From: Aureibaculum sp. 2308TA14-22
GTDB taxonomy: Bacteria > Bacteroidota > Bacteroidia > Flavobacteriales > Flavobacteriaceae
Reading direction: 5' to 3'
Assembly (NCBI RefSeq): GCF_040538665.1
Contig: NZ_JBEWXT010000001.1
Span: forward strand, 186,001 to 250,000
Length of the DNA: 64,000 nt
The translations under genes were made by a program, and so were the position numbers. The notes beneath the pieces are model-generated. The model had not been told where the DNA came from, ran no database searches, and saw only the letters and a list, made by a program, of their open reading frames with translations. Below are positions 1-64,000 of this stretch, one piece after another (position 1 is the first letter of the stretch; every line of letters begins with the position of its first letter).

Positions 1-228
1 ATTACCGCTTATCGTGATGATTTAAACAAAATTTTAAACGGCAAACCTTTTAGAACTATGTTGCATGAAGATATTATTAGCGAATTGGATGCTTCTGCAA
101 AATTGTTTAATGTGTTAATTATTAAAACAGATTTGGCAATTCCATACACGTCAGTATTCTTTCAGTTAGAATGTGGGTATTGGAATGGTGATTCAGAAGC
201 GGAGTTAAGAGAAGTTTTAAAGGAGTAA
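1..228 (+). CDS. C-terminal part of an unknown protein (5' end outside window)
   Basis: An open frame runs from base 1 to a TAA stop at 226-228, giving 75 residues of a protein whose start lies before the window. The tail contains a hydrophobic strand (NVLIIKTDLAIPYTSVFF) followed by LECGYW and a charged helix. I do not recognise the family and find no catalytic motif. It reads in the same direction as the Nudix gene that starts 12 bases later, so the two may be cotranscribed. Coding is supported by the uninterrupted frame and residue composition only. Confidence 0.6.
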   Translation: MTAYRDDLNKILNGKPFRTMLHEDIISELDASAKLFNVLIIKTDLAIPYTSVFFQLECGYWNGDSEAELREVLKE

Positions 229-240
229 GTAAGATTAACC

Positions 241-801
241 ATGGATGAATTAATTGATATTCTAGATGAGCAAGGAAATATTACAGGGAAAACCTGTATG
301 AAGTCCGAAGCTCATAAAAAAGGGATTTGGCACCATTGTATCCATGTTTGGTTGTATACTATAAACGGAGAGGTTTTAATTCAGAAAAGAATTGTTTCTA
401 AAGATACGTTTCCTAATAGGTGGGATGTTTCCGTTGCGGGACATATTCGGGCAGGAGAAGATATTCTTTTAGCAGCTCAAAGAGAAGTATTTGAAGAATT
501 AGGTATTAAAGTTGAGTTGAGTGATTTGAATTTTACAGGAAATTTTAAAACAGATATTAAACATAATGAGTTTCTATTAGATAGAGAATATCATCATGTT
601 TATATTTCAGAACTAACGTTACCAATTGAGGAGCTAAATATACAATTGGAAGAAGTTTCAGAAATTAAACTTATACCTATTTCAAATTTAAATGAAACCC
701 TAATTAATAAAAATCTAGAACATCAGTTTGTGCCCTATGAACGAAATTATTTTAATATGGTCTTTGAGGCTATTAAAAACTTTATTTTCTTACAAACGTA
801 A
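241..801 (+). CDS. NUDIX hydrolase, IPP isomerase-like / YfcD subfamily
   Basis: The 186-residue protein carries a complete Nudix box at residues 67-89 (G-x5-E-x7-REVFEELGI), the Mg-binding loop-helix that cleaves nucleoside diphosphates linked to another group. The opening MDELIDILDEQGN and the HHCIHVWLY strand resemble the YfcD/isopentenyl-diphosphate isomerase-like branch. True isomerases need further conserved Cys and Glu residues that I cannot confirm, so the substrate is unknown. It is probably cytoplasmic, with no signal peptide. It follows the truncated upstream gene by 12 bases and is followed by about 375 bases without a gene. The family is clear; the substrate is not. Confidence 0.88.
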   Translation: MDELIDILDEQGNITGKTCMKSEAHKKGIWHHCIHVWLYTINGEVLIQKRIVSKDTFPNRWDVSVAGHIRAGEDILLAAQREVFEELGIKVELSDLNFTGNFKTDIKHNEFLLDREYHHVYISELTLPIEELNIQLEEVSEIKLIPISNLNETLINKNLEHQFVPYERNYFNMVFEAIKNFIFLQT

Positions 802-1140
802 TATCAATAAATGCTTGTTTAAATATAAGATACCTATTCAGTTACCTATTCAAATTGTTAAAAACTATTTAATTCAACGTTAGACCCTTATAAAATTATG
901 GGCAGTTCCTCTTTCTCAGTCGATATATAATATTGGCGATAATCTCTACAGTGTAATGTTAATTCTACTATCTTCAGTTAATATTGTTTAAAGGTTTGAA
1001 AAAGGAATGTTTTGAGATAGTATTGACTCCTTATTGTGGTTTATACAATGAAATATCAAATCGTATCAAATGATAGAATTTAAAATGACCAGTTAAAAAT
1101 AACAAAATGTTGTACCTATGTTGTACCTGAGAACAATCTA
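802..1140. other. Gene-poor stretch beside the tRNA genes
   Basis: I see no convincing coding sequence here. It holds two short direct repeats: ACCTATTCA at 832-840 and 844-852, and a perfect 11-base tandem ATGTTGTACCT at 1107-1117 and 1118-1128. The latter lies about 50 bases beyond the 3' end of the tRNA-Leu gene, where integrative elements often insert. The 62-codon minus-strand frame over 1031-1219 runs through the tRNA and terminator and is not a gene. Confidence 0.5.
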
Positions 1141-1172
1141 AAAAAGAAAACCCAGACGAAAGTCTAGGTTTT
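1141..1172 (-). terminator. Rho-independent terminator after the tRNA-Leu/Gly pair
   Basis: On the minus strand an 11-bp stem (1147-1157 with 1162-1172, one G-U pair, 4-base loop) is followed by a T-rich run. It starts four bases beyond the tRNA-Leu 3' end, so it should end transcription of the two minus-strand tRNAs. Confidence 0.85.
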
Positions 1173-1176
1173 ATAG

Positions 1177-1262
1177 TACTCGAGATGGGACTTGAACCCA
1201 TACGGACATTACTGTCCACTGGATTTTAAGTCCAGCGTGTCTACCAATTCCACCACTCGAGC
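1177..1262 (-). tRNA. tRNA-Leu (anticodon UAA)
   Basis: The minus strand folds as an 86-base class II tRNA. The acceptor stem GCTCGAG pairs with CTCGAGT (a G-U at the first pair), with discriminator A. The anticodon stem CTGGA/TCCAG closes the loop CTTAAAA, giving anticodon TAA. A long variable arm (TGGACAGTAATGTCCGT) and a GGTTCAAGTCC T-arm are present. The CCA end is not encoded. It lies downstream of tRNA-Gly on the same strand, and a terminator follows. Confidence 0.97.
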
Positions 1263-1303
1263 CTTTTGTCATTTGCACGACAAAAAATTGGTATATGTTA
1301 ATG

Positions 1304-1375
1304 AGCGAAAAACGGGATTCGAACCCGCGACCTCCACCTTGGCAAGGTGATGCTCTACCCCTGAGCTACTTTCGC
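1304..1375 (-). tRNA. tRNA-Gly (anticodon GCC)
   Basis: The minus strand folds as a 72-base tRNA: acceptor GCGAAAG pairs with TTTTCGC, the anticodon stem CACCT/AGGTG closes TTGCCAA (anticodon GCC), and the T-arm reads GCGGGTTCGAATCCCGT. Discriminator base is T. The CCA end is not encoded. It is 41 bases upstream of tRNA-Leu and probably in the same transcript. Confidence 0.97.
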
Positions 1376-1518
1376 ATTTTTTAAAGAACAAGGCATTATC
1401 ATCTCAAATGCGAGGGCAAATTTAAGACAATTCTATAAAATGCAAAGCCTTTTTTAATATTTTTTAAAAAGGTTTTGTAAAGTCTAAATTTTACTATGGA
1501 TGGTATTGAATTAATAAA

Positions 1519-1526
1519 TATATTTG
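1519..1526 (+). promoter_or_regulatory. Candidate -7 box for the heme O synthase operon
   Basis: TATATTTG followed by C matches the Bacteroidota -7 consensus TAnnTTTG and lies 20 bases before the ctaB start. No good -33 TTG is seen at the usual spacing, so the call rests on the -7 box alone. Confidence 0.45.
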
Positions 1527-1546
1527 CACCACTTTAGTAATTAATT

Positions 1547-2452
1547 ATGCAGACTTCATTGGGTTCTATTACAAAAAAACAATCCTTTGCAACGGTTTTA
1601 GATGACTTAAAACAATTGACCAAATTTGGGTTGTCAATTAGTGTAGTATTTTCTGCATTAGCTGGGTATTTACTTGCTGCTGAATCCGTACAAATATCAA
1701 CATTGCTTTTATTGGCCGTTGGAGGTTATTTTATGGTTGGGGCTTCAAATGCTTTTAACCAAATTATTGAAAAAGATACCGATAAGTTAATGAAGCGTAC
1801 TATGAACAGGCCTTTGCCTGCTGGCAGAATGTCGGTAAATACGGCAATGATTATTGCCGTTGTTTCAACCATTTTGGGGATTACTATTTTATATATGATA
1901 AACCCTAAAACAGCAATGTTTGGAGCTATTTCAATATTTTTATATACTAGTATTTACACGCCTTTAAAATCCAAAACGCCATTGGTTGTTTTTGTTGGTG
2001 CATTACCAGGAGCCATTCCATTTATGCTAGGCTGGGTGGCGGCAACTGGTAAGTTTGGTATAGAAGCAGGTATGTTATTTATGATTCAATTTTTTTGGCA
2101 ATTCCCACATTTTTGGGCTATTGGATGGTTACAATATGATGAGTATAAAAAAGCGGGATTCAATATGTTACCTACGGGTGAGAAGAATAAAAAAGCTACC
2201 TCGCAAATTGTACTTTACACTATTTGGATGATTATTGTTTCTGTATTTCCTGTATTAAAATTAACGGGAAGTTTATATTTATCTCCAGTTGCGGCAATTT
2301 TAATTTTGATTTCAGGTATAGTAATGTTATACTATGGTGTGAAATTACATAAAAATCAAACGGATAAATTGGCCAGAAAACTAATGTTAGCAAGTGTTTT
2401 GTATATTACACTTATTCAAGTAATTTACGTAATAGATAAATTTTTACATTAA
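1547..2452 (+). CDS. ctaB: Protoheme IX farnesyltransferase (heme O synthase)
   Basis: This integral membrane prenyltransferase adds a farnesyl group to heme B to make heme O, the precursor of the heme A used by aa3-type oxidases. The 301 residues fit the family length. The signature is at residues 68-92: NAFNQIIEKDTDKLMKR followed by TMNRPLPAGR, with the Asp/Asn residues that bind Mg-diphosphate. A second conserved loop, YTPLKSKT, follows a run of membrane helices. The ATG start lies 21 bases after a TAnnTTTG box. The next oxidase gene starts two bases after the stop, so this leads an oxidase assembly operon. Also called cyoE. Confidence 0.95.
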   Translation: MQTSLGSITKKQSFATVLDDLKQLTKFGLSISVVFSALAGYLLAAESVQISTLLLLAVGGYFMVGASNAFNQIIEKDTDKLMKRTMNRPLPAGRMSVNTAMIIAVVSTILGITILYMINPKTAMFGAISIFLYTSIYTPLKSKTPLVVFVGALPGAIPFMLGWVAATGKFGIEAGMLFMIQFFWQFPHFWAIGWLQYDEYKKAGFNMLPTGEKNKKATSQIVLYTIWMIIVSVFPVLKLTGSLYLSPVAAILILISGIVMLYYGVKLHKNQTDKLARKLMLASVLYITLIQVIYVIDKFLH

Positions 2453-2454
2453 AA

Positions 2455-3021
2455 ATGATAATGGAAGCTCAAGTAAAAAGTAGGACTTCAAAACAGATGA
2501 TGTATGTTGCCATCATTAGTATGATAATGATGTTTGCAGGTTTAACAAGTGCCTATGTAATTAGTAGTAATAGGGAAGACTGGGTAACTTTTGATTTGCC
2601 TCAAGGCCTTTACATTAGCACCTTGTTAATTATCTTAAGTAGCGTTACTTATTTTTTAGCAAGAAAAAGTATTCATAAAAATAATAGATTGTTAACAACA
2701 ATTTTTTTAGTATCGACGTTACTATTAGCTATTGGATTTGTCTTTTTTCAAATCGAAGGATTCAACCAATTAAGAGAAGTAGGATTATATTTTACTGGAG
2801 AGGGCAGCGTGGTATCATCATCGTTATTGGTAGCTATTTCGTTTGCTCATTTATTGCATGTTGCGGCCGGACTCATTGTTTTACTAGTTGTGCTTTTTAA
2901 GCATTTGAATAATAAATATAGTGCAGAAAATGCATTGGGATTAGAAGTTGGTGGAATTTTTTGGCATTTTGTAGATTTTTTATGGATTTTCCTGTTTTTA
3001 TTTTTCTATTTCATTACATAA
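2455..3021 (+). CDS. Cytochrome c oxidase subunit III, short form
   Basis: The protein has 188 residues and about five membrane helices (roughly 15-35, 50-68, 77-98, 119-147, 163-187). It ends in GGIFWHFVDFLWIFLF, the conserved last helix of subunit III of heme-copper oxidases (WHFVDxxW). The His-rich stretch AISFAHLLHVAAGLI matches the penultimate family helix. Subunit III stabilises the catalytic core and takes no direct part in electron transfer. An in-frame ATG at 2461 (MEAQVK) is an alternative start. It is the first of two adjacent subunit III genes in this operon and is clearly different in sequence from the second. Confidence 0.88.
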   Translation: MIMEAQVKSRTSKQMMYVAIISMIMMFAGLTSAYVISSNREDWVTFDLPQGLYISTLLIILSSVTYFLARKSIHKNNRLLTTIFLVSTLLLAIGFVFFQIEGFNQLREVGLYFTGEGSVVSSSLLVAISFAHLLHVAAGLIVLLVVLFKHLNNKYSAENALGLEVGGIFWHFVDFLWIFLFLFFYFIT

Positions 3022-3030
3022 TTAATAGTG

Positions 3031-3058
3031 TTGATATCATATAATTTTATATTTTTGC
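3031..3058 (+). promoter_or_regulatory. Candidate internal promoter before the long subunit III gene
   Basis: TTG at 3031-3033 and TATTTTTGC at 3050-3058 are separated by 16 bases and lie 46 bases before the next start. The layout fits the Bacteroidota -33/-7 pattern, with slightly short spacing. Confidence 0.5.
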
Positions 3059-3103
3059 CTATCAACCATTATTTTATAACCAAAATTAACTGATAATTTT
3101 TTT

Positions 3104-4093
3104 ATGGAAGCAACAATTGCTAAAGAAAACACAGAAGGTGACTCTTGGACTGGTGGCGGTAAAAAACCGTTAGGAGCCAGTTATGGTAAAATGATGATGT
3201 GGTTTTTTATCATGTCTGATGCTTTAACTTTTTCAGGATTTTTAGCAGCTTACGGGCTTATGCGTTTTAAATTTATTGACAGCTGGCCTATAGCTGATGA
3301 GGTTTTTACGCACGTACCTTTCATGCATGATGGTCATTACCCAATGTACTACGTAGCTTTTATGACTTTTATCCTAATTTTTTCATCGGTAACTATGGTA
3401 TTAGCAGTTGATGCTGGTCACCAGATGAAAAAAAATAAGGTTATTTTATACATGTTGTTAACTATCATTGGAGGACTGATTTTCTTGGGTTCGCAAGCTT
3501 GGGAGTGGAAGAATTTTATCAACGGAACTTATGGTTCTTTAGTGTTGCAAGACGGTAAAGTTGTTCAGTTTGTTGATGATACAGGCCACCAAATTGCACT
3601 AGAAAATTTTGTTACTAAATCAGCAACAAATGAGAGAGTACCACATACAAGAAGTAATGGATTGTGGTATGTTAAGGATGCTGGAGCATTGCCACCATAT
3701 TCTGTAAATGAAGTTATTGAAAGCTTTAAAAATAGCCCCAATGTAAACCTCAGAACAGAGCAAATAAATTTAGATATTAAGAAAAAAGTTATATTATCTA
3801 AAGAGGAAGCAAATAGGCTTTTAACAAAAGCAAGTAGTGTGGTAAAAGGTGCAAACCTGAAGATTAACGAATACGGTAATACTCTATTTGCTGATTTCTT
3901 TTTCTTTATTACCGGATTTCACGGATTTCACGTTTTTTCAGGAATTTTGATAAATATCATTATTTTCTTTAATGTTATTATTGGTACTTACGAGAGGAGA
4001 GGACATTATGAAATGGTTGAAAAAGTAGGTCTGTATTGGCACTTTGTCGATTTAGTATGGGTATTTGTATTTACATTCTTCTATTTAGTTTAA
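3104..4093 (+). CDS. Cytochrome c oxidase subunit III, long form with hydrophilic insert
   Basis: The 329-residue protein has subunit III landmarks at both ends: GSQAWEW at 129-135, FFITGFHGFHVFSG at 267-280, and the last helix GLYWHFVDLVWVF at 309-321. Between EW and the GFHGFHV helix lies a hydrophilic segment of about 120 residues (about 141-262), where most homologues have a short loop. The insert is rich in charged residues and lacks cysteines, and probably sits outside the membrane. The gene lies between the short subunit III and subunit IV genes. The family is secure; the function of the insert is unknown. Confidence 0.92.
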   Translation: MEATIAKENTEGDSWTGGGKKPLGASYGKMMMWFFIMSDALTFSGFLAAYGLMRFKFIDSWPIADEVFTHVPFMHDGHYPMYYVAFMTFILIFSSVTMVLAVDAGHQMKKNKVILYMLLTIIGGLIFLGSQAWEWKNFINGTYGSLVLQDGKVVQFVDDTGHQIALENFVTKSATNERVPHTRSNGLWYVKDAGALPPYSVNEVIESFKNSPNVNLRTEQINLDIKKKVILSKEEANRLLTKASSVVKGANLKINEYGNTLFADFFFFITGFHGFHVFSGILINIIIFFNVIIGTYERRGHYEMVEKVGLYWHFVDLVWVFVFTFFYLV

Positions 4094-4102
4094 AAAAATA
4101 AT

Positions 4103-4462
4103 ATGGCACACGATCAAGAACACGAACACGAATCGCATGTAGGATTAATTTGGAAAGTCTTCGGATTTTTGTCTCTAGTAACAATTGTTGAGGTAGCTTT
4201 GGGTATTATAAAACCTAAGAGTTTGCACTTGGGTATATTTTTAGGAACGAGTTGGTTAAACTGGATTTTTATTATTTTAACCTTGGTAAAAGCCTACGGA
4301 ATTACTTGGTATTTTATGCATATAAAATATGAAAAAGCGGGTTTACGTAGAGCCGTTGTTTGGACAACTACCTTCCTAATTTGCTATTTAGCAGCTTTAC
4401 TATTAATTGAAGGCGACTATCTTGGCGGTATTTTACAAGAATATACACGTTGGAGCTATTAA
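4103..4462 (+). CDS. Cytochrome c oxidase subunit IV (prokaryotic type)
   Basis: The 119-residue protein has three predicted membrane helices. It begins with a His/Glu-rich tail (MAHDQEHEHESH) and has the subunit IV feature LVKAYGITWYFMHIKYE in helix 2, where KAxxVxxYFMHL is typical. It is a small accessory subunit of bacterial caa3/aa3-type oxidases. It begins nine bases after subunit III, and a strong terminator follows, so it closes the first transcription unit of the oxidase cluster. Confidence 0.85.
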   Translation: MAHDQEHEHESHVGLIWKVFGFLSLVTIVEVALGIIKPKSLHLGIFLGTSWLNWIFIILTLVKAYGITWYFMHIKYEKAGLRRAVVWTTTFLICYLAALLLIEGDYLGGILQEYTRWSY

Positions 4463-4484
4463 TTTAGTTGCAGAATTATAATAT

Positions 4485-4510
4485 AAAGCGGTTGTTAAAC
4501 CGCTTTTTTT
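4485..4510 (+). terminator. Rho-independent terminator after subunit IV
   Basis: A perfect 9-bp stem (AAAGCGGTT, loop GTTA, AACCGCTTT) runs directly into a T run. It separates the oxidase subunit genes from the SCO-type assembly genes. Confidence 0.88.
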
Positions 4511-4560
4511 ATACGTTAAAGAACCGTAATTTTGTGATTTAATAATAAAACTAAATTGGT

Positions 4561-5205
4561 TTGAAGTCTAAGAAGTTTTGGATTTTAGTGGGATTGTTCA
4601 TTATGCCTTTGGTATTCTATATACTATTACTAACAGGTACAAACAACTTTGCCAAGTTACCTGTGTTGAATAAAAGTATTGGTAATGTTACAGATTTCAA
4701 AAACAGTACGGGCACTTCAATTACATTAGATGATAAAATTACCATACTATGTTTTTTAGGAAATGATTTAGGTTCTGTAAAAAACAATGCTCTAAATCTT
4801 AACGAGAAAATCTATAAACACTTTTATAAATTTAAAGATTTTCAATTTGTTGTTGTACTGCAAGAAGGCTCTTCAAGTCAGGTTAGGGAGTTGGTAAAAC
4901 AACTAAAAGTAACAACAGATATGCAAAAGTGGAACTTTGTATATGGTAACCAAAAACAAATTGAAACCCTTTTTAAAAGTTTAAATACAAACCTTGACAT
5001 AGATGCTAATGGATACTCTCCTTACGCTTTTATTATTGATAAAAATAAACATTTACGTGGAAGGACTGATGATGAAGATAATGGATTGATGTACGGTTAT
5101 AATGCCGAAACAGTAGCACCGATTCATGGTAAAATGGTTGACGATGTTAAAGTTCTGATAGCCGAATATAGGCTGGCATTAAAAAAGAACAATAGAGAAA
5201 TTTAA
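4561..5205 (+). CDS. SCO/thioredoxin-fold paralogue lacking the CxxxC copper site
   Basis: The 214-residue protein has an N-terminal membrane anchor (about 6-25) and a periplasmic domain with thioredoxin-like organisation: a strand ITILCFLG at 60-66, a strand FQFVVVLQEG, and AFIIDKNKHLRGRTDDED near the end, which matches the IDKxGxIRGR strand of SCO proteins. The CxxxC loop that binds copper in SCO1 is absent; I see one cysteine (Cys64). The start is a TTG at the head of the frame, preceded by a TAnnTTTG box at 4527-4534. A complete SCO gene follows. I infer an accessory role in oxidase assembly. Confidence 0.7.
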   Translation: MKSKKFWILVGLFIMPLVFYILLLTGTNNFAKLPVLNKSIGNVTDFKNSTGTSITLDDKITILCFLGNDLGSVKNNALNLNEKIYKHFYKFKDFQFVVVLQEGSSSQVRELVKQLKVTTDMQKWNFVYGNQKQIETLFKSLNTNLDIDANGYSPYAFIIDKNKHLRGRTDDEDNGLMYGYNAETVAPIHGKMVDDVKVLIAEYRLALKKNNREI

Positions 5206-5210
5206 TAACC

Positions 5211-5262
5211 AAATGTCAGTTCGAGTTGAGGCTTTTTAGGCGAAGTATCGAGAACTTTTTTA
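5211..5262. repeat. Short intergenic repeat-like element (TCGAG...TCGAGAACTTTT type)
   Basis: The 61-base gap between the two SCO genes contains GTCAGTTCGAG, a spacer, and TATCGAGAACTTTTTT. It resembles the short GTCATTTCGAG/TCGAGAAATC elements scattered between genes in many Bacteroidota genomes. Only one copy of this exact kind is in the window, so the assignment rests on recall of the pattern. Confidence 0.4.
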
Positions 5263-5272
5263 AGAATTGAAA

Positions 5273-5905
5273 ATGAAAAAAACATACATAGGTATAGCAT
5301 TTGTTGTTTTGGTATTCGGTATTTGGGCAGTGCCAAAAATTGTAAATAAATTATCACCACCATCTTTATTAAAGTTTGAAAAAGTGCCTGATTTTGAGTT
5401 TACAAATCAAAATAATAATATTATATCCAATAGTAACTTTAAAGATAAAGTGTATGTAGTAGAGTTTTTCTTTACCTCTTGCCCAACTATTTGCCCAAAA
5501 ATGCATCAAAGTATGCTTAAAATACAAGATGCCTTTTACGGTAATCCAAATTTCGGAATTGCTTCAATAACAATAGATCCAAAAAGAGATACTCCTGAAA
5601 CACTAAAAAAATATTCTGAAAAGCACAATGCAACGTTAAAAAATTGGCATTTTTTAACGGGAGATAAAGATATCATTTACGATTTTTCCAATAATGGTTT
5701 TAAACTATATGCTGGCGAAAATGAAGAAGCCGAAGGTGGCTTTGAACATTCAGGTTTATTTGCTTTAATTGATAAAGATGGTTATATACGATCTAGAACC
5801 ATAACCGTTGGCGAATTTGAAAATCCAATAAAGTTTTATGATGGATTGGATGCTGAACAGGTTCAAATGCTCAAGGAAGACATCAGTATTTTATTAAATG
5901 AATAA
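5273..5905 (+). CDS. SCO1/SenC copper chaperone for cytochrome oxidase
   Basis: SCO proteins deliver copper to, or reduce, the CuA site of oxidase subunit II. This membrane-anchored thioredoxin-fold protein has an N-terminal helix, the copper motif FFFTSCPTICPKM (the CxxxC cysteines are residues 70 and 74 from the ATG), the strand SITIDPKRDTPE, and the conserved His in EHSGLFALID (about residue 159). I chose the ATG at 5273 (MKKTYIG); an in-frame TTG two codons upstream would add only MK. Its stop overlaps the next start by one base, implying coupling to the DUF420 gene. Confidence 0.93.
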   Translation: MKKTYIGIAFVVLVFGIWAVPKIVNKLSPPSLLKFEKVPDFEFTNQNNNIISNSNFKDKVYVVEFFFTSCPTICPKMHQSMLKIQDAFYGNPNFGIASITIDPKRDTPETLKKYSEKHNATLKNWHFLTGDKDIIYDFSNNGFKLYAGENEEAEGGFEHSGLFALIDKDGYIRSRTITVGEFENPIKFYDGLDAEQVQMLKEDISILLNE

Positions 5906-6420
5906 TGAATCAGGTAACAAAAAAATATAATAAATGGATTCTTATTTTGTCAATAGTTATTCCGTTGGTGATTGCAGGATTATTTAAGGTTAAAATTGAT
6001 GTTGACCTACCCATTTTTTTACCGCCAGTTTATGCGACTATAAATGCAATTACGGCAATTTTGTTAATTATTGCAGTTTGGGCAATTAAAAACGGGAAAA
6101 GAGATTTGCACGAGCGTTTGATGAAAACGTCCCTAATCTGTTCCGTGCTTTTTTTGGTAATGTATGTGCTTTATCACATGACATCTGATTCCACTAAATT
6201 TGGTGGGGAGGGAACAGTAAAATATATTTACTTTTTTATTTTATTAACGCACATTTTATTGTCAATTGCAGTAATACCATTTGTTTTAATTACTTATGTT
6301 AGGGCAATAACAGGAGATTTTGAAAAACATAAAAAAATTGCGAAATTTACATTTCCATTATGGTTGTATGTCGCTGTATCGGGAGTTGTTGTTTATCTGA
6401 TGATTTTGCCTTATTATTAA
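5905..6420 (+). CDS. DUF420 family membrane protein (oxidase-linked)
   Basis: The 171-residue protein has about five membrane helices and conserved histidines in helix contexts (LHERLMKTSLICSV, VLYHMTSDSTKFGGEG, LLTHILLSI, FEKHKKIAKFTFPLWLYVAVSG). This is the pattern of DUF420, a family repeatedly found with cytochrome oxidase and SCO genes. Its biochemical role is not established; histidines in the membrane suggest metal or heme handling, which is inference. The ATG overlaps the SCO stop by one base and the next gene starts eight bases after it. Confidence 0.87.
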   Translation: MNQVTKKYNKWILILSIVIPLVIAGLFKVKIDVDLPIFLPPVYATINAITAILLIIAVWAIKNGKRDLHERLMKTSLICSVLFLVMYVLYHMTSDSTKFGGEGTVKYIYFFILLTHILLSIAVIPFVLITYVRAITGDFEKHKKIAKFTFPLWLYVAVSGVVVYLMILPYY

Positions 6421-6428
6421 ATAACTAA

Positions 6429-6647
6429 ATGAAAAAAAACCTATTCATATTATTTTTCTTTATTTCTCAATTAATTTCGGCACAATGTGCAATGTGCAAA
6501 GCTGTTGTAGAATCTGGAGATACTGAAATGGCTGAAGGATTGAATAATGGTATTGTTTATTTAATGGCTTTTCCATACATCTTAGTCGGAGTTGCGGCTT
6601 ATTTTTTATATAAAAAGTGGAAAAAAGGAAAATTAACAGAACAATAA
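6429..6647 (+). CDS. Small CXXC membrane protein of the oxidase assembly operon
   Basis: The 72-residue protein has a cleavable-looking signal (1-19), a CAMCKAVVESG segment placing two cysteines (20 and 23) at the start of the mature chain, a membrane helix at about 43-62 and a basic tail. The layout is an exported CXXC motif anchored by one C-terminal helix. Small proteins with CAMC are common beside DUF420 in Flavobacteriia, from my memory of such operons. A role in copper or thiol handling during oxidase assembly is inference. It is the last gene of the operon. Confidence 0.75.
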   Translation: MKKNLFILFFFISQLISAQCAMCKAVVESGDTEMAEGLNNGIVYLMAFPYILVGVAAYFLYKKWKKGKLTEQ

Positions 6648-6758
6648 GAAGATTTAAGTGTAACAAGTTTTACTTTTGTTCGTCATATATAAAAAATCAA
6701 TAAAATCAACCTTTAGGATTATCTCCATTTTAGATAATGCACAAATAAATATAACCAA

Positions 6759-8087
6759 ATGAAAATCAGACTAAGTGTTTTAATTACACTCCTTGTTATT
6801 GCAACGGCCTTTGCTCAAGATAAAAAATGGACTTTAAAAGAGTGTGTAGACCATGCACTTGAGCATAATATTGCTATAAAAAAGAACAAAAAATTTGTTG
6901 AAATAAGTGAAGTGGATGTTATGGATGCTAAAGGTAATTTTTTACCTAATTTAAATGCTTCCGTAAATCCAGGATTGAACTTTGGTTCTTCAATTGGTCA
7001 AGATGGTGCAAGAATTTCAACAGATAATTTTAGATCTTCATTCACCCTTAATAGTAATACAACTATTTTTAATGGGTTTAGAAATACAATTACTTACAAA
7101 CAAGCCAAATTAGGTGTTGAAGCTAGTAAATTAGATTTACAAAAAATTGAAGATGATATTTCCTTATTTGTTGTTAATGCCTACCTCAATGTTTTGTTTG
7201 CCAAAGAGAATTTAGAAGTGGCTCAAACACAGTATGAAATTAGCACCAAAAATATAGAAGTTACTCAAGCACAAGTTGATGCTGGCGTTAAGCCTAAAGG
7301 GGATTTATTGGACGCTGAGTCAACAGTTGCAACTGATGCTCAAAATGTAGTCACCCAACAGAATGCATTAGATTTGGCACTACTGTCATTAGCCCAGTTA
7401 TTACAAGTGTCGCCTGATAATTTTGATGTAGCTACTATTGATGTTGGATCACCTTCTATTGCGACACTTTATGAAAATTCAAATATGGTTTATGAGAAAG
7501 CATTGGATAATAGAGCAGAAATAGCTAGAGCTAAATTAGCGGTTGACAATGCGGAATTAGGAATTGAGTTAGCTAAAAGTGCATACTCTCCATCATTAGG
7601 TTTTTCTGCAGGTGCTGGAACTTCTTATCAAAATGTCTTTAACAGTGCTTTTACAAATGACAGCTTTACAGATCAGTTCAAAAATAATTTAGGATATAGT
7701 CTAGGTTTTTCATTAAATATTCCAATTTTTAATAGAAATCAGACTAAAGCAAATGTTAACCGGTCAATTATTAATCAAAAAATAAGTGAGATTGATTTAG
7801 AAGATCAAAAACTACAACTAAAAGAAACTATTGAAAGAGCGTATTTGGATGCCAAAGCCGCAGCAAAATCATTTGAAGTTGCTAAAATATCTTTAGACGC
7901 ACAGAAAGAAGCTTTTAAAAATGCTGAAGAACGATACAATTTAGGAGCTATGACCTCTTTTGATTTTGACCAGGTCAGAAGCCGCTTTGTTGATGCTGAG
8001 TCAACTTTAATCAGAGCCAAGTTTGACTATGTTTTTAAAACCAAAGTACTAGAGTTTTATTTTGGTGAGGAAATAGTCCTAGAATAA
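6759..8087 (+). CDS. TolC-family outer-membrane efflux protein
   Basis: The 442-residue protein has a signal peptide ending TAFAQ and then two similar halves of long helices with short strands. WTLKECVDHALEHNIAIK at the mature start is the classic opening of outer membrane efflux proteins, and ALDNRAEIARAKLAVDNAELGIELAKSAYSPSLGFSAG opens the second half. Three copies would form a tunnel across the outer membrane and periplasm. No membrane-fusion or pump genes adjoin it in this window, so its partners are encoded elsewhere. A terminator follows. Confidence 0.93.
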   Translation: MKIRLSVLITLLVIATAFAQDKKWTLKECVDHALEHNIAIKKNKKFVEISEVDVMDAKGNFLPNLNASVNPGLNFGSSIGQDGARISTDNFRSSFTLNSNTTIFNGFRNTITYKQAKLGVEASKLDLQKIEDDISLFVVNAYLNVLFAKENLEVAQTQYEISTKNIEVTQAQVDAGVKPKGDLLDAESTVATDAQNVVTQQNALDLALLSLAQLLQVSPDNFDVATIDVGSPSIATLYENSNMVYEKALDNRAEIARAKLAVDNAELGIELAKSAYSPSLGFSAGAGTSYQNVFNSAFTNDSFTDQFKNNLGYSLGFSLNIPIFNRNQTKANVNRSIINQKISEIDLEDQKLQLKETIERAYLDAKAAAKSFEVAKISLDAQKEAFKNAEERYNLGAMTSFDFDQVRSRFVDAESTLIRAKFDYVFKTKVLEFYFGEEIVLE

Positions 8088-8107
8088 AAAACGAACTCTC
8101 AACTATC

Positions 8108-8150
8108 AAATTCTAACTATTGAAATGAATAGTTGGAATTTTTCTTTTTC
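8108..8150 (+). terminator. Rho-independent terminator after the TolC-family gene
   Basis: A 14-bp stem with one G-U pair (8108-8121 with 8128-8141, loop GAAATG) is followed by TTCTTTTTC. The possible -33 element of the next promoter lies inside the 3' arm. Confidence 0.8.
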
Positions 8151-8166
8151 AATACTATATCTTTGC
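8133..8166 (+). promoter_or_regulatory. Candidate promoter for tsaB
   Basis: TTG at 8133-8135 and TATCTTTGC at 8158-8166 are 22 bases apart and fit the Bacteroidota -33/-7 pattern. The -7 box ends 17 bases before the TTG start of tsaB, giving a very short leader. Confidence 0.55.
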
Positions 8167-8182
8167 CTGCAAAAACTAAACG

Positions 8183-8857
8183 TTGTCTTTAATCTTAAAC
8201 ATAGAAACTGCTACTAAAAACTGCTCGGTAAGCTTAGCCAAAAATGGAGAATTACTTGCTTTAAAAGAGCTAAGTAACGGTGGTTATTCGCATGGCGAAC
8301 AATTACACGTTTTCATTCAGGAGACGTTAACAATCAGCAAAAAGGCAATTAACGATATAGATGCTATTGCAGTAAGTAAAGGGCCTGGTTCATATACGGG
8401 TTTACGTATTGGCGTTTCAACTGCTAAGGGCTTGTGTTTTTCTTTAGATATACCATTAATTTCTATTTCAACGCTTGCATCATTGGCAAATACAATTGCT
8501 GTTGAAAAAAACATGATTGTAGTACCTTTGTTAGATGCTAGAAGAATGGAAGTATATAGTGCTGTTTTTAACAATAACTATAATCAGATCAGAGAAACAA
8601 AAGCCGAAATTATTAACGAAAATTCATTTTCAGAATATTTGAGTAAAGGTAAAGTTTACTTTTTAGGTGATGGGGCGGAAAAATGCAAAACAGTAATAAA
8701 AAATGATAATGCTATTTTCCTTGACGGCTATTTCCCTTCAGCCAAACAAATGGTTGGACTCTCTTATGAAAAACATAAAAAAAACGACATTGAAGATGTC
8801 GCTTATTTTGAGCCTTTTTACTTAAAAGATTTTATGGTTACTACTCCAAAAAAGTAA
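8183..8857 (+). CDS. tsaB: tRNA threonylcarbamoyladenosine synthesis protein TsaB
   Basis: TsaB is the partner that activates TsaD in forming t6A at position 37 of ANN-decoding tRNAs. The 224 residues fit the family. It opens with the actin-like nucleotide fold ILNIETATKNCSVSLAKNG and has the signature AVSKGPGSYTGLRIGVSTAKGL and later VVPLLDARRMEVYSAVF. The start is TTG (MSLILNIET), and the promoter position leaves little room for an earlier one. It nearly touches the convergent gene at 8859. Formerly called yeaZ. Confidence 0.94.
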   Translation: MSLILNIETATKNCSVSLAKNGELLALKELSNGGYSHGEQLHVFIQETLTISKKAINDIDAIAVSKGPGSYTGLRIGVSTAKGLCFSLDIPLISISTLASLANTIAVEKNMIVVPLLDARRMEVYSAVFNNNYNQIRETKAEIINENSFSEYLSKGKVYFLGDGAEKCKTVIKNDNAIFLDGYFPSAKQMVGLSYEKHKKNDIEDVAYFEPFYLKDFMVTTPKK

Positions 8858-8858
8858 T

Positions 8859-9551
8859 TTATAATGTGTTATAATACATAACAAGCTTAATCAAATCATT
8901 TTCTTTTTTTGGGTTTAATTTATTGTCTTTGGCAAACTTTTCAACTTCTTTTCCCTTGTCCTTAAATAACTTAAAGATGTGCTTCTTTTTATTAGGTACT
9001 TTTTTGGCTGAATAATCTTTAAATCCTAGAAATAATTCATCACTTTCTCTTTTAAATGTAGGAGGGATATAACTGTCATAGCCTGAGTGAGCCTCTTTCT
9101 CTTCATAGAACTTTATCCTTTCTTTGTTTAATAAACTCAATTCTTTTCCTAATGTAAGTACTACAAAAAACCCAGTTTTATTTTTCCCATGTTCTTCATA
9201 ATTATAAGCTTTGTAAACTTTATTGTCATTTAAAAAAGTGACAGTATTGTCAAAAGATTTAGCAACTGTAAATTTTTTACCATTAGCATTAATTACTATT
9301 TGGTCTTGGTAAGCATTATAATTTGCAGAATAAATAGTTTTGTTATTAGAGAGTTTTGCAGGTGAAAACTCAGCATTAATATAAACATTACCTTTTACAT
9401 CTTTGTCTCGTAAATCTGTTGTAGAAAGTAAGGTGGAGAAATCATGTAAGTTGGCAGTAGTCATTGTTTTTTCCCCTTCTGATAGTTGCCCGTTACTTGT
9501 TAGACTCCAAAAGAATAAAAAAACAATAGTTAAAATAATAGACTTAAACAT
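8859..9551 (-). CDS. Secreted protein of unknown function
   Basis: From ATG at 9551 (MFKSIILTIVFLFF) the protein has 230 residues, starting with a signal peptide that ends near SNGQ. A longer frame begins at 9578 but puts extra charged residues before the signal. The mature part is rich in Lys and Asn, with beta-type segments in the first half (NVYINAEFSP, QDQIVINANGKKFTVAKSF) and a Lys-rich helical C terminus. I recognise no family. It lies between convergent tsaB and the MscS gene and reads in the same direction as the latter, so it may be cotranscribed with it. Confidence 0.72.
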   Translation of the reverse strand: MFKSIILTIVFLFFWSLTSNGQLSEGEKTMTTANLHDFSTLLSTTDLRDKDVKGNVYINAEFSPAKLSNNKTIYSANYNAYQDQIVINANGKKFTVAKSFDNTVTFLNDNKVYKAYNYEEHGKNKTGFFVVLTLGKELSLLNKERIKFYEEKEAHSGYDSYIPPTFKRESDELFLGFKDYSAKKVPNKKKHIFKLFKDKGKEVEKFAKDNKLNPKKENDLIKLVMYYNTL

Positions 9552-9593
9552 TTTTTTATTTTTATAAATAAACATCAAAAATCGTTCCAGATA

Positions 9594-10406
9594 TTACCCT
9601 TCTTTTTGTATTTCAACTGCGTGTGGGTAAGGAATTTCAATACCAGCTTTATCTAATGCTACTTTAACATTTTCGGTAGTTTCAAAATAAACATCCCAAT
9701 AATGTTCAGGCGTACACCATGGCCTAACAGCAAAATTAACTGAACTATCTGCAAGCTCAGAAACATTTACAGTTGGTGCAGGATCTTTTAATACTTTATC
9801 ATTGGTAGTTATGACACTCATTAAAACATCTTTTGTCTGTTTGATGTCAGAATCATAACCAACACCAAAGGTTAAATCAACTCTTAACTTACCTTCTTCA
9901 GTATAATTAACAATATTTCCGTTAGATAAGGTTCCGTTAGGTATAATTACTAATTTATTTGTTGGGGTTATAATTTTTGTTGTAAATATTTCTATCTCTT
10001 TTACTACACCTAATTCGCCTTGTGCTTCAATTAAATCACCAATTTTAATTGGCTTGAAAATCATTAGTAAAACACCACCAGCAAAATTTGAAAGCGAACC
10101 TTGTAATGCTAAGCCAACTGCTAAACCTGCCGCTGCTAAAATGGCTGCAAAAGAAGTCGTTTCAACACCTAATTTCGCAAGAATAGCAAGAATTAATAAT
10201 ATTTTCAGCGTCCAGCCTAATAGATTAAGTAAGAATTTTTGCAAGCTCTCATCGTAATCATTTTTGGTCATTACGTTACGAGCAACTTTAAGTAACTTTT
10301 TAATTATCCAAGAACCAATTATCCATATGACTATGGCTCCTATGATTGAGATACCATAAGTAGTTAAAAAAGTTGTTGCTTGATTCATTATATTTTCAAA
10401 ATCCAT
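9594..10406 (-). CDS. MscS-family small-conductance mechanosensitive channel
   Basis: The 270-residue protein has three membrane helices (about 18-38, 60-80, 88-115). The third is the Gly/Ala pore helix, GLAVGLALQGSLSNFAGGVLLM, directly followed by FKPIKIGDLIEAQGELGVV, the start of the MscS beta domain. The length is like E. coli MscS. The C-terminal part has the alpha/beta cage (RVDLTFGVGYDSDI, FAVRPWCTPEHYWDV). It would release solutes on hypo-osmotic shock. It follows the DUF1304 gene by six bases on the same strand. Confidence 0.94.
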   Translation of the reverse strand: MDFENIMNQATTFLTTYGISIIGAIVIWIIGSWIIKKLLKVARNVMTKNDYDESLQKFLLNLLGWTLKILLILAILAKLGVETTSFAAILAAAGLAVGLALQGSLSNFAGGVLLMIFKPIKIGDLIEAQGELGVVKEIEIFTTKIITPTNKLVIIPNGTLSNGNIVNYTEEGKLRVDLTFGVGYDSDIKQTKDVLMSVITTNDKVLKDPAPTVNVSELADSSVNFAVRPWCTPEHYWDVYFETTENVKVALDKAGIEIPYPHAVEIQKEG

Positions 10407-10412
10407 AGTTTA

Positions 10413-10778
10413 TTAATTTGATGATAGTAAAGTTATAATTAAGGCAAAAATAGCAGGTACAGATTGAATATAAAAAAGTTTGACTTTTTTTGTTGAATAG
10501 GCTCCATAAATTCCTGCAATAATAACGCAAGATAAAAAGAAAATTGCAATTTGATATGAAAAATTTTTGCTGATAATTGACCAAATTAATCCAGCTGCTA
10601 AAAACCCGTTATATAAACCTTGATTGGCAGCCAATACTTTGCTTTGTTCTGCAAACTCTTTTGTAAGACCAAATGCCTTTATTCCCTTGGGTTTTGTCCA
10701 GTAGAACATTTCTAATATCATAAAATACAAATGCAATATTGCTACAAGAGCTACCAGAAATATCTGAACCGTTTTCAT
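10413..10778 (-). CDS. DUF1304 family membrane protein
   Basis: The 121-residue protein has four predicted helices. Its opening helix contains [12 protein letters not shown] and is followed by the conserved loop FGLTKEF and [19 protein letters not shown], features I associate with DUF1304. No enzymatic function is known for the family. Its ATG overlaps the stop of the upstream DUF255 lipoprotein gene (ATGA), which points to coupled translation, and the MscS gene follows. Confidence 0.85.
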
Positions 10779-12901
10779 TTTAAGAGAATTTCAATTTGCT
10801 CCAATGCTTTTTCAGCCTCATTTACTGGCATCTTACAAGTACCATCAATACAAACATAAAATGTAGTTTCACCTTCAGAATATTTATATTCTAATAAAGG
10901 CAATTTACTATCTGTTGTACTGCCAACTATCAATTTATTTGGAATGTATTTTTTATTGAATTCTTTTAGCCTTTCTTTGGCATCTTTACCAACAATAGCT
11001 ATTTCGTAAAAATTACCTAAATAATTTGAATACAACAATAACCAATTAGAAGCTCCACCTCCATATTGTAAAACTTTATCCTTTACATTGTGTAACATTT
11101 GATCAGCATTTTTGGAATATGCTTGATTTGCAAAATAATGGCCTAACTTAAATAAATTATTAGCCATAATAGAATTTGAAGACGGGATTACATTATCATC
11201 CGTTTCAATTTTTCGGGTAATCAATTGGGAGTCGCTATCTGATGTGAAATAGAACATTTTACTCTTGTCGTCGTAAAAATTATCAAAACAATAGTCGGTC
11301 ATTTTCTTTGCCTTATGCAACCATTTATCATCCAAAGTAATCTCGTGCAAACTTATAAAGGCATCTATTGTGGTAGCATAATCAATCAAATAGGCATTTA
11401 TATTGCTTTTGCCATTTTTATAATTGCGGTATAAGCTGCCATCCTCTTTATGTTGCACTTTATCAATAAAATTAGCAGTTTTTAATGCTCTTTCTAAAAA
11501 GTGTTCATTATCAAAAACACGATAGGCATCAACATAACCTTTCAGTATTAAGGCATTCCATGAGGTCAGAATTTTATCATCTAATCTCGGGCGACTTTTT
11601 TGTTCTCTTGCTTTTAATAAAACTTCTTTCCAATAATTGACTTTTTTGGACAGTTCTTGTTCTGTAATTTGAAAATTTTCTAAAATGTCATCATTAAATC
11701 CAATACGATTTAAATGATACGTTTCATTTTCCCATTTGTAAGTATCGTTTACATTATAGTATGTTGCAAACAAATCAAAATCGTTTTTGAGTATATTATT
11801 TAACTCCTCTTTTTTCCAAACATAAAAAAGCCCTTCTTTTAATTCGCCATTTTCATCTTCGCTTACCGCATCAAGCGAAGAATAAAAAGCACCTGTTTTA
11901 TCCATTAATTCACGTTCTACAAAGCGTATGGTTTCGTAAACAACTTGTTTGTATAATGGGTTTTTAGTTACTAAATACGCATTAGCATATAAACTAACCA
12001 ATTGTCCGTTGTCGTAAAGCATTTTTTCAAAATGAGGTATGTGCCATTTTGCATCTACGGAATAACGTGCAAAACCACCGCCTATTTGGTCATATAAGCC
12101 ACCATAGGCCATATTTGTTAATGTGGTATTTACGTAATCCATTATCTTGTCATCATTATTTTGAACCGCATACCGCAACAAAAATTGATAATTATTGGGC
12201 ATTGGGAATTTAGGTGCACCAACACTTCCACCAAGGTCAGTATCCATGTACTTTTTCCAATTATCAACAATGGTATCGAGTTCTACGGTTGTATATTCTT
12301 TTTCAGAAGTATTAAGTGTAACTAAACCAGATTGTTCCACACCAGTAGTTAATTGTGCGGCATATTCTTCAATTTTATCAGGATTTTCCTTATGTAGTTT
12401 TATAATTTGTTCTAAAGCACTTTTCCAATTTTCTTTAGGCAAATAGGTGCTACCCCAAATAGGTCTGCCATCAGGCAAAGCAATACAATTTAACGGCCAT
12501 CCCGCACTACCTGTCATTAGCTGTACTGCATTTATATATATTTGATCTACATCAGGTCTTTCTTCACGGTCAACTTTTATGTTGATAAAATTTTGATTCA
12601 TTATGTTAGCAACAGTAGAGTCTTCAAAACTTTCACGTTCCATAACATGGCACCAATGGCAAGCTGCGTAACCAATGGAAATTAAAATCAATTTATTTTC
12701 TTTTTTTGCTAAAGCTAAGGTTTCATCATTCCAAGCATACCAATCAACAGGGTTGTGGGCGTGTTGTAACAAATAAGGACTTGTTTCATTTATTAGGTTA
12801 TTGGTGTATTTATGTTCTTCTGTCATTTCTTTTTTGTTTTGCCTACCACAGCTTAACATAAGGTAAGCACATATAAATAAGGTAAAATATTTTTGAATCA
12901 T
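10775..12901 (-). CDS. DUF255 thioredoxin-domain protein (YyaL/SSP411 type) with lipoprotein signal
   Basis: From ATG at 12901 (MIQKYFTLF) the protein has 708 residues. The thioredoxin-like DUF255 domain begins [18 protein letters not shown], with the redox motif CHWC at about residues 81-84, then [12 protein letters not shown]; an (alpha/alpha)-barrel like N-acylglucosamine epimerases follows ([24 protein letters not shown]). The N terminus is a lipoprotein signal with lipobox LMLSC (Cys18), so this copy is probably exported although many relatives are cytoplasmic. A longer in-frame start at 12949 adds residues before the signal and is less likely. Substrate unknown. Confidence 0.9.
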
Positions 12902-12993
12902 ATGGTTTTTTTCAAAGATGTGATAAAGATAGGGAATAATGGCAAGCAATGAAAAAGCTGTTTTGCCAAGTTGGATAAATCAAAAAAGGAAAG

Positions 12994-13027
12994 AAAAAAG
13001 CGTTTTGAACACATTTCAAAACGCTTT
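12994..13027 (-). terminator. Rho-independent terminator after dodecin
   Basis: A 12-bp stem (12997-13008 with 13016-13027) precedes a T run on the minus strand, 26 bases after the dodecin stop. On the plus strand AGCTTTTTT follows the stem, so weak action in both directions is possible. Confidence 0.85.
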
Positions 13028-13052
13028 AGCTTTTTTCAGGCTATAAAAAATT

Positions 13053-13253
13053 TTATTTTACTTCAAAGGTAATTTTCACATTAACTCTGAATTCTTCAAC
13101 ATCACCATCTTTGACAACTGCACTTTGTGATTGCACAAATACTGATTTAATATGGTTTACACTTTTTGAAGCGTGTTTTACTGCTTTACGAGTTGCATCT
13201 TCCCAACTTTTATCAGAATTTGCCATTACTTCAATTACTTTCATTACTGCCAT
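13053..13253 (-). CDS. Dodecin family flavin-binding protein
   Basis: From ATG at 13253 (MAVMKVIEV) the product is 66 residues, the right size for dodecin, which forms a hollow dodecamer storing FMN/FAD. Typical features are VIEVMANSDKSWEDATRKAVKHASKSV and the C-terminal strand EEFRVNVKITFEV. The frame could open at 13310 but those extra residues are not family-like and would overlap the upstream nfu gene. It lies 50 bases after nfu on the same strand. Confidence 0.92.
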   Translation of the reverse strand: MAVMKVIEVMANSDKSWEDATRKAVKHASKSVNHIKSVFVQSQSAVVKDGDVEEFRVNVKITFEVK

Positions 13254-13302
13254 AATATTTGTTTTTAAATTTAATAAATAAGTGAATCGTAAATATACAA
13301 AT

Positions 13303-14202
13303 TTATCCATTTAAAGCTACCACTTCCTCAATTTTATTAGGCAATAATTGCTTTAAAGTGGCCTCAATTCCATTTTTTAAAGTTATAGTAGACGAAGGAC
13401 ATCCGCTACAAGCACCTTGTAAAATAACACTGACCGTTTTGCTTTCTGTATTGTATGATTGAAACATAATATTACCACCGTCAGAAGTAACCGCAGGTTT
13501 TATATATTCATCTAAAATAGCTACAATTTCTTGAGAAATATCATCCAAATCCTCTGGCACAACAGTATTGATTTCAGCTTTTTCATTAACTTTAGGAGTA
13601 TAGTTTTCGGTAATTATTGGTTTAGCTTCCGACAGGTATTTTTTTAAAAAATCGCGTAAAGCAGTTGTAATTTCAAACCATTCTACACTATTGTTTTTAG
13701 TAATAGAAATATAATTGTCAGAAATAAATACTTCTTTAACAAACGGAAAATCGAATAAGTCTTTAGCAATAGGTGCTTCATTGGCATCTTCTGGTACTAT
13801 AACTTCAATGTTTTGTGATGACAACAATTTATTACTGACAAATTTCATTACAGCTGGATTTGGGGTGCTTTCAGCATAAACTTCAACAACCACTTGTTTG
13901 ACTTCTTTATTGGTATTAAAGAGACTTTCGTTTACCGTAAGATAATTTTCAATAACACCCTTTAGCTCATCTTGAACATCCGACCACTCCACTATATTAA
14001 AACGTTCAACAGCAATAAAATTTGCGGTGACAAACACTTTTTTAACAAAAGGCAAATGAAACAATTGTTGTATAAAAGTCGAGTTTTTAACCTCTTCGAC
14101 CGAATTGTATTCAAAGCTCCCTTCAGTTAAGATCCTGTTAGAGACAAACTTGATTATAGTTGGTGTTTTAGTACTTTCTATATTTATTTTTAACATCTTC
14201 AA
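13303..14202 (-). CDS. NifU-like Fe-S scaffold protein with duplicated N-terminal domain
   Basis: The 299-residue protein carries two copies of the Nfu N-terminal domain (about 6-90 and 105-190; KFVSNRIL...LFHLPFVKKVFVT and KFVSNKLL...LFDFPFVKEVFIS), then the NifU C-terminal domain (about 222-298) with DGGNIMF and the cluster-binding CSGC at 265-268. Nfu proteins carry Fe-S clusters to target enzymes. Most Nfu proteins have one N domain. The start may instead be the Met at residue 3 (14196). It precedes dodecin and diverges from the T9SS cargo gene. Confidence 0.92.
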   Translation of the reverse strand: MKMLKINIESTKTPTIIKFVSNRILTEGSFEYNSVEEVKNSTFIQQLFHLPFVKKVFVTANFIAVERFNIVEWSDVQDELKGVIENYLTVNESLFNTNKEVKQVVVEVYAESTPNPAVMKFVSNKLLSSQNIEVIVPEDANEAPIAKDLFDFPFVKEVFISDNYISITKNNSVEWFEITTALRDFLKKYLSEAKPIITENYTPKVNEKAEINTVVPEDLDDISQEIVAILDEYIKPAVTSDGGNIMFQSYNTESKTVSVILQGACSGCPSSTITLKNGIEATLKQLLPNKIEEVVALNG

Positions 14203-14226
14203 ATTAATTTATTACAAAAGTAATAC

Positions 14227-14234
14227 TATATTTG
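14227..14234 (+). promoter_or_regulatory. Candidate -7 box for the T9SS cargo gene
   Basis: TATATTTG matches the Bacteroidota -7 consensus. It overlaps an upstream in-frame TTG at 14232, which would fall before the transcript start; this favours the TTG at 14256 as the true start codon. Confidence 0.5.
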
Positions 14235-14255
14235 ATATCATCTAAATATAATCAT

Positions 14256-16937
14256 TTGAAGAAAAATTACTTTTTTATTTTATTTTTTCTGTTTATATCT
14301 ATTACCTGTTTAGCACAAAAAGAGGCTTCTCATTGGTATTTTGGTAGTAAAGCGGGGTTAGACTTTAGCTCTGGAGCTCCGATTGCAGATACCAATGGTG
14401 AATTGATTACTACCGAGGGTTGTGCAACAATATCCGATGTTAGCGGTAATCTTCTTTTTTATACCGACGGACGTTCTGTATGGAATAAAAATCATACTAG
14501 AATGCCTAGCGGTAGAGGTTTGTTAGGAAATTCTTCAAGCTCTCAATCTGCAATTATTGTTCCTAAGCCAGATGATGAAGCCATTTATTATATTTTTACT
14601 GTAGATTGGTCTGGAGGTGAAAATGGGCTAAATTACTATACTGTTGATATGACTTTAGATGGCGGTTTGGGTGATGTTGTTGGGACGAATAATTCGCCAA
14701 ATGCGACATTATTATTAGCCTCTCCTGTAACTGAAAAAATTACTGCTGTTAAGGTAGAAAACGAAGAAGCTTTTTGGGTAATAACTTCAAAAGATGGACG
14801 GTTTAATGTTTTTAAAGTTAATCAGAACGGGGTGCAAACCACTCCAGTTGCAGGGAATACAGGTTTTGTAAATCCTGAAGATTTTAGGGGATATTTAAAG
14901 ACTTCTCCAGATGGAAAACTATTAGTTTCCGCAAATATGTCTTCCGGCACTTTTTTATATGATTTTGATAGTGTTACGGGTAAAGTTTCCAACCAAAGAA
15001 GACTTAATTTATCAGGAGCATTTGGATATGGTGTCGAGTTCTCTCCTTTGAGTAAAAAGTTATACGTTTCTACTGGTAATTTTGGGAGAAATGGCCCATA
15101 TGAAGAACTGTTATTACAGTTTAGAGTGGATATGGCTCAACCTACCGAGTTGAACATTAATGCTTCTCGATTTGAACTACATAGGTATGTAAACTCTAGA
15201 GCTGCTTTACAAGTGGGGCTTGACGGTAAAATTTACAGAACCATTGATAATGCTGCTTTTTTAGGCGTTATCAACAACCCTGATGGTGATGCCACGGCAT
15301 CAGATTACAGGCATGAGTCAATCAATTTGGGAGGTAAATTTTCTACGCAAGGATTGCCTCCTTTTATTCAATCGTTTTTTGCGGCACTAATAACAGTAGA
15401 GAATCTTTGTTTGGGTAGTGAAACCAAATTTTCTATTGAGTCTAATGAACCAATCATATCTATTAAATGGGACTTTGGTGATGGATCGACTTCAACAGAT
15501 TTAGAACCAGTTCATATTTATGCCTCTACCGGAGATTATGTGGTAAATGTTGATGTAACCACAGCTTCAGAAACTAAAACGATTACACAAACCATTACCA
15601 TTTTTGATGTTCCTACAGTAAATACTCCAGTTGACCTTTTCCAATGTGATGATGATACCGACGGACTTACCACTTTTAATTTAAATGAAGCTGTTCCATT
15701 AATGTTTACAGATGATACTGATTTAACGATAAGGTTCTATCAAAATAGAACTGATGCCGAAGAAGGAGATTTTAATAAAGCCATTCAAAACCCAAGAGCC
15801 TTTTCTAATGCTCAAGCAACAAAAATCTATGCTCGAGTAGAAAACATCTATGAATGCGAGAATATTGCAGAAGTAAATTTAAAAGTATCTTCAACCACTA
15901 TTGATGCTGATTTTTCTTTAATTGTAAACGAATGTGATAATGCTTCGGATGGTGATGATACAAATGGATTTACAACTTTTAACTTAAACGAAGCAACACA
16001 ACCTGTTTTAGACCAATTGCCAGCAAATCAGAATTTAGAAGTCACCTATTATGAAACCATGGAAGATGGTTTGTCGGAAACCAATGCTATTAACCCTGAA
16101 AATTATAAAAATACAGTCGCATTTACGCAAAATTTAGTGGTTAGAATTGAAAGTAAAGACAATAACGAATGTTTAGGATTAGGCTATTTTGTTACATTAC
16201 GGGTTAATGCTTTACCAGAATTTAATTTAGCTGACGAAGCCTTTGTTTGCTTAAACAAACCATCAGAACCAGTTACTGTAGTTGCTGAAAATCCTCAAGG
16301 TATATATAACTATCAATGGACAGACAACAGTGATAATCCTTTACCTGAAGGGAATACCGCTTTTTATAATTTTACCGAACCAGGTATTTATAAACTTACT
16401 GCTTTTGATACTACAACCAATTGCTCAAGAACAAAGTCAATTACGGTCGGAACTTCTAATATTGCTGCTTTTCAAAACTTTCAAGTGGAAGATGCTTTAG
16501 AAAATAATACGGTTACCGTAACTATTTCTGGTGAGGGAGAGTATGAGTATGCAATCGATGATGCTTTTGGATCCTATCAAGATTCTAACGTTTTTGAAAA
16601 TGTTACCTCAGGAATACATACCATTTACATAAGAGATAAAAAAGGTTGTGGTACTATTGAAGAAGAAGTTTCAGTTATTGGTTTCCCTAAATTTTTCACT
16701 CCTAATGGTGATGGGTTTAACGATACTTGGCAAATAGATGGTGTAAGCTTTCAACCTGCATCACTCATTTATATTTTTGATAGGTTTGGTAAAGTGCTCA
16801 CAAAAATTGACCCCGCTGGAGAAGGTTGGAATGGTAGGTACAGAGGTAAGTTATTGCCAGAATCTGATTATTGGTTTAAAGTGCAATTAGAAGATGGTAG
16901 AACGCTTAAAGGAAATTTTAGCTTAATCAGAAGATAA
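14256..16937 (+). CDS. T9SS type B cargo protein with PKD domain
   Basis: This is a large secreted surface protein (about 893 residues). After a signal peptide ending CLAQ comes a beta-propeller-like region with repeated strand pairs (ASHWYFGSKAGLDFSSG, TSPDGKLLVSAN), then a PKD-like domain with WDFGDGSTS, and DDDTDGLTTFNLNEA modules in two copies. The last ~80 residues are the type B sorting domain: FFTPNGDGFNDTW, IYIFDRFGKVL, GWNGRYRG, PESDYWFKV. This signal directs secretion by the type IX system and surface display. A TTG at 14232 is in frame but overlaps a likely promoter box. A PorP/SprF gene follows, the usual partner. Confidence 0.93.
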   Translation: MKKNYFFILFFLFISITCLAQKEASHWYFGSKAGLDFSSGAPIADTNGELITTEGCATISDVSGNLLFYTDGRSVWNKNHTRMPSGRGLLGNSSSSQSAIIVPKPDDEAIYYIFTVDWSGGENGLNYYTVDMTLDGGLGDVVGTNNSPNATLLLASPVTEKITAVKVENEEAFWVITSKDGRFNVFKVNQNGVQTTPVAGNTGFVNPEDFRGYLKTSPDGKLLVSANMSSGTFLYDFDSVTGKVSNQRRLNLSGAFGYGVEFSPLSKKLYVSTGNFGRNGPYEELLLQFRVDMAQPTELNINASRFELHRYVNSRAALQVGLDGKIYRTIDNAAFLGVINNPDGDATASDYRHESINLGGKFSTQGLPPFIQSFFAALITVENLCLGSETKFSIESNEPIISIKWDFGDGSTSTDLEPVHIYASTGDYVVNVDVTTASETKTITQTITIFDVPTVNTPVDLFQCDDDTDGLTTFNLNEAVPLMFTDDTDLTIRFYQNRTDAEEGDFNKAIQNPRAFSNAQATKIYARVENIYECENIAEVNLKVSSTTIDADFSLIVNECDNASDGDDTNGFTTFNLNEATQPVLDQLPANQNLEVTYYETMEDGLSETNAINPENYKNTVAFTQNLVVRIESKDNNECLGLGYFVTLRVNALPEFNLADEAFVCLNKPSEPVTVVAENPQGIYNYQWTDNSDNPLPEGNTAFYNFTEPGIYKLTAFDTTTNCSRTKSITVGTSNIAAFQNFQVEDALENNTVTVTISGEGEYEYAIDDAFGSYQDSNVFENVTSGIHTIYIRDKKGCGTIEEEVSVIGFPKFFTPNGDGFNDTWQIDGVSFQPASLIYIFDRFGKVLTKIDPAGEGWNGRYRGKLLPESDYWFKVQLEDGRTLKGNFSLIRR

Positions 16938-16954
16938 GCCCATAATGGGCATTT
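16936..16954. repeat. Short palindrome repeated in inverted orientation at 36992-37010
   Basis: AAGCCCATAATGGGCATTT, straddling the stop codon of the T9SS cargo gene, is exactly the reverse complement of 36992-37010. Its core GCCCAT-A-ATGGGC can form a short hairpin. It may act as a weak terminator or be a dispersed repeat. Confidence 0.5.
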
Positions 16955-16996
16955 TAAAATAAAATGGTTAATAATAACCAAGATGAATAGTGAGAA

Positions 16997-18019
16997 ATGA
17001 ATAGGTTAGTGAAATTTTATGAGATGAAAGATTTAAAGAAAGGTTTACTATTTATATTTATAGCATTAAGCACTTTGGATATAAATGCTCAAGGTACATT
17101 GCCTATTTATTCTGATTATTTATCGGATAATGTTTTTTTGGTGCATCCTTCAGCTGCTGGTATCGGTAATTCAGCAAAGTTAAGGCTTACACATAGGCAG
17201 CAATGGTCAGATAATGAAGACGCCCCATCTTTGCAAACATTGAGTTATCATCAACGATTTGGAAAAAAAATGGCTTTGGGCGGATTATTTTTTAACGACA
17301 AAAACGGTTACCATTCACAATTGGGATTCCGAGCAACTTATGCGTATCATCTTAATTTTGGTAGAGACGATGCGTTGAACCAATTATCTTTGTCTTTGTC
17401 TGGATCATATGTTCAAAACAGTACGGATCAACGTAGTTTTACAGCTTTCGACCCTGTAATATCTCAGGTCATTGAATCGGATCATTATGTAAATGCTGAT
17501 TTTAGTGCCGCTTATTTTAATTTAGATGGCTATGTCTACTTTACCGCAAAAAACTTATTATTAAATTCTAAAAACTCGGTTGATAATAATTACAGCTCTC
17601 TAAATTTAAGAACCTATTTACTAAACATGGGTTACTTTTTTGGATGGGAGAAAAGGTTTCAAGTAGAGCCCTCAGTAATGTTACAATATGTAGAAAAAAC
17701 GGGTGAATTTAATGTTGATCTGAGTGCAAAAGTTTATAAATTATTAGATCGAAATAAACGTGTTTGGTTAGCTTTATCTTACCGACAAAGTTTAGATGGT
17801 AATAAATTGCAAGAGTTAAGCCAACTTACACCCATTGCTGGATTTGAAATTGACCGCTATTTAATTTCTTATACATATACCCATCAACTTAACAATATTA
17901 CTTTTACTAATGGAGGTTTTCATCAATTTACATTGGGTGTAAATCTATTTCAAAAGCGACCAAAAGACCAAGGTTATATTCCGAGGTTTAACCCGTTTTT
18001 GTTTAAGAATGATAATTAG
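16997..18019 (+). CDS. PorP/SprF family T9SS outer-membrane protein
   Basis: The 340-residue protein has a signal peptide ending INAQG, then the family opening LPIYSDYLSDNVFLVHPSAAGIGNSAKLRLTHRQQW and a series of beta strands with alternating hydrophobics ending TLGVNLF. Such proteins form outer-membrane barrels that hold or help secrete particular type B cargo at the surface. It starts 59 bases after the cargo gene and very likely serves that protein. The start could be the Met at residue 10 (MKDLKKGL, 17024), which gives a cleaner signal peptide. It overlaps the convergent lipoprotein gene by four bases. Confidence 0.92.
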   Translation: MNRLVKFYEMKDLKKGLLFIFIALSTLDINAQGTLPIYSDYLSDNVFLVHPSAAGIGNSAKLRLTHRQQWSDNEDAPSLQTLSYHQRFGKKMALGGLFFNDKNGYHSQLGFRATYAYHLNFGRDDALNQLSLSLSGSYVQNSTDQRSFTAFDPVISQVIESDHYVNADFSAAYFNLDGYVYFTAKNLLLNSKNSVDNNYSSLNLRTYLLNMGYFFGWEKRFQVEPSVMLQYVEKTGEFNVDLSAKVYKLLDRNKRVWLALSYRQSLDGNKLQELSQLTPIAGFEIDRYLISYTYTHQLNNITFTNGGFHQFTLGVNLFQKRPKDQGYIPRFNPFLFKNDN

Positions 18020-18687
18020 TTATTCAAAGTTTCCAGCTTCTCCACCAACAAATCTGTTCTTATAAAATCATTCACAGAAATGGAATGTATCGATTGCCCA
18101 TCTTTATCATTTAACTTTCTGTTACCGTCCAAATCATTATTGGTTATAAAGTAAATGTTATTGGTTTCAGGGATATATTTCCAACCATGTAAATTTTCAT
18201 TTTCTTTTGTAATTTTTGTAAAATTTTTACCATCATTCGTACTCAAATATAACGATGTAAAAGTTTCTTCTTTTTCGTTCTTTGGAAAAGAATCAATTAT
18301 CTGATAAAGTGTTGTGTTTAATGATGGATTAAGGCTGTCTAATAACCGTTCATAAGAAATTATTTTAATTTCCTTTTTGGTTAAAATATGAGTTTCTTGT
18401 GTTTCTATATTCTGAAAAATTAAATTATCTAAATAATTATTATACCAATTTCCACTTTTATATAAACCTCTTTTTCTTTCTTGAATTTTATTGTCTCGTA
18501 TTGAGAATACAATATAATTTGTACTATCAATAAGCATTGGTAAATCAGCCACAAGGTTTTTAGAAGTTTGTTTTTCTTCTTCTGATTTTTCAGAAAAAGT
18601 ATTAATACTTACTCCATCAGTTGATTTTAGACAAGACGATAATAGCATTCCTAAAAATGCCATTATCATCAATAAATTATACTTCAT
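18016..18687 (-). CDS. Lipoprotein of unknown function
   Basis: From ATG at 18687 (MKYNLLMIMAF) the protein is 223 residues with lipobox LLSSC. The mature part is hydrophilic and contains beta-like segments such as WKYIPETNNIYFITNNDLDGNRKLNDKDGQSIHSIS, an acidic Asp/Asn loop. I recognise no domain. Earlier in-frame ATGs (18702, 18738) would overlap the VWA gene. It follows that gene by four bases, so the two are probably one operon. Its end overlaps PorP/SprF by four bases. Confidence 0.72.
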   Translation of the reverse strand: MKYNLLMIMAFLGMLLSSCLKSTDGVSINTFSEKSEEEKQTSKNLVADLPMLIDSTNYIVFSIRDNKIQERKRGLYKSGNWYNNYLDNLIFQNIETQETHILTKKEIKIISYERLLDSLNPSLNTTLYQIIDSFPKNEKEETFTSLYLSTNDGKNFTKITKENENLHGWKYIPETNNIYFITNNDLDGNRKLNDKDGQSIHSISVNDFIRTDLLVEKLETLNN

Positions 18688-18691
18688 TATT

Positions 18692-19804
18692 TTACCATTC
18701 ATAATTTTTGCTTTTAGCTTGTCTTTTAATGGCTTCAACCATTACATTATCTAAACCTTTACTATTGTTTTTTTGCTTTTCGGCAACATATTTATTTCTT
18801 TTGGTGTTCAATTCCTGGATTTCCTTTTGAATTTCAGCACGTTTTTTACCTTGTTCCGCAACATAAGCTTTGATTTCCTTGTTAGATTTACCTTTAAGTT
18901 TTTCAGGTAAGGTTTTTTTATCCAATTTATCATAACTAAACCCCTCTTCTTTTTCGGCATCTACCAAGTCCCATGATGAATTGTTATAAATTCTAGAACT
19001 CTTGCTTACCGCTCTTTTAACCTCAACAACTTCGTCCAATTCCGAGGCATTACTATCTTGGACAGCTTGTAATCTCATTTTGTTTCTGCCATTTCCCCCA
19101 AAATAGATATAGGTATCGTTCAATTTTTTATTCAGTTTGATAATTACGTCATCATAAGGAGAAGCAATATGTACAATTTTTTCATCTTGGTTTATGGTCA
19201 TATAATCGCCACCTGTTAGCTTAGCACCATCCTTCCACATGCCTGAAATTCCGTTCTGATAATTACCGCAAAAAATAGTATTTACCACAACATCTTGTTC
19301 TTTGGCTTGTGTTGCGGCATCTTTATAGTTTATTTTACCTTGAGTAAAAGGTTCGTTACCTGCAATAAAAATGATATTTAAATCTTTTTTATTTTTGCCC
19401 CATTCCAGTTCTTTTAAGGAAGTCATTATTACTTCGCCACAAAACTCGTTACCGCCATTTGTTTTTAAAGCGAATAGCTTTTCTGAAATCTCATCCAAAT
19501 CAGAGCTAAATCCAATTACTTGTCGGATAAATCCTTCTTTCGAAGGAAGATTACTATTGCCATATTCATACAAAGCGATTTTCAAATCAGGGTTTTCATT
19601 ATCACATTTAGCATAAGATAGTTCATTAACAATTTCCCATAATTGTGTTTTAGCTTGGTTTATTAGTCCATCCATTGAATTACTGGTGTCTAGTAACAAT
19701 GCTACTTTTATCGTATTTTTTTTCTTTGGATGGTTTTCATTGGCAAAAGCAAAAAAGCTGTTAAGAGCCAACATTAAGATTAAAATTTTACTAATATTCT
19801 TCAT
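18692..19804 (-). CDS. Exported von Willebrand factor A domain protein
   Basis: The 370-residue protein has a signal peptide (about 1-22) and a VWA domain starting KVALLLDTSNSMDGLI, with the MIDAS residues D39, S41 and S43 (DxSxS) that bind a metal. TNGGNEFCG and IIFIAGNEPF continue the fold. The last ~100 residues are Lys/Glu-rich and helical (KNISNKEI-like, IQKEIQELNTKRNKYVAEKQ), probably coiled coil. It likely binds another protein in the periplasm or envelope. It precedes a lipoprotein gene by four bases, a possible partner. Function unknown. Confidence 0.88.
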   Translation of the reverse strand: MKNISKILILMLALNSFFAFANENHPKKKNTIKVALLLDTSNSMDGLINQAKTQLWEIVNELSYAKCDNENPDLKIALYEYGNSNLPSKEGFIRQVIGFSSDLDEISEKLFALKTNGGNEFCGEVIMTSLKELEWGKNKKDLNIIFIAGNEPFTQGKINYKDAATQAKEQDVVVNTIFCGNYQNGISGMWKDGAKLTGGDYMTINQDEKIVHIASPYDDVIIKLNKKLNDTYIYFGGNGRNKMRLQAVQDSNASELDEVVEVKRAVSKSSRIYNNSSWDLVDAEKEEGFSYDKLDKKTLPEKLKGKSNKEIKAYVAEQGKKRAEIQKEIQELNTKRNKYVAEKQKNNSKGLDNVMVEAIKRQAKSKNYEW

Positions 19805-20021
19805 TGTTTTTCGTTTTAAAATTCAGGGTAAAAGTAATGTCAACAAAAAGCGAAAAAAACTACAAATGAGTAAAGTGGATGTTTTAATGAGTGAAAAAGA
19901 CTTTTAAAAAAGTGTATAGGGAATTTGTGGACAATTTAAGCCCCAAAAAGCTTGTTTTTAGCGTACTACCATTTTATAAAACCAATATTAGTATGTAGAT
20001 TTACATCATATTAGAAACCTA

Positions 20022-22238
20022 ATGAAGCGACAATTTTACATATTCATTATTTTATTTTTTGCGGCACTTTCCTTTATTCATGCTCAGGAAAACGAGAGGA
20101 TAGCCCTTCCCAATAAGATATATTCAGATAGGGTTACAGACGAAAGCGGCACCCCATTAAGTGGTCTAACAGTACGTGTTAAAAGTAAAGGTTTAAAAAC
20201 GACCACAGATGTCAACGGAGAGTTTTCTATTAATGCAAAAAATGGTGATGTGATTGAACTTAGTAAAAACGGCAAGGTTATCAACACATACAGATTGACA
20301 GGAAGTATCTATTATGAGGTACAAGACGAATCAGGAGTATTAGATAGGAAAGAGAGCAAAAAGGCTTGGTCGCCTTCTAAAATTAGAAAGCGAGAGGGTT
20401 CGGCTGAATTCCAAAAATTTATCGATTCGGCCAGTTATTATAAGAAGAGGAACCCCACCAAAAGTATAGATAAAATTAGAGAGGCTTTATTAATTGCTGA
20501 TGACGATAATAACAAGAATCAACTTGCAGAATCTTATCATGTTTTAGGCGATGTTTATATGAACTTAAAACAGTTCGATCTTGCGGCAAGTAATTATAAG
20601 GTATCGGTTGATAATATTAAAAACACAACCGTTCATTTAAAATTGGCCGAGGCCTATTTGCTGAACAATAATTTCACAAAAAGCGAAACAGCGTACAAAA
20701 CGGTTTTAAAAGGAAGAGGAATATCGGACACTCAAAAAATATCTGCATTTAAAGGATTGGGTGATGTGTATTTAAGGTTAAAAAAATCGAGTGCTGCAAT
20801 AGTACAATACCGAAAGGCTTTAGAGTTAGCCCAAAAACAAAAAAACACGGCTCAAATAACGGAGCTGAACACAAAAATTTCCAATGCTTTTGAGGTGGAA
20901 GGTAATATCATCCAAGCGGAGCAGTTTTTGAATTTGGCAAAAACCAATGTTAAGACTCAGAGCCCTAAAGAAGAAGCCATCCAAAGTCAACGAGCTGCTG
21001 AATTTTACAGCCGTAACAATAATGTTGATAAAGAAGTAGAGCAAAGAAAACAAACCTTAAAAAATTTAGAAGAAGCTGACCTAGAAGAGGTTGTAAGTGA
21101 AGATGTTGTCTTAAACAAGCCTAAAGCTAAACTCGATTTGGGTAATGCCTTATTAAAGCAGAATAATTTAGGAGAAGCTATTCCTATTTTGGAACAAAGT
21201 GCGGATGAGGCCGAAAAAAACGATGATATCTTTACACAAAAAGATGCTGTACAACGTCTTTCTGAGGCTTATGCATCCTTGGGAGACGACAACAAAGCAT
21301 TGAGCAATTATCAGAAATTTGTGTCTTTGATTGATGAAATCTACCAACAAAAAGAAGCTGAAATAGCAAGAATAGCAACCCTAAATCGAGATTTGTCTGA
21401 AAAGCAAAATAGAATTACGAGTTTGGAAAAAGACAGAGAACTTTCAGAGAGTAAATATCAATTAAATCAAACAGAGAATAGATTAACTATTGAAAACGAT
21501 CGGCGTCAAAAAATTATTATTTATGCACTTTTGGGTGGATTACTGCTGCTCTTATTTTCTTTGTTTTGGATGCTACGAAGCAACAAGCAACGTCGCTTGG
21601 CAAATAATCTTTTAGCGTTAAAATCGTTGCGAACGCAGATGAATCCGCATTTTATTTTTAATGCATTAAATTCTGTAAATAGTTTTATAGCACAAAACGA
21701 TGAACGTACTGCAAATAGGTATCTGACCGATTTTTCTACCTTAATGCGAAGTGTACTGAACAATTCCGAAGAAGATTTTATTTCACTGGAAAATGAAATT
21801 GAGTTGTTAGAGCTATATTTAAAATTAGAACACTCTCGTTTTAAGGATAAGTTTGATTATGAATTGACTGTCGATAAGAACATTGACCAAGGACAGTTTC
21901 AAATTCCGCCAATGTTATTACAACCCTATGTGGAAAACGCCGTGTGGCATGGATTACGCTATAAAAAGGAGAAAGGATTTTTAAAAGTGAGTTTAGACAA
22001 AGTAGATGAAGAAACCATAAAGATCGAAATATCGGATAATGGAATTGGTAGAGCAAAGTCTAAAGCGTTGAAAACCGAACATCAGAAAAAGCAAAAGTCA
22101 AAAGGAATGCAAAATATTAAACAACGTATAAAGATATTAAACCAAATGTACAAAGACAAGGTGGATGTTTTTATCAAAGACATGTACGATGATAAAACAG
22201 GAACTAAGGTGGTGTTAACTTTAAAGAAAGATCAATGA
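20022..22238 (+). CDS. TPR sensor histidine kinase (His_kinase/LytS-YehU type)
   Basis: This 738-residue membrane sensor has a signal peptide (1-21), a carboxypeptidase-D regulatory-like beta domain (about 32-90), periplasmic TPR repeats (about 165-440), a coiled coil (about 440-495), a membrane helix (497-518) and a cytoplasmic kinase domain. The phosphorylated His is H543 in LRTQMNPHFIFNALNS, the PF06580 signature; the ATP-binding part has LLQPYVENAVWHGLRY and DNGIG. It pairs with the LytTR regulator downstream, whose start overlaps its stop (ATGA). The signal sensed is unknown; the layout suggests recognition of an envelope protein or ligand. Confidence 0.93.
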   Translation: MKRQFYIFIILFFAALSFIHAQENERIALPNKIYSDRVTDESGTPLSGLTVRVKSKGLKTTTDVNGEFSINAKNGDVIELSKNGKVINTYRLTGSIYYEVQDESGVLDRKESKKAWSPSKIRKREGSAEFQKFIDSASYYKKRNPTKSIDKIREALLIADDDNNKNQLAESYHVLGDVYMNLKQFDLAASNYKVSVDNIKNTTVHLKLAEAYLLNNNFTKSETAYKTVLKGRGISDTQKISAFKGLGDVYLRLKKSSAAIVQYRKALELAQKQKNTAQITELNTKISNAFEVEGNIIQAEQFLNLAKTNVKTQSPKEEAIQSQRAAEFYSRNNNVDKEVEQRKQTLKNLEEADLEEVVSEDVVLNKPKAKLDLGNALLKQNNLGEAIPILEQSADEAEKNDDIFTQKDAVQRLSEAYASLGDDNKALSNYQKFVSLIDEIYQQKEAEIARIATLNRDLSEKQNRITSLEKDRELSESKYQLNQTENRLTIENDRRQKIIIYALLGGLLLLLFSLFWMLRSNKQRRLANNLLALKSLRTQMNPHFIFNALNSVNSFIAQNDERTANRYLTDFSTLMRSVLNNSEEDFISLENEIELLELYLKLEHSRFKDKFDYELTVDKNIDQGQFQIPPMLLQPYVENAVWHGLRYKKEKGFLKVSLDKVDEETIKIEISDNGIGRAKSKALKTEHQKKQKSKGMQNIKQRIKILNQMYKDKVDVFIKDMYDDKTGTKVVLTLKKDQ

Positions 22239-22978
22239 CCAAAAACAACCTAAAAACCATAATAGTAGAAGACGAACAGACCAGTAGGGAAATCCTAAAA
22301 AATTACCTGCAAAAATACTGTCCAACAGTTGAGATTGTTGGTGAAGCTGAAAATATTGACGAAGCTCTTGTTTTGATTCGAAATAATGAGTTGGATTTGG
22401 TGTTTTTAGATGTGGAAATGCCCTATGGTAGTGGGTTCGATTTACTTGAAAAATTGGGAAACACAACTTTTGAAGTCGTTTTTGTTACCGCTTACAACCA
22501 ATATGCCATAGAAGCACTAAACAAACATGCTTCTTATTATTTGCTAAAACCTATTTCCATTGACGAACTGATTAAAGCCGTTGATTATGTAACCACGCTA
22601 AGAACTAAAGAAAGTGAATTACAGAACGTCGGTTTAGTTCCAAAAATAAAAGCGAATGAAGGCAAAATAACCATTCCTACACAAGAAGGTTTTGAGGTGT
22701 TAGAAATGAAAAATATTATGTACTGCAAGGCCGATGATAACTACACGGAACTTTTTTTAGAGAATAATCATAAAAAATTGGTCAGCAAAACCTTAAAATA
22801 TTTTGAAAATATATTAAAAGATAGCGGATTTGCACGTATCCATAAATCATATATGGTAAATGTATCTTATATTGCATCATACAAAAAAGGAAAAGGAGGC
22901 ACAGTTACGTTGGCAAACGGAAAGGAATTAAGTGTTTCTGCCTCTAAAAAAGCAGATTTTTTATCTTATTTTAAATGA
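22235..22978 (+). CDS. LytTR family response regulator
   Basis: The 247-residue protein has an N-terminal receiver domain (VEDEQTS, phosphoacceptor D59 in FLDVEMP, VFVTAYNQYAIEAL, K in LLKPI) and a C-terminal LytTR DNA-binding domain (about 140-247; DNYTELFL, FARIHKSYMVNVSYI). It should bind promoter DNA when phosphorylated by the kinase encoded just before, whose stop overlaps its start. The next gene, a gamma-carbonic anhydrase, overlaps it by four bases too, so the three are translationally coupled. Targets are unknown. Confidence 0.95.
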   Translation: MTKNNLKTIIVEDEQTSREILKNYLQKYCPTVEIVGEAENIDEALVLIRNNELDLVFLDVEMPYGSGFDLLEKLGNTTFEVVFVTAYNQYAIEALNKHASYYLLKPISIDELIKAVDYVTTLRTKESELQNVGLVPKIKANEGKITIPTQEGFEVLEMKNIMYCKADDNYTELFLENNHKKLVSKTLKYFENILKDSGFARIHKSYMVNVSYIASYKKGKGGTVTLANGKELSVSASKKADFLSYFK

Positions 22979-23484
22979 TTATCAAAAAACTTAACGGAAA
23001 AGAGCCTCAGTTCGGAAATGATTGTTTTATTGCCGAAAATGCTGTTATTATAGGTGCTATTGAAATGGGAAACCAATGCAGTATTTGGTATAATGCAGTG
23101 TTGCGTGGTGATGTACACTACATAAAAATGGGCAACAAGGTAAATGTACAAGACGGAGCAGTGGTACATTGTACCTACGAAAAAAGTCCAACAAATATCG
23201 GTAATAATGTTTCCATAGGACATAATGCCATTGTACATGGGTGTACCATTCACGACAATGTTTTAGTAGGTATGGGCAGTATTATTATGGATGATTGTAT
23301 TGTGGAAAGCAATTCAATTATTGCTGCAGGAGCAGTTGTTACCAAAGGAACAAGAGTTGAATCTGGGAGTATTTACGCGGGTACTCCAGCAAAAAAAATA
23401 AAAGATATATCTGAGGAGCTTATTTCCGGAGAAATAGATAGAATAGCTAATAATTATGTAAAATATTCAAGTTGGTATAAATAA
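22975..23484 (+). CDS. Gamma-class carbonic anhydrase family protein
   Basis: The 169-residue protein is a left-handed beta-helix with hexapeptide repeats ([IV]GxxxxV), as in YrdA/PaaY. The three metal-binding histidines are placed as in gamma carbonic anhydrases: H65 (VVHCTY), H83 and H88 (IGHNAIVHGC). RGDVHYIKMGNKVNVQDG is the usual opening of the helix. Activity is not certain, since several relatives show none. It is cytoplasmic. The ATG overlaps the response regulator stop (ATGA), which is unusual for this family and may mean coupled synthesis. Confidence 0.92.
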   Translation: MIIKKLNGKEPQFGNDCFIAENAVIIGAIEMGNQCSIWYNAVLRGDVHYIKMGNKVNVQDGAVVHCTYEKSPTNIGNNVSIGHNAIVHGCTIHDNVLVGMGSIIMDDCIVESNSIIAAGAVVTKGTRVESGSIYAGTPAKKIKDISEELISGEIDRIANNYVKYSSWYK

Positions 23485-23499
23485 CTAAAACTTAAATCA

Positions 23500-24006
23500 G
23501 TGCGTAAAATTTTAATCCTAATTGGTCTTATTATGTTGGTTTCCTGTAAAAAAAAGGAACAAAAACTTGAACAGACTAATACAATTTCAGAAAAAAATTA
23601 TGACGAAATTGAACAGCTTAAATGGCTTGTTGGTAAATGGACTAACATTACAATAGATCAACAATCTTATGAAACTTGGGCTCAATTAAATGATAGTACG
23701 TTAACTGCGTATGCTTACACAACAGTATTAAAAGATACTGTTTTTCAAGAAAATATGACAGTACAACAAAAACCTGAAGGTTTATTTTTAGTTGTAAGTG
23801 TACCTAATCAAAACGAAGAAAAACCTGTTACTTTTAACTTCTCGCCCAGAGAAAACAATGTATTTACATTTGTTAATGAGCAACACGATTTTCCCAATAA
23901 AATATCCTATACAAATCCGGTAAAAGATTCTATACATGCTTGGATTGAAGGAAAAATTGATAGTACATATCGGAAAATGGACTTTTATTTTAAAAGAAGT
24001 AATTAA
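23500..24006 (+). CDS. DUF6265-like lipoprotein
   Basis: From a GTG start (MRKILILIGL) the 168-residue protein has lipobox LVSCK (Cys16) and a calycin-like beta domain: LKWLVGKWTN, ETWAQLNDSTLTAYAYT, ENMTVQQKPEGLFLVV, FNFSPRENNVFTFVNEQHDFPNKISY. The W-x-x-G-x-W start and HDFP motif match what I remember of DUF6265. Ligand and role are unknown. Its stop overlaps the start of the next gene by one base, so the two lipoproteins are linked, and it follows the carbonic anhydrase by 15 bases. Confidence 0.78.
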   Translation: MRKILILIGLIMLVSCKKKEQKLEQTNTISEKNYDEIEQLKWLVGKWTNITIDQQSYETWAQLNDSTLTAYAYTTVLKDTVFQENMTVQQKPEGLFLVVSVPNQNEEKPVTFNFSPRENNVFTFVNEQHDFPNKISYTNPVKDSIHAWIEGKIDSTYRKMDFYFKRSN

Positions 24007-25085
24007 TGCAAAAAACCCTTGCTATAATCTTAATAAGTATAGTTTTATCAAATTGTAAAACCGTAAAAACAACTTCGAAAAAACAATTACAGCTTAAATT
24101 CTTGGATGAATATGTAGCACCTAAAAATATATTCGTTGAAGGAACTTTAGTTGGTGGTTTGTCCGGAATTGATTATGCAAACGGAAAGTATTACTTGGTT
24201 TGTGATGATGCTTCAAACCCCAGATATTATCAAGCGAATATTAGCATTAACAATTCAAAAATAGATACTGTGATGTTTACCAATGTTGTAAAAATTAAAG
24301 ATAGCACTCAGTATTTAGATTTAGAAGCAATACGATTTGATAAAAATTCTAACCAAGTTGTAGTTACCAGTGAAGGTATTATTAACCTTCAAAAAGACCC
24401 TTCTTTTTTTAGTGTAGGCTCAAATGGGATAATTAATCATTTTTATAAAATTCCAGCAGCTTTAAAAGCATTAAGCAAACAAAAACCAAGAAATAATGGT
24501 ACTTTAGAAGGGTTGACAATTAGTTACGACAAAAAAGGATATTGGATTGCAATGGAGTTGCCTCTAGAAGCTGATGGTCCTGAGCCTAAAGTAACCGAGA
24601 CAAAATCTCCCGTTAGAATTACTTACATAGATGCCAAAACTCAAAGACCTACCAAACAATTTGCTTATTTGCTGGATAAAATTGCTAAAAAACCCAAAGG
24701 AAACTTTGCTGTAAATGGATTAACGGATTTAATAGAATACGAGAAAGATAAATTTATAGTAATTGAGCGTAGTTTTTCTAGCGGTATGGGCACACTAGGC
24801 AATACGGTTAAATTATTTAAGATTGATGCTTCTAAAGCTACAAATACACTTACAACAAACAGCCTAAAATATGTAAATTATTTAGCAGCAAAAAAAGAAT
24901 TGCTATTTGATTTTGAAACGGTTAGAGGTTTGCTAACTGATAACATTATTGATAATATTGAGGGTGTTTCATTAGGGCCAACATTAAAAAATGGTAACAA
25001 AACACTGATTTTAGTAGCAGATAATAATTTCAACAAATTGGGGTTGCAATTAAATCAGTTTGTTTTATTAGAAATTTTAAATTAA
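24006..25085 (+). CDS. Phytase-like/esterase-like lipoprotein
   Basis: The 359-residue protein has lipobox LSNCK (Cys17) and a beta-propeller like the PF13449 phytase-like family: LVGGLSGIDYANGKYYLVCDDAS, YLDLEAIRF, GTLEGLTISYDKKGYWIAMELPL, NIEGVSLGP. Related proteins are annotated as esterase-like; substrate and catalysis are unproved. It would be exported and lipid anchored. It is translationally coupled to the preceding lipoprotein by a one-base overlap and is the last gene of this plus-strand set. Confidence 0.86.
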   Translation: MQKTLAIILISIVLSNCKTVKTTSKKQLQLKFLDEYVAPKNIFVEGTLVGGLSGIDYANGKYYLVCDDASNPRYYQANISINNSKIDTVMFTNVVKIKDSTQYLDLEAIRFDKNSNQVVVTSEGIINLQKDPSFFSVGSNGIINHFYKIPAALKALSKQKPRNNGTLEGLTISYDKKGYWIAMELPLEADGPEPKVTETKSPVRITYIDAKTQRPTKQFAYLLDKIAKKPKGNFAVNGLTDLIEYEKDKFIVIERSFSSGMGTLGNTVKLFKIDASKATNTLTTNSLKYVNYLAAKKELLFDFETVRGLLTDNIIDNIEGVSLGPTLKNGNKTLILVADNNFNKLGLQLNQFVLLEILN

Positions 25086-25170
25086 GTGTAATCATTTAAA
25101 ATCTTTTATCTCTTTGTCATTAAATCTTCGAAAATCACATTTCGTTTTTTAACATAAATTTTTAGATTTT

Positions 25171-25204
25171 TTTGTAGGATGATATGAAAAAAGTTGTATA
25201 TTAG
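25171..25204 (+). promoter_or_regulatory. Candidate promoter for an intergenic RNA
   Basis: TTTG at 25171-25174 and TATATTAG at 25197-25204 are 22 bases apart. The -7 box differs from TAnnTTTG by one base. No coding start follows; a structured segment and a terminator do. Confidence 0.45.
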
Positions 25205-25210
25205 CAGTCT

Positions 25211-25322
25211 ACTTAGAAAGGGTTTTGCCTTTTCTTTTTTGGGTGTTTTCATAAGTGTTTAGCGACAAAAATAATACCCCAAAACTCTAGACAGCTAAGT
25301 TTACTTAGCTGTCTTTTTTTAT
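25211..25322 (+). ncRNA. Candidate structured small RNA ending at a terminator
   Basis: The gap between the lipoprotein operon and murI has no ORF but has a promoter-like pair upstream and several possible stems: AGAAAGG with CCTTTTCT (25215-25221, 25228-25235), TTTTGGGTGTT (25237-25247) with AATACCCCAAAA (25273-25284, one bulge), and a strong terminator at the end. That gives an RNA of about 110 bases. I did not identify a known family. Alternatively it is just leader and terminator sequence. Confidence 0.4.
25289..25321. terminator. Bidirectional terminator between the RNA candidate and murI
   Basis: An 11-bp perfect stem (AGACAGCTAAG, loop TTTA, CTTAGCTGTCT) is followed by seven T on the plus strand. 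On the minus strand the downstream side is less T-rich, so it works best on the plus strand. Confidence 0.88.
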
Positions 25323-25348
25323 AGAGTATTCTGAATTTAATAGTGCAA

Positions 25349-26140
25349 TTAGAATTTTAAAAATCCTACTATAGCTGAAGGGCTTATTTTTTTCACAATT
25401 CCAGACAAAGTATTTATGTCAGCATTGCTATATAGTTTATGAGAAGGGGCTTCTATATTAGTATTTACTATTTTATTTTTTTGAAGAATGTTTTTGGTTT
25501 GTCTTGCAACGGCTTCACCAGAATCGATTATAATAACAGCATCACCTACTATTTTTTTTATTTGAGGAATTAGAAATGGATAATGGCTACAACCCAGTAC
25601 CAAATAATCTATTTTTTTTTGGAGCATAGGTTGCAAATAGTGTTGTAAAAGCTGTTCCATTTTTTTACCGTTAATTTGATTGCTTTCAATTAAAGGTACC
25701 AGACCTTCGCCAATGGTTTCAACAACCGTAATTCCCTCCGTAAATTTTTGAGAAGTACTATGGAATAATTCACTACTTAGTGTTCCTTTAGTAGCTAAAA
25801 TTCCAATAGCATTGGTATTGGTTCGTAGTGCAGCGGGTTTTATTGCTGGTTCAATACCGATAAAAGGCACGTCGTAATTTGCCCTAAGATAATCTATTGC
25901 ATTTGTTGTTGCAGTATTGCAAGCAACTACTATAAGTTTACATCCTTTATCTAAAAGTAGTTCAGTGTTTTTTACGCTCAAGTCTATAATTTCTTGTTTA
26001 GACCTTTCGCCGTAAGGGGCATTTTTACTGTCGGCAAGATAAATAGTGTTCTCATAAGGTAGCTCTTGAATCAACGCTGTCCATATAGAAACACCACCGA
26101 CTCCAGAATCAAAAACGCCAATAGGATTTGTAGCAACCAT
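25349..26140 (-). CDS. murI: Glutamate racemase
   Basis: MurI makes D-glutamate for peptidoglycan from L-glutamate in the cytoplasm. The 263-residue protein opens IGVFDSGVGGVSIW, with YLADSKNAPYG and the two catalytic cysteines in VVACNTATTNA and LVLGCSHYPFL. The length is as expected. It is at the downstream end of a minus-strand envelope block that includes Skp, BamA and UppS, separated from Skp by a terminator at 26189-26217. Confidence 0.96.
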   Translation of the reverse strand: MVATNPIGVFDSGVGGVSIWTALIQELPYENTIYLADSKNAPYGERSKQEIIDLSVKNTELLLDKGCKLIVVACNTATTNAIDYLRANYDVPFIGIEPAIKPAALRTNTNAIGILATKGTLSSELFHSTSQKFTEGITVVETIGEGLVPLIESNQINGKKMEQLLQHYLQPMLQKKIDYLVLGCSHYPFLIPQIKKIVGDAVIIIDSGEAVARQTKNILQKNKIVNTNIEAPSHKLYSNADINTLSGIVKKISPSAIVGFLKF

Positions 26141-26188
26141 AATACAAATATAAGGGAATGGATTATGAACCCTTACTAATTAAAACAA

Positions 26189-26217
26189 AAAAATCCTGTC
26201 GGTAAGACAGGATTTTT
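26189..26217 (-). terminator. Rho-independent terminator after the first-listed skp gene
   Basis: A 12-bp perfect stem (AAAAATCCTGTC, loop GGTAA, GACAGGATTTTT) with a T run on the minus strand, 30 bases after the skp-like stop. It separates the bamA-skp unit from murI. Confidence 0.88.
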
Positions 26218-26246
26218 ATAATATAATCTATTAAGAATAATCTTAT

Positions 26247-26750
26247 TTATATACCTAATTTAGCTTTTACATCTGCCATAAGATCTGTTCCTTTAAAAAC
26301 AACTAAACCTTTACCTGGTGTAGAGTCTAAAACATACTCAATACCTTTTGCTGCAGCAACATCATCAATTGCTTTTTGAGCTTTTTCAGCAATAGGCTTG
26401 TACAAATCAAACTCTTTTTTTTGTACTTCCTCTCGAGCAGTTTGCTGGTACATTTGCAATTTACGTTGTATTTCTTGTACTTCTTGTAATCTTTTTTGAT
26501 TCTCGGCATCCGTCTGAGTGGGTGCTTCTTGATCATATTTTTGCATTTTGTTTTGTAGCTCATTAGTTTGCTGCTTAAAATCAGCATCGTAGGCCTGAAC
26601 CACTTTTTTAAGTTCATCTTGCATTTGTTTGGTTTCTGGCATTGCAGCAACCAACTCGTCGGTATTAATATGTGCTACTTTTTGTGCATTTACGGTCATA
26701 GCTCCTAAAAATAATACACTTGCTAATAGTAGATTTTTAAATAGTTTCAT
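26247..26750 (-). CDS. OmpH/Skp-family periplasmic chaperone (small paralogue)
   Basis: The 167-residue protein has a signal peptide ending NAQ and a body dominated by two long Gln/Lys-rich helices (MQDELKKVVQAYDADFKQQTNELQNKM), the coiled-coil tentacle of Skp, then the core strands VAAAKGIEYVLDSTPGKGLVVF. Skp holds unfolded outer-membrane proteins in the periplasm. It follows a second, larger OmpH gene and bamA on the same strand, the typical setting. Two paralogues side by side suggest division of work. Confidence 0.92.
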   Translation of the reverse strand: MKLFKNLLLASVLFLGAMTVNAQKVAHINTDELVAAMPETKQMQDELKKVVQAYDADFKQQTNELQNKMQKYDQEAPTQTDAENQKRLQEVQEIQRKLQMYQQTAREEVQKKEFDLYKPIAEKAQKAIDDVAAAKGIEYVLDSTPGKGLVVFKGTDLMADVKAKLGI

Positions 26751-26791
26751 TTTTGTTTAATTTATTAATTATTGTTTTTATTTCTATTACT

Positions 26792-26820
26792 TGTCATCCC
26801 GAGGTTGGAGGGATCTTTTT
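26792..26820. repeat. Intergenic repeat-like element (GTCATCCCGA...GGGATCT type)
   Basis: TGTCATCCCGAGGTTGGAGGGATCTTTTT in the 92-base gap between the two skp-like genes has the look of a dispersed intergenic palindrome (TCATCCCGA...GGGATCT). A related segment with a perfect inverted repeat is at 43827-43856. Only partial copies are seen here. Confidence 0.4.
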
Positions 26821-26842
26821 AATTGTTACCTCTTTTATTCTA

Positions 26843-27640
26843 TTACTGTTTTGTTTTAGTTGTATCTTGTTTTTGCTTTACTTTTTCTTCTCTTTCTTTC
26901 TTTTGCTTAGCAATTTCATCTAAACGTTTTTGACGAGCTTCTTGTTTGGCTTTTATAGCTTCTGCTCTTTTTTTAGCCTTAGCTTCGTTTTGTAATCTTA
27001 TTTTTTCTCGTAAAGCATCATTTTTTGTTTTTCTTTCTTCAGCTTTTGTTTTGGCTATTTCTTCTTTTGCCGCTTGAGCTTCTGTACGTTCTACTTTTTT
27101 TTCTGCAATAGCTTTTACTTTTCTGCCTTTTACTATCTTACTTAACACCAATTCGCTAATATCGTATTTACCATTTGAATACAGCATAATTAACTCACTA
27201 GATTTGTCAAAAACAATGTCGTATTTTTTCGCTACGGCTATTTCTTGTACGGCATTGTAAATCTGATCTTGCACCGGTTTAACTAACTGCTGACGTAAAA
27301 AGAACATATCTCCATTAGGACCAAAATAAGCAGCTTGCAAATTTTTCAGATCCAATTCTTTAATTTCAATATCTTCTTGTTTTTCATTAACTAAATCGTC
27401 GGTAAGCAATGCTTTTTCGTTACTTAAATCCGTTTTTAAAGTTTCAATTTCACTTTTAATAGCATCCAGTTTTTGTTGCCAAGTAATTACTTTGGCTTTT
27501 AGTCTAGATTCTGCCTCAACATATTCAGGTACATTATCTAGAATGTACTGCATGTCTATATACGCTATTTTCTGTGGCTTTTGGGCTACAATTATAGTAC
27601 TTACAAATAATGCCAGTATAAAAATTATTTTACGTATCAT
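26843..27640 (-). CDS. OmpH/Skp-family periplasmic chaperone with long basic tail
   Basis: From ATG at 27640 (MIRKIIFILALF) the protein is 265 residues: a signal peptide, Skp-like core (QKIAYIDMQYILDNVPEY, coiled coil, VAKKYDIVFDKSSELIMLYSNGKYDIS), and then about 90 residues of Lys/Arg/Glu/Ala-rich helix (about 190-265) ending KQDTTKTKQ. The tail makes it longer than ordinary Skp and is probably an extended coiled coil, perhaps contacting peptidoglycan or partner proteins. It lies 66 bases downstream of bamA. A frame start at 27673 is possible but less likely. Confidence 0.9.
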   Translation of the reverse strand: MIRKIIFILALFVSTIIVAQKPQKIAYIDMQYILDNVPEYVEAESRLKAKVITWQQKLDAIKSEIETLKTDLSNEKALLTDDLVNEKQEDIEIKELDLKNLQAAYFGPNGDMFFLRQQLVKPVQDQIYNAVQEIAVAKKYDIVFDKSSELIMLYSNGKYDISELVLSKIVKGRKVKAIAEKKVERTEAQAAKEEIAKTKAEERKTKNDALREKIRLQNEAKAKKRAEAIKAKQEARQKRLDEIAKQKKEREEKVKQKQDTTKTKQ

Positions 27641-27705
27641 AGTGCAATGTGTATTTAGAAAAAACCGTGCCAAAGTAAAATATGTTGCAAATGTACTAAT
27701 TTAGT

Positions 27706-30303
27706 TTAGAATTGTTGGCCGATAATAAAATGTACGGATTGTCCTGGTGTAAATAGATCGGTATCGAAGCCTTTCGCAAAATCTATACCCAATAAACCAA
27801 AGGCCGGCATATGTATTCTAATTCCCGCTCCTGCAGAACGTTTCAAATCAAAAGGTTGGAAATTATCAAATCCGTCATATGCTTTACCACCTTCTAAGAA
27901 ACCTAAAACATAAATAGACGCCGTTGGTTTTAAGGTTATAGGATACCTGAGTTCTAATGAAAACTTATTATAAATTGTACTACCTAAGTTAGAAGACAGA
28001 CTGTTATTTTCATAACCACGTAAACCTACAGTAGTTCTCCCGTCAAATTGACCAGAAGCTAAACCATCTCCACCTAAGTAAAAACGTTCAAAAGGCGAAA
28101 CACCTAACTTGTTGTTATAAGCACCTAAGAAACCAAACTCAACATTAGACATCAATACAAGTTCTTTCTGAGGTTTACCCATTATCTTACTGTACCACTT
28201 ACCGCTAAAGTTTAATTTATAATATTCAAGTAATTTGAACTTTTCTGCAGATGTTAAATTTGAATAATCTTTATCTTTACTATCAAATAAAGAATAAGGA
28301 GGTGTTATTTTAGCACCAATACTAAATGTTGAGCCGAATGTTGGGAATATAGGGTTGTAACCAGCAGAACTTCTACTTAAGTTCAGACCTAACGATAGGT
28401 TATTTGAAACTCCATTGTTAAACCCAAAAGTACCTAAAAAGAAATTATCTAAATTGAATCGCTGGTAGCTAATGGCTGTTGACAAAGTAAAATAATCATC
28501 AGGCCATTTTAAACGCTGATTTAAAGCTATTGTAGCACCAATGATGTTTAGTTTCTGGTCTTTATCTACTTTTCTTGTTCGGTAATTATAACTAAACTGA
28601 CTAGAACTATAGACAGAAAATGAAAGCGATTTTGGTTTTTTACCACCAAACCATGGCTCAGTAAATGATAAACTATATGAATTTGAAAAACGACTGGCTT
28701 GTGCCCTTAATGCAACACTCTGACCATCACCTCTAGGCACGGGTTTGTACTCACTGCCGTTAAATAGATTTTTTATGGAAAAATTACTAAAAGACAAGCC
28801 CAATGTACCGATAAAAGTGCTACCCCCAAATCCACCTTGCAATTCTATTTGACTGGCTCCTTTTTCAACCACACTATATTCAATGTCAACGGTTTTGTCG
28901 CCATAATTTGGTTGTACATCAGGTACAATACTTTCCGGATCTATATACGGTAATTGACCTACTTCTCTAATAGTACGTATAATATCTTCTCTACTAAACA
29001 AACTTCCAGGCATGGTACGCATTTCTCTCAGCAATACATGGTCGTTGGTTACCTCATTGCCTACCAAGGTAATTTTTCTAATAGTAGCAGGTTCATCTTC
29101 TCTAATTCTAATTTGTATGTCTATAGTGTCATTTTTTACTCTAGTTTCAACAGGTACAACACTAGAGAATAAATAACCGTTGTTTAAATAGTAGTTGGTA
29201 ATGTCTTGTGAGTCTGGTGAACCATCTCCTTTTATACGTTCGTTTAATAACTTACCATTATAAACATCCCCTTTTTCCAGCCCTAAAAACTGTTGCAAAA
29301 CGGTATCGGTATAAACCGTGTTCCCCAAAAACTCAATATCACCAAAATAATACTTCTTACCTTCGTTTACCGTAATATCTAAATTAATCGTATTATCATC
29401 GTTCCAAGAAATGGAATCTTTTAAAACTTGAGCATCACGATACCCTTTTTCTTGATACTTCTCAACCAATCTTTCTAAATCAGTATTGTACTCTTCCTCA
29501 ATATATTTAGAAGGTTTCCAAAAACGATAAAACTTTTTTTGCTTGGTTTTTTTTAGGAATTTTTTTAATCGCTTGTCTGCAAATTTTTCATTGCCCTTAA
29601 AGCGTAAGTTTTTAATTTTAATTTTTTCACCTTTATCTATAACCACTAATGCTTTTTCCGCGTTGTTATCGGTTGTATCTATTTTGGTATTGATGGTTAC
29701 TTTTGTTTTTAAGAAACCTTTATCAACATATTTCTTTTTAATATAGTTTTTTGTGGTTGTTAACAGGTTTTCTGTGAGCATAGCTCCTTTTTTAAACTCT
29801 GTTTCTTTGATGAGTTCTTCACCTTTATTCTTTCTAATGCCCTCTACCGTAACCGAACTTATTTTTGTAAGTTCTTGTACATCAAATTCTAGATATATAG
29901 TATTGTCATCAATATTAGTAACATACACATCAACGTTGCTAAATAGTTTGGAGTTCCATAGTTTTTTTATGGCGGCAGTTAATTTGTCTCCTGGTATTTT
30001 AATAGGCTGACCTACACTTAACTCAGAAAAAACAGTAATAGATTGGTCTGAAAATTGTTGATTCCCTTTTACGGAGATGCCACCTAATATATAGTTGTTT
30101 ACTTTTCTAAAGTTAATATCTTCTAAGCTAATCTTTTTTTGGGGAATGGTGTCAGCAGCTTTTGTAGCTAAACTATCTATTGCCGAAGGAGTTATTATTG
30201 TATCTGTATTTTTGGTTATTTTGGGGATGTCTTGTGCATTACTAAGTAATGCAGTTAACATAAATACTAAGAGTATTAGGGTGACTTTTAGTTTTTTAAT
30301 CAT
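27706..30303 (-). CDS. bamA: Outer membrane assembly protein BamA (Omp85)
   Basis: This outer-membrane insertase folds and inserts beta-barrel proteins. From ATG at 30303 it is 865 residues: a signal peptide ending SNAQ, a linker, POTRA repeats (about 60-470; GISVKGNQQFSDQ, VTVEGIRKNKGEELIKE, KNLRFKGNEKFADKRLKKFL, FLGNTVYTDTVLQQFLG, ITLVGNEVTNDHVLLREM) and the C-terminal barrel (about 480-865) with LRGYENNSL and final FIIGQQF. It overlaps the uppS stop by eight bases, and two Skp genes follow, so assembly factors are cotranscribed. Alternative start codons at 30309 and 30336 exist. Confidence 0.95.
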   Translation of the reverse strand: MIKKLKVTLILLVFMLTALLSNAQDIPKITKNTDTIITPSAIDSLATKAADTIPQKKISLEDINFRKVNNYILGGISVKGNQQFSDQSITVFSELSVGQPIKIPGDKLTAAIKKLWNSKLFSNVDVYVTNIDDNTIYLEFDVQELTKISSVTVEGIRKNKGEELIKETEFKKGAMLTENLLTTTKNYIKKKYVDKGFLKTKVTINTKIDTTDNNAEKALVVIDKGEKIKIKNLRFKGNEKFADKRLKKFLKKTKQKKFYRFWKPSKYIEEEYNTDLERLVEKYQEKGYRDAQVLKDSISWNDDNTINLDITVNEGKKYYFGDIEFLGNTVYTDTVLQQFLGLEKGDVYNGKLLNERIKGDGSPDSQDITNYYLNNGYLFSSVVPVETRVKNDTIDIQIRIREDEPATIRKITLVGNEVTNDHVLLREMRTMPGSLFSREDIIRTIREVGQLPYIDPESIVPDVQPNYGDKTVDIEYSVVEKGASQIELQGGFGGSTFIGTLGLSFSNFSIKNLFNGSEYKPVPRGDGQSVALRAQASRFSNSYSLSFTEPWFGGKKPKSLSFSVYSSSQFSYNYRTRKVDKDQKLNIIGATIALNQRLKWPDDYFTLSTAISYQRFNLDNFFLGTFGFNNGVSNNLSLGLNLSRSSAGYNPIFPTFGSTFSIGAKITPPYSLFDSKDKDYSNLTSAEKFKLLEYYKLNFSGKWYSKIMGKPQKELVLMSNVEFGFLGAYNNKLGVSPFERFYLGGDGLASGQFDGRTTVGLRGYENNSLSSNLGSTIYNKFSLELRYPITLKPTASIYVLGFLEGGKAYDGFDNFQPFDLKRSAGAGIRIHMPAFGLLGIDFAKGFDTDLFTPGQSVHFIIGQQF

Positions 30304-31048
30304 TATCATTTTGAATTTGTTCGCTAATTTTTCCAAAGCGTCTTTCTCTATGTTGAAATTCTAAAATTGCTTTAAAAAAATCTTCTTTTCTAAAATCGGG
30401 CCATAATACATCTGTAAAGTACAATTCAGCGTAGGCAATTTGCCACAATAAAAAATTACTGATGCGTTTTTCGCCACTGGTCCGTATCAAAAAATCAACA
30501 TCGGGCAAAGTAAATGTATATAAATGATTATTTATAATTTTTTCGTCAATTTCTTCAATTGAAAGTTGCTTATTAACAACTTTTTTAGAAATATTTTTAA
30601 TTGTATTAACAATTTCCTCTCTTGAACCATAGCTTAAAGCTAAATTTAAGACCATTTTATTATTATTCTTTGTCAATTCAATTACTTCCTGCAATTCTTT
30701 TTGAGCTTTTTTTGGTAAGTTTTGAGTTTGCCCAATAGTTTGTAGTTTAATATTGTTTTTTTGAAATGTTTCTAATTCATCTTTTAACGAACTAACCAAA
30801 ATTTTCATTAATGCTTTCACCTCAGATTTAGGTCTGTTCCAGTTTTCTGTAGAAAAAGCATATAAAGTAAGTACTTCAATACCTATTTCGGCAGCAGCTT
30901 CAACAGTTTGTTTTACAGCTTTTACGCCGTTGCGATGCCCAAATACCCTCAACATGCCTTTTTGTTTGGCCCAGCGTCCGTTACCATCCATTATTACGGC
31001 AACGTGCTTAGGGGTTTTGTGAGTGTTTATTTGAGTTAATGTATTCAT
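30296..31048 (-). CDS. uppS: Undecaprenyl diphosphate synthase (isoprenyl transferase)
   Basis: UppS extends farnesyl diphosphate with isopentenyl units to the C55 carrier lipid for peptidoglycan and surface glycans. The 250-residue protein has the catalytic HVAVIMDGNGRWAK near the start, FGHRNGVKAVKQTVEAA, LYAFSTENWNRP and LPDVDFLIRTSGEKRISNFLLWQIAYAELYF. It follows the PorG-like gene by six bases and overlaps bamA, a gene order also known around porG in Porphyromonas. Confidence 0.96.
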   Translation of the reverse strand: MNTLTQINTHKTPKHVAVIMDGNGRWAKQKGMLRVFGHRNGVKAVKQTVEAAAEIGIEVLTLYAFSTENWNRPKSEVKALMKILVSSLKDELETFQKNNIKLQTIGQTQNLPKKAQKELQEVIELTKNNNKMVLNLALSYGSREEIVNTIKNISKKVVNKQLSIEEIDEKIINNHLYTFTLPDVDFLIRTSGEKRISNFLLWQIAYAELYFTDVLWPDFRKEDFFKAILEFQHRERRFGKISEQIQNDND

Positions 31049-31054
31049 TTTAAG

Positions 31055-31729
31055 TTAAAAAGCACCAGTATAGCAGCCCGGTCTTCCAAAGGCGTAAACA
31101 ATGGTAATGCCCGTAAAGACATACCAGTCTTTACTGTTAGGATTGCCAAAGGTGCGATTTGGGTCGCCCGTAATTGCATGGTTGTTACCATCAATTACAT
31201 CCTTGAAAGTATATCTAAATGAAGACTCAAGGGCTATACCTACGTTGTCCATCAACTTCATTTTATAACCAAGACCAACGGGAAAAACAACTGAAGTTGT
31301 TCTTTTTGAGGCCCCATCGGAACCAATAGAAGCGTAATTTACGGCTCCTACCTGTGCTATTATATATGGTGTTTGCGTAAAACCTGTTTTTGAAAGACTA
31401 TATTTGAAAAAGCTGAACTCTACACCTAAAGATGCTTCTAATATAGAATTTTTAAACTGAAGACCCCTACTTTGCCTTACCTTACTTTGGGCTCTACTAT
31501 CGCTATCATGCAAACGAGTATATATACCAGTAGCTCTGAATGTAATTCTAGGTGTGTAATTAAATTTAGCTATACCGCCAACAGCAATTCTATTGGGTTG
31601 AATGTAAAATTCAGATCCAATATCACCAATATAATTACTTCCGCCTAAAAAAACACCACCTTCATATAGTTGTGCTGATGAAATACCTGTAATTAGTATA
31701 AATACGTAAAATAAAAGCCTTTTTCTCAT
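31055..31729 (-). CDS. PorG-like DUF6089 outer-membrane protein (T9SS-associated)
   Basis: The 224-residue protein has a signal peptide ending SSAQ and alternating beta strands of an eight-stranded-type barrel: YEGGVFLGGSNYIGDIG, KFNYTPRITFRATGIYTRL, LEASLGVEFSFFKYSL, GITIVYAFG. The opening and length match DUF6089. PorG of Porphyromonas, a T9SS component that contacts the PorK/N ring, is encoded just before uppS and bamA; the same order here suggests orthology, which I infer from synteny. It lies between nadK and uppS. Confidence 0.75.
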   Translation of the reverse strand: MRKRLLFYVFILITGISSAQLYEGGVFLGGSNYIGDIGSEFYIQPNRIAVGGIAKFNYTPRITFRATGIYTRLHDSDSRAQSKVRQSRGLQFKNSILEASLGVEFSFFKYSLSKTGFTQTPYIIAQVGAVNYASIGSDGASKRTTSVVFPVGLGYKMKLMDNVGIALESSFRYTFKDVIDGNNHAITGDPNRTFGNPNSKDWYVFTGITIVYAFGRPGCYTGAF

Positions 31730-31868
31730 TTTTAAAATGTTTGCAAATATAATTAAATCTATTAGGTTTAAAAGGATAAAAAGTCCTTTTTTGATAAACA
31801 GTTTTAATGATAAAATATTGTTACAAAGACGGTTAAGTTTTCACAAAATATTGTTAATACAAATGGTT

Positions 31869-32753
31869 TTAGTTACGCTTGTCTTCACCCCAAAGTAGCT
31901 TTTCTCTGAGTGTTTTAAAGAAGGTTTGTTGATCTAGCTGAATGGTTTTGAGTGTAAAATCAGCTTTTTTAATTGTTATTTCCGAGTTGCTGTTGATGGT
32001 AGTGGTACGTGAATCTAAAGATAGTAACACTTGTTTTTCGCGTGAGATGATTTTTAGTTTGATAACCGTATCTTCAGAAATTATCAAAGGCCTGGCATTC
32101 AAATTGTGCGGAGCAATAGGGGTCAACACCAAGCTTTTTGTGTTGGGTGTAATTACTGGCCCACCACAGCTTAACGAGTAACCTGTAGATCCGGTAGGCG
32201 TCGCAATTATTAATCCGTCAGCCCAATAAGAAGTTAGATATTCTTCATTTAAATACGATTCAACGGTAATCATTGAGGTAGTATTTCTCCGGCTTACGGC
32301 AATTTCGTTAAGGGCAAAGTTTATTTCTGATAAATCATCGTTTTTTTGACTAGAGGTAACCGCTAACAAAGTTCTTTCGTTAATGGTATATTTTTTTGAA
32401 ATCAATAAATCAATGGCTTCGGAAATACTCTCTTTTTGAACGGTGGCCAAAAACCCCAACCGTCCGATATTTATACCTAAAACGGGAATGTCCAAATCTC
32501 TAACATAGGTTACCGCTCTTAAAAAAGTACCGTCACCACCCACGGTAAGCATTACTTCAAAAGAATTATCCAGCTCTGTATAGCTACTAAAAGTCTGATA
32601 TTCTTTTTCAGGAAAATTATTGACCTTTATAAGATCATAAAAATTTTCTTCAATAAAGACCTCGATATTTTTTTCGGCCAATGTTTTTAAAAGAATTTCT
32701 ATGTAACTTATAGCTTCCCCTTTATAATATTGTCCGTAAATACCTACTTTCAT
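31869..32753 (-). CDS. nadK: NAD kinase
   Basis: NadK makes NADP from NAD and ATP in the cytoplasm. The 294-residue protein has the nucleotide motif TVGGDGTFLRAVTYV, INIGRLGFLATV, FALNEIAVSRRN and ADGLIIATPTGSTGYSLSCGGP, all standard family motifs. It lies 16 bases after the CBS-domain gene and about 140 bases before the PorG-like gene on the same strand. A common pairing with CBS protein and pdxJ is seen in relatives. Confidence 0.96.
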   Translation of the reverse strand: MKVGIYGQYYKGEAISYIEILLKTLAEKNIEVFIEENFYDLIKVNNFPEKEYQTFSSYTELDNSFEVMLTVGGDGTFLRAVTYVRDLDIPVLGINIGRLGFLATVQKESISEAIDLLISKKYTINERTLLAVTSSQKNDDLSEINFALNEIAVSRRNTTSMITVESYLNEEYLTSYWADGLIIATPTGSTGYSLSCGGPVITPNTKSLVLTPIAPHNLNARPLIISEDTVIKLKIISREKQVLLSLDSRTTTINSNSEITIKKADFTLKTIQLDQQTFFKTLREKLLWGEDKRN

Positions 32754-32769
32754 TTGTCGTTTTTTATAA

Positions 32770-33429
32770 CTAAATGTCTAAATATTTTTGTAAATAATCA
32801 GATCTTTCTTTAAGTGTATTTAAATATTCATCAACATGAAAGCTGTTTAAAATATTATAATTATATCTCCTAAAAGATTGAATAGTATTATTTAAATCGT
32901 GGTCACTTATTTTTACGGTTACTTCTACGTTTTCTTCATTAATGTTTGAAACAAAAGCACCTAGAATTTTTGCATTGTTGGTTTCGATTATTTGTGAAAT
33001 TTCACTGAATGAATAATCGGAAACATCTTTAGATACTACCATTACGCCACCACTTTGGTTTAAAAAAGGGGTGCTGTTAAAAATATTTAAAATATCAGCT
33101 AACTCATAATATCCTAAATAGTTTAGTTTTTCGGTAACCACTGGTATAATGGTTGACTCGTTCAATGCAAATATTTTTAGGAGCTCAAACCAATTGGTGT
33201 TCTTCCGGGCAAAAAACGATTGATATAAATAGCTATAATCTGAAATTGATTTGTCGTCTTCAACTATAGCCTGAACATCATTTTCAGCCATTAAACCAAT
33301 ATAATTTCCTTTGTCTATAACTGGTAAATGTGTAAAGGTAAGTAGGTTAAATAACCCTTTGGCTTTACTGATTTTGTCAGAAATCAACAACGGTTTTACG
33401 TCTCGTGATATGTAATCTGAAGTGTTCAT
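32770..33429 (-). CDS. CBS-domain protein
   Basis: The 219-residue protein has a CBS pair in the first ~125 residues (ISRDVKPLLISDKISKAKGLFNLLTFTHLPVIDKGNYIGLMAENDV and STIIPVVTEKLNYLGYYELADIL), then an ACT-like half (VSDYSFSEISQIIETNNAKILGAFVSN, VTVKISDHDLNNTIQSFRRYNYNIL). CBS pairs bind adenosine nucleotides. It is between divergent pdxJ and nadK, so a regulatory role in nicotinamide or nucleotide balance is possible but inferred. No signal peptide. Confidence 0.9.
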   Translation of the reverse strand: MNTSDYISRDVKPLLISDKISKAKGLFNLLTFTHLPVIDKGNYIGLMAENDVQAIVEDDKSISDYSYLYQSFFARKNTNWFELLKIFALNESTIIPVVTEKLNYLGYYELADILNIFNSTPFLNQSGGVMVVSKDVSDYSFSEISQIIETNNAKILGAFVSNINEENVEVTVKISDHDLNNTIQSFRRYNYNILNSFHVDEYLNTLKERSDYLQKYLDI

Positions 33430-33469
33430 AATCTATTGCAAAATAACTAAAATTAAACTACAAATACAC

Positions 33470-33477
33470 TAATTTTG
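33470..33477 (+). promoter_or_regulatory. Candidate -7 box for pdxJ
   Basis: TAATTTTG matches TAnnTTTG and lies 39 bases before the pdxJ start. No clear -33 TTG is seen at the usual distance. Confidence 0.4.
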
Positions 33478-33516
33478 TTTTTGTAAATTTAAAAGAAGAT
33501 TTAAATAAAACGTAGA

Positions 33517-34230
33517 ATGGCTAAATTAAGTGTAAATATTAATAAAATAGCAACGTTAAGAAATTCTAGAGGAGGCGATACGCCTAATTTGGTTAATGTG
33601 GCTGTTGATGTTCAGGAATTTGGAGCTCAAGGCATTACAATTCACCCCAGACCGGATGAAAGGCATATTAGATATAAAGATGCTTATGACCTTAAACCTG
33701 TTGTAACAACTGAATACAATATTGAAGGCAACCCGATAGAAAAGTTTGTTGATTTGGTATTAGCTGTAAAACCCACGCAAGTAACTTTGGTACCTGACGC
33801 AGTTGATGCCATAACTTCAAATGAAGGCTGGGACACAGTTAAGAATCAGTCTTTTTTAACCGAAGTGATTACCGAATTTAAAAGAAACGGTATTAGAACT
33901 TCCATTTTTATGGATACCGATTTAAAGCTAATTGAAGCTGCAGTTAAAACAGGTGCTGATAGGATAGAACTCTATACTGAAGTCTACGCAACCGAATATG
34001 CATTAGGAAATAAAGACGCCATCAAGCCTTATATTGAATCCGCAGAATTAGCCAATAGTTTAGGATTGGGTGTTAATGCTGGCCATGATTTGAGTTTAGA
34101 TAATATTCAATATTTTGCAGAGAATATTCCAAATTTACTAGAGGTTTCTATTGGACATGCTTTAATATCAGAGTCTTTATATCTAGGAATGGAAAATGTA
34201 GTTAATATGTATTTGCACAGATTACAATAA
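33517..34230 (+). CDS. pdxJ: Pyridoxine 5'-phosphate synthase
   Basis: PdxJ condenses 1-deoxyxylulose 5-phosphate with 3-hydroxy-1-aminoacetone phosphate in vitamin B6 synthesis. The 237-residue TIM barrel opens LSVNINKIATLRNSRGG and has GITIHPRPDERHIRYKD, VTLVPDAV and LGVNAGHDLSLDN, with the length expected. It begins a plus-strand run and its stop overlaps the next gene's ATG by one base. Confidence 0.96.
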   Translation: MAKLSVNINKIATLRNSRGGDTPNLVNVAVDVQEFGAQGITIHPRPDERHIRYKDAYDLKPVVTTEYNIEGNPIEKFVDLVLAVKPTQVTLVPDAVDAITSNEGWDTVKNQSFLTEVITEFKRNGIRTSIFMDTDLKLIEAAVKTGADRIELYTEVYATEYALGNKDAIKPYIESAELANSLGLGVNAGHDLSLDNIQYFAENIPNLLEVSIGHALISESLYLGMENVVNMYLHRLQ

Positions 34231-34997
34231 TGGAGGTATTAAATTCAAAAATTCAAGGTAAAGGAGAACCACTGCTTATTTTGCATGGTTTTTTAGGCAT
34301 GGGCGACAACTGGAAAACACTTGCCAATAAATTTTCTGAAAATTATAATGTTCATTTGATAGATCAACGCAATCATGGCAGAAGTTTTCATTCTGAAGAC
34401 TTTAATTATGAATTATTGACTGAAGATTTATTGCATTATATAAAGTATCATAACATTAATAAAGTAAATATAATTGGGCATTCCATGGGAGGTAAAGTAG
34501 CCATGCTATTTGCGGTAACTCATCCTGAAAAAGTTAATAAATTAATAGTTGCAGATATAAGCCCAAAGTTTTACCCTAGGCATCATGATACTATTTTAGA
34601 AGGATTGTCAGCAATTGATTTTTCTAAGCAAAAGACTAGAGGAGAGGTTGAAGAGGTTTTAAAAAAGTATATTCCCGAATGGGGAGTTCGCCAATTTCTG
34701 CTCAAAAATGTCTATTGGAAAACCAAAGGAGAACTTGCATTTCGATTTAATTTGCCAAGTTTGATTGAAAATTATGATGAAATAGGTGCACCATTGCCGT
34801 CATTATCTGTTTTTAAAGGGTCAACCTTGTTTTTAAAAGGAGGAAATTCAGGTTACATAACCGATAACGATGCCTCTTTGATAACGGCTCACTTTCCAAA
34901 AGCAGTAGTAAAAACTGTCAAAAATGCAGGACATTGGCTACATGCAGAGAATCCAACAGATTTTTACAACTATGTTGTCAGTTTTTTAGGCGAATAA
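34230..34997 (+). CDS. Alpha/beta hydrolase
   Basis: The 255-residue protein is an alpha/beta hydrolase with LLILHGFLGMGDNW (oxyanion loop), the nucleophile elbow GHSMGGKVA, a DISPKFYP strand and the catalytic His in AGHWLHAENP. It resembles the YbfF-type esterases acting on short acyl chains. The substrate is not evident. No signal peptide. The start overlaps the pdxJ stop by one base, which implies cotranscription rather than shared chemistry. Confidence 0.9.
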   Translation: MEVLNSKIQGKGEPLLILHGFLGMGDNWKTLANKFSENYNVHLIDQRNHGRSFHSEDFNYELLTEDLLHYIKYHNINKVNIIGHSMGGKVAMLFAVTHPEKVNKLIVADISPKFYPRHHDTILEGLSAIDFSKQKTRGEVEEVLKKYIPEWGVRQFLLKNVYWKTKGELAFRFNLPSLIENYDEIGAPLPSLSVFKGSTLFLKGGNSGYITDNDASLITAHFPKAVVKTVKNAGHWLHAENPTDFYNYVVSFLGE

Positions 34998-35047
34998 TAT
35001 CTTGGCATGTATGTTGACGTAATTTTATTGAATATAAAATTTTAATT

Positions 35048-35407
35048 ATGAAATTAATTTTAAGAGTATTGTTGACCGCAATTGCTGTAGTAATTTTGGC
35101 GAAGATTTTACCAGGAATTGCCGTTGCATCTTATACAACAGCGATAATAGTAGCTGTAGTATTGGGATTGTTACGTGTTTTTGTAAAACCTCTAATTATA
35201 CTATTTACATTGCCATTAACTATTTTAACACTAGGCCTGTTTTTATTTGTGATAAATGCAGGTATTATTTTATTAGCAGATAAATTGATTGATGGTTTTG
35301 CGGTATCAGGATTTTGGTATGCATTACTATTTAGTTTGTTGTTATCCTTTTTTCAGTCTATACTGTATTCTTTTTTAAAAGAGCCTAAACAAAAGAGAGT
35401 GTCTTAA
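35048..35407 (+). CDS. Phage-holin-4-2/YvlD family membrane protein
   Basis: The 119-residue protein has four hydrophobic helices with short loops: LILRVLLTAIAVVILAKILPGI, YTTAIIVAVVLGLLRVFVKPLIILF, PLTILTLGLFLFVINAGIILLADKLIDGF and YALLFSLLLSFFQSILYSF. VKPLIILFTLPLTILTLGLF is the family signature. Although named for phage holin, most members are small bacterial envelope proteins of unknown role. It follows the hydrolase by 50 bases. Confidence 0.88.
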   Translation: MKLILRVLLTAIAVVILAKILPGIAVASYTTAIIVAVVLGLLRVFVKPLIILFTLPLTILTLGLFLFVINAGIILLADKLIDGFAVSGFWYALLFSLLLSFFQSILYSFLKEPKQKRVS

Positions 35408-35408
35408 C

Positions 35409-35439
35409 TTGCCAAGTGGTATAAATTTACTAATTTTGC
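35409..35439 (+). promoter_or_regulatory. Promoter for trigger factor
   Basis: TTG at 35409-35411 and TAATTTTGC at 35431-35439 are separated by 19 bases, an ideal match to the Bacteroidota -33/-7 consensus, and end 41 bases before the tig start. Confidence 0.75.
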
Positions 35440-35479
35440 ACCCGCTAAAGCGGCATTACAACAAAAAGAAAATATAAAG

Positions 35480-36802
35480 ATGGACATTACTAAAGAAAAT
35501 ATTGATGATTTAAATGCTGTAGTAAAAATTAATATTACAGAAGATGATTATCAAAACAAAGTAGCAGAGATTTTACAAGACTATCGTAAAAAAGCAAATA
35601 TCCCAGGTTTTAGAAAGGGGCGTGTGCCTATGAGCTTGGTTAAAAAACAGTATGAAAAACCTGTTTTAATTGACGAGGTAAATAAACTGTTACAAGAATC
35701 TTTAAGTAAGTTTTTGGTAGAGGAAAAGTTAGATATTTTAGGTAATCCGTTACCTAAAACACAAGATGATTTCTCGTGGGATGCAGATCAGTTTTCTTTT
35801 GAGTTCGAATTAGGTCTTGTTCCTGAGTTTGAAGTAAACTTGCAGCCAAAAAAAGCAATTACCAGTTATAAGATTGTTGCCGACAAAAAAATGTTAGATG
35901 ATCAGGTAAAGAATATTCAAGAGCGTTATGGTAAAATGATTACGCAATCAGAAATTACAAAAGATTCTAATATAACAGGAACTTTTGTTAATGAAGAAAA
36001 GGAAATTGAAAAAAAGTCAACTTTTAAACTTGATAAAGTAAAGGGTAAAACTAACTCAAAATTATTTATCGGTGCAAAAGTTGGTGATGTAATTACCTTA
36101 AAAACAAAAGGACTTTTTACCGATGATTATCTGTTGCAAAACCATTTGGGTGTATCTCATGATGATGTTCATGATTTAGACACTGATGTGCAATTTACAG
36201 TTGAAGAAATTTCTGAAACTGAAGTATCGGAATTAAACCAAGAATTGTTTAATAAATTATTTGGAGAAGGAATTGTAAGAGATGAAAAAGAATTTAGAAA
36301 GCGTTTGAAAGAAGATGCTGAAAAACAATTCGAGCAACAATCAGATCAACAACTATTGAATGCAGTAACTGAGGGTTTAATTGAAAATACGAAATTTGAT
36401 TTACCGGCAGAATTTTTACAAAAATGGATAGCTGTAGCTGGAGAAAAACAATTAACAGAGCAAGAGGCCGAAGAAGAGTATAAACGTTCAGAAAAAGGAT
36501 TGCGTTATCAACTTATAGAAGGTAAAATTAGCAAAGACAATAACTTGCAAGTGACTTTTGAAGAGCTTAAAGAATTTGCAAAGGGTTTTATAAAAAGCCA
36601 AATGGCTCAATACGGAAATGCTAATCCTGAAGAGAAAGAATTAGAAGAAATTGCTGGTCGAATTTTAGGTAATCAAGAAGAAGCCAAGCGTTTATCAGAA
36701 CAGCTAATGAGCCAAAAACTATTGACTTTCTACAAAGAGAATGTAAAACTAAAAACCAAAGAAGTTAGTTTTGATGACTTTGTTAAAGAGGTTTACAAAT
36801 AA
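35480..36802 (+). CDS. tig: Trigger factor chaperone
   Basis: Trigger factor binds the ribosome and shields nascent chains. The 440-residue protein has the ribosome-binding signature (ANIPGFRKGRVPMSLV) in its N-terminal domain, then a diverged peptidyl-prolyl isomerase-like middle and a long helical C-terminal chaperone domain (LNQELFNKLFGEGIV and onward). The E. coli PPIase active-site pattern is not obvious in the middle domain, which is common in Bacteroidota. It has its own promoter and terminator. clpP and clpX follow, the usual order. Confidence 0.94.
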   Translation: MDITKENIDDLNAVVKINITEDDYQNKVAEILQDYRKKANIPGFRKGRVPMSLVKKQYEKPVLIDEVNKLLQESLSKFLVEEKLDILGNPLPKTQDDFSWDADQFSFEFELGLVPEFEVNLQPKKAITSYKIVADKKMLDDQVKNIQERYGKMITQSEITKDSNITGTFVNEEKEIEKKSTFKLDKVKGKTNSKLFIGAKVGDVITLKTKGLFTDDYLLQNHLGVSHDDVHDLDTDVQFTVEEISETEVSELNQELFNKLFGEGIVRDEKEFRKRLKEDAEKQFEQQSDQQLLNAVTEGLIENTKFDLPAEFLQKWIAVAGEKQLTEQEAEEEYKRSEKGLRYQLIEGKISKDNNLQVTFEELKEFAKGFIKSQMAQYGNANPEEKELEEIAGRILGNQEEAKRLSEQLMSQKLLTFYKENVKLKTKEVSFDDFVKEVYK

Positions 36803-36821
36803 TATTTTTTTAAAATATTTG

Positions 36822-36853
36822 AACCACTTCATATCTAGTGAGGTGGTTTTTTT
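36822..36853 (+). terminator. Rho-independent terminator after tig
   Basis: A 10-bp stem (AACCACTTCA, loop TATCTAG, TGAGGTGGTT, one G-U pair) followed by a long T run. Confidence 0.88.
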
Positions 36854-36991
36854 TATGTCTTTTTTTAAATTAAGCCTAACAGTCAACAAGTCTTAATTAT
36901 AAAATGGTATAACATTTATTTCATCAACACAAAATAAAAATTTATTATATATAATCAATTTTAAGAAAATTATAAAATGTCGCTACCTACC

Positions 36992-37010
36992 AAATGCCCA
37001 TTATGGGCTT
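36992..37010. repeat. Short palindrome, inverse copy of 16936-16954
   Basis: AAATGCCCATTATGGGCTT, about 50 bases before the clpP start, is the exact reverse complement of the segment at 16936-16954. It can form a GCCCAT/ATGGGC hairpin in the clpP leader. Confidence 0.5.
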
Positions 37011-37060
37011 TCGTAATTAGTTAGTATATTTACCGTCTTAACATAAACAAAATAGAACAT

Positions 37061-37738
37061 ATGAATTACGGAGAAGAATTTAAAAAATTCGCCATAAAAG
37101 ATCAAGGGATTAACAGTTTGTACTACGATAAAATGATTAGTGCAATGTATCCAGTAAGTCTTACCCCAAATATTATTGAAGAGCGTAAAATGAATATTGC
37201 CATTTTTGACGTTTTTTCACGTTTAATGATGGACAGAATTATCTTTTTAGGAACAGGAATAGACGATTATGTAGCCAACGTTATACAGGCTCAATTGTTG
37301 TTTTTGGAAAGTACAGATGCCTCAAAAGACATCTCTATTTATGTAAATTCTCCAGGCGGTGGTGTATATGCTGGTTTAGGTATTTACGATACCATGCAGT
37401 TTATTAAACCTGACGTAGCAACCATTTGTACAGGTATTGCTGCTTCTATGGCTGCTGTATTGATGTGTGCTGGAGAAAAAGGAAAACGTTCTGCTTTACC
37501 ACATTCTCGTATTATGATTCATCAACCGTTGGGCGGAGCTCAAGGACAGGCATCTGATATTGAAATTACAGCTAGAGAAATTCTAAAATTAAAAGATGAA
37601 TTGTATCAAATTATAGCAAAGCATTCAGGTCAAAATATTAAAAAAGTACATGACGACTCTGATAGAGATTATTGGATGAAAGCGGAAGAAGCAAAAAAAT
37701 ATGGAATGATAGATGAGGTTTTGTCTAGAAATTCATAA
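37061..37738 (+). CDS. clpP: ATP-dependent Clp protease proteolytic subunit
   Basis: ClpP forms the barrel-shaped serine protease core. The 225-residue protein has the catalytic Ser in CTGIAASMAAVLMCAGEKGKR, the His in HSRIMIHQPLGGAQGQ, and an Asp in the following segment (HDDSDRDYWM), plus SPGGGVYAGLGIYDTM. It lies 52 bases before clpX, its ATPase partner. The N terminus (MNYGEEFKKFAIKDQG) is longer than in E. coli ClpP and may include a propeptide. Confidence 0.97.
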   Translation: MNYGEEFKKFAIKDQGINSLYYDKMISAMYPVSLTPNIIEERKMNIAIFDVFSRLMMDRIIFLGTGIDDYVANVIQAQLLFLESTDASKDISIYVNSPGGGVYAGLGIYDTMQFIKPDVATICTGIAASMAAVLMCAGEKGKRSALPHSRIMIHQPLGGAQGQASDIEITAREILKLKDELYQIIAKHSGQNIKKVHDDSDRDYWMKAEEAKKYGMIDEVLSRNS

Positions 37739-37790
37739 TAAATAAGGGTAAAACCTGTTTTAGTAAAGAGATTATAAATAAAGCAATAGT

Positions 37791-39032
37791 ATGGCAGAGA
37801 AGAAAGAATTAGAGTGTTCGTTTTGTAAACGCAAAAAATCTGATACAAATATGTTAATCGCAGGTTTGGAAGGTCATATTTGCGATAGATGTATAGAACA
37901 GGCACATGGTTTGGTTGTAAAAGAAATAGCTGAAACTGAAACCGATGGTTTGTCAGGAGAATTAATTTTAAAAAAACCTCAAGAAATAAAGCGTTTTTTA
38001 GATCAGTATATTATTGGTCAAGAACAGGCTAAGAGAGTGCTCTCTGTTGCTGTTTACAATCATTACAAGCGTTTATTACAACCGCCATCAAAAGATGAGG
38101 ATCATATTGAAATAGAAAAAAGTAACATCATGTTGGTAGGTGAAACGGGTACAGGTAAAACCCTGATGGCCAGAACTATTGCCAAAATGTTAAATGTACC
38201 TTTTGCTATAGTTGATGCAACAGTATTAACAGAGGCAGGATATGTTGGAGAGGATGTTGAGACTATTTTAACACGTCTATTGCAAGCGGCAGATTATAAT
38301 GTGCAAAAAGCTGAGAGAGGTATTGTTTTTATTGATGAAATTGATAAAATTGCTAGAAAAAGCGATAATCCTTCTATTACCAGAGATGTTTCTGGTGAAG
38401 GTGTTCAACAAGCTTTATTAAAATTGTTAGAAGGTACTGTAGTTAATGTACCCCCTAAAGGAGGAAGAAAACATCCTGACCAAAAGTTTGTTGAGGTTAA
38501 TACACGTAATATTTTATTTGTTGCTGGAGGAGCATTTGATGGCGTTGATAAAATAATCGGTAAAAGATTAAATATGCAAGCGGTTGGTTACAGTGTATCT
38601 AAAAGCGAAGAGCGTGTAGATGAAAAAAATCTTTTACAGTATATAGTTCCTACCGATTTAAAAGATTTTGGTTTAATACCTGAAATTATTGGACGCTTAC
38701 CAGTGCTAACCTATATGAATCCCTTAGATGCACATACGCTAAGAGCTATTTTAACAGAACCTAAGAATGCTATCATTAAACAATATGAAAAGCTTTTTAA
38801 AATGGATGATATTGAATTTTCCATTGACGAAAAAGCATTAGATTATATTGTTCAAAAAGCTGTGGAATATAAATTAGGAGCACGTGGATTACGCTCTTTA
38901 TGCGAAGCTATTTTAACCGATGCTATGTTTGAATTGCCTGGAGGTGAAGACAAAAAATTAAGAGTAACCAAAAAATATGCTGAAGGTAAAATGCAAAAAT
39001 CTACGTTAAGCAAACTAAAAGCGGTGTCTTAG
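37791..39032 (+). CDS. clpX: ATP-dependent Clp protease ATPase subunit ClpX
   Basis: ClpX unfolds substrates and feeds ClpP. The 413-residue protein has a complete N-terminal zinc finger (CSFC, 20-residue spacer, CDRC), Walker A GETGTGKT, Walker [12 protein letters not shown], the pore loop region GYVGEDVE and the sensor region [10 protein letters not shown]. Length is standard. It ends with a long palindromic terminator. dnaG follows but separately terminated. Confidence 0.98.
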
Positions 39033-39039
39033 AAGAACC

Positions 39040-39079
39040 AAAAGGCCTCACAGGTTTTCAAAACCTGTGAGGCCTTTTT
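39040..39079 (+). terminator. Long perfect palindromic terminator after clpX
   Basis: An 18-bp perfect stem (39040-39057 with 39061-39078, 3-base loop) is followed by a short T run. Its core (GGCCTCACAGGTTTT/AAAACCTGTGAGGCC) also resembles a dispersed palindrome seen in flavobacterial genomes, from memory. Confidence 0.85.
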
Positions 39080-39097
39080 ATATCTACCCTAACAATC

Positions 39098-41080
39098 ATG
39101 ATAACCAGAAACACTATTGACAAAGTTTTTGAAATGGCTCGTGTCGAAGAAGTCATTGGTGATTTTGTGCAACTCAAAAAAGCAGGTAGTAACTTTAAGG
39201 GGTTAAGCCCTTTTGTTAATGAAAAATCACCATCCTTCATGGTGTCACCCGTTAAGCAGATTTGGAAAGATTTTAGTTCGGGCAAAGGCGGTAATGCCAT
39301 TTCATTTTTAATGGAACACGAGCATTATTCGTACCCAGAGGCCATTCGTTATTTAGCCAAAAAATACAATATAGAGATTGAAGAAACAGAGCAATCTGAC
39401 GAACAAAAAATACAGGCCAGCGAACGCGAAAGTATGTATTTGGTTTCTGAATACGCCCGTAATTATTTTCACGATACATTGTTAAAAACCCAAAAAGGAA
39501 AGGCTATTGGTCTAAGCTATTTTAAAGAGCGTGGCTTTACCGATGAAACTATTGAAAAATTTGAACTGGGTTACGCCTTAGACGAATGGTCGGCTTTTAC
39601 AGATACCGCTTTAAAAAAAGGCTACCAATTAGAGTTTCTAGAAAAAACGGGACTTACAATCGTTAAGGAGAACCAAACGGATCCAAGCCAAACCAAGCAG
39701 TTTGATCGCTTCAAAGGACGGGTCATTTTTCCTATTCACAGTATGTCTGGTCGTGTATTGGGTTTTGGTGGTAGAATTTTAACTTCTGATAAAAAAGCAG
39801 CCAAGTACCTCAATTCACCCGAAAGTGAAATCTACCATAAAAGCAAAGTGCTTTATGGCATTTTTAATGCTAAAAAAAGTATTGCCAAAAAAGACAATTG
39901 TTATTTGGTTGAGGGTTATACCGATGTAATTTCTTTTAGCCAAAGAGGAATTGAAAATGTCGTGGCCTCCTCAGGTACAGCGTTGACTTCAGATCAGATT
40001 AGATTAGTAAGCAGGTTAACACCCAACATTACTGTGCTTTTTGATGGTGACGCTGCAGGTATTAGAGCTTCCATTCGTGGTATCGATTTGATTTTAGAAC
40101 AGGGTATGAACGTAAAAGTGGTTACTTTTCCTGAAGGGGAAGACCCTGATACTTTTGCAAAAAAGAATTCTTTAGAAAAATTACAAGAGTATTTAAATAC
40201 TAACGCTCAAGATTTTATTCGCTTTAAGGTGTCTTTATTGATGGATGAGGTTAAGGATGATCCCGTTAAAAAAGCAGGATTAATTAGGAATATTGTGGCT
40301 ACTATCTCTAAGATACCGAACCAGATTCAACGCGAAATTTATGTGCAGGAATGTGCCAAGATTATGGATATTTCTGAACGCGTTTTGTTTAGTGAATTGG
40401 CACAAATTTCAAAAAAAGAAGAACGTGAAGCTGCCAAACGCCCAAAGGAGCAACAGCAAGCTTTTAAGGTAGAAAAGTCGGAAGAAAATAAAGTAGCTAT
40501 AAAAAAAACGGATCAGTTAAATATCCTTGAGAAAAAAATTATAGAAACCTTATTGCTTCACGGAAATAAAGAAATTGATTTTGTTGATTATGTTGAGGTT
40601 GAAGATGATGAAGGTAGAACCAAATTGGTAAAGGAGAACTATCAAAATACCATTGCCAATGAAATATATCTGCACCTACAGGATGATGAGATTGACTTTA
40701 GTAATGAAATCTTTAGAAAAATATATTTTGAAATCATTCATCAATTAAATCAAGAGGAAAAAATTAATCCTGATGTATTTATCAACCACGAACAAGCTGA
40801 AATAGGCAAAGTAGTCACCGACATTTTAATGGATGAAGAAAAGCACACCCTAAGCGATTGGGAACGAAAAGAAATTTATGTACGTTCTAAAGAAAAAGAG
40901 CTGCCAAAATTGGTAATGGATGCTATTTTGAATTTACGCAGAATTTTAATCGAACTCAAAATAAAAGAACTGGTTGAAGAAGAAGTACCAGAAGAAGAAC
41001 GGCAATCTATGCTAGAAATGATTGTAAATTATACGCAACTTAAAAAATTACTTTACGAGAAGTTAAATAGAGTGGTTTAG
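39098..41080 (+). CDS. dnaG: DNA primase DnaG with degenerate zinc-binding domain
   Basis: DnaG makes RNA primers at the replication fork. The 660-residue protein has the N-terminal CHC2-type fold (about 10-95), a TOPRIM domain (about 250-340; YLVEGYTDVISFSQRG, VLFDGDAAGIRASIRG with the acidic metal sites) and a helical C-terminal helicase-interaction region (about 480-660). In the N domain the Cys/His residues that hold zinc in other primases are replaced: the CPFHNE-type segment reads SPFVNE and the CFGCG-type reads FSSGKG. This appears typical of flavobacterial primases. The gene lies just after the clpX terminator. Confidence 0.95.
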   Translation: MITRNTIDKVFEMARVEEVIGDFVQLKKAGSNFKGLSPFVNEKSPSFMVSPVKQIWKDFSSGKGGNAISFLMEHEHYSYPEAIRYLAKKYNIEIEETEQSDEQKIQASERESMYLVSEYARNYFHDTLLKTQKGKAIGLSYFKERGFTDETIEKFELGYALDEWSAFTDTALKKGYQLEFLEKTGLTIVKENQTDPSQTKQFDRFKGRVIFPIHSMSGRVLGFGGRILTSDKKAAKYLNSPESEIYHKSKVLYGIFNAKKSIAKKDNCYLVEGYTDVISFSQRGIENVVASSGTALTSDQIRLVSRLTPNITVLFDGDAAGIRASIRGIDLILEQGMNVKVVTFPEGEDPDTFAKKNSLEKLQEYLNTNAQDFIRFKVSLLMDEVKDDPVKKAGLIRNIVATISKIPNQIQREIYVQECAKIMDISERVLFSELAQISKKEEREAAKRPKEQQQAFKVEKSEENKVAIKKTDQLNILEKKIIETLLLHGNKEIDFVDYVEVEDDEGRTKLVKENYQNTIANEIYLHLQDDEIDFSNEIFRKIYFEIIHQLNQEEKINPDVFINHEQAEIGKVVTDILMDEEKHTLSDWERKEIYVRSKEKELPKLVMDAILNLRRILIELKIKELVEEEVPEEERQSMLEMIVNYTQLKKLLYEKLNRVV

Positions 41081-41105
41081 ATAGTTTTTAATTTTAATAA
41101 TTTTC

Positions 41106-41113
41106 TATCTTTG
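41106..41113 (+). promoter_or_regulatory. Candidate -7 box for the unknown gene at 41132
   Basis: TATCTTTG matches TAnnTTTG and overlaps an in-frame TTG at 41111, arguing that translation starts at the later ATG 41132. Confidence 0.45.
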
Positions 41114-41131
41114 TTTAAATCGCTATGGCTT

Positions 41132-41959
41132 ATGAAATTTCTTTACTTCCTTTTATTTTTACTCTCAATTACTCTCAATCTGTTTTCTCAAACAAAAAAA
41201 ATCATCTATGTTGATGAAAAATTTGAGAAGATTGACTTTAAGAGCTATACAAAAAAACTGAATTCAGAACTCTTTTTAATATCCATGTTGGAAAGCGATA
41301 CCGCAATCTTTAAAAAATTAAGATTTAAAGAATATTTTGGGAGTTTAGGAAAAAAGAAGGCACAATTAAATAAGTTGTATCAGCAAAGATATACCATTGA
41401 TTCTACAAAAACCTGGTTAATTCACTACACAGATTCATTACCAGATGTAACTAAAATGCCAAAAGAATCAAGCATTCAGTTATTTGATTCTAAAGGACGG
41501 AAAATGTTAATGAGCAATAGTGAATATGATAGATTATATAACCAACAATTAAGAAAATTTGCAACTAGAGATTCCATAATTTACAAAGGAAGAACTTTAG
41601 TTTTGGCTGATAGACATATTCATGTTTCAAGTTATTTGGATTATAAAGAAAGTATTTTAAAAGAAATTAAGAGATATAAAAAATATAAAAGTATTTCTAT
41701 ATTGCATTTTTATAATATTAATAAGGGCTTTCCAGTTCATGAAATAAAAAACTTTTGGGTAAAAGATGAAAATGAAATATTAAAAAAAAGCTTTTCCGAT
41801 GGTCAACTACAATATAAATTTTTATTAATCTATCCAAATGGAGATTTCTATGCGAGTCATTATTTTAAACGTTTTTCCGATGAAAAAAAATTATTTAACC
41901 ATAAGCGTTTTAAAAAACTGAAAAAGAAATGGTTAAGAAAAGTTGAACGACTTAATTAG
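41132..41959 (+). CDS. Secreted hypothetical protein
   Basis: From ATG at 41132 (MKFLYFLLFLL) the product is 275 residues, with a signal peptide ending LFSQ. The mature part is Lys-rich, about half helical, with IIYVDEKFEKIDFKSY near the start and FLLIYPNGDFYASHYFKRFSDEKKLF near the end. I recognise no family and see no catalytic pattern. Its codon use and composition are like the neighbours, with no sign of transfer. Its 3' end overlaps the convergent nadE end by eight bases. Confidence 0.7.
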   Translation: MKFLYFLLFLLSITLNLFSQTKKIIYVDEKFEKIDFKSYTKKLNSELFLISMLESDTAIFKKLRFKEYFGSLGKKKAQLNKLYQQRYTIDSTKTWLIHYTDSLPDVTKMPKESSIQLFDSKGRKMLMSNSEYDRLYNQQLRKFATRDSIIYKGRTLVLADRHIHVSSYLDYKESILKEIKRYKKYKSISILHFYNINKGFPVHEIKNFWVKDENEILKKSFSDGQLQYKFLLIYPNGDFYASHYFKRFSDEKKLFNHKRFKKLKKKWLRKVERLN

Positions 41960-42746
41960 CCATCAATTCTTCTGGTATTTCACAAACCGGTATCGCTACC
42001 ATTTTATGCTTATTAGCTCTATGGCGTTGCAAATAAATTTCAATAACCTTTTTAGCCCTACCATCAAATTCTTCTACGGTATTGCCCTGAGCTATCATTT
42101 TCATAGCCCACTCCAACTCATCGTAGCTAGCACCAATTTGATCTTCGTCAGTTCTTGAATCACCAAACAAACCATCCGTAGGTTTTGCTTTTAAAATCGA
42201 TTCAGGCACATCCAAATGTTTGCCAATTTTATACACTTCAGACTTCATTAAATCGGCTATGGGGCTTAAATCTACACCGCCATCACCATATTTGGTAAAA
42301 AAGCCTACACCAAAATCTTCTACTTTATTTCCCGTTCCGCAGACCAATAAACCATGAATTCCTGCAAAATAATAAAGTGTGGCCATACGCAATCTGGCTC
42401 TTGTATTTGCCATAGATAAATCTACCTTGTCAGAAGCGGCATCATCGGGTAACAAGTCGTCAAAAGCATCAAAAACAGCGGTTAAATTTATATTTTTTGA
42501 ACTTACTTTAGGGTAGCGTTCTTTTAGTAGTGCAATATGCTCTTGTGCTCTTGTTACCTGGCTTTCAGCTTGGTGTATGGGCATTTCCAAACAAAGAACT
42601 TTTAATCCGGTTTCGCCACAAAGCGATGAAGTAACGGCAGAATCTATTCCGCCCGATATTCCAATTACAAATCCGTTTACCCCAGCTTTTGTAGCGTAAT
42701 CTTTTAACCAATCAACAATATGTTTTGTTACTTTTTCTGTTTGCAT
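41952..42746 (-). CDS. nadE: NAD synthase (ammonia-dependent type)
   Basis: NadE converts deamido-NAD to NAD with ammonia and ATP. The 264-residue protein lacks a glutaminase domain, so it is the short form. It has the P-loop-like pyrophosphatase motif VIGISGGIDSAV, ARLRMATLYYFAG, GTGNKVEDFGVGFFTKYGDGGVDLSPIADL and EVYKIGKHLDVPESIL. It is divergent from gldB, a neighbourhood seen in other flavobacteria, and converges on the gene before it. Confidence 0.96.
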   Translation of the reverse strand: MQTEKVTKHIVDWLKDYATKAGVNGFVIGISGGIDSAVTSSLCGETGLKVLCLEMPIHQAESQVTRAQEHIALLKERYPKVSSKNINLTAVFDAFDDLLPDDAASDKVDLSMANTRARLRMATLYYFAGIHGLLVCGTGNKVEDFGVGFFTKYGDGGVDLSPIADLMKSEVYKIGKHLDVPESILKAKPTDGLFGDSRTDEDQIGASYDELEWAMKMIAQGNTVEEFDGRAKKVIEIYLQRHRANKHKMVAIPVCEIPEELMAN

Positions 42747-42772
42747 TGTATTACATTTTAGTACTTTTGTAT

Positions 42773-42792
42773 GTTCCTACGAAAACGGGAAC
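42773..42792. repeat. Small inverted repeat between nadE and gldB
   Basis: GTTCCTACGAAAACGGGAAC has 5-6 complementary end bases and the shape of the short ATTCC...GGAAT intergenic palindromes found in many flavobacteria. It lies in the 72-base divergent gap. Confidence 0.35.
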
Positions 42793-42821
42793 GACAACAC
42801 GAAAATACTAAATTATAATTG

Positions 42822-43781
42822 ATGTTTAAACACCTTGCTATTTTACTTCTTTTAATTGTTTTTGTCAATTGCCAAAAAAAAGACAAGATAGAAATTGATG
42901 TTTCCGATATTGAGGTGGACGTTGATATTCATCGTTTTGATCAGGCGTTTTATACTGCTACCCCAGACAAATTACCAGAACTAAAGACTACATATCCGTA
43001 CTTGTTTCCTGCTCAGAACCATGACAGTATTTGGATTCAGAAAATTAATGATAAAGATGAACAAGAACTGTATGCTGAAACTCAAAAAGTATTCAGTAAT
43101 TTTTCAGACCAAAAAGAGCGGTTAGAAGGTTTATTCAAGCACATTAAGTATTATTATCCAGAGTTTAAATCGCCTAAAATTATTACGTTGTTATCTAACG
43201 TAGATTATGAAAGTAGAGTGGTTTATGCCGATAGTTTGCTGTTCGTTTCATTGGATGTTTACTTGGGAAAGGATAGTAAAATTTATGAAAGCTTCCCTAA
43301 TTATATCAAACAAAATTTTACTAAAGACCATTTAATTGTAGATGTTGCCAATGCGATTACCGATGTTCAATTGCTATTTTCTTCAGATAGGACTTTTGTT
43401 TCAAGAATGGTGCAGCAAGGGAAAAAAATGTATCTGTTAGATGCCTATTTGCCTAGTCTTGGTGACGCAGAAAAAATGGGATATACCCAAGAGCAAATTG
43501 ATTGGGCAGAGTTTAATGACGAAGAAGTTTGGAAGTTCTTCATTCAGAACAAATTATTGTTCAGTACTGAGCAAGAACTTTCTAGACGATTTATTGACAA
43601 TGCTCCGTTTTCAAAATTTTACCAAGCCAATGATAATGAAACTCCTGGAAGCATTGGAGTTTGGTTTGGTTGGCAAATTGTAAGAGCATATATGCAAAAC
43701 ACCGATACCTCATTGCAGGATATGTTAAAAACCAAAAACGAAGAAATATTTAAAAAATCTAAATATAAACCGGAGAAGTGA
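42822..43781 (+). CDS. gldB: Gliding motility lipoprotein GldB
   Basis: GldB is a lipoprotein needed for gliding motility in Flavobacterium. From ATG at 42822 it is 319 residues (42819 gives one more Met), with lipobox FVNCQ (Cys18 from the 42822 start) and the family features VDIHRFDQAFY, FPNYIKQNFTKDHLIVDVANAITD and PGSIGVWFGWQIVRAYM. The role is not biochemically defined; it belongs to the cell-envelope part of the gliding/T9SS machinery. gldC follows, as in F. johnsoniae, and nadE diverges on the other side. Confidence 0.95.
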   Translation: MFKHLAILLLLIVFVNCQKKDKIEIDVSDIEVDVDIHRFDQAFYTATPDKLPELKTTYPYLFPAQNHDSIWIQKINDKDEQELYAETQKVFSNFSDQKERLEGLFKHIKYYYPEFKSPKIITLLSNVDYESRVVYADSLLFVSLDVYLGKDSKIYESFPNYIKQNFTKDHLIVDVANAITDVQLLFSSDRTFVSRMVQQGKKMYLLDAYLPSLGDAEKMGYTQEQIDWAEFNDEEVWKFFIQNKLLFSTEQELSRRFIDNAPFSKFYQANDNETPGSIGVWFGWQIVRAYMQNTDTSLQDMLKTKNEEIFKKSKYKPEK

Positions 43782-43826
43782 GCAGAGAACAATTTTTCAT
43801 TTTTATGAAAAGTTTGTGAATCACTC

Positions 43827-43856
43827 ATCCCGAAAGACCAAAGGGATTTTCGGGAT
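43827..43856. repeat. Inverted repeat between gldB and gldC
   Basis: ATCCCGAAA at 43827-43835 and TTTCGGGAT at 43848-43856 form a perfect 9-bp stem with a 12-base loop containing AAGGGAT. It resembles the CCCGA...GGGAT element at 26792-26820 and may be a dispersed repeat or transcript-stability hairpin within the gldBC unit. Confidence 0.55.
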
Positions 43857-43920
43857 CTCATGAATGTTAAGCAGAATATTTTCGAAGCTGCTATCAATTA
43901 ACTCATTAATTCATTATTCT

Positions 43921-44256
43921 ATGTCAAAACATACTTCCGAAATAAAATTTACTGTTGAATTGGACGAAAATAAAATCCCCGAAAAATTAGCTTGGGATGC
44001 AAAAGACGGCGGTATAGAAAATGAAACGACAAAGGCGGTTCTAATTTCTGTCTGGGACGACAAAAAGAAGGAGACTCTTAAAATGGATTTATGGACAAAG
44101 GATATGCCACTAAACGAAATGCAACATTTTTTCCATCAAACATTACTTTCTATGTCAGACACCTTTTATCGTGCTACCAATGATGAAAAAATGACCGCCA
44201 CAATGCGTGATTTCTGCGAATATTTTGCAGAAAAATTAGAGTTGTTAGAAAAATAA
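43921..44256 (+). CDS. gldC: Gliding motility protein GldC
   Basis: From ATG at 43921 (MSKHTSEI) the protein has 111 residues, the size of GldC. The frame opens at 43864 but those residues are not family-like and overlap the repeat-containing spacer. It has KFTVELDENKIPEKLAWDAKDGG and the helical end MTATMRDFCEYFAEKLELLEK. It is cytoplasmic, with no signal, and supports GldB in gliding, though it is dispensable in some strains. It lies 139 bases after gldB. Confidence 0.95.
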   Translation: MSKHTSEIKFTVELDENKIPEKLAWDAKDGGIENETTKAVLISVWDDKKKETLKMDLWTKDMPLNEMQHFFHQTLLSMSDTFYRATNDEKMTATMRDFCEYFAEKLELLEK

Positions 44257-44260
44257 AAAA

Positions 44261-45394
44261 TTAGATACCTTCGGAATTTATTAACCCAATTATTTTTTGA
44301 TAATCTTCCGTATTTTTTTCAAAATCCATTTCAGAAACATCTATAATTAAAGTGTTCAAATCTTGTTCAGTTTTTATAAAATTAGCGTAACCTCTATGTA
44401 TTTTTTCTAAATATTCTTGCTGTATGTTCTGCTCATAATCTCTCCCTCTTTTTTTTATGTTTTCAAGTAAACTTTCAGTATTCTGATAAAGATAAACGTA
44501 CAAATCGGGCTTGGTAATTTCTTTGTACATTACATCAAAAATACGTCTGTATAATTTGTATTCTTCGTTAGATAAGGAAACTTGTGCAAAAATCAGGGAT
44601 TTAAAAATATAGTAATCGGAAACAATAAAGTTTTTAAATAAATCGAACTGAGCCAAATCATCAGAAAGTTGTTGATACCTATCCGCCAAAAAACTCATTT
44701 CAAGTGGAAAAGCATAACGCTCCATATCTTCATAGTATTTTGGTAAAAAAGGGTTGTCTGCAAAACGTTCTAGTACTAATTTTGCGTTAAAATCATGCCC
44801 GATCATTTTTGCTAATGTCGATTTTCCTGCACCAATATTTCCTTCAATAGCAATATAATTGTATTTTTCTACAAAAGAAATTGGTCTTTTCAGTTGTAAA
44901 TTTGTTTTTTCAATATTAGATATGTCCGCACAATTCACTAGACAGTTTGTAATTGTTTCATTAGCAATGGGGTGTTTTAGTTGTGGTGCAATTTCCACTA
45001 AAGGGACTAATACAAACTTACGTTCCAACATTCTCGGGTGCGGTATGGTCAAATTTTGATCAGAAAAAATAACTTCATTTTCGAAAAGTAGTATATCTAT
45101 ATCAATTGTCCTTGCTTTGTATTCACTTGATGAGTCTCTATTTCTTCCTAAACTTGTTTCAATGGCTAAAACACGTTCTAGCAAAATTTCAGGAGTCAAA
45201 TTGCAAGTAACTTCGATACATATATTTAGAAAGTCATTACTTTTAAAACCCCATGAAGCCGTTTTGTAAACAGAAGAAATTTTGGTAATTCTACCTACAT
45301 TCTTAGCAATTGAATCAATTGCTAATTGCAGATTTTCTAGAGAGCTACCAACATTACTGCCTAATGATAAATATGTGTTTTGATACGTTTTCAT
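44261..45394 (-). CDS. FolK pyrophosphokinase fused to deoxynucleoside kinase
   Basis: From ATG at 45394 (MKTYQNTYLSLGSN) the protein has 377 residues and two enzymes. Residues ~1-160 are HPPK/FolK: YLSLGSNVG, ETSLGRNRDSS, RTIDIDILLFENE, IPHPRMLERKFVLVPL, which add pyrophosphate to 6-hydroxymethyldihydropterin for folate. Residues ~175-377 are a deoxynucleoside kinase: P-loop EGNIGAGKSTLAK, ERFADNPFLPKYYED, SDYYIFKSLIFA, RRIFDVMY and lid KKRGRDYEQN. Both domains have intact motifs. It lies beside gldC and on the same side as a DHFR/ThyA cluster. An upstream in-frame start at 45451 is less likely. Confidence 0.9.
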   Translation of the reverse strand: MKTYQNTYLSLGSNVGSSLENLQLAIDSIAKNVGRITKISSVYKTASWGFKSNDFLNICIEVTCNLTPEILLERVLAIETSLGRNRDSSSEYKARTIDIDILLFENEVIFSDQNLTIPHPRMLERKFVLVPLVEIAPQLKHPIANETITNCLVNCADISNIEKTNLQLKRPISFVEKYNYIAIEGNIGAGKSTLAKMIGHDFNAKLVLERFADNPFLPKYYEDMERYAFPLEMSFLADRYQQLSDDLAQFDLFKNFIVSDYYIFKSLIFAQVSLSNEEYKLYRRIFDVMYKEITKPDLYVYLYQNTESLLENIKKRGRDYEQNIQQEYLEKIHRGYANFIKTEQDLNTLIIDVSEMDFEKNTEDYQKIIGLINSEGI

Positions 45395-45457
45395 CAAAGA
45401 GCTACAAAGAAAAATAAAATCATTAGATAAAAGATTATCTTTGCAGCTCAATTTATA

Positions 45458-45499
45458 AACATTTTAAAATGTTAATAGAGCGTTATGTAACATTTTAAA
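45458..45499. promoter_or_regulatory. Palindromic repeats upstream of sppA
   Basis: A perfect 16-base palindrome AACATTTTAAAATGTT (45458-45473) is followed 31 bases later by a partial copy, AACATTTTAAA (45489-45499), about three helix turns away. It lies between the FolK-dNK start and sppA and could be an operator for either. Confidence 0.4.
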
Positions 45500-45562
45500 G
45501 GATTAAAAGACTTATTTAAAAAAGATAATTAGGGCTTGTGCCCAAAATATAATAATTAATAT

Positions 45563-47335
45563 ATGAAATTTTTAAGGGAATTATTGGCGGCAATATTAGG
45601 TGTTTTTATTGCTATGGGAATTATGTTTGTGATTTTGATGCTATTTATATCTGCCTCGGCTTCAGCATTTGGTGATGATACAAAAGTAACGGTTAAAGAC
45701 AATTCGGTTTTAGAACTGAATCTAGAAAGCCAGATAGTTGATTATGCTCCAAAAAGTAGCGATCCGTTTGCGGAAATTTTTGATATGGAAGAAGGTAAAA
45801 TGGGTTTACAACAGATTTTAAATGCTATTGAAAATGCAAAGAACGATGATAAAATTAAAGGTATAAGCATCAACACATTGTTTGTAAATGCTGGTATGGC
45901 CCAAACACAAGCTGTTAGAGATAAACTGATGGAATTTAAGGAGTCAGGTAAATTTATTACTGCTTATGCTGATTTTTATTTGCAAAGTAATTATTATTTA
46001 AGTTCGGTTGCAGATTCTGTTTATGTTAATCCTATTGGAGAAATTGATTTTAGAGGTCTGTCAACTGAAATATTATATTATAAAGATTTACAAGAAAAAT
46101 CAGGTGTTAAAATGGAAGTTATACGTCATGGTAAATACAAAAGTGCTGTTGAGCCTTTCTTAGAAGATAAAATGAGTGCTGCTAATAGAGAACAGGTTTC
46201 CTCTTTTTTAAATTCTATTTGGGATGAAATAGTTGTTGACATAGCCGATAGTAGAAATAAAACCATATCAGAAGTCGATGCCATTGCTGATGATTTATTG
46301 GCTAGAACACCGGAAATGGCTATTAATAGTAACATGATAGATGATCTACTATTCAATGATGAGTACAATGATAAATTAAAGGTTTTAACTGGAATTGAAA
46401 AAGATAAAAAACTAAATAGTGTTTCCATATCGGATTATATTTCTACCGGAAAAGGAAGAATAAAGTCTACGGCCTCTGATAAAATAGCCATTATTTATGC
46501 ACAGGGAGAAATTATGTATGGTAAAGGTAGTTTGGATGTTATAGGCCAAGAAAAAATTATTGAAGCTTTAAAGAAAACTAGAAAGAATGATAAAATCAAG
46601 GCCATTGTTCTGAGAGTAAATTCTCCAGGTGGTAGTGCTTTAGCGTCAGATTTAATTTGGCGAGAGTTGGAATTGACCAAAAAAGAAAAGCCACTTGTTG
46701 TGTCTATGGGTAATTATGCAGCTTCTGGCGGATATTATATTGCTTGTAATGCTGACGAGATTTTAGCTGAACCAACGACTATAACAGGGTCTATAGGTGT
46801 TTTTGGTATGATTCCTAATTTTAGTGAATTGACCGAAGATATTGGGATAAATGCAGAACAAGTAGGTACAAATAAAAATTCATTTGCGTATAGCCCTTTT
46901 GAACCGATGACCGAAAGTTTTTATAATGTAGCTAAGGAAGGTGTAGAAGGTATATATAAAACTTTTGTAGGCAGAGTTGCTGAAGGTAGAAATATGACTG
47001 AAGCTGAAGTTGATAGTATTGCTCAGGGTAGAGTTTGGACTGGTGTTGAAGCCTTGGAAAATGGTTTGGTAGATAAATTAGGCAGTTTAGATGATGCTGT
47101 TAGCAGAGCTGCCGAGCTAGCAGAAGTGTCTGATTATAGCATTACTAATTATCCGCGTTACAAAACCGATTTTAGAGATGCACTTAACCCAATTTCATTT
47201 ATTAAAATGAGTAAAGAAAATATTTTAAAAGAGGAGTTGGGGGTAGAAAATTACCAAATTTACAAAAGCATAAAGGACTTTGCTAACTTGAAAGGTGTAC
47301 AGGCCAGAATGCCTTTTGAAATGAAGATAAAATAA
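45563..47335 (+). CDS. sppA: Signal peptide peptidase SppA (67-kDa type)
   Basis: SppA is a membrane serine protease that degrades signal peptides. The 590-residue protein has one N-terminal membrane helix (about 8-34) and two ClpP-like halves. The catalytic pair is the Lys in RHGKYKSAVEPFLED (about residue 195) and the Ser in MGNYAASGGYYIAC (about residue 390), with SPGGSALASDLIW before it and GSIGVFGMIPNF after. The length fits the long, two-domain family. It is divergent from the FolK-dNK gene. A palindromic region lies upstream and a terminator downstream. Confidence 0.95.
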   Translation: MKFLRELLAAILGVFIAMGIMFVILMLFISASASAFGDDTKVTVKDNSVLELNLESQIVDYAPKSSDPFAEIFDMEEGKMGLQQILNAIENAKNDDKIKGISINTLFVNAGMAQTQAVRDKLMEFKESGKFITAYADFYLQSNYYLSSVADSVYVNPIGEIDFRGLSTEILYYKDLQEKSGVKMEVIRHGKYKSAVEPFLEDKMSAANREQVSSFLNSIWDEIVVDIADSRNKTISEVDAIADDLLARTPEMAINSNMIDDLLFNDEYNDKLKVLTGIEKDKKLNSVSISDYISTGKGRIKSTASDKIAIIYAQGEIMYGKGSLDVIGQEKIIEALKKTRKNDKIKAIVLRVNSPGGSALASDLIWRELELTKKEKPLVVSMGNYAASGGYYIACNADEILAEPTTITGSIGVFGMIPNFSELTEDIGINAEQVGTNKNSFAYSPFEPMTESFYNVAKEGVEGIYKTFVGRVAEGRNMTEAEVDSIAQGRVWTGVEALENGLVDKLGSLDDAVSRAAELAEVSDYSITNYPRYKTDFRDALNPISFIKMSKENILKEELGVENYQIYKSIKDFANLKGVQARMPFEMKIK

Positions 47336-47366
47336 AATATTACCTTGTAAATTAAAGAAGAGAAAC

Positions 47367-47399
47367 GGCCTTAAAAATATAATTTTTGAGGTCTTTTTT
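47367..47399 (+). terminator. Terminator after sppA
   Basis: A 12-bp stem with two G-U pairs (47367-47378 with 47382-47393, 3-base loop) precedes six T. It lies in the convergent gap with the DHFR gene. Confidence 0.78.
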
Positions 47400-48261
47400 A
47401 TTTTCTCTTGTAAGTAACAAAACTATAATCGTAATCGTGTTTTTCATCTGCATAGTGATTTTCACGACTTATTTCTTTCCAAATAGTACTGTCAATTTCC
47501 GGAAAAAAAGCATCTGCATCAAAGGAGGCATCAACTAAGGTAAGGTCTAGCTTATCTGCTATTTTTATGGCTTGTTCATAGATTTGAGCACCACCCAATA
47601 TATATGGGTCGGGATCTCCAGATTCATAAAGTGCTTCTTCTAAAGAATTTACTACTTTACATAATGGTGCCTTGTAATCTGGATTTCGTGAAATAATAAT
47701 ATTGGTTCTGCTCGGTAAAGGCCCATCTAAAGATTCGTAGGTTTTTCTGCCCATAATTACATCATGTCCAGAAGTTACTTTTTTAAAACGTTTTAGATCA
47801 TTGGGTAAATGCCAAAGTAGCTGATTATTTTTTCCGAGTTCACGATGCTTACCCACAGCAGCGATTATACTAATTGAATTTTTGGTTACTTTTTTTATAG
47901 GGTTTGATGGTTTAATCTGAGGACCGATAACTCCTGTTTTGATTAATTTTTTTTCCAATCTTTCGGTTTCTGCTTTGTGTTTTTTAATCAACTTTTCGGT
48001 TTCTGTCTGTTCCCATTCTTTTCCAAAAAATTTATTAGTAATAAAAACATTTATAAAGTGAAATATCCAAACCAACAGCCAAAGAGCAACCGCATATTTA
48101 AACCATTCGCCATACTTTTCTTGACCAACATTAAAAAAAGTATTCAATACGATTAAAAATAGCGACCCAATTAAAAAAACGATAAAATGATAGTACAATC
48201 TTTTTTTCTGCTTGGTTCGCTTCTTGGCTTTTTCGTAAAGCTCGATTTGTTCCTTTTCCAT
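47398..48261 (-). CDS. Dihydrofolate reductase fused to an N-terminal 2TM domain
   Basis: The 287-residue protein has a 2TM-type domain at 1-95 (two helices: YYHFIVFLIGSLFLIVLNTFF and WFKYAVALWLLVWIFHFINVF), a charged helical linker, and a complete DHFR domain (about 130-287). DHFR motifs are SIIAAVGKHRELGKNNQLLWHLPNDLKRFK, VIMGRKTYESL, NIIISRN and YILGGAQIYEQAI. It reduces dihydrofolate to tetrahydrofolate, needed when ThyA makes dTMP. Ordinary DHFR is about 160 residues and soluble, so this one is probably membrane anchored. It begins three bases after the tandem TonB-C gene. Confidence 0.93.
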   Translation of the reverse strand: MEKEQIELYEKAKKRTKQKKRLYYHFIVFLIGSLFLIVLNTFFNVGQEKYGEWFKYAVALWLLVWIFHFINVFITNKFFGKEWEQTETEKLIKKHKAETERLEKKLIKTGVIGPQIKPSNPIKKVTKNSISIIAAVGKHRELGKNNQLLWHLPNDLKRFKKVTSGHDVIMGRKTYESLDGPLPSRTNIIISRNPDYKAPLCKVVNSLEEALYESGDPDPYILGGAQIYEQAIKIADKLDLTLVDASFDADAFFPEIDSTIWKEISRENHYADEKHDYDYSFVTYKRK

Positions 48262-48264
48262 TAA

Positions 48265-49065
48265 TTATTTTTTCTTTTTAGGCTTTTCTATAACAATGAT
48301 AATAGGCAAATTAAATTCATTACTAATTCCTACATTATTTTTTCCTGCAAGTTCTATTTTTGGTAATTGTTTTAGAATTTTAATAGCCTCGTTTTCAAAA
48401 ATTTTATGCGGCCCTCTTGCTTTAATATTTTTTACGAAACCATCATTGTCAACAGAAAATTGTGTAAAAACTTTTACTTCATCCTTTGGTTTATATCCTA
48501 ATTTCCTAATCTTTTCATAAACAGTTTCATTAGTTAAATTGGAACTGCCTTTTTCGATTACTTTTTTAATATTATCCTTAATATATTGGATATTGACTTT
48601 GTTAGTAATATCATCTTCCATTTTTTTACCGACCATTAAAACAACGGGTAACGTATATTTAACGTCCACGGCATTACCTTCATGATGCCCAGGAGTCATT
48701 TTTGGTAGCGAATAGATTACTCTTATACCTTCTTCTTCTAATGCTTTATGTTCTCCCCTTGCTTTTGCATTTTTAATGGTTCCATCAGATGCTATTTCGA
48801 AATTTACGTACAATTTGGTCTTACCAGGTTCAAGACCAACTTCATTGGCTAATTTTGTATTAAAATTCTTAGAGACATGTTTTACAATCTGATTTTGGAG
48901 ACATCTTTTTTGTAGCTTTTTTTCTATGTTCTCGCAACCGGGAAATATCGGAGGGTTTTCAATAATAGCAAAACCAACGGTCTCCGATTTTGACGTGTTA
49001 TTTTCTTGCGAAAAACCGGAAAATGCACAAAGAATCCAAAATGTAATTATAAAATATTTAATCAT
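48265..49065 (-). CDS. Exported protein with two tandem TonB C-terminal-like domains
   Basis: The 266-residue protein has a signal peptide ending GFSQ, a FPGCEN...CLQNQIVKHV element, and two copies of a TonB-C-like fold (about 60-147 and 165-262). Each copy has the DGxIKNxKARGxHK core: FEIASDGTIKNAKARGEHK and FSVDNDGFVKNIKARGPHK, and a later LPK...LPV strand. No proline-rich segment or membrane anchor besides the signal is seen, so it is not a standard energy-transducing TonB. It could bind outer-membrane receptors or peptidoglycan. It precedes the DHFR gene by three bases. Confidence 0.88.
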   Translation of the reverse strand: MIKYFIITFWILCAFSGFSQENNTSKSETVGFAIIENPPIFPGCENIEKKLQKRCLQNQIVKHVSKNFNTKLANEVGLEPGKTKLYVNFEIASDGTIKNAKARGEHKALEEEGIRVIYSLPKMTPGHHEGNAVDVKYTLPVVLMVGKKMEDDITNKVNIQYIKDNIKKVIEKGSSNLTNETVYEKIRKLGYKPKDEVKVFTQFSVDNDGFVKNIKARGPHKIFENEAIKILKQLPKIELAGKNNVGISNEFNLPIIIVIEKPKKKK

Positions 49066-49074
49066 ATTCTGAAA

Positions 49075-49266
49075 TTACATGCTTTTTAACCATTCTTTAA
49101 TATATCCTGAAAAGTCTTCTGGCTCTAAGGCATTATGCTTATTGTCAAATTCTATATGTTCGCTTTCCAAGGTGTTTAAAATAGTCTGAATAGCATTCAG
49201 CTTATTTTCATCTTCAATCTGATTAATTCGCTCAATCAAATCTTTCTTTAAAACTTCTTTTTTCAT
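49075..49266 (-). CDS. Small hypothetical protein
   Basis: The 63-residue protein is helical and acidic: an N-terminal LIERINQIEDENKLNAIQTILNTLES and a C-terminal SGYIKEWLKS. Small proteins of this shape are often antitoxin-like, but no toxin gene adjoins it. It lies nine bases upstream of the tandem TonB-C gene on the same strand and may be cotranscribed. Coding is supported by position and composition only. Confidence 0.5.
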   Translation of the reverse strand: MKKEVLKKDLIERINQIEDENKLNAIQTILNTLESEHIEFDNKHNALEPEDFSGYIKEWLKSM

Positions 49267-49574
49267 GATGCTATTTTTGTTTAGAATTATTTTATACTGT
49301 CAACATATAATTGTCTATTTATCAAATAAATAGAATTAACACTTTATTCAAAGTGTAATTTTTTGAGTAAATTAACTATAAAATTACAAATTTTATTCAA
49401 AAAAATGATTTTAAAAATAAGATTTATATAATATTTAACGCTGAATTTTGAAGTTTTCTTTTTTTAGCTGTTCAAAATTAAATTATTGTTAAATCGACTT
49501 AATTATCAGTAGATTAGCTATGAAATATTGAAAATCTTATTTAATTTTGCCGAAAATTTTAAAACACAGAAATT
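49267..49574. other. AT-rich gap without a gene
   Basis: This 308-base divergent gap has no convincing ORF. The only clear element is a TAATTTTG -7 box at 49542-49549 for the plus-strand gene. I see no strong hairpin. Confidence 0.5.
49542..49549 (+). promoter_or_regulatory. Candidate -7 box for the CBM48 gene
   Basis: TAATTTTGC fits TAnnTTTG and lies 25 bases before the start. The -33 is unclear (a TTG at 49528 is too near). Confidence 0.45.
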
Positions 49575-49874
49575 ATGGCAATTACTAAGAATTATTTAAA
49601 AACAAAACCAGTTTGTAAGGTAACATTTACCGTTGCTGAAACTGAAGCAGAAAAAGTTGCAGTTGTTGGAGATTTTAACAATTGGAAACCTGCAAAAAAG
49701 TATGAGTTAAAAAAGTTGAAAAACGGTAACTTTAAAGGAACTGTTGATTTAGAAAAAGATCAAGCTTATCAATTTAGATATTTAGTTGATGGTGCTTACA
49801 AAAATGACGAGCAAGCTGATAGCTATGCTTGGAACGATTACGCTGGAGCTGAAAATGCAGTTTTAGAATTGTAG
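49575..49874 (+). CDS. Isoamylase early-set (CBM48-like) domain protein
   Basis: The 99-residue protein is a single early-set immunoglobulin-like domain: CKVTFTVAETEAEKVAVVGDFNNWKPAKKYELKKL, GTVDLEKDQAYQFRYLVDG and ADSYAWNDY. DFNNW and YQFRYLVDG are the typical glycogen-binding motifs of CBM48/AMPK-beta-like domains. It is alone, without a catalytic domain or signal peptide, so it may be a small glycogen-binding or regulatory protein. It has its own promoter box and terminator. Confidence 0.92.
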   Translation: MAITKNYLKTKPVCKVTFTVAETEAEKVAVVGDFNNWKPAKKYELKKLKNGNFKGTVDLEKDQAYQFRYLVDGAYKNDEQADSYAWNDYAGAENAVLEL

Positions 49875-49899
49875 AATAACCAAAATAACTCTAAATTTA

Positions 49900-49940
49900 A
49901 AATCCCAAATTCTAGCACTAGAATTTGGGATTTTTATTTT
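49900..49940 (+). terminator. Strong terminator after the CBM48 gene
   Basis: A perfect 15-16-bp stem (49900-49915 with 49918-49933, tiny loop) followed by a long T-rich run. The A-rich flank may let it act on the minus-strand thyA transcript too. Confidence 0.9.
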
Positions 49941-49955
49941 TTTTGAAATTTGATT

Positions 49956-50780
49956 TTAAACAGCTACTGTTCCTTTAATATGTGGATGTGGATTATAGTC
50001 CAACAATTCAAAATCTTCAAATTTAAAATCAAAAATACTTTTGATTTCAGGGTTTATTTTCATTTTGGGTAATGGCCTTAAGTCACGCGATAATTGCAAT
50101 TCCAATTGTTCAATATGATTACTGTAAATATGGGCATCACCAAACGTATGTATAAATTCTCCCGCTTCGTAGTCACAAACTTGAGCAATCATCATTGTGA
50201 ATAAAGCATAAGAAGCAATGTTAAAAGGAACTCCTAAAAATATATCGGCACTACGTTGGTAGAGTTGGCAAGAAAGTTTTCCATTGGCAACGTAAAACTG
50301 GAAAAAAGCATGGCAAGGCGGTAACGCGGCTTTTCCGTTGGCAACATTTTCGCTAAATGATTTTGATGTGTCTGGTAATACTGAAGGATTCCAAGCTGAC
50401 ACCATCATTCTCCTACTATCGGGATTGTTTTTTAAGGTTTCGATGACATCGGTCAGTTGATCAATTTCATCACTGTTCCAATTCCGCCATTGATGCCCGT
50501 AAACAGGACCTAAATCGCCATTTTCATCGGCCCAAGCATTCCATATCCGCACACCGTTTTCTTGCAAATAATTAATATTGGTATCTCCATTAATAAACCA
50601 AAGCAACTCGTAAATAATTGATTTTAAATGTAATTTTTTAGTGGTTACAATTGGGAAACCTTCGCTCAAATCAAATCGCATCTGATGTCCAAAAACACTT
50701 TTAGTACCTGTACCAGTACGATCTCCTTTTTCGTTTCCGTTTTCTAAAACGTGTTTTACTAAATCATGATATTGCTTCAT
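49956..50780 (-). CDS. thyA: Thymidylate synthase
   Basis: ThyA methylates dUMP to dTMP using methylenetetrahydrofolate, and produces dihydrofolate. The 274-residue protein has the nucleophile Cys in [44 protein letters not shown], and [15 protein letters not shown]. It has the classical, not the flavin-dependent, form, so it depends on DHFR, which is encoded nearby (47398-48261). It ends close to the convergent CBM48 terminator and follows the nucleoside transporter by about 100 bases. Confidence 0.97.
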
Positions 50781-50882
50781 TTTTCTGTATTGATTTGGAT
50801 TGGCAAATTACTGAAAAGCTTTAAGATTAAATGTAAAGGAATTTCAATTTTATTAAAAGTTTATTAACTAGGATTTTGGTTA

Positions 50883-52583
50883 TTATCCAATAATCATCCC
50901 AGCAATAGTGGCAGAGATTAATGAAGCAATGGAACCTCCTATAAGGGCTTTCATACCAAACTCTGATAAGGTTTTGCGTTGCCCTGGGGCTAAAGAGCCA
51001 ATCCCTCCAATTTGAATTCCAATGGAGGCAAAATTAGCAAAACCACAGAGCATATACGTCGCCATAATAATCGATTTCTGATAACTCAAGTGCGTAGCAT
51101 TAGCAGCATTTTTTAAATCTGCTAATTGAATATAACCTACAAATTCGCTTGCAGCTAATTTTATACCTAAGAGCTGTCCCATTAACATCATATCTTCTTT
51201 AGCAACACCAATTAACCACATTAATGGAGCAAAAATAGTCCCTAAAATGGCTTCGATAGAAAAACTACTATAAGAAGTGTTATCACCAAGCCATGCATTC
51301 AATCCTGTCCAATAACCTATTTTACCCAAGCCATAATTGGCCATCGCTATAAAAGCAATAAATACTAGTAGCATAGCTCCAACATTTACTGCTAATCTTA
51401 AACCTTCTGTAGTGCCATTGGCTATCGCATCTAATATATTTGAACCAATTTTATCCTGTGATACATTTACGTCAGTATTTATAGTTTCAGTTTGCGGATA
51501 CAATATTTTAGAAATTACTATGGCTCCAGGTGCTGCCATAACCGATGCTGCTAATAAGTGTTTAGCATAAACCAATCTCAGAACAGGGTCATCACCACCC
51601 AAAAATCCAATATAAGCTGCCAATACTGCACCAGCCACGGTAGCCATTCCACCAATCATTACCAGCAGCATTTCAGATTTATTCATTTTTTCTAAATAAG
51701 CTTTTATGAGTAATGGAGCCTCAGTTTGCCCCAAGAAAATATTTCCAGCAATTGAAAGGCTTTCTGCTCCAGAAATACCAAGTGCTTTTGTTAAAAGCAT
51801 TGCCATAAATTTTACAACTTTCTGTATTATCCCTAAATAAAATAACACTGAGGTTAATGCAGAAAAGAAAATAATTGTTGGGAGTACTTGAAAAGCAAAA
51901 ATAAACCCAAAGGTGTCCATATCAACCACCAAACCTTCAAATAAAAATTGGCTTCCAGCCCTTGTAAAATCAAGAATTTTCACAAAGATTTTTCCAACAA
52001 ACTCAAATCCAGCTTGAATAAAAGGAATTTTCAAAACCCCAACGGCTATCAACAATTGAAATGCTATCCCAATACCAACAGTTTTCCAATTGATAGCTTT
52101 ACGATTACTACTAAATAAAAAGGCAATAAATAGTAAGGTAGCCATGCCTAATACGCCTCGCCATAATGAGTTTATTGAAAACCCTTGACTTGGTATTATT
52201 TCATTACTATCTGCTTTGTAAACAATTGTTGTTAGTTCATCTTTAATTTCAGAAAACTCGAATAGAATATCCTTTGACTTAAAAGCTAAAGTTGAATCTG
52301 ATAATTGTGTTATTTTGTATTTATAAATAGTATCTTTAGGAAAATCAACATAAAAAACCAATAAATTATTTTGATAAATATAGTCACCAGAAATTTTACC
52401 CTGAAAACTGGTTTCAAATTCGAATTCGCCTTTATCTAATAGTAAAAACTCATTATGATTGACTATGGAAGCTTCTTGATTATTTTGTATTGATTGTAGT
52501 TGCCATTTTTTTTCTATTTCTTGGGCGGAAGAAAAATTTAGTCCAAATAGTATAGTAATAAATAAAAGTAAATTTCTAATCAT
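50883..52583 (-). CDS. Concentrative nucleoside transporter with N-terminal periplasmic domain
   Basis: The 566-residue protein has a signal-like N terminus (1-20), then about 110 residues of beta-rich soluble domain (WQLQSIQNNQEASIVNHNEFLLLDKGEFEFETSFQGKISGDYIYQ, lipocalin-like), and a CNT/NupC body from about residue 145: GIAFQLLIAVGVLKIPFIQAGFEFVGK, AGAVLAAYIGFLGGDDP, GGIGSLAPGQRKTLSEFGMKALIGG. CNT proteins use Na+ or H+ to import nucleosides. The N-terminal domain is extra compared with ordinary CNT proteins of about 400 residues. It lies beside thyA and near a dNK fusion. Confidence 0.92.
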   Translation of the reverse strand: MIRNLLLFITILFGLNFSSAQEIEKKWQLQSIQNNQEASIVNHNEFLLLDKGEFEFETSFQGKISGDYIYQNNLLVFYVDFPKDTIYKYKITQLSDSTLAFKSKDILFEFSEIKDELTTIVYKADSNEIIPSQGFSINSLWRGVLGMATLLFIAFLFSSNRKAINWKTVGIGIAFQLLIAVGVLKIPFIQAGFEFVGKIFVKILDFTRAGSQFLFEGLVVDMDTFGFIFAFQVLPTIIFFSALTSVLFYLGIIQKVVKFMAMLLTKALGISGAESLSIAGNIFLGQTEAPLLIKAYLEKMNKSEMLLVMIGGMATVAGAVLAAYIGFLGGDDPVLRLVYAKHLLAASVMAAPGAIVISKILYPQTETINTDVNVSQDKIGSNILDAIANGTTEGLRLAVNVGAMLLVFIAFIAMANYGLGKIGYWTGLNAWLGDNTSYSSFSIEAILGTIFAPLMWLIGVAKEDMMLMGQLLGIKLAASEFVGYIQLADLKNAANATHLSYQKSIIMATYMLCGFANFASIGIQIGGIGSLAPGQRKTLSEFGMKALIGGSIASLISATIAGMIIG

Positions 52584-52598
52584 AAAAGGGAAGTTACA

Positions 52599-53201
52599 CT
52601 ATTTTTTTCGTTTAGAAATTTCATCTCTTAATTTTGCCGCCAATTCATAGTCTTCATTAGCTACGGCCTCTTCCAATTGTTTGTTTAATTCTTTTAGTGA
52701 GATTTCTTTTAATGACGACTCTTCTGCAAGTTCAATTGCCATTTCTTCAACTTCTATTTTCGCTTGAGTAAGTTTAGGTTCATCTTTAATCTTTAGAAAG
52801 ATACCCGCTTTGTCCAAAATATTTTCATAAGTAAAAATAGGTGCGTTAAAACGTGTTGCCAGTGCAATAGCATCAGAAGTTCTGGCATCAATAATTTCTT
52901 CAATTTTATCACGCTCACAAATAAGACTAGAATAAAACACGCCATCAACTAGTTTGTGAATAATCACCTGCTTTACCTTGATATGAAAACGATCAGAAAA
53001 AGTTTTAAACAGGTCGTGCGTAAGCGGTCTTGGAGGCTTTATTTCCTTTTCTAATGCAATGGCAATAGATTGTGCTTCAAAAGCACCAATAATAATAGGT
53101 AAAGTGCGTTCACCATCTACTTCGCTTAAAACCAGTGCATAAGCACCGCTTTGTGTTTGGCTGTATGATATACCTTTTATGTTAAGGCGGACTAAACTCA
53201 T
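52599..53201 (-). CDS. Bifunctional nuclease (DUF151) with UVR motif
   Basis: The 200-residue protein starts with a DUF151/BFN domain (about 1-140: SYSQTQSGAYALVLSEVDGERTLPIIIGAFEAQSIAIALE, RPLTHDLFKTF, IDARTSDAIALATRFNAPIFTYENI) and ends with a UVR motif (about 168-200: LKELNKQLEEAVANEDYELAAKLRDEISKRKK), as in UvrB/UvrC-binding tails. Plant BFN homologues have DNA and RNA nuclease activity; bacterial functions are less clear. It lies between the nucleoside transporter (15 bases away) and the etfA terminator. Confidence 0.92.
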   Translation of the reverse strand: MSLVRLNIKGISYSQTQSGAYALVLSEVDGERTLPIIIGAFEAQSIAIALEKEIKPPRPLTHDLFKTFSDRFHIKVKQVIIHKLVDGVFYSSLICERDKIEEIIDARTSDAIALATRFNAPIFTYENILDKAGIFLKIKDEPKLTQAKIEVEEMAIELAEESSLKEISLKELNKQLEEAVANEDYELAAKLRDEISKRKK

Positions 53202-53213
53202 GGTTGAATATAT

Positions 53214-53260
53214 GAAAAAACTGTCTAATTAAGGACTTTAGCATCCAATAAATTAGACAG
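53214..53260 (-). terminator. Terminator after etfA
   Basis: A 10-bp perfect stem (CTGTCTAATT at 53221-53230 with AATTAGACAG at 53251-53260, 20-base loop) followed on the minus strand by six T. It separates etfBA from the DUF151 gene. Confidence 0.75.
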
Positions 53261-53289
53261 CCTTTAATAAGAGGCACAATTTACTAAAA

Positions 53290-54258
53290 TTATGCGTTTT
53301 GAGCCTTAAATTCTTTTAACTTTTCTATTAATTTTGGTACCACTTCAAAAGCATCGCCAACTATACCATAGTCAGCAGCTTTAAAAAATGGTGCTTCAGG
53401 ATCAGTGTTAATAACTACTTTTACTTTTGAAGAATTGATTCCTGCCAAGTGCTGTATAGCACCTGAAATACCGATAGCAATATACAAGTTTGAAGCTACT
53501 GGTTTCCCAGTTTGCCCTACGTGTTCACTGTGAGGTCTCCATCCCAAATCGGAAACTGGTTTTGAACATGCTGTGGCCGCACCCAATATATCGGCTAGTT
53601 CTTCAACCATTCCCCAATTTTCAGGACCTTTTAATCCACGACCACCAGAAACTACAATATCAGCATCAGCAATAGTAATTTGTCCTTTAGCTTTATCAAC
53701 TGAAGTTGATTTTACATTAAAGTCAGCATCGTCTAAATTTGGAGAAAAATCTTCTTCAGTAGCTGAAGATTTATTTTCAACCAACCCAAAAGAATTTTTT
53801 GCCAATCCGATTACTTTTTTATCAGTTTTTATTTCGGTGTTATTAAATGCTTTGTTAGAAAACGCCTTGCGTTTTACCGTAAAAGGTGAAGTTGAACTTG
53901 GTGCTTCAACAACATTAGAAGCATATCCTGCTTCTAAATTCACAGCTAGTAAAGGTGCTAGGTAAAGCCCATTATTGCTTGAGTCGATAATAACAACATT
54001 TGCATTTTCTTTTGCCGCCACTTGCTTTACAACATCGGCGTATGCTTTGGCATTAAATGTATTAAGTTTTTCATCATTTATTTTGATGATTTTTTCAGCA
54101 CCATAGTCGGATAATATTGAGGTATTATCTGCATTTATAGTAACTACACTTATGGTAGTTCCTAATTGTTCTGCAACTTTTTTACCGTAAGATACTGCTT
54201 CAAAAGCGATTTTTTTAAATTTTCCTTCAGAGGATTCTGCGTAAACTAAAACAGACAT
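53290..54258 (-). CDS. etfA: Electron transfer flavoprotein alpha subunit
   Basis: The 322-residue protein has the FAD-binding C-terminal domain with VVSGGRGLKGPENWGMVEELADILGAA, SDLGWRPHSEHVGQTGKPV, NLYIAIGISGAIQHLAGI and VVINTDPEAPFFKAADYGIVGD. The N-terminal half is ETF-like (VVTINADNTSILSDYGAEKII). With EtfB it carries electrons from acyl-CoA dehydrogenases to the quinone pool through ETF-QO. It follows etfB by 46 bases on the same strand. Confidence 0.97.
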   Translation of the reverse strand: MSVLVYAESSEGKFKKIAFEAVSYGKKVAEQLGTTISVVTINADNTSILSDYGAEKIIKINDEKLNTFNAKAYADVVKQVAAKENANVVIIDSSNNGLYLAPLLAVNLEAGYASNVVEAPSSTSPFTVKRKAFSNKAFNNTEIKTDKKVIGLAKNSFGLVENKSSATEEDFSPNLDDADFNVKSTSVDKAKGQITIADADIVVSGGRGLKGPENWGMVEELADILGAATACSKPVSDLGWRPHSEHVGQTGKPVASNLYIAIGISGAIQHLAGINSSKVKVVINTDPEAPFFKAADYGIVGDAFEVVPKLIEKLKEFKAQNA

Positions 54259-54304
54259 ATATTTTTAGATATTAAATATTAAACTTTTCTTGATTTGAGT
54301 GAGA

Positions 54305-55051
54305 TTAAATCACCTTGGCTTCATTATGTAATAAATCAACCAGCTCTCCAACATTATCAGCGTCGACTAATTTTACTGCTCCTTTTGCTTCTGGTTTTTC
54401 AAAACTTTTTGATGTAGTTGTAGCTTCAAAAGAAATAGGCTCAATAACATTCAATGGTTTTTTTCTGGCCATCATAATACCTCTCATATTGGGTATGCGT
54501 AAATCTTTTTCTTCTACAATTCCCTTTTGACCACCAACAACCAATGGTAAATTAGTACTTAGGGTTTCTTTGCCACCATCAATTTCTCGAATAGCGGTTG
54601 CTTTATTGTCGTCAACTTCCAAACCAATACAGGCATTAATAAAATTGAAATCTAAAATGCCAGCAAGCATACCAGGCACCATTCCTCCGTTATAATCTAT
54701 GGATTCCCTCCCAGCTAAGACAAGGTCAAAATCACCATTCTTAGCAACTTCAGCTAATTGTTTGGCTACAAAATAACCATCGGTAGCTTCTGCATTTACA
54801 CGTATGGCCTCGTCGGCACCAATTGCCAAAGCCTTACGTAAAGTAGGTTCTGTAGAAGGGTTACCAACATTGACAACAGTTACTGATGCTCCTTGTTTTT
54901 CTTTAAACCACATAGCTCTAGTTAACACAAATTCGTCATACGGATTAATCACAAACTGAACACCATTGGTGTCAAATTTTGAGTCCCCATCAGTGAAATT
55001 TATCTTTGAAGTAGTATCAGGAACATGACTTATACAAACTAATATTTTCAT
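54305..55051 (-). CDS. etfB: Electron transfer flavoprotein beta subunit
   Basis: The 248-residue protein opens ILVCISHVPDTTSKINF and has FVINPYDEFVLTRAMWFKE, LAGRESIDYNGGMVPGMLAG, and VDDNKATAIREIDGGKETLSTNLPLVVG, typical of EtfB; the usual AMP-binding half. It is first in the etfBA operon and diverges from pdhB, separated by about 140 bases. Confidence 0.97.
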   Translation of the reverse strand: MKILVCISHVPDTTSKINFTDGDSKFDTNGVQFVINPYDEFVLTRAMWFKEKQGASVTVVNVGNPSTEPTLRKALAIGADEAIRVNAEATDGYFVAKQLAEVAKNGDFDLVLAGRESIDYNGGMVPGMLAGILDFNFINACIGLEVDDNKATAIREIDGGKETLSTNLPLVVGGQKGIVEEKDLRIPNMRGIMMARKKPLNVIEPISFEATTTSKSFEKPEAKGAVKLVDADNVGELVDLLHNEAKVI

Positions 55052-55162
55052 TTTTATAATAGGATTTAATAATTAATGCGAAGTTACTACTTTTTTTTCA
55101 ATTTGCTATGCACGCATAATAAAATAGTTGAAACATAATCTAATAAACTAGCCTTAATTTTC

Positions 55163-55170
55163 TATTTTTG
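55163..55170 (+). promoter_or_regulatory. Candidate -7 box for pdhB
   Basis: TATTTTTGC matches TAnnTTTG and lies 22 bases before the ATG. No matching -33 TTG is seen. Confidence 0.4.
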
Positions 55171-55192
55171 CATTGTAATATTATATCAAAAT

Positions 55193-56173
55193 ATGAGAAC
55201 GATTCAATTTAGAGAAGCCATTTGCGAAGCCATGAGCGAAGAAATGCGTAGAGACGAGTCCATTTACTTAATGGGTGAAGAAGTTGCAGAATATAATGGT
55301 GCGTATAAAGCTTCAAAAGGAATGTTAGATGAATTTGGAGCCAAACGTGTTATCGATACGCCAATTGCTGAATTAGGTTTTGCTGGTATTGCTATTGGTT
55401 CTGCAATGAATGGAAACCGTCCGATAGTAGAATATATGACTTTTAATTTTTCATTGGTCGGGATAGATCAAATTATAAATAATGCTGCAAAGATCAGACA
55501 AATGTCAGGAGGGCAGTTTAATTGCCCAATTGTGTTTAGAGGGCCTACGGCCTCAGCGGGTCAGTTAGGTGCTACACATTCTCAAGCTTTTGAGAATTGG
55601 TTTGCCAATACGCCTGGTCTTAAAGTAATAGTACCTTCAAATCCCTATGATGCTAAAGGCTTATTAAAAGCAGCGATAAGGGATGATGATCCAGTAATTT
55701 TTATGGAATCTGAACAAATGTATGGAGACAAAGGTGAAGTTCCAGATGGGGAGTATATATTACCAATAGGTGTTGCAGAGACAAAAAGAGAAGGGACGGA
55801 TGTTACCATTGTTTCTTTTGGAAAAATCATTAAAGAAGCCTATAAAGCTGCAGAAATACTAGAAAAGGAAGATATTTCCGTTGAAATTATAGATTTACGT
55901 ACAGTCAGACCAATGGATCATGATGCAATATTAGCATCTGTAAAGAAAACAAATAGATTGGTAATACTAGAAGAGGCTTGGCCTTTTGCAAGTGTAGCTT
56001 CAGAAATTACCTATCAAGTACAAGAACAAGCTTTTGACTTTTTAGATGCACCTATACAAAGAATTACAACAGCTGATACGCCTGCTGCATACTCTCCAGT
56101 CTTATTGGAAGAGTGGTTGCCCAATGCCAACGATGTTGTAAAAGCAGTAAAGTCTGTTATGTATGTAAAATAA
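55193..56173 (+). CDS. pdhB: Pyruvate dehydrogenase E1 component, beta subunit
   Basis: This subunit of a two-chain E1 binds the pyrimidine part of thiamine diphosphate and helps decarboxylate pyruvate. The 326-residue protein has the family segments REAICEAMSEEMRRDESIYLMGEEVAEYNGAYKASKGM, IVEYMTFNFSLVGIDQIINNAAKIRQMSGG, GATHSQAFENWFANTPGLKVI and TPAAYSPVLLEEWLPN. The alpha subunit is not in the window. A branched-chain E1 beta is an alternative, but MGEEVAEYNGAYK fits pyruvate dehydrogenase. It stands alone with its own terminator. Confidence 0.9.
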   Translation: MRTIQFREAICEAMSEEMRRDESIYLMGEEVAEYNGAYKASKGMLDEFGAKRVIDTPIAELGFAGIAIGSAMNGNRPIVEYMTFNFSLVGIDQIINNAAKIRQMSGGQFNCPIVFRGPTASAGQLGATHSQAFENWFANTPGLKVIVPSNPYDAKGLLKAAIRDDDPVIFMESEQMYGDKGEVPDGEYILPIGVAETKREGTDVTIVSFGKIIKEAYKAAEILEKEDISVEIIDLRTVRPMDHDAILASVKKTNRLVILEEAWPFASVASEITYQVQEQAFDFLDAPIQRITTADTPAAYSPVLLEEWLPNANDVVKAVKSVMYVK

Positions 56174-56194
56174 TGGCATTAAAATTGTAATAAT

Positions 56195-56229
56195 CAAACC
56201 TTTTGCAACACCTTGTAAAAGGTTTTTTT
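56195..56229 (+). terminator. Terminator after pdhB
   Basis: A 9-bp stem AAACCTTTT/AAAAGGTTT (56195-56203, 56216-56224) with a possible inner extension, followed by a T run. Confidence 0.82.
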
Positions 56230-56252
56230 ATGAATACTCTAAATTTTAAACA

Positions 56253-58751
56253 TTGAAATATCTAATTACACTTTTTTTATTGATAACTTCATTTGCTTTT
56301 TCGCAAGTTAAAGTCAGCGGACATATTGTTGACGAACAAGGTGAGGCTATTCCTTTTGCGAATATTATATTCAAGGGATCGACCGAGGGTGGCGTTTCTG
56401 ATGAAAATGGAAAATTCTATATAGAATCTGAAAATACACATAAAGAATTGATGATATCTTTTCTGGGATTTGAGACCAAAATAATTCCGCTTAAAGCGAG
56501 AAACTTTGACCTTAAAATTGTTTTGAAAGAAGATGCTGCGGCATTAGATGAAGTTCAGATTTATTCAGGTAAAACCAAGAAAAAAGGAAACCCAGCGGTA
56601 GAAATTTTGAAGAAAATTTGGGCTAAGAAGCGTCAAAATGGTCTGCGTTTGTATAAACAATATGAATATGATAAGTACGAAAAAATAGAATTTGACCTCA
56701 ATAATATTGATGAAAAATTTAAAAAGCGAAGACTCTTTAAAGGAATGGAGTTTGTTTTTGAACAGGTAGATACTTCAAATATTACTGGAAAACCTTACTT
56801 GCCCATTTTTATTAATGAGGCATTATACAAAGTTTATGGTAAAAACGAGCCTGTAAAAAAAACGAACGAAGAGCTCTTGGCCAATAAAAATTCAGGTTTT
56901 GAAAGTAATCAAGAACTTATTGAGTTTGTAAAGCAATTATATGTAGATTATAATATCTATGACAATTATCTCAAATTTTTTGACAAAAGTTTTACAAGTC
57001 CAATCTCGAGGACAGGAGTTTCCGTTTATAATTATGTACTAGCAGATAGTGCATACATAGGAAATAAGTGGTGCTATAACATTGTTTTTTATCCCAGAAG
57101 GAAAAACGAACTAACCTTTAAAGGCGATTTTTGGGTAAATGATACCACTTTTGCTATTCAAGAAATTGAAATGAATGCATCCAGAAGTGCAAATATTAAC
57201 TGGGTTAAAGAAATTTATGTAGAGCAAGAATTTGATGTATTGAACGATTCTGTTTTCCTATTGAAAAGAGATCATATGATGTCAGATTTTGCTTTTAATT
57301 CAAAAGATAAATCAAAAGGAGTTTACGGTAGACGAACTACGTTGTTTAACAATTACGAATTTGAAAAAGAACGTGATGAAGAAGTTTACAAGCCAAAAGT
57401 TTTTGCTTATGAGGAAGAGATTTATAATAAACCTGACGATTTTTGGCATGAAAACCGAATGGAAAAACTAAATGACGATGAGGTTGGGATCTATAAAATG
57501 CTTGATACACTTAAAACAGTAAGAAGATTCAAGCAGCTCTACAATATAGGTGCAACATTAGCAACGGGATATTGGGGCGTAGCCAAAGGGTTTGACTATG
57601 GTCCGTTATTTTCTTCTTTTGGCAGTAACGATGTTGAAGGTTTTAGAGTAAGGGTAGGAGGTAGAACTTATTTTACCCAAAATGATACTTGGCGTTTAGA
57701 AGGCTATGCCGCTTATGGTTTTAAAGACGATAAAGTTAAATATGGAATTTCTGGAAAATGGTTGGTCGATAAACAGAATAGAATAATACTATCAGCTGGT
57801 AACAGAAGAGATATAGAGCAAACAGGCGTTAGTTTAACAACTGCAAATGACGTACTAAGTAGGAGTTTTGCGTCGTCATCATTTTTTGCAAGAGGGGAAA
57901 ATTTTAGATTGACAAATGTCAATTTATCCAATTTTGCTATTGATGTAGAGCCTGTAAAAAACCTAAATTTTAGATTAGGAGCCACTTATAAAACATTACA
58001 ATCGGCTGCTCCTGATTTATTTAACATCAGTTATTTTGACGAGGATGGAGTTCAGCAACCAAAAATAAAACAAACGGAACTGGATTTTGGTATAACCTAT
58101 ACACCTGGTCGTAAAACTGCGGGATTTGGTGTTGAGCGAAATGTGAGTAATGATGGTCGTTATCCTACGGTTTATCTAAGCTATACAAAAGGTCTAAAAG
58201 GGTTTTTAGATAGCGACTTTGATTATGACAAACTCCAGCTATATTATAGACACCGTATTTTAATGGGAGGTTTTGGTAAGCTAAAATATTTTTTAGAAGT
58301 TGGTAAAACTTTTGGTGATGTGCCTTTAACCATGTTAGACGTAGTTCCAGGCAATCAGGCAATTTTTAGTGTACCGCGTACTTTTGACCTTTTAAATTAT
58401 TATGATTTTGTAACCGATGAATATGCTGCATTGCATATAGAGCATAATTTTAATGGGAGGATTTTATCTCGAATTCCGTTACTGCGAAAGCTAAACTGGA
58501 GAGAAATAGTGGGTGCAAGAGCAGTAGTTGGTAATTTATCGCATGATAATATTTCTAGGAGTCCTTTTTTGATTGATCGTAGGCTTAATGATAATTTATA
58601 CATTCCCACAAAACCCTATTACGAATATTTTGTAGGGGTAGATAATATCTTTAAATTTATCAGGATAGATTTTGTGTTTAGAGGTAATTACAACCAAATA
58701 CCGGGAGCAACAAAATTTGCAATTAAAGGAGGCTTTGGATTTTATTTTTAA
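56253..58751 (+). CDS. DUF5686 outer-membrane protein with carboxypeptidase-like regulatory domain
   Basis: From a TTG start the protein has 832 residues: a signal peptide ending AFSQ, a carboxypeptidase-D regulatory-like beta sandwich (about 20-95; VSGHIVDEQGEAIPFANIIFKGSTEGGVSDENGKFYI), and the DUF5686 body (about 105-832) with a soluble part and a barrel-like C terminus of amphipathic strands (NFRLGATYKTL, LDFGITYTPGRKTAG) ending IKGGFGFYF. Function is unknown; outer-membrane location is inferred. The gap to pdhB is filled by a terminator. No further genes in the same direction are close until 58901. Confidence 0.9.
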   Translation: MKYLITLFLLITSFAFSQVKVSGHIVDEQGEAIPFANIIFKGSTEGGVSDENGKFYIESENTHKELMISFLGFETKIIPLKARNFDLKIVLKEDAAALDEVQIYSGKTKKKGNPAVEILKKIWAKKRQNGLRLYKQYEYDKYEKIEFDLNNIDEKFKKRRLFKGMEFVFEQVDTSNITGKPYLPIFINEALYKVYGKNEPVKKTNEELLANKNSGFESNQELIEFVKQLYVDYNIYDNYLKFFDKSFTSPISRTGVSVYNYVLADSAYIGNKWCYNIVFYPRRKNELTFKGDFWVNDTTFAIQEIEMNASRSANINWVKEIYVEQEFDVLNDSVFLLKRDHMMSDFAFNSKDKSKGVYGRRTTLFNNYEFEKERDEEVYKPKVFAYEEEIYNKPDDFWHENRMEKLNDDEVGIYKMLDTLKTVRRFKQLYNIGATLATGYWGVAKGFDYGPLFSSFGSNDVEGFRVRVGGRTYFTQNDTWRLEGYAAYGFKDDKVKYGISGKWLVDKQNRIILSAGNRRDIEQTGVSLTTANDVLSRSFASSSFFARGENFRLTNVNLSNFAIDVEPVKNLNFRLGATYKTLQSAAPDLFNISYFDEDGVQQPKIKQTELDFGITYTPGRKTAGFGVERNVSNDGRYPTVYLSYTKGLKGFLDSDFDYDKLQLYYRHRILMGGFGKLKYFLEVGKTFGDVPLTMLDVVPGNQAIFSVPRTFDLLNYYDFVTDEYAALHIEHNFNGRILSRIPLLRKLNWREIVGARAVVGNLSHDNISRSPFLIDRRLNDNLYIPTKPYYEYFVGVDNIFKFIRIDFVFRGNYNQIPGATKFAIKGGFGFYF

Positions 58752-58900
58752 CCACAAAAATTTTCGTTATAAAAAGGGTTTACCAAATTTATTTACATAG
58801 CAAAAACCTAGTTATAGCCTAATAATTACTCTTTTAGCAAATAAACTATTATATTTAACAAACTAATTTTCTTAAAATTGGTGTTAATTTTATAATAGAT

Positions 58901-61858
58901 ATGTATAAGTATTCCCCTCTTATTTTAGCAGTTTTATTCTCAAGTATTCTTTTAGGACAAAAAAAATCTACTTTTAAAGAAACTACAAAAAATTATATCA
59001 CTTATCCCTTTTCCGATCCTAATCCAATTCCGGAAAATGCTAAAATATATCCTTATTTCCGTTTTGATGGGTTTTCGCTCAAAGGCAAAGAACAAAATTG
59101 GAAGGTAGTTGAACTCGAAAACGACTACATCAAAGTTCAAATTATGCCAGAGATAGGCGGTAAGATATGGACAGCATTTGACAAAAAAACAGGTAAGGAT
59201 TTTTTATATAATAATGGCGTAGTTAAATTTAGGGATATTGCAATGCGAGGACCATGGGTAAGTGGTGGTATAGAAATGAACTATGGTATTATAGGTCACA
59301 CTCCCAATAGTGCAACTCCTGTTGATTACTTAGTAAAAAATAACGATGATGGTAGCGTAAGTTGTTTTACGTCCACTTTAGATTTGTTAACCCGAACCCG
59401 TTGGGTAGTTGAGACCAAACTTGAAAAGGATAAGGCTTATTTTACAACTACATCCTATTGGTTCAATGCAACAGGAATAGAACAACCTTATTATACCTGG
59501 ATGAACGCCGGAATTCCAGTAGGTGAAGAGCTTCAATTTTTGTATCCTGGAAATTTTTCCGTTGGTCATGGAGGTGATATCAAAAATTGGCCAATTGATG
59601 ATAAAGGTCGAAATCTGTCATTTTATGAAGAAAATAATTTCGGACCTTCAAAATCATATCATATTATAGGTTCTCACAGTAATTATTTTGGAGCATTATG
59701 GAAAAAAGAGGATTATGGAATGATTCATTTTGCCAATAGGGACGATAAATTAGGAAAGAAGATATTTCTTTGGGCACAATCAGATGCGGGAAAAGTTTGG
59801 GAGGAATTACTTACTGACAAAAGCGGACAATATGTAGAAATTCAAAGTGGTAGGCTGTTTAATCAAAATGTAATTCAAAGTAGTTTTACCCCTTTTAAAC
59901 AAATTGGATTTATGCCTTACAATGGTGATCAATGGACGGAATATTGGTATCCTTTTAACGGATTAGATGGGTTCAGTCATGCCAATAAAACGGGAGCGTT
60001 CAATATCAAATCGGATTTGACCGGTGTACTTTCGGTTAAAATCAGCCCCACACAACCTATTAACGACAGTATAAAAGTCTTTAATGCTGATAGAGAAAAA
60101 ATAGGAAGTGTACTTATAAACGCCAACCCTTTGCAGATGGTTGACGTCAATGTTAAATTGCCTAAAGGTGAGAAGCCGGTTAGTATGGTTTTAAATGGAG
60201 AGTTAATTGATTTTGTAGAGAATGAATCCGACAAAAATCTGAGCAGACCTATGCACATTCCTGAAAGTTTTGATAGTGAAAGTACTTATGGCCTTTATTT
60301 ACAAGGCCGAGATTTGTATAGGTTTAGAAAATATAAATTGGCCGAAGAAAAAATTAAAGCTTCTTTGTCTAAGGATAATTTATTTCTTCCTTCTTTAGTG
60401 GAGATGATGAAATTAAAAATTTTCCGAATGGATTATGATTCAGCATTTTATTATGGTAAAAAAGCCTTGAGTATAGATACCTATAATGGTGAAGCAAACT
60501 ATTATTATGGGTTAGCTGCGGCTAAATTATCAAAAAACAATGATGCCTTGGATGGGTTTGAAGTAGCCGCTCTTACACCAAATTACAGAATTGCTGCATA
60601 TACAGCTTTGGCACATAACTATTTAGCCAAACAGAATTATATTAAAGCGGAAGAATATGCAATGCTAAGTGTAAAAAACAACCCAAATAATATTGATGCA
60701 TGGCAAGTCCTGCAAGTGTTGGCAAGGTTAAAGGGTAACGATTTACAAATAAAAACTGCACGAAACCAAATTGAAAAACTGAACCCCATAAACCATTTTA
60801 TTCGTTTTGAGGATTTTTATAAATCTCCTACCGAAAATAATAAGGAAAAATTCCAAGCACTAATTCAGAATGAACTACCGATAGAATCTTACTTGGAATT
60901 GGCTATTTGGTATGCTAACAGTAATAGATTTGATGAGAGTATTAAGGTGCTAGAATTGTCACCTAAAAATACTGAGGTATTGTTTTGGCTGGCTTGGTTG
61001 AATAAACAAACTAATAATTCTAAATCTAAGTTGTATTTAGATCGAGCAGAGAAATCAGATTTGTCTTTTGTTTTTCCGTTTCGGGAAGAAACCGCGGAAA
61101 TTTTAGAATGGGTTACAGCTCAAAAAGAATCTTGGAAGGCCAATTATTTATTGGCTTTAATTCATGGTTTTAGAGGGAATAAGGAAAAAGCACTAGATAT
61201 GTTAACTAAGCATTCTAAACCTAATGATTTTGCTCCTTACTACTTTTTAAAGGCAAAGCTAGATGTAAAAAGTAGTGTTGAGTCAAAATTACGGTTGATA
61301 GAAAAGGCTTCGCAAATTGAACCGAAACAGTGGCGTTACAATAAAGCATTGTCTAACTTATACATTCAATTAAGACAATACAAGAACGCCTTAAAAACAT
61401 TACAAAAGCAATATAAAAGCGATAATACGAATTATATTATTGGGTTAGATTTGGCTAAAACCTACATGCTGAACAATCAATATAAAAAAGCTGAAAAAAT
61501 ATTATCAGATATTACGGTTTTACCATTTGAAGGAGCTACGGATTCATACAGATATTACAGACAAACTAAATTAATGCTAGCACATAATTTAATGGAAAAG
61601 AAAAAATTCAAACAAGCACTAACAAAAATAAATGAGGCGGAAATACGACCTAGAAATCTAGGAATTGGTAAGCCTTTTGAAGAACTAATTAATAATGATA
61701 TAGAAAATAGGCTAAGAGCAGCAGTTTATAAAAAAATGGGAGACGAAAGCTCTTACCAAAAGCATTTAGATAGTATTAAAAATAAAACAGACAATAACAA
61801 AACATTGCTAGAAATGATTAACGCAATATCCTTTAAATCAGATCAAAGAATGTTTTAA
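58901..61858 (+). CDS. DUF5107 domain protein with C-terminal TPR repeats
   Basis: The 985-residue exported protein has a signal peptide (MYKYSPLILAVLFSSILLGQ) and an N-terminal beta-sandwich region (about 30-390) with DUF5107 features: LENDYIKVQIMPEIGGKIWTAFDKKTGKDFLYNN, PWVSGGIEMNYGIIGHTP, FYEENNFGPSKSYH. Galactose mutarotase-like folds share the MPEIGGKIW opening. The rest (about 450-985) is TPR-like: LQGRDLYRFRKYKLAEEKI, ALSIDTYNGEANYYYGLAAAKL. It probably handles an extracellular glycan or oligosaccharide, which is inference. No other glycan genes are near. Confidence 0.9.
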   Translation: MYKYSPLILAVLFSSILLGQKKSTFKETTKNYITYPFSDPNPIPENAKIYPYFRFDGFSLKGKEQNWKVVELENDYIKVQIMPEIGGKIWTAFDKKTGKDFLYNNGVVKFRDIAMRGPWVSGGIEMNYGIIGHTPNSATPVDYLVKNNDDGSVSCFTSTLDLLTRTRWVVETKLEKDKAYFTTTSYWFNATGIEQPYYTWMNAGIPVGEELQFLYPGNFSVGHGGDIKNWPIDDKGRNLSFYEENNFGPSKSYHIIGSHSNYFGALWKKEDYGMIHFANRDDKLGKKIFLWAQSDAGKVWEELLTDKSGQYVEIQSGRLFNQNVIQSSFTPFKQIGFMPYNGDQWTEYWYPFNGLDGFSHANKTGAFNIKSDLTGVLSVKISPTQPINDSIKVFNADREKIGSVLINANPLQMVDVNVKLPKGEKPVSMVLNGELIDFVENESDKNLSRPMHIPESFDSESTYGLYLQGRDLYRFRKYKLAEEKIKASLSKDNLFLPSLVEMMKLKIFRMDYDSAFYYGKKALSIDTYNGEANYYYGLAAAKLSKNNDALDGFEVAALTPNYRIAAYTALAHNYLAKQNYIKAEEYAMLSVKNNPNNIDAWQVLQVLARLKGNDLQIKTARNQIEKLNPINHFIRFEDFYKSPTENNKEKFQALIQNELPIESYLELAIWYANSNRFDESIKVLELSPKNTEVLFWLAWLNKQTNNSKSKLYLDRAEKSDLSFVFPFREETAEILEWVTAQKESWKANYLLALIHGFRGNKEKALDMLTKHSKPNDFAPYYFLKAKLDVKSSVESKLRLIEKASQIEPKQWRYNKALSNLYIQLRQYKNALKTLQKQYKSDNTNYIIGLDLAKTYMLNNQYKKAEKILSDITVLPFEGATDSYRYYRQTKLMLAHNLMEKKKFKQALTKINEAEIRPRNLGIGKPFEELINNDIENRLRAAVYKKMGDESSYQKHLDSIKNKTDNNKTLLEMINAISFKSDQRMF

Positions 61859-61903
61859 GTTAAATAGCTATTTTGAAAATTAAATAGGTTTGATATTTTT
61901 ACA

Positions 61904-63988
61904 CTAAAAGTCGAAATACCAATTGAATAGGTCGGCTTTTAAGCCAATAGTAAACCAAGTTGAATTATCCATTGCGGTATCAGTAATTACTTGAGCTGGT
62001 GAGAATTTTCTAAAAGTAAATCCTGCAAATAATTTTGTGTTTGTGGCAGGGTTTACAACATAGCCACCTTGCAAATCGGCAATAAATATCCGGGTGTTAT
62101 TACCTTGTAAAAGTTCAATTCCTGTGTCGGCAGTTCTATCATCATAACTTAAATAAATATTTCCACCATAATTTAAGCCGTTAATATCGAAACCTTTATT
62201 GCCCATGTTTATTTTGGCACTACCAAACCATCTGTCTTTTTTATAACGTGCTATTCCTACAAATTCCCAAAAATTACTTCCCCAGAGGTGTCCCAAAGGT
62301 TGATTGTAATGGGCATAATTTAAAGTGGGTTCTTTATGTGAAAAAGTATAAGGTCTAACTAAGTTAAATTCACCTTGCAGGTATAAATTATCAACATTAA
62401 AAGCGTTATGGTACTTTGCACCAACTTGAATTCCGAATTTATTAGCCCAATAACCAGTCCCATCAAATATTCTTCCAACAGTCAATTCATCCAACACAAA
62501 TTGTGTATATGTAGAAAAATTTTGGGAAACTTTATACTTAGTACCTAGTCCAATTATAGCATTTCCTCCGCGAGAACCTCTTGAAAATTCAACAGCTCTG
62601 TAAAAAATTATGGGATTAAAATAATTGATATCAAAACCGGTATTTTCATCTTTTTTTGTAATAGCAGCTTCAAACAAACTAACATTCAGTCTATCGGTTA
62701 CGTTATAGCTTAAATGATGCATTGCTACAAATTTTCTAGTGTTTAGACCATTAATATTGAGTGAAGGTCTTACATCTTCTAACCACATCCAGACATTAGT
62801 ATATTTAATTTTCCAGAATTGTGTACTAATTTTTAGATGTGGATACGATGTTGTAACATCTGATAGCATTAGCGAGCGATAACCGTCTCCCACAAAATTT
62901 TTACCATGTCCAAACTGGAAATTGAAAAATTTGCTGGGTGTATAAGTCAAATACGCTTCGGCAACCGGATAGTCAAAACTATTTGTTTTAAAAATCTTGG
63001 CCTTGCCACGGCCTGGGACTAACCCATAGCCTTCGGATGGTCTGTTGGCTCTTGCATAGTCATTTATATAATCAGCAAAACGTCCTTGGCTTTCATAAAT
63101 TGAAGCAGAAAAATTGAACTTTTTCCCCAATCCGCCTTGAATTTGAACTGCCCTTGTATTGTTGTAGGTATAGTCAACATCATCGGAATTGTCCTTGCCA
63201 ATTTGCAAGTCAAAAATTGGGTTTATGGTAAACCAATAATCTTCTTTTTGCACTTTAAAAAAATGCTCGTTCCATAATTTTTTGCCCCATTTTGACGATT
63301 TGTTTTTGAACAATCCTGTTTTTTGGGCATCTAAGTCAACGTATTTAGCCGTTTCACTGTATAAAAAAGGCTTAAAACCTGTATGCGAATTATCGTCTTG
63401 GTCGTAATAATAACTTAATTCATCATAAGTGCTATGTGTAAGCGGAATGTTCAATTCACTTTGATGTTCAGGAAAATAGGTGCCAACAATTGCTTTTTGA
63501 ATATCTTTTTGTTCTGCTTTTGCAGTTGAAACGGGATTGTTAACCACTATATTTTCTTGAACGTCTTCTTTTGTAACCTTAGTAGGTAAGGATTGAGAAC
63601 CCAATGGAATTTGAATAGGTAATCCAAAACGCATATCAATAGGTCTGCCATTATAGGTAGCCGGTTTGGCATTTGGCAATAATGCAAAAACCCTTTTTGC
63701 TTCGGCCTCTAATTCCTTATATGCCGAACGTACATATAAAACCTCGAACTCGCCAGTTTTAGTGACTAAAAAAATTATATTGACTGTACCCTTATAATTA
63801 TCCTCTTTAACTTTTTCAGGAACTTTAAATTCAGCTAATACATCTTTTGTAAGGTTTTTATTAAAACATGAAGCCAAAGTGGTTTCACTTGAAGCATCAC
63901 AGCCCTTATAAACAGGATAAATATCTTCTTGTGCAATTAAGCAGTTTGAAACAACTGAAAAAAGGATGACTATAATAAGTTTTCTCAT
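61904..63988 (-). CDS. RemB-like outer-membrane protein with N-terminal TonB-C-like module
   Basis: The 694-residue protein has a signal peptide ending LIAQ, an N-terminal TonB-C-like domain (about 25-130; YPVYKGCDASSETTLASCFN, VNIIFLVTKTGEFEVLYVRSAYKELEAEAKRVF, GLPIQIPL) and a large beta-barrel (about 200-694) with repeated amphipathic strands and FNFQFGHGKNFVGDGYRSLMLSD. From memory the flavobacterial gliding protein RemB has this layout; a capsule-assembly Wzi-like barrel is an alternative. It converges on the DUF5107 gene and begins near the window end. Confidence 0.7.
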   Translation of the reverse strand: MRKLIIVILFSVVSNCLIAQEDIYPVYKGCDASSETTLASCFNKNLTKDVLAEFKVPEKVKEDNYKGTVNIIFLVTKTGEFEVLYVRSAYKELEAEAKRVFALLPNAKPATYNGRPIDMRFGLPIQIPLGSQSLPTKVTKEDVQENIVVNNPVSTAKAEQKDIQKAIVGTYFPEHQSELNIPLTHSTYDELSYYYDQDDNSHTGFKPFLYSETAKYVDLDAQKTGLFKNKSSKWGKKLWNEHFFKVQKEDYWFTINPIFDLQIGKDNSDDVDYTYNNTRAVQIQGGLGKKFNFSASIYESQGRFADYINDYARANRPSEGYGLVPGRGKAKIFKTNSFDYPVAEAYLTYTPSKFFNFQFGHGKNFVGDGYRSLMLSDVTTSYPHLKISTQFWKIKYTNVWMWLEDVRPSLNINGLNTRKFVAMHHLSYNVTDRLNVSLFEAAITKKDENTGFDINYFNPIIFYRAVEFSRGSRGGNAIIGLGTKYKVSQNFSTYTQFVLDELTVGRIFDGTGYWANKFGIQVGAKYHNAFNVDNLYLQGEFNLVRPYTFSHKEPTLNYAHYNQPLGHLWGSNFWEFVGIARYKKDRWFGSAKINMGNKGFDINGLNYGGNIYLSYDDRTADTGIELLQGNNTRIFIADLQGGYVVNPATNTKLFAGFTFRKFSPAQVITDTAMDNSTWFTIGLKADLFNWYFDF

Positions 63989-64000
63989 TCGATTCTAATT

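Follow-up and report, generated by a model that had tools for sequence, protein, structure and literature searches.

A Two-Helix Membrane Domain as Partner of Dihydrofolate Reductase in Flavobacteriaceae, and Candidate Slippage Runs Where the Two Genes Are Split

Introduction

Dihydrofolate reductase (DHFR) has a dedicated, family-specific partner in Flavobacteriaceae, a 2TM domain that is either fused to it in frame or encoded directly upstream, and this conclusion is well supported by the comparison of sequences from many genomes of the family. The fused form is found in the stretch of DNA analyzed here, hereafter the window, which comprises 64,000 nucleotides of Aureibaculum sp. 2308TA14-22 (NCBI RefSeq assembly GCF_040538665.1, contig NZ_JBEWXT010000001.1, positions 186,001 to 250,000 of the forward strand). 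The account that we favor, with modest confidence, is that DHFR is anchored to the membrane in these bacteria, that in about half of the genomes in which the two genes are split the frames would be joined by slippage on runs of nine or ten As (A9/A10), and that the window species has become fixed in the anchored state.

DHFR is among the best-studied enzymes, is a drug target and is regarded as free in the cytosol. A family anchoring its sole DHFR would change the picture of its folate cycle and, if the account is true, an essential and normally soluble enzyme becomes a membrane enzyme. Furthermore, if slippage sets the anchored share, this would be a case in central metabolism, outside mobile elements, and in many of these genomes the joined product would escape gene calling. 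The parts (DHFR, 2TM and slippage) are known, and no description of their combination was found in the literature searched: the search, thin on subscription journals, returned none of a 2TM-DHFR protein, a membrane-bound DHFR or a slippage-joined DHFR, and the main text of a survey of frame transitions (PMC3711429) gave no hit for the term "dihydrofolate."

The Fusion Gene and Its Product

The gene and its parts, in window coordinates, are as follows.

47398..48261, minus strand: 2TM-DHFR fusion gene, 287 aa, ATG start (ORF list and Pfam)
47986..48234, minus strand: 2TM domain, residues 10-92 (Pfam, AlphaFold helices, hydropathy and charges)
47875..47985, minus strand: charged linker, residues 93-129, helical up to residue 108 and then of low confidence at 110-125 (AlphaFold)
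47890..47896, minus strand: run of seven As (A7) in the linker, near the spot where split relatives have A9/A10 and two frames
47404..47874, minus strand: DHFR domain, residues 130-286, active-site residues present (Pfam and alignment)

The sequence-only reading had described a 2TM domain, a charged linker and a complete DHFR in one chain, and this description holds, since both Pfam matches are far over their cut-offs: the 2TM family (PF13239) matches residues 10-92 with 71 bits against a cut-off of 24.8, and DHFR_1 (PF00186) matches residues 130-286 with 196 bits against a cut-off of 25, covering positions 2-159 of the 159 of the profile. Compared with Escherichia coli FolA, the DHFR part is identical at 63 of 158 aligned residues. 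At 22 FolA positions that we take to be functionally important, 17 residues are identical (including D27, W22, F31, R44, R57, G95, G96 and T113), two are conservative changes (M20L and I94L) and three, at 45, 52 and 98, are other residues; the active-site set Asp27, Trp22, Phe31, Arg57, Gly95-Gly96 and Thr113 (E. coli numbering) is thus present. By its whole domain and its active-site residues, the gene is classified as a FolA-type DHFR, sharing both with the chromosomal FolA of bacteria, to which it adds an N-terminal membrane hairpin and a linker. It departs in this from the typical soluble, single-domain form of the enzyme; likewise, its 2TM part is a clear two-helix match to the Pfam family, here joined to an enzyme of folate metabolism. 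We know of no membrane domain in the human DHFR chain.

An over-called start was considered as the source of the fusion and rejected, because no in-frame ATG occurs between the 2TM domain and the DHFR core, the closest candidates for a start being the TTG codons at residues 91 and 102. Sequencing error is an improbable cause, because a second genome of the genus (G103, locus L221) has the same fusion. The genome search found a single DHFR in the window genome, the fusion gene itself and, as ThyA is also present, the tethered enzyme should be the housekeeping DHFR.

The AlphaFold model of the product (mean pLDDT 81.8, pTM 0.54) consists of helices at residues 3-43, 51-75 and 81-108, the low-confidence stretch of the linker, and a DHFR part made of strands and helices. 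Hydropathy places two hydrophobic helices at about residues 26-43 and 56-75. The charges around this hairpin (K/R versus D/E) are 9 versus 4 before the first helix, 1 versus 2 in the loop and 14 versus 7 after the second helix, so that, by the positive-inside rule, both ends and the DHFR domain are predicted to be cytoplasmic. NADPH and dihydrofolate are cytoplasmic as well. The two-helix anchor would therefore hold DHFR at the inner membrane, on its cytoplasmic side. Among solved structures, the chains listed (the best 60 of 172) cover residues 128-287 of the fusion or less, and none covers the 2TM domain. A plasmid search with the fusion as query gave, among the 5000 best records, matches to the DHFR domain only, none of them spanning 80% of the query.

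Distribution of the 2TM-DHFR Partnership

A DHFR match was found in all 199 family genomes searched, exactly one in 196 of them. The locus was examined in 141 of the 199, namely the window genome and those whose DHFR matches were listed with positions and fetched, the others being lower-scoring or not fetched. Among these 141 genomes, 81 have the fusion, 48 are split, meaning that a separate 2TM gene lies directly upstream of DHFR on the same strand, and 12 have neither arrangement. The architecture recognized in the window is therefore widespread in the family, and the membrane tethering proposed for DHFR from the window alone gains support from the sequences of the 81 fused genomes and of two genomes of the genus. 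Nine further family loci comprise one fusion (L221), seven split loci and one with neither fusion nor 2TM neighbor (L169).

It had been argued that the 2TM segment would be suspect if homologues started at the DHFR domain. Such homologues do occur, in 60 of the 141 genomes, but 48 of these 60 have the 2TM as a gene of its own immediately upstream, which argues that the partner is real. The strongest evidence that the two belong together comes from named genomes searched with only the 2TM part and the linker as query, where all of the 80 loci kept contain DHFR (44 fused, 36 split); these 80, the best of 554, were chosen for their likeness to the DHFR-type 2TM and are no census. On these counts (81 of 141 genomes fused, 44 of the best 80 of 554 loci), a chance fusion, or one confined to a single genome, was discarded.

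Outside the family, a 2TM domain by DHFR was seen at none of 89 loci (84 from other families of the order and other orders of the class, plus five more) inspected with about 1.5-2 kb of flank. Long open frames at DHFR, of up to 347 aa, also occur outside the family; they were dropped as candidates because the five loci fetched contain no 2TM and are simply open upstream.

The 2TM part could instead be a passenger, a harmless N-terminal addition kept by linkage and with no role for DHFR, but we regard this as very improbable. In its favor, 12 of the 141 genomes keep DHFR without a 2TM beside it, and of these eight have only weak best 2TM matches anywhere in the genome (26-63 bits) and four have none. 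On the other hand, a 2TM lies in or beside DHFR in 129 of the 141, and ten residues of the DHFR-linked 2TM (A12, R15, K19, K20, H25, W61, H68, V72, W83 and E84) are the same in all 18 aligned rows, through repeated events of fusion and splitting. These invariant residues, H25, W61 and H68 among them, suggest a role beyond anchoring.

Other 2TM matches occur as well. In the window genome (G000), four further ones lie at C1:1676487-1677834 (L002-L004 and L006), the frame being short for three of them and long (451 aa) for the fourth, and a profile of the DHFR-linked 2TMs gives them no more than 18-55 bits. Some of the genomes without a DHFR-type 2TM have similar clusters of 2TM matches.

Runs of A at the Junction of Split Genes

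According to PMC1088944, programmed transcriptional slippage runs are used by Thermus dnaX and by mxiE, and a large proportion of bacterial genomes begin to show selection against slippage once runs reach nine As. In the mechanism that we propose for the split genomes, RNA polymerase would slip on the nine (sometimes ten) As at the 3' end of the 2TM gene and add one A, bringing DHFR into frame, so that in about half of these genomes the two frames would be joined at the RNA level. In the unslipped message, the stop of the 2TM gene overlaps or adjoins the DHFR start, and free 2TM and free DHFR would be made too, with membrane-bound and free DHFR in a fixed proportion as the outcome. In Thermus thermophilus dnaX, a nine-A run of the sense strand yields two products (PMC1088944); the split relatives have a like run and are predicted to have two products. 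Slippage in dnaX leads to the shorter product, whereas in the split loci it would join 2TM and DHFR into a longer one, as it joins two frames into a longer product in mxiE (PMC1088944).

The junction was analyzed in 202 of the 217 loci with both 2TM and DHFR (84 split and 118 fused); nine duplicates (same DHFR score and length, removed by an identity filter) and six loci without the W[EQDN] landmark were left out. For each of the 84 split loci, the A runs from the 2TM core to the stop of that gene were measured. The longest comprises nine As in 37 loci, ten in six, eight in 10, seven in four, and six or fewer in 27. A run of at least nine is therefore present in 43 of 84, against 23 expected (range 16-31 in 300 draws) when amino acids are fixed and codons are redrawn from the codon usage of the locus. 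When codons are shuffled within each linker, the expectation is 30 for the split loci, whose excess is then smaller, and 24 for the fused genes, of which 37 of 118 hold such runs. Elsewhere these runs are rare: in 1,023 neighboring genes, runs of at least nine As number 12 against 70 expected (about a six-fold avoidance) and runs of at least ten number one against 30, an avoidance that holds in each class of genome, and within the 2TM part itself 25 runs of at least nine were observed against 68 expected.

The runs start in all three phases relative to the 2TM frame at about equal frequency (15/12/15), which agrees better with a slipping RNA polymerase than with a ribosome that slips in one fixed phase. 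The pattern is not a recent one, since the four run-bearing groups have mean pairwise identities of 69-76% with minima as low as 58-71%. It is not general either, since 41 of the 84 split loci are without such a run.

Reading Frame at the Junction

In all of the 43 split loci with a run, DHFR lies in the -1 frame, in which one added A joins it to the 2TM, versus 21 of the 41 without (counts in which L149, with A9, the -1 frame and an ATGA overlap, is run-bearing). Part of this association follows from the overlap of start and stop (ATGA, TTGA or TAGTG, in 36 of 42 run-bearing loci once starts are re-assigned), because the overlap by itself fixes the -1 frame. At loci without such an overlap, the -1 frame is found in 6 of 6 with a run versus 5 of 25 without, starts being re-assigned and L149 entered as run-free; these figures supersede the 10 of 10 versus 6 of 24 obtained before re-assignment. 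In a phylogenetic pair test of run against frame, for which, as for the tree, L149 was also entered as run-free, the informative independent pairs point the same way without exception, yet their number is too small (median p 0.25), and the association is not significant after correction for relatedness. In one group, a late ATG was considered as proof that DHFR has no start of its own, and this was abandoned because GTG or TTG starts overlap the 2TM stop in four loci.

Between run and start, the DHFR frame is open in 42 of the 43 run-bearing loci, L222 being the exception. Where the run lies at least 20 nt before the start (19 loci), the DHFR frame is open in 18, versus 8 of 19 for the third frame; among the -1-frame split loci without a run of at least eight As, it is open for 25 nt or more in 2 of 16 (L149 excluded). 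The split relatives thus combine a conserved run of at least nine As where the frames meet with a fused frame that opens on the addition of one base, two of the features looked for in slippage genes, and from these junctions we infer, on good grounds, that slippage would make the fused chain in split genomes.

Two rivals to slippage are serious. In the first, which we consider unlikely, stop-start coupling simply yields 2TM and DHFR as separate proteins in the split genomes, and the A run serves DHFR as an A-rich signal for initiation, of the type on which Flavobacteria rely in place of Shine-Dalgarno sites. The start-stop overlaps in 36 of the 42 run-bearing loci are what coupling would show; in Flavobacterium johnsoniae, initiation is aided by As at -14 to -11, -6 and -3 (PMC6847099), and the run of the Aureibaculum group covers -19 to -11 of the DHFR start. 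However, the 19 runs whose last A is 20 nt or more upstream of the start lie outside such a signal, and the DHFR frame is still open in all but one of them. Furthermore, a short stretch of As should be enough for initiation, while the observed lengths peak at exactly nine, a length that is avoided in the neighboring genes.

The second rival is slippage during replication only, by which fused genes would be split through the loss of an A, leaving the run and the open frame as useless relics. We hold this to be quite unlikely, although it accords with changes between the fused and the split state, of which the tree requires at least six, and with the A9-A12 runs that fused genes carry close to the same 2TM/DHFR border. 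Against it, the run-bearing groups are old, as their identity minima indicate, and a useless run and frame should have decayed; moreover, the run is kept in all nine split members of the window's clade, with the fused genes nested within.

The runs of the fused genes also speak against programmed transcriptional slippage, because in 37 of these genes a run of at least nine As is present where slipping would merely shorten the chain. An internal start near DHFR is found in 4 of 44 fused genes with runs, counted up to the DHFR core. Fused genes with A9-A12 would yield some free 2TM, so that, as a speculation, a surplus of 2TM subunits may be a built-in feature. Runs of twelve As stand at the DHFR border of the in-frame fused genes L060, L331, L328 and L055.

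More tentatively, as a reading that may well be correct but that we would not quite expect to be, anchored and free enzyme would both come from one locus, with their ratio governed by the slippage on nine As, and the tract would act as a one-base switch between the fused and the slip-joined state, the window being locked in the anchored one. The use of the anchor is the weakest part of the account; it may lie in placement, in oligomerization through the 2TM, or in dosage control of an essential enzyme.

History of the Window's Clade

The nearest named relatives of the window locus, Aureibaculum luteum and A. flavum, are both split, and they and seven other genomes provide nine split loci of the clade, all of which have the A run at the same place. 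The run lies 19 nt before the DHFR start, which is TTG in five of the nine. In the FastTree phylogeny, the fusions of the window and of G103 nest inside this split, run-bearing clade. The G103 fusion keeps an A10 in frame, whereas the window has A7 there; the longest runs of the window linker are A8 and A7, and a run of nine is absent from its gene. The simplest account of the window fusion is that a slip-joined pair passed into a fixed fusion via small insertions. With an in-frame fusion and only A7 at the site of the run, the choice between anchored and free enzyme would have been removed in the window species, all of whose DHFR is predicted to be anchored. On the whole tree, which has many weak forks, four of the changes between fused and split states are forced by well-supported branches.

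Gene Neighborhood

The window order is nupC, thyA, the CBM48 gene (on the opposite strand), the 63-aa protein, the TonB_C gene, 2TM-DHFR, a convergent sppA and folK-dNK, and it is nearly identical in the close relatives. The neighbors with their coordinates are the following.

50883..52583, minus strand: NupC-type nucleoside transporter
49956..50780, minus strand: thymidylate synthase, thyA
49575..49874, plus strand: small CBM48/AMPK1-type glycogen-binding protein, between thyA and 2TM-DHFR
49075..49266, minus strand: 63-aa protein, no Pfam family over cut-off
48265..49065, minus strand: TonB_C-domain protein with two TonB_C stretches, ending 3 nt before the fusion gene (Pfam)
44261..45451, minus strand: folK (HPPK) fused to a deoxynucleoside kinase (dNK) in one 396-aa frame

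The sequence-only reading had placed the fusion next to genes for a nucleoside transporter, thymidylate synthase and a deoxynucleoside kinase, and had seen in this a hint of localized thymidylate synthesis. All three genes are present; not all are directly adjacent, as folK-dNK lies beyond sppA. The hypothesis that the anchor brings DHFR together at the membrane with ThyA, the nucleoside transporter and the kinase draws on this company (thyA, nupC and folK-dNK nearby) and on the proximity of thyA, which in 53 of 60 fused loci is no more than about 4 kb from DHFR. However, we find it doubtful. The corresponding figures are 14 of 48 for split loci and 9 of 12 for family loci without a 2TM, so that thyA is not within about 4 kb in 34 of the 48 split loci although the 2TM adjoins DHFR. 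Moreover, among 84 loci from other families and orders, all without a 2TM, 38 have thyA upstream of DHFR in the fetched flank. The proximity of thyA to DHFR is therefore not tied to the 2TM and is probably older, and the bond between 2TM and DHFR, which persists where thyA is gone, holds better than that between thyA and DHFR. Gene order was for these reasons rejected as proof of thymidylate synthesis at the membrane: the neighborhood shows that the genes share a pathway, which does not amount to their proteins meeting there. In the human dTMP synthesis complex (SHMT1, DHFR and TYMS; PMC9299187) DHFR is also placed with partners, which differ from the one described here.

The TonB_C gene and the fusion probably share one transcript, as we would judge from their 3-nt spacing. 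Some relatives have one, two or three matching TonB_C genes before DHFR, and the 63-aa protein also precedes the 2TM in several Aureibaculum and Lutibacter relatives. A gene matching the CBM48-type protein accompanies 42 of the 60 fused loci and 21 of the 48 split ones, and a counterpart of folK-dNK occurs near DHFR in several relatives. The NupC-type transporter has about 140 extra N-terminal residues with a signal-like start, as judged by eye, and a Lipocalin_4 match under the cut-off (E 0.22). Between the convergent sppA and DHFR genes, an inverted repeat with T and A runs (47335-47400) looks by eye like a two-way terminator.
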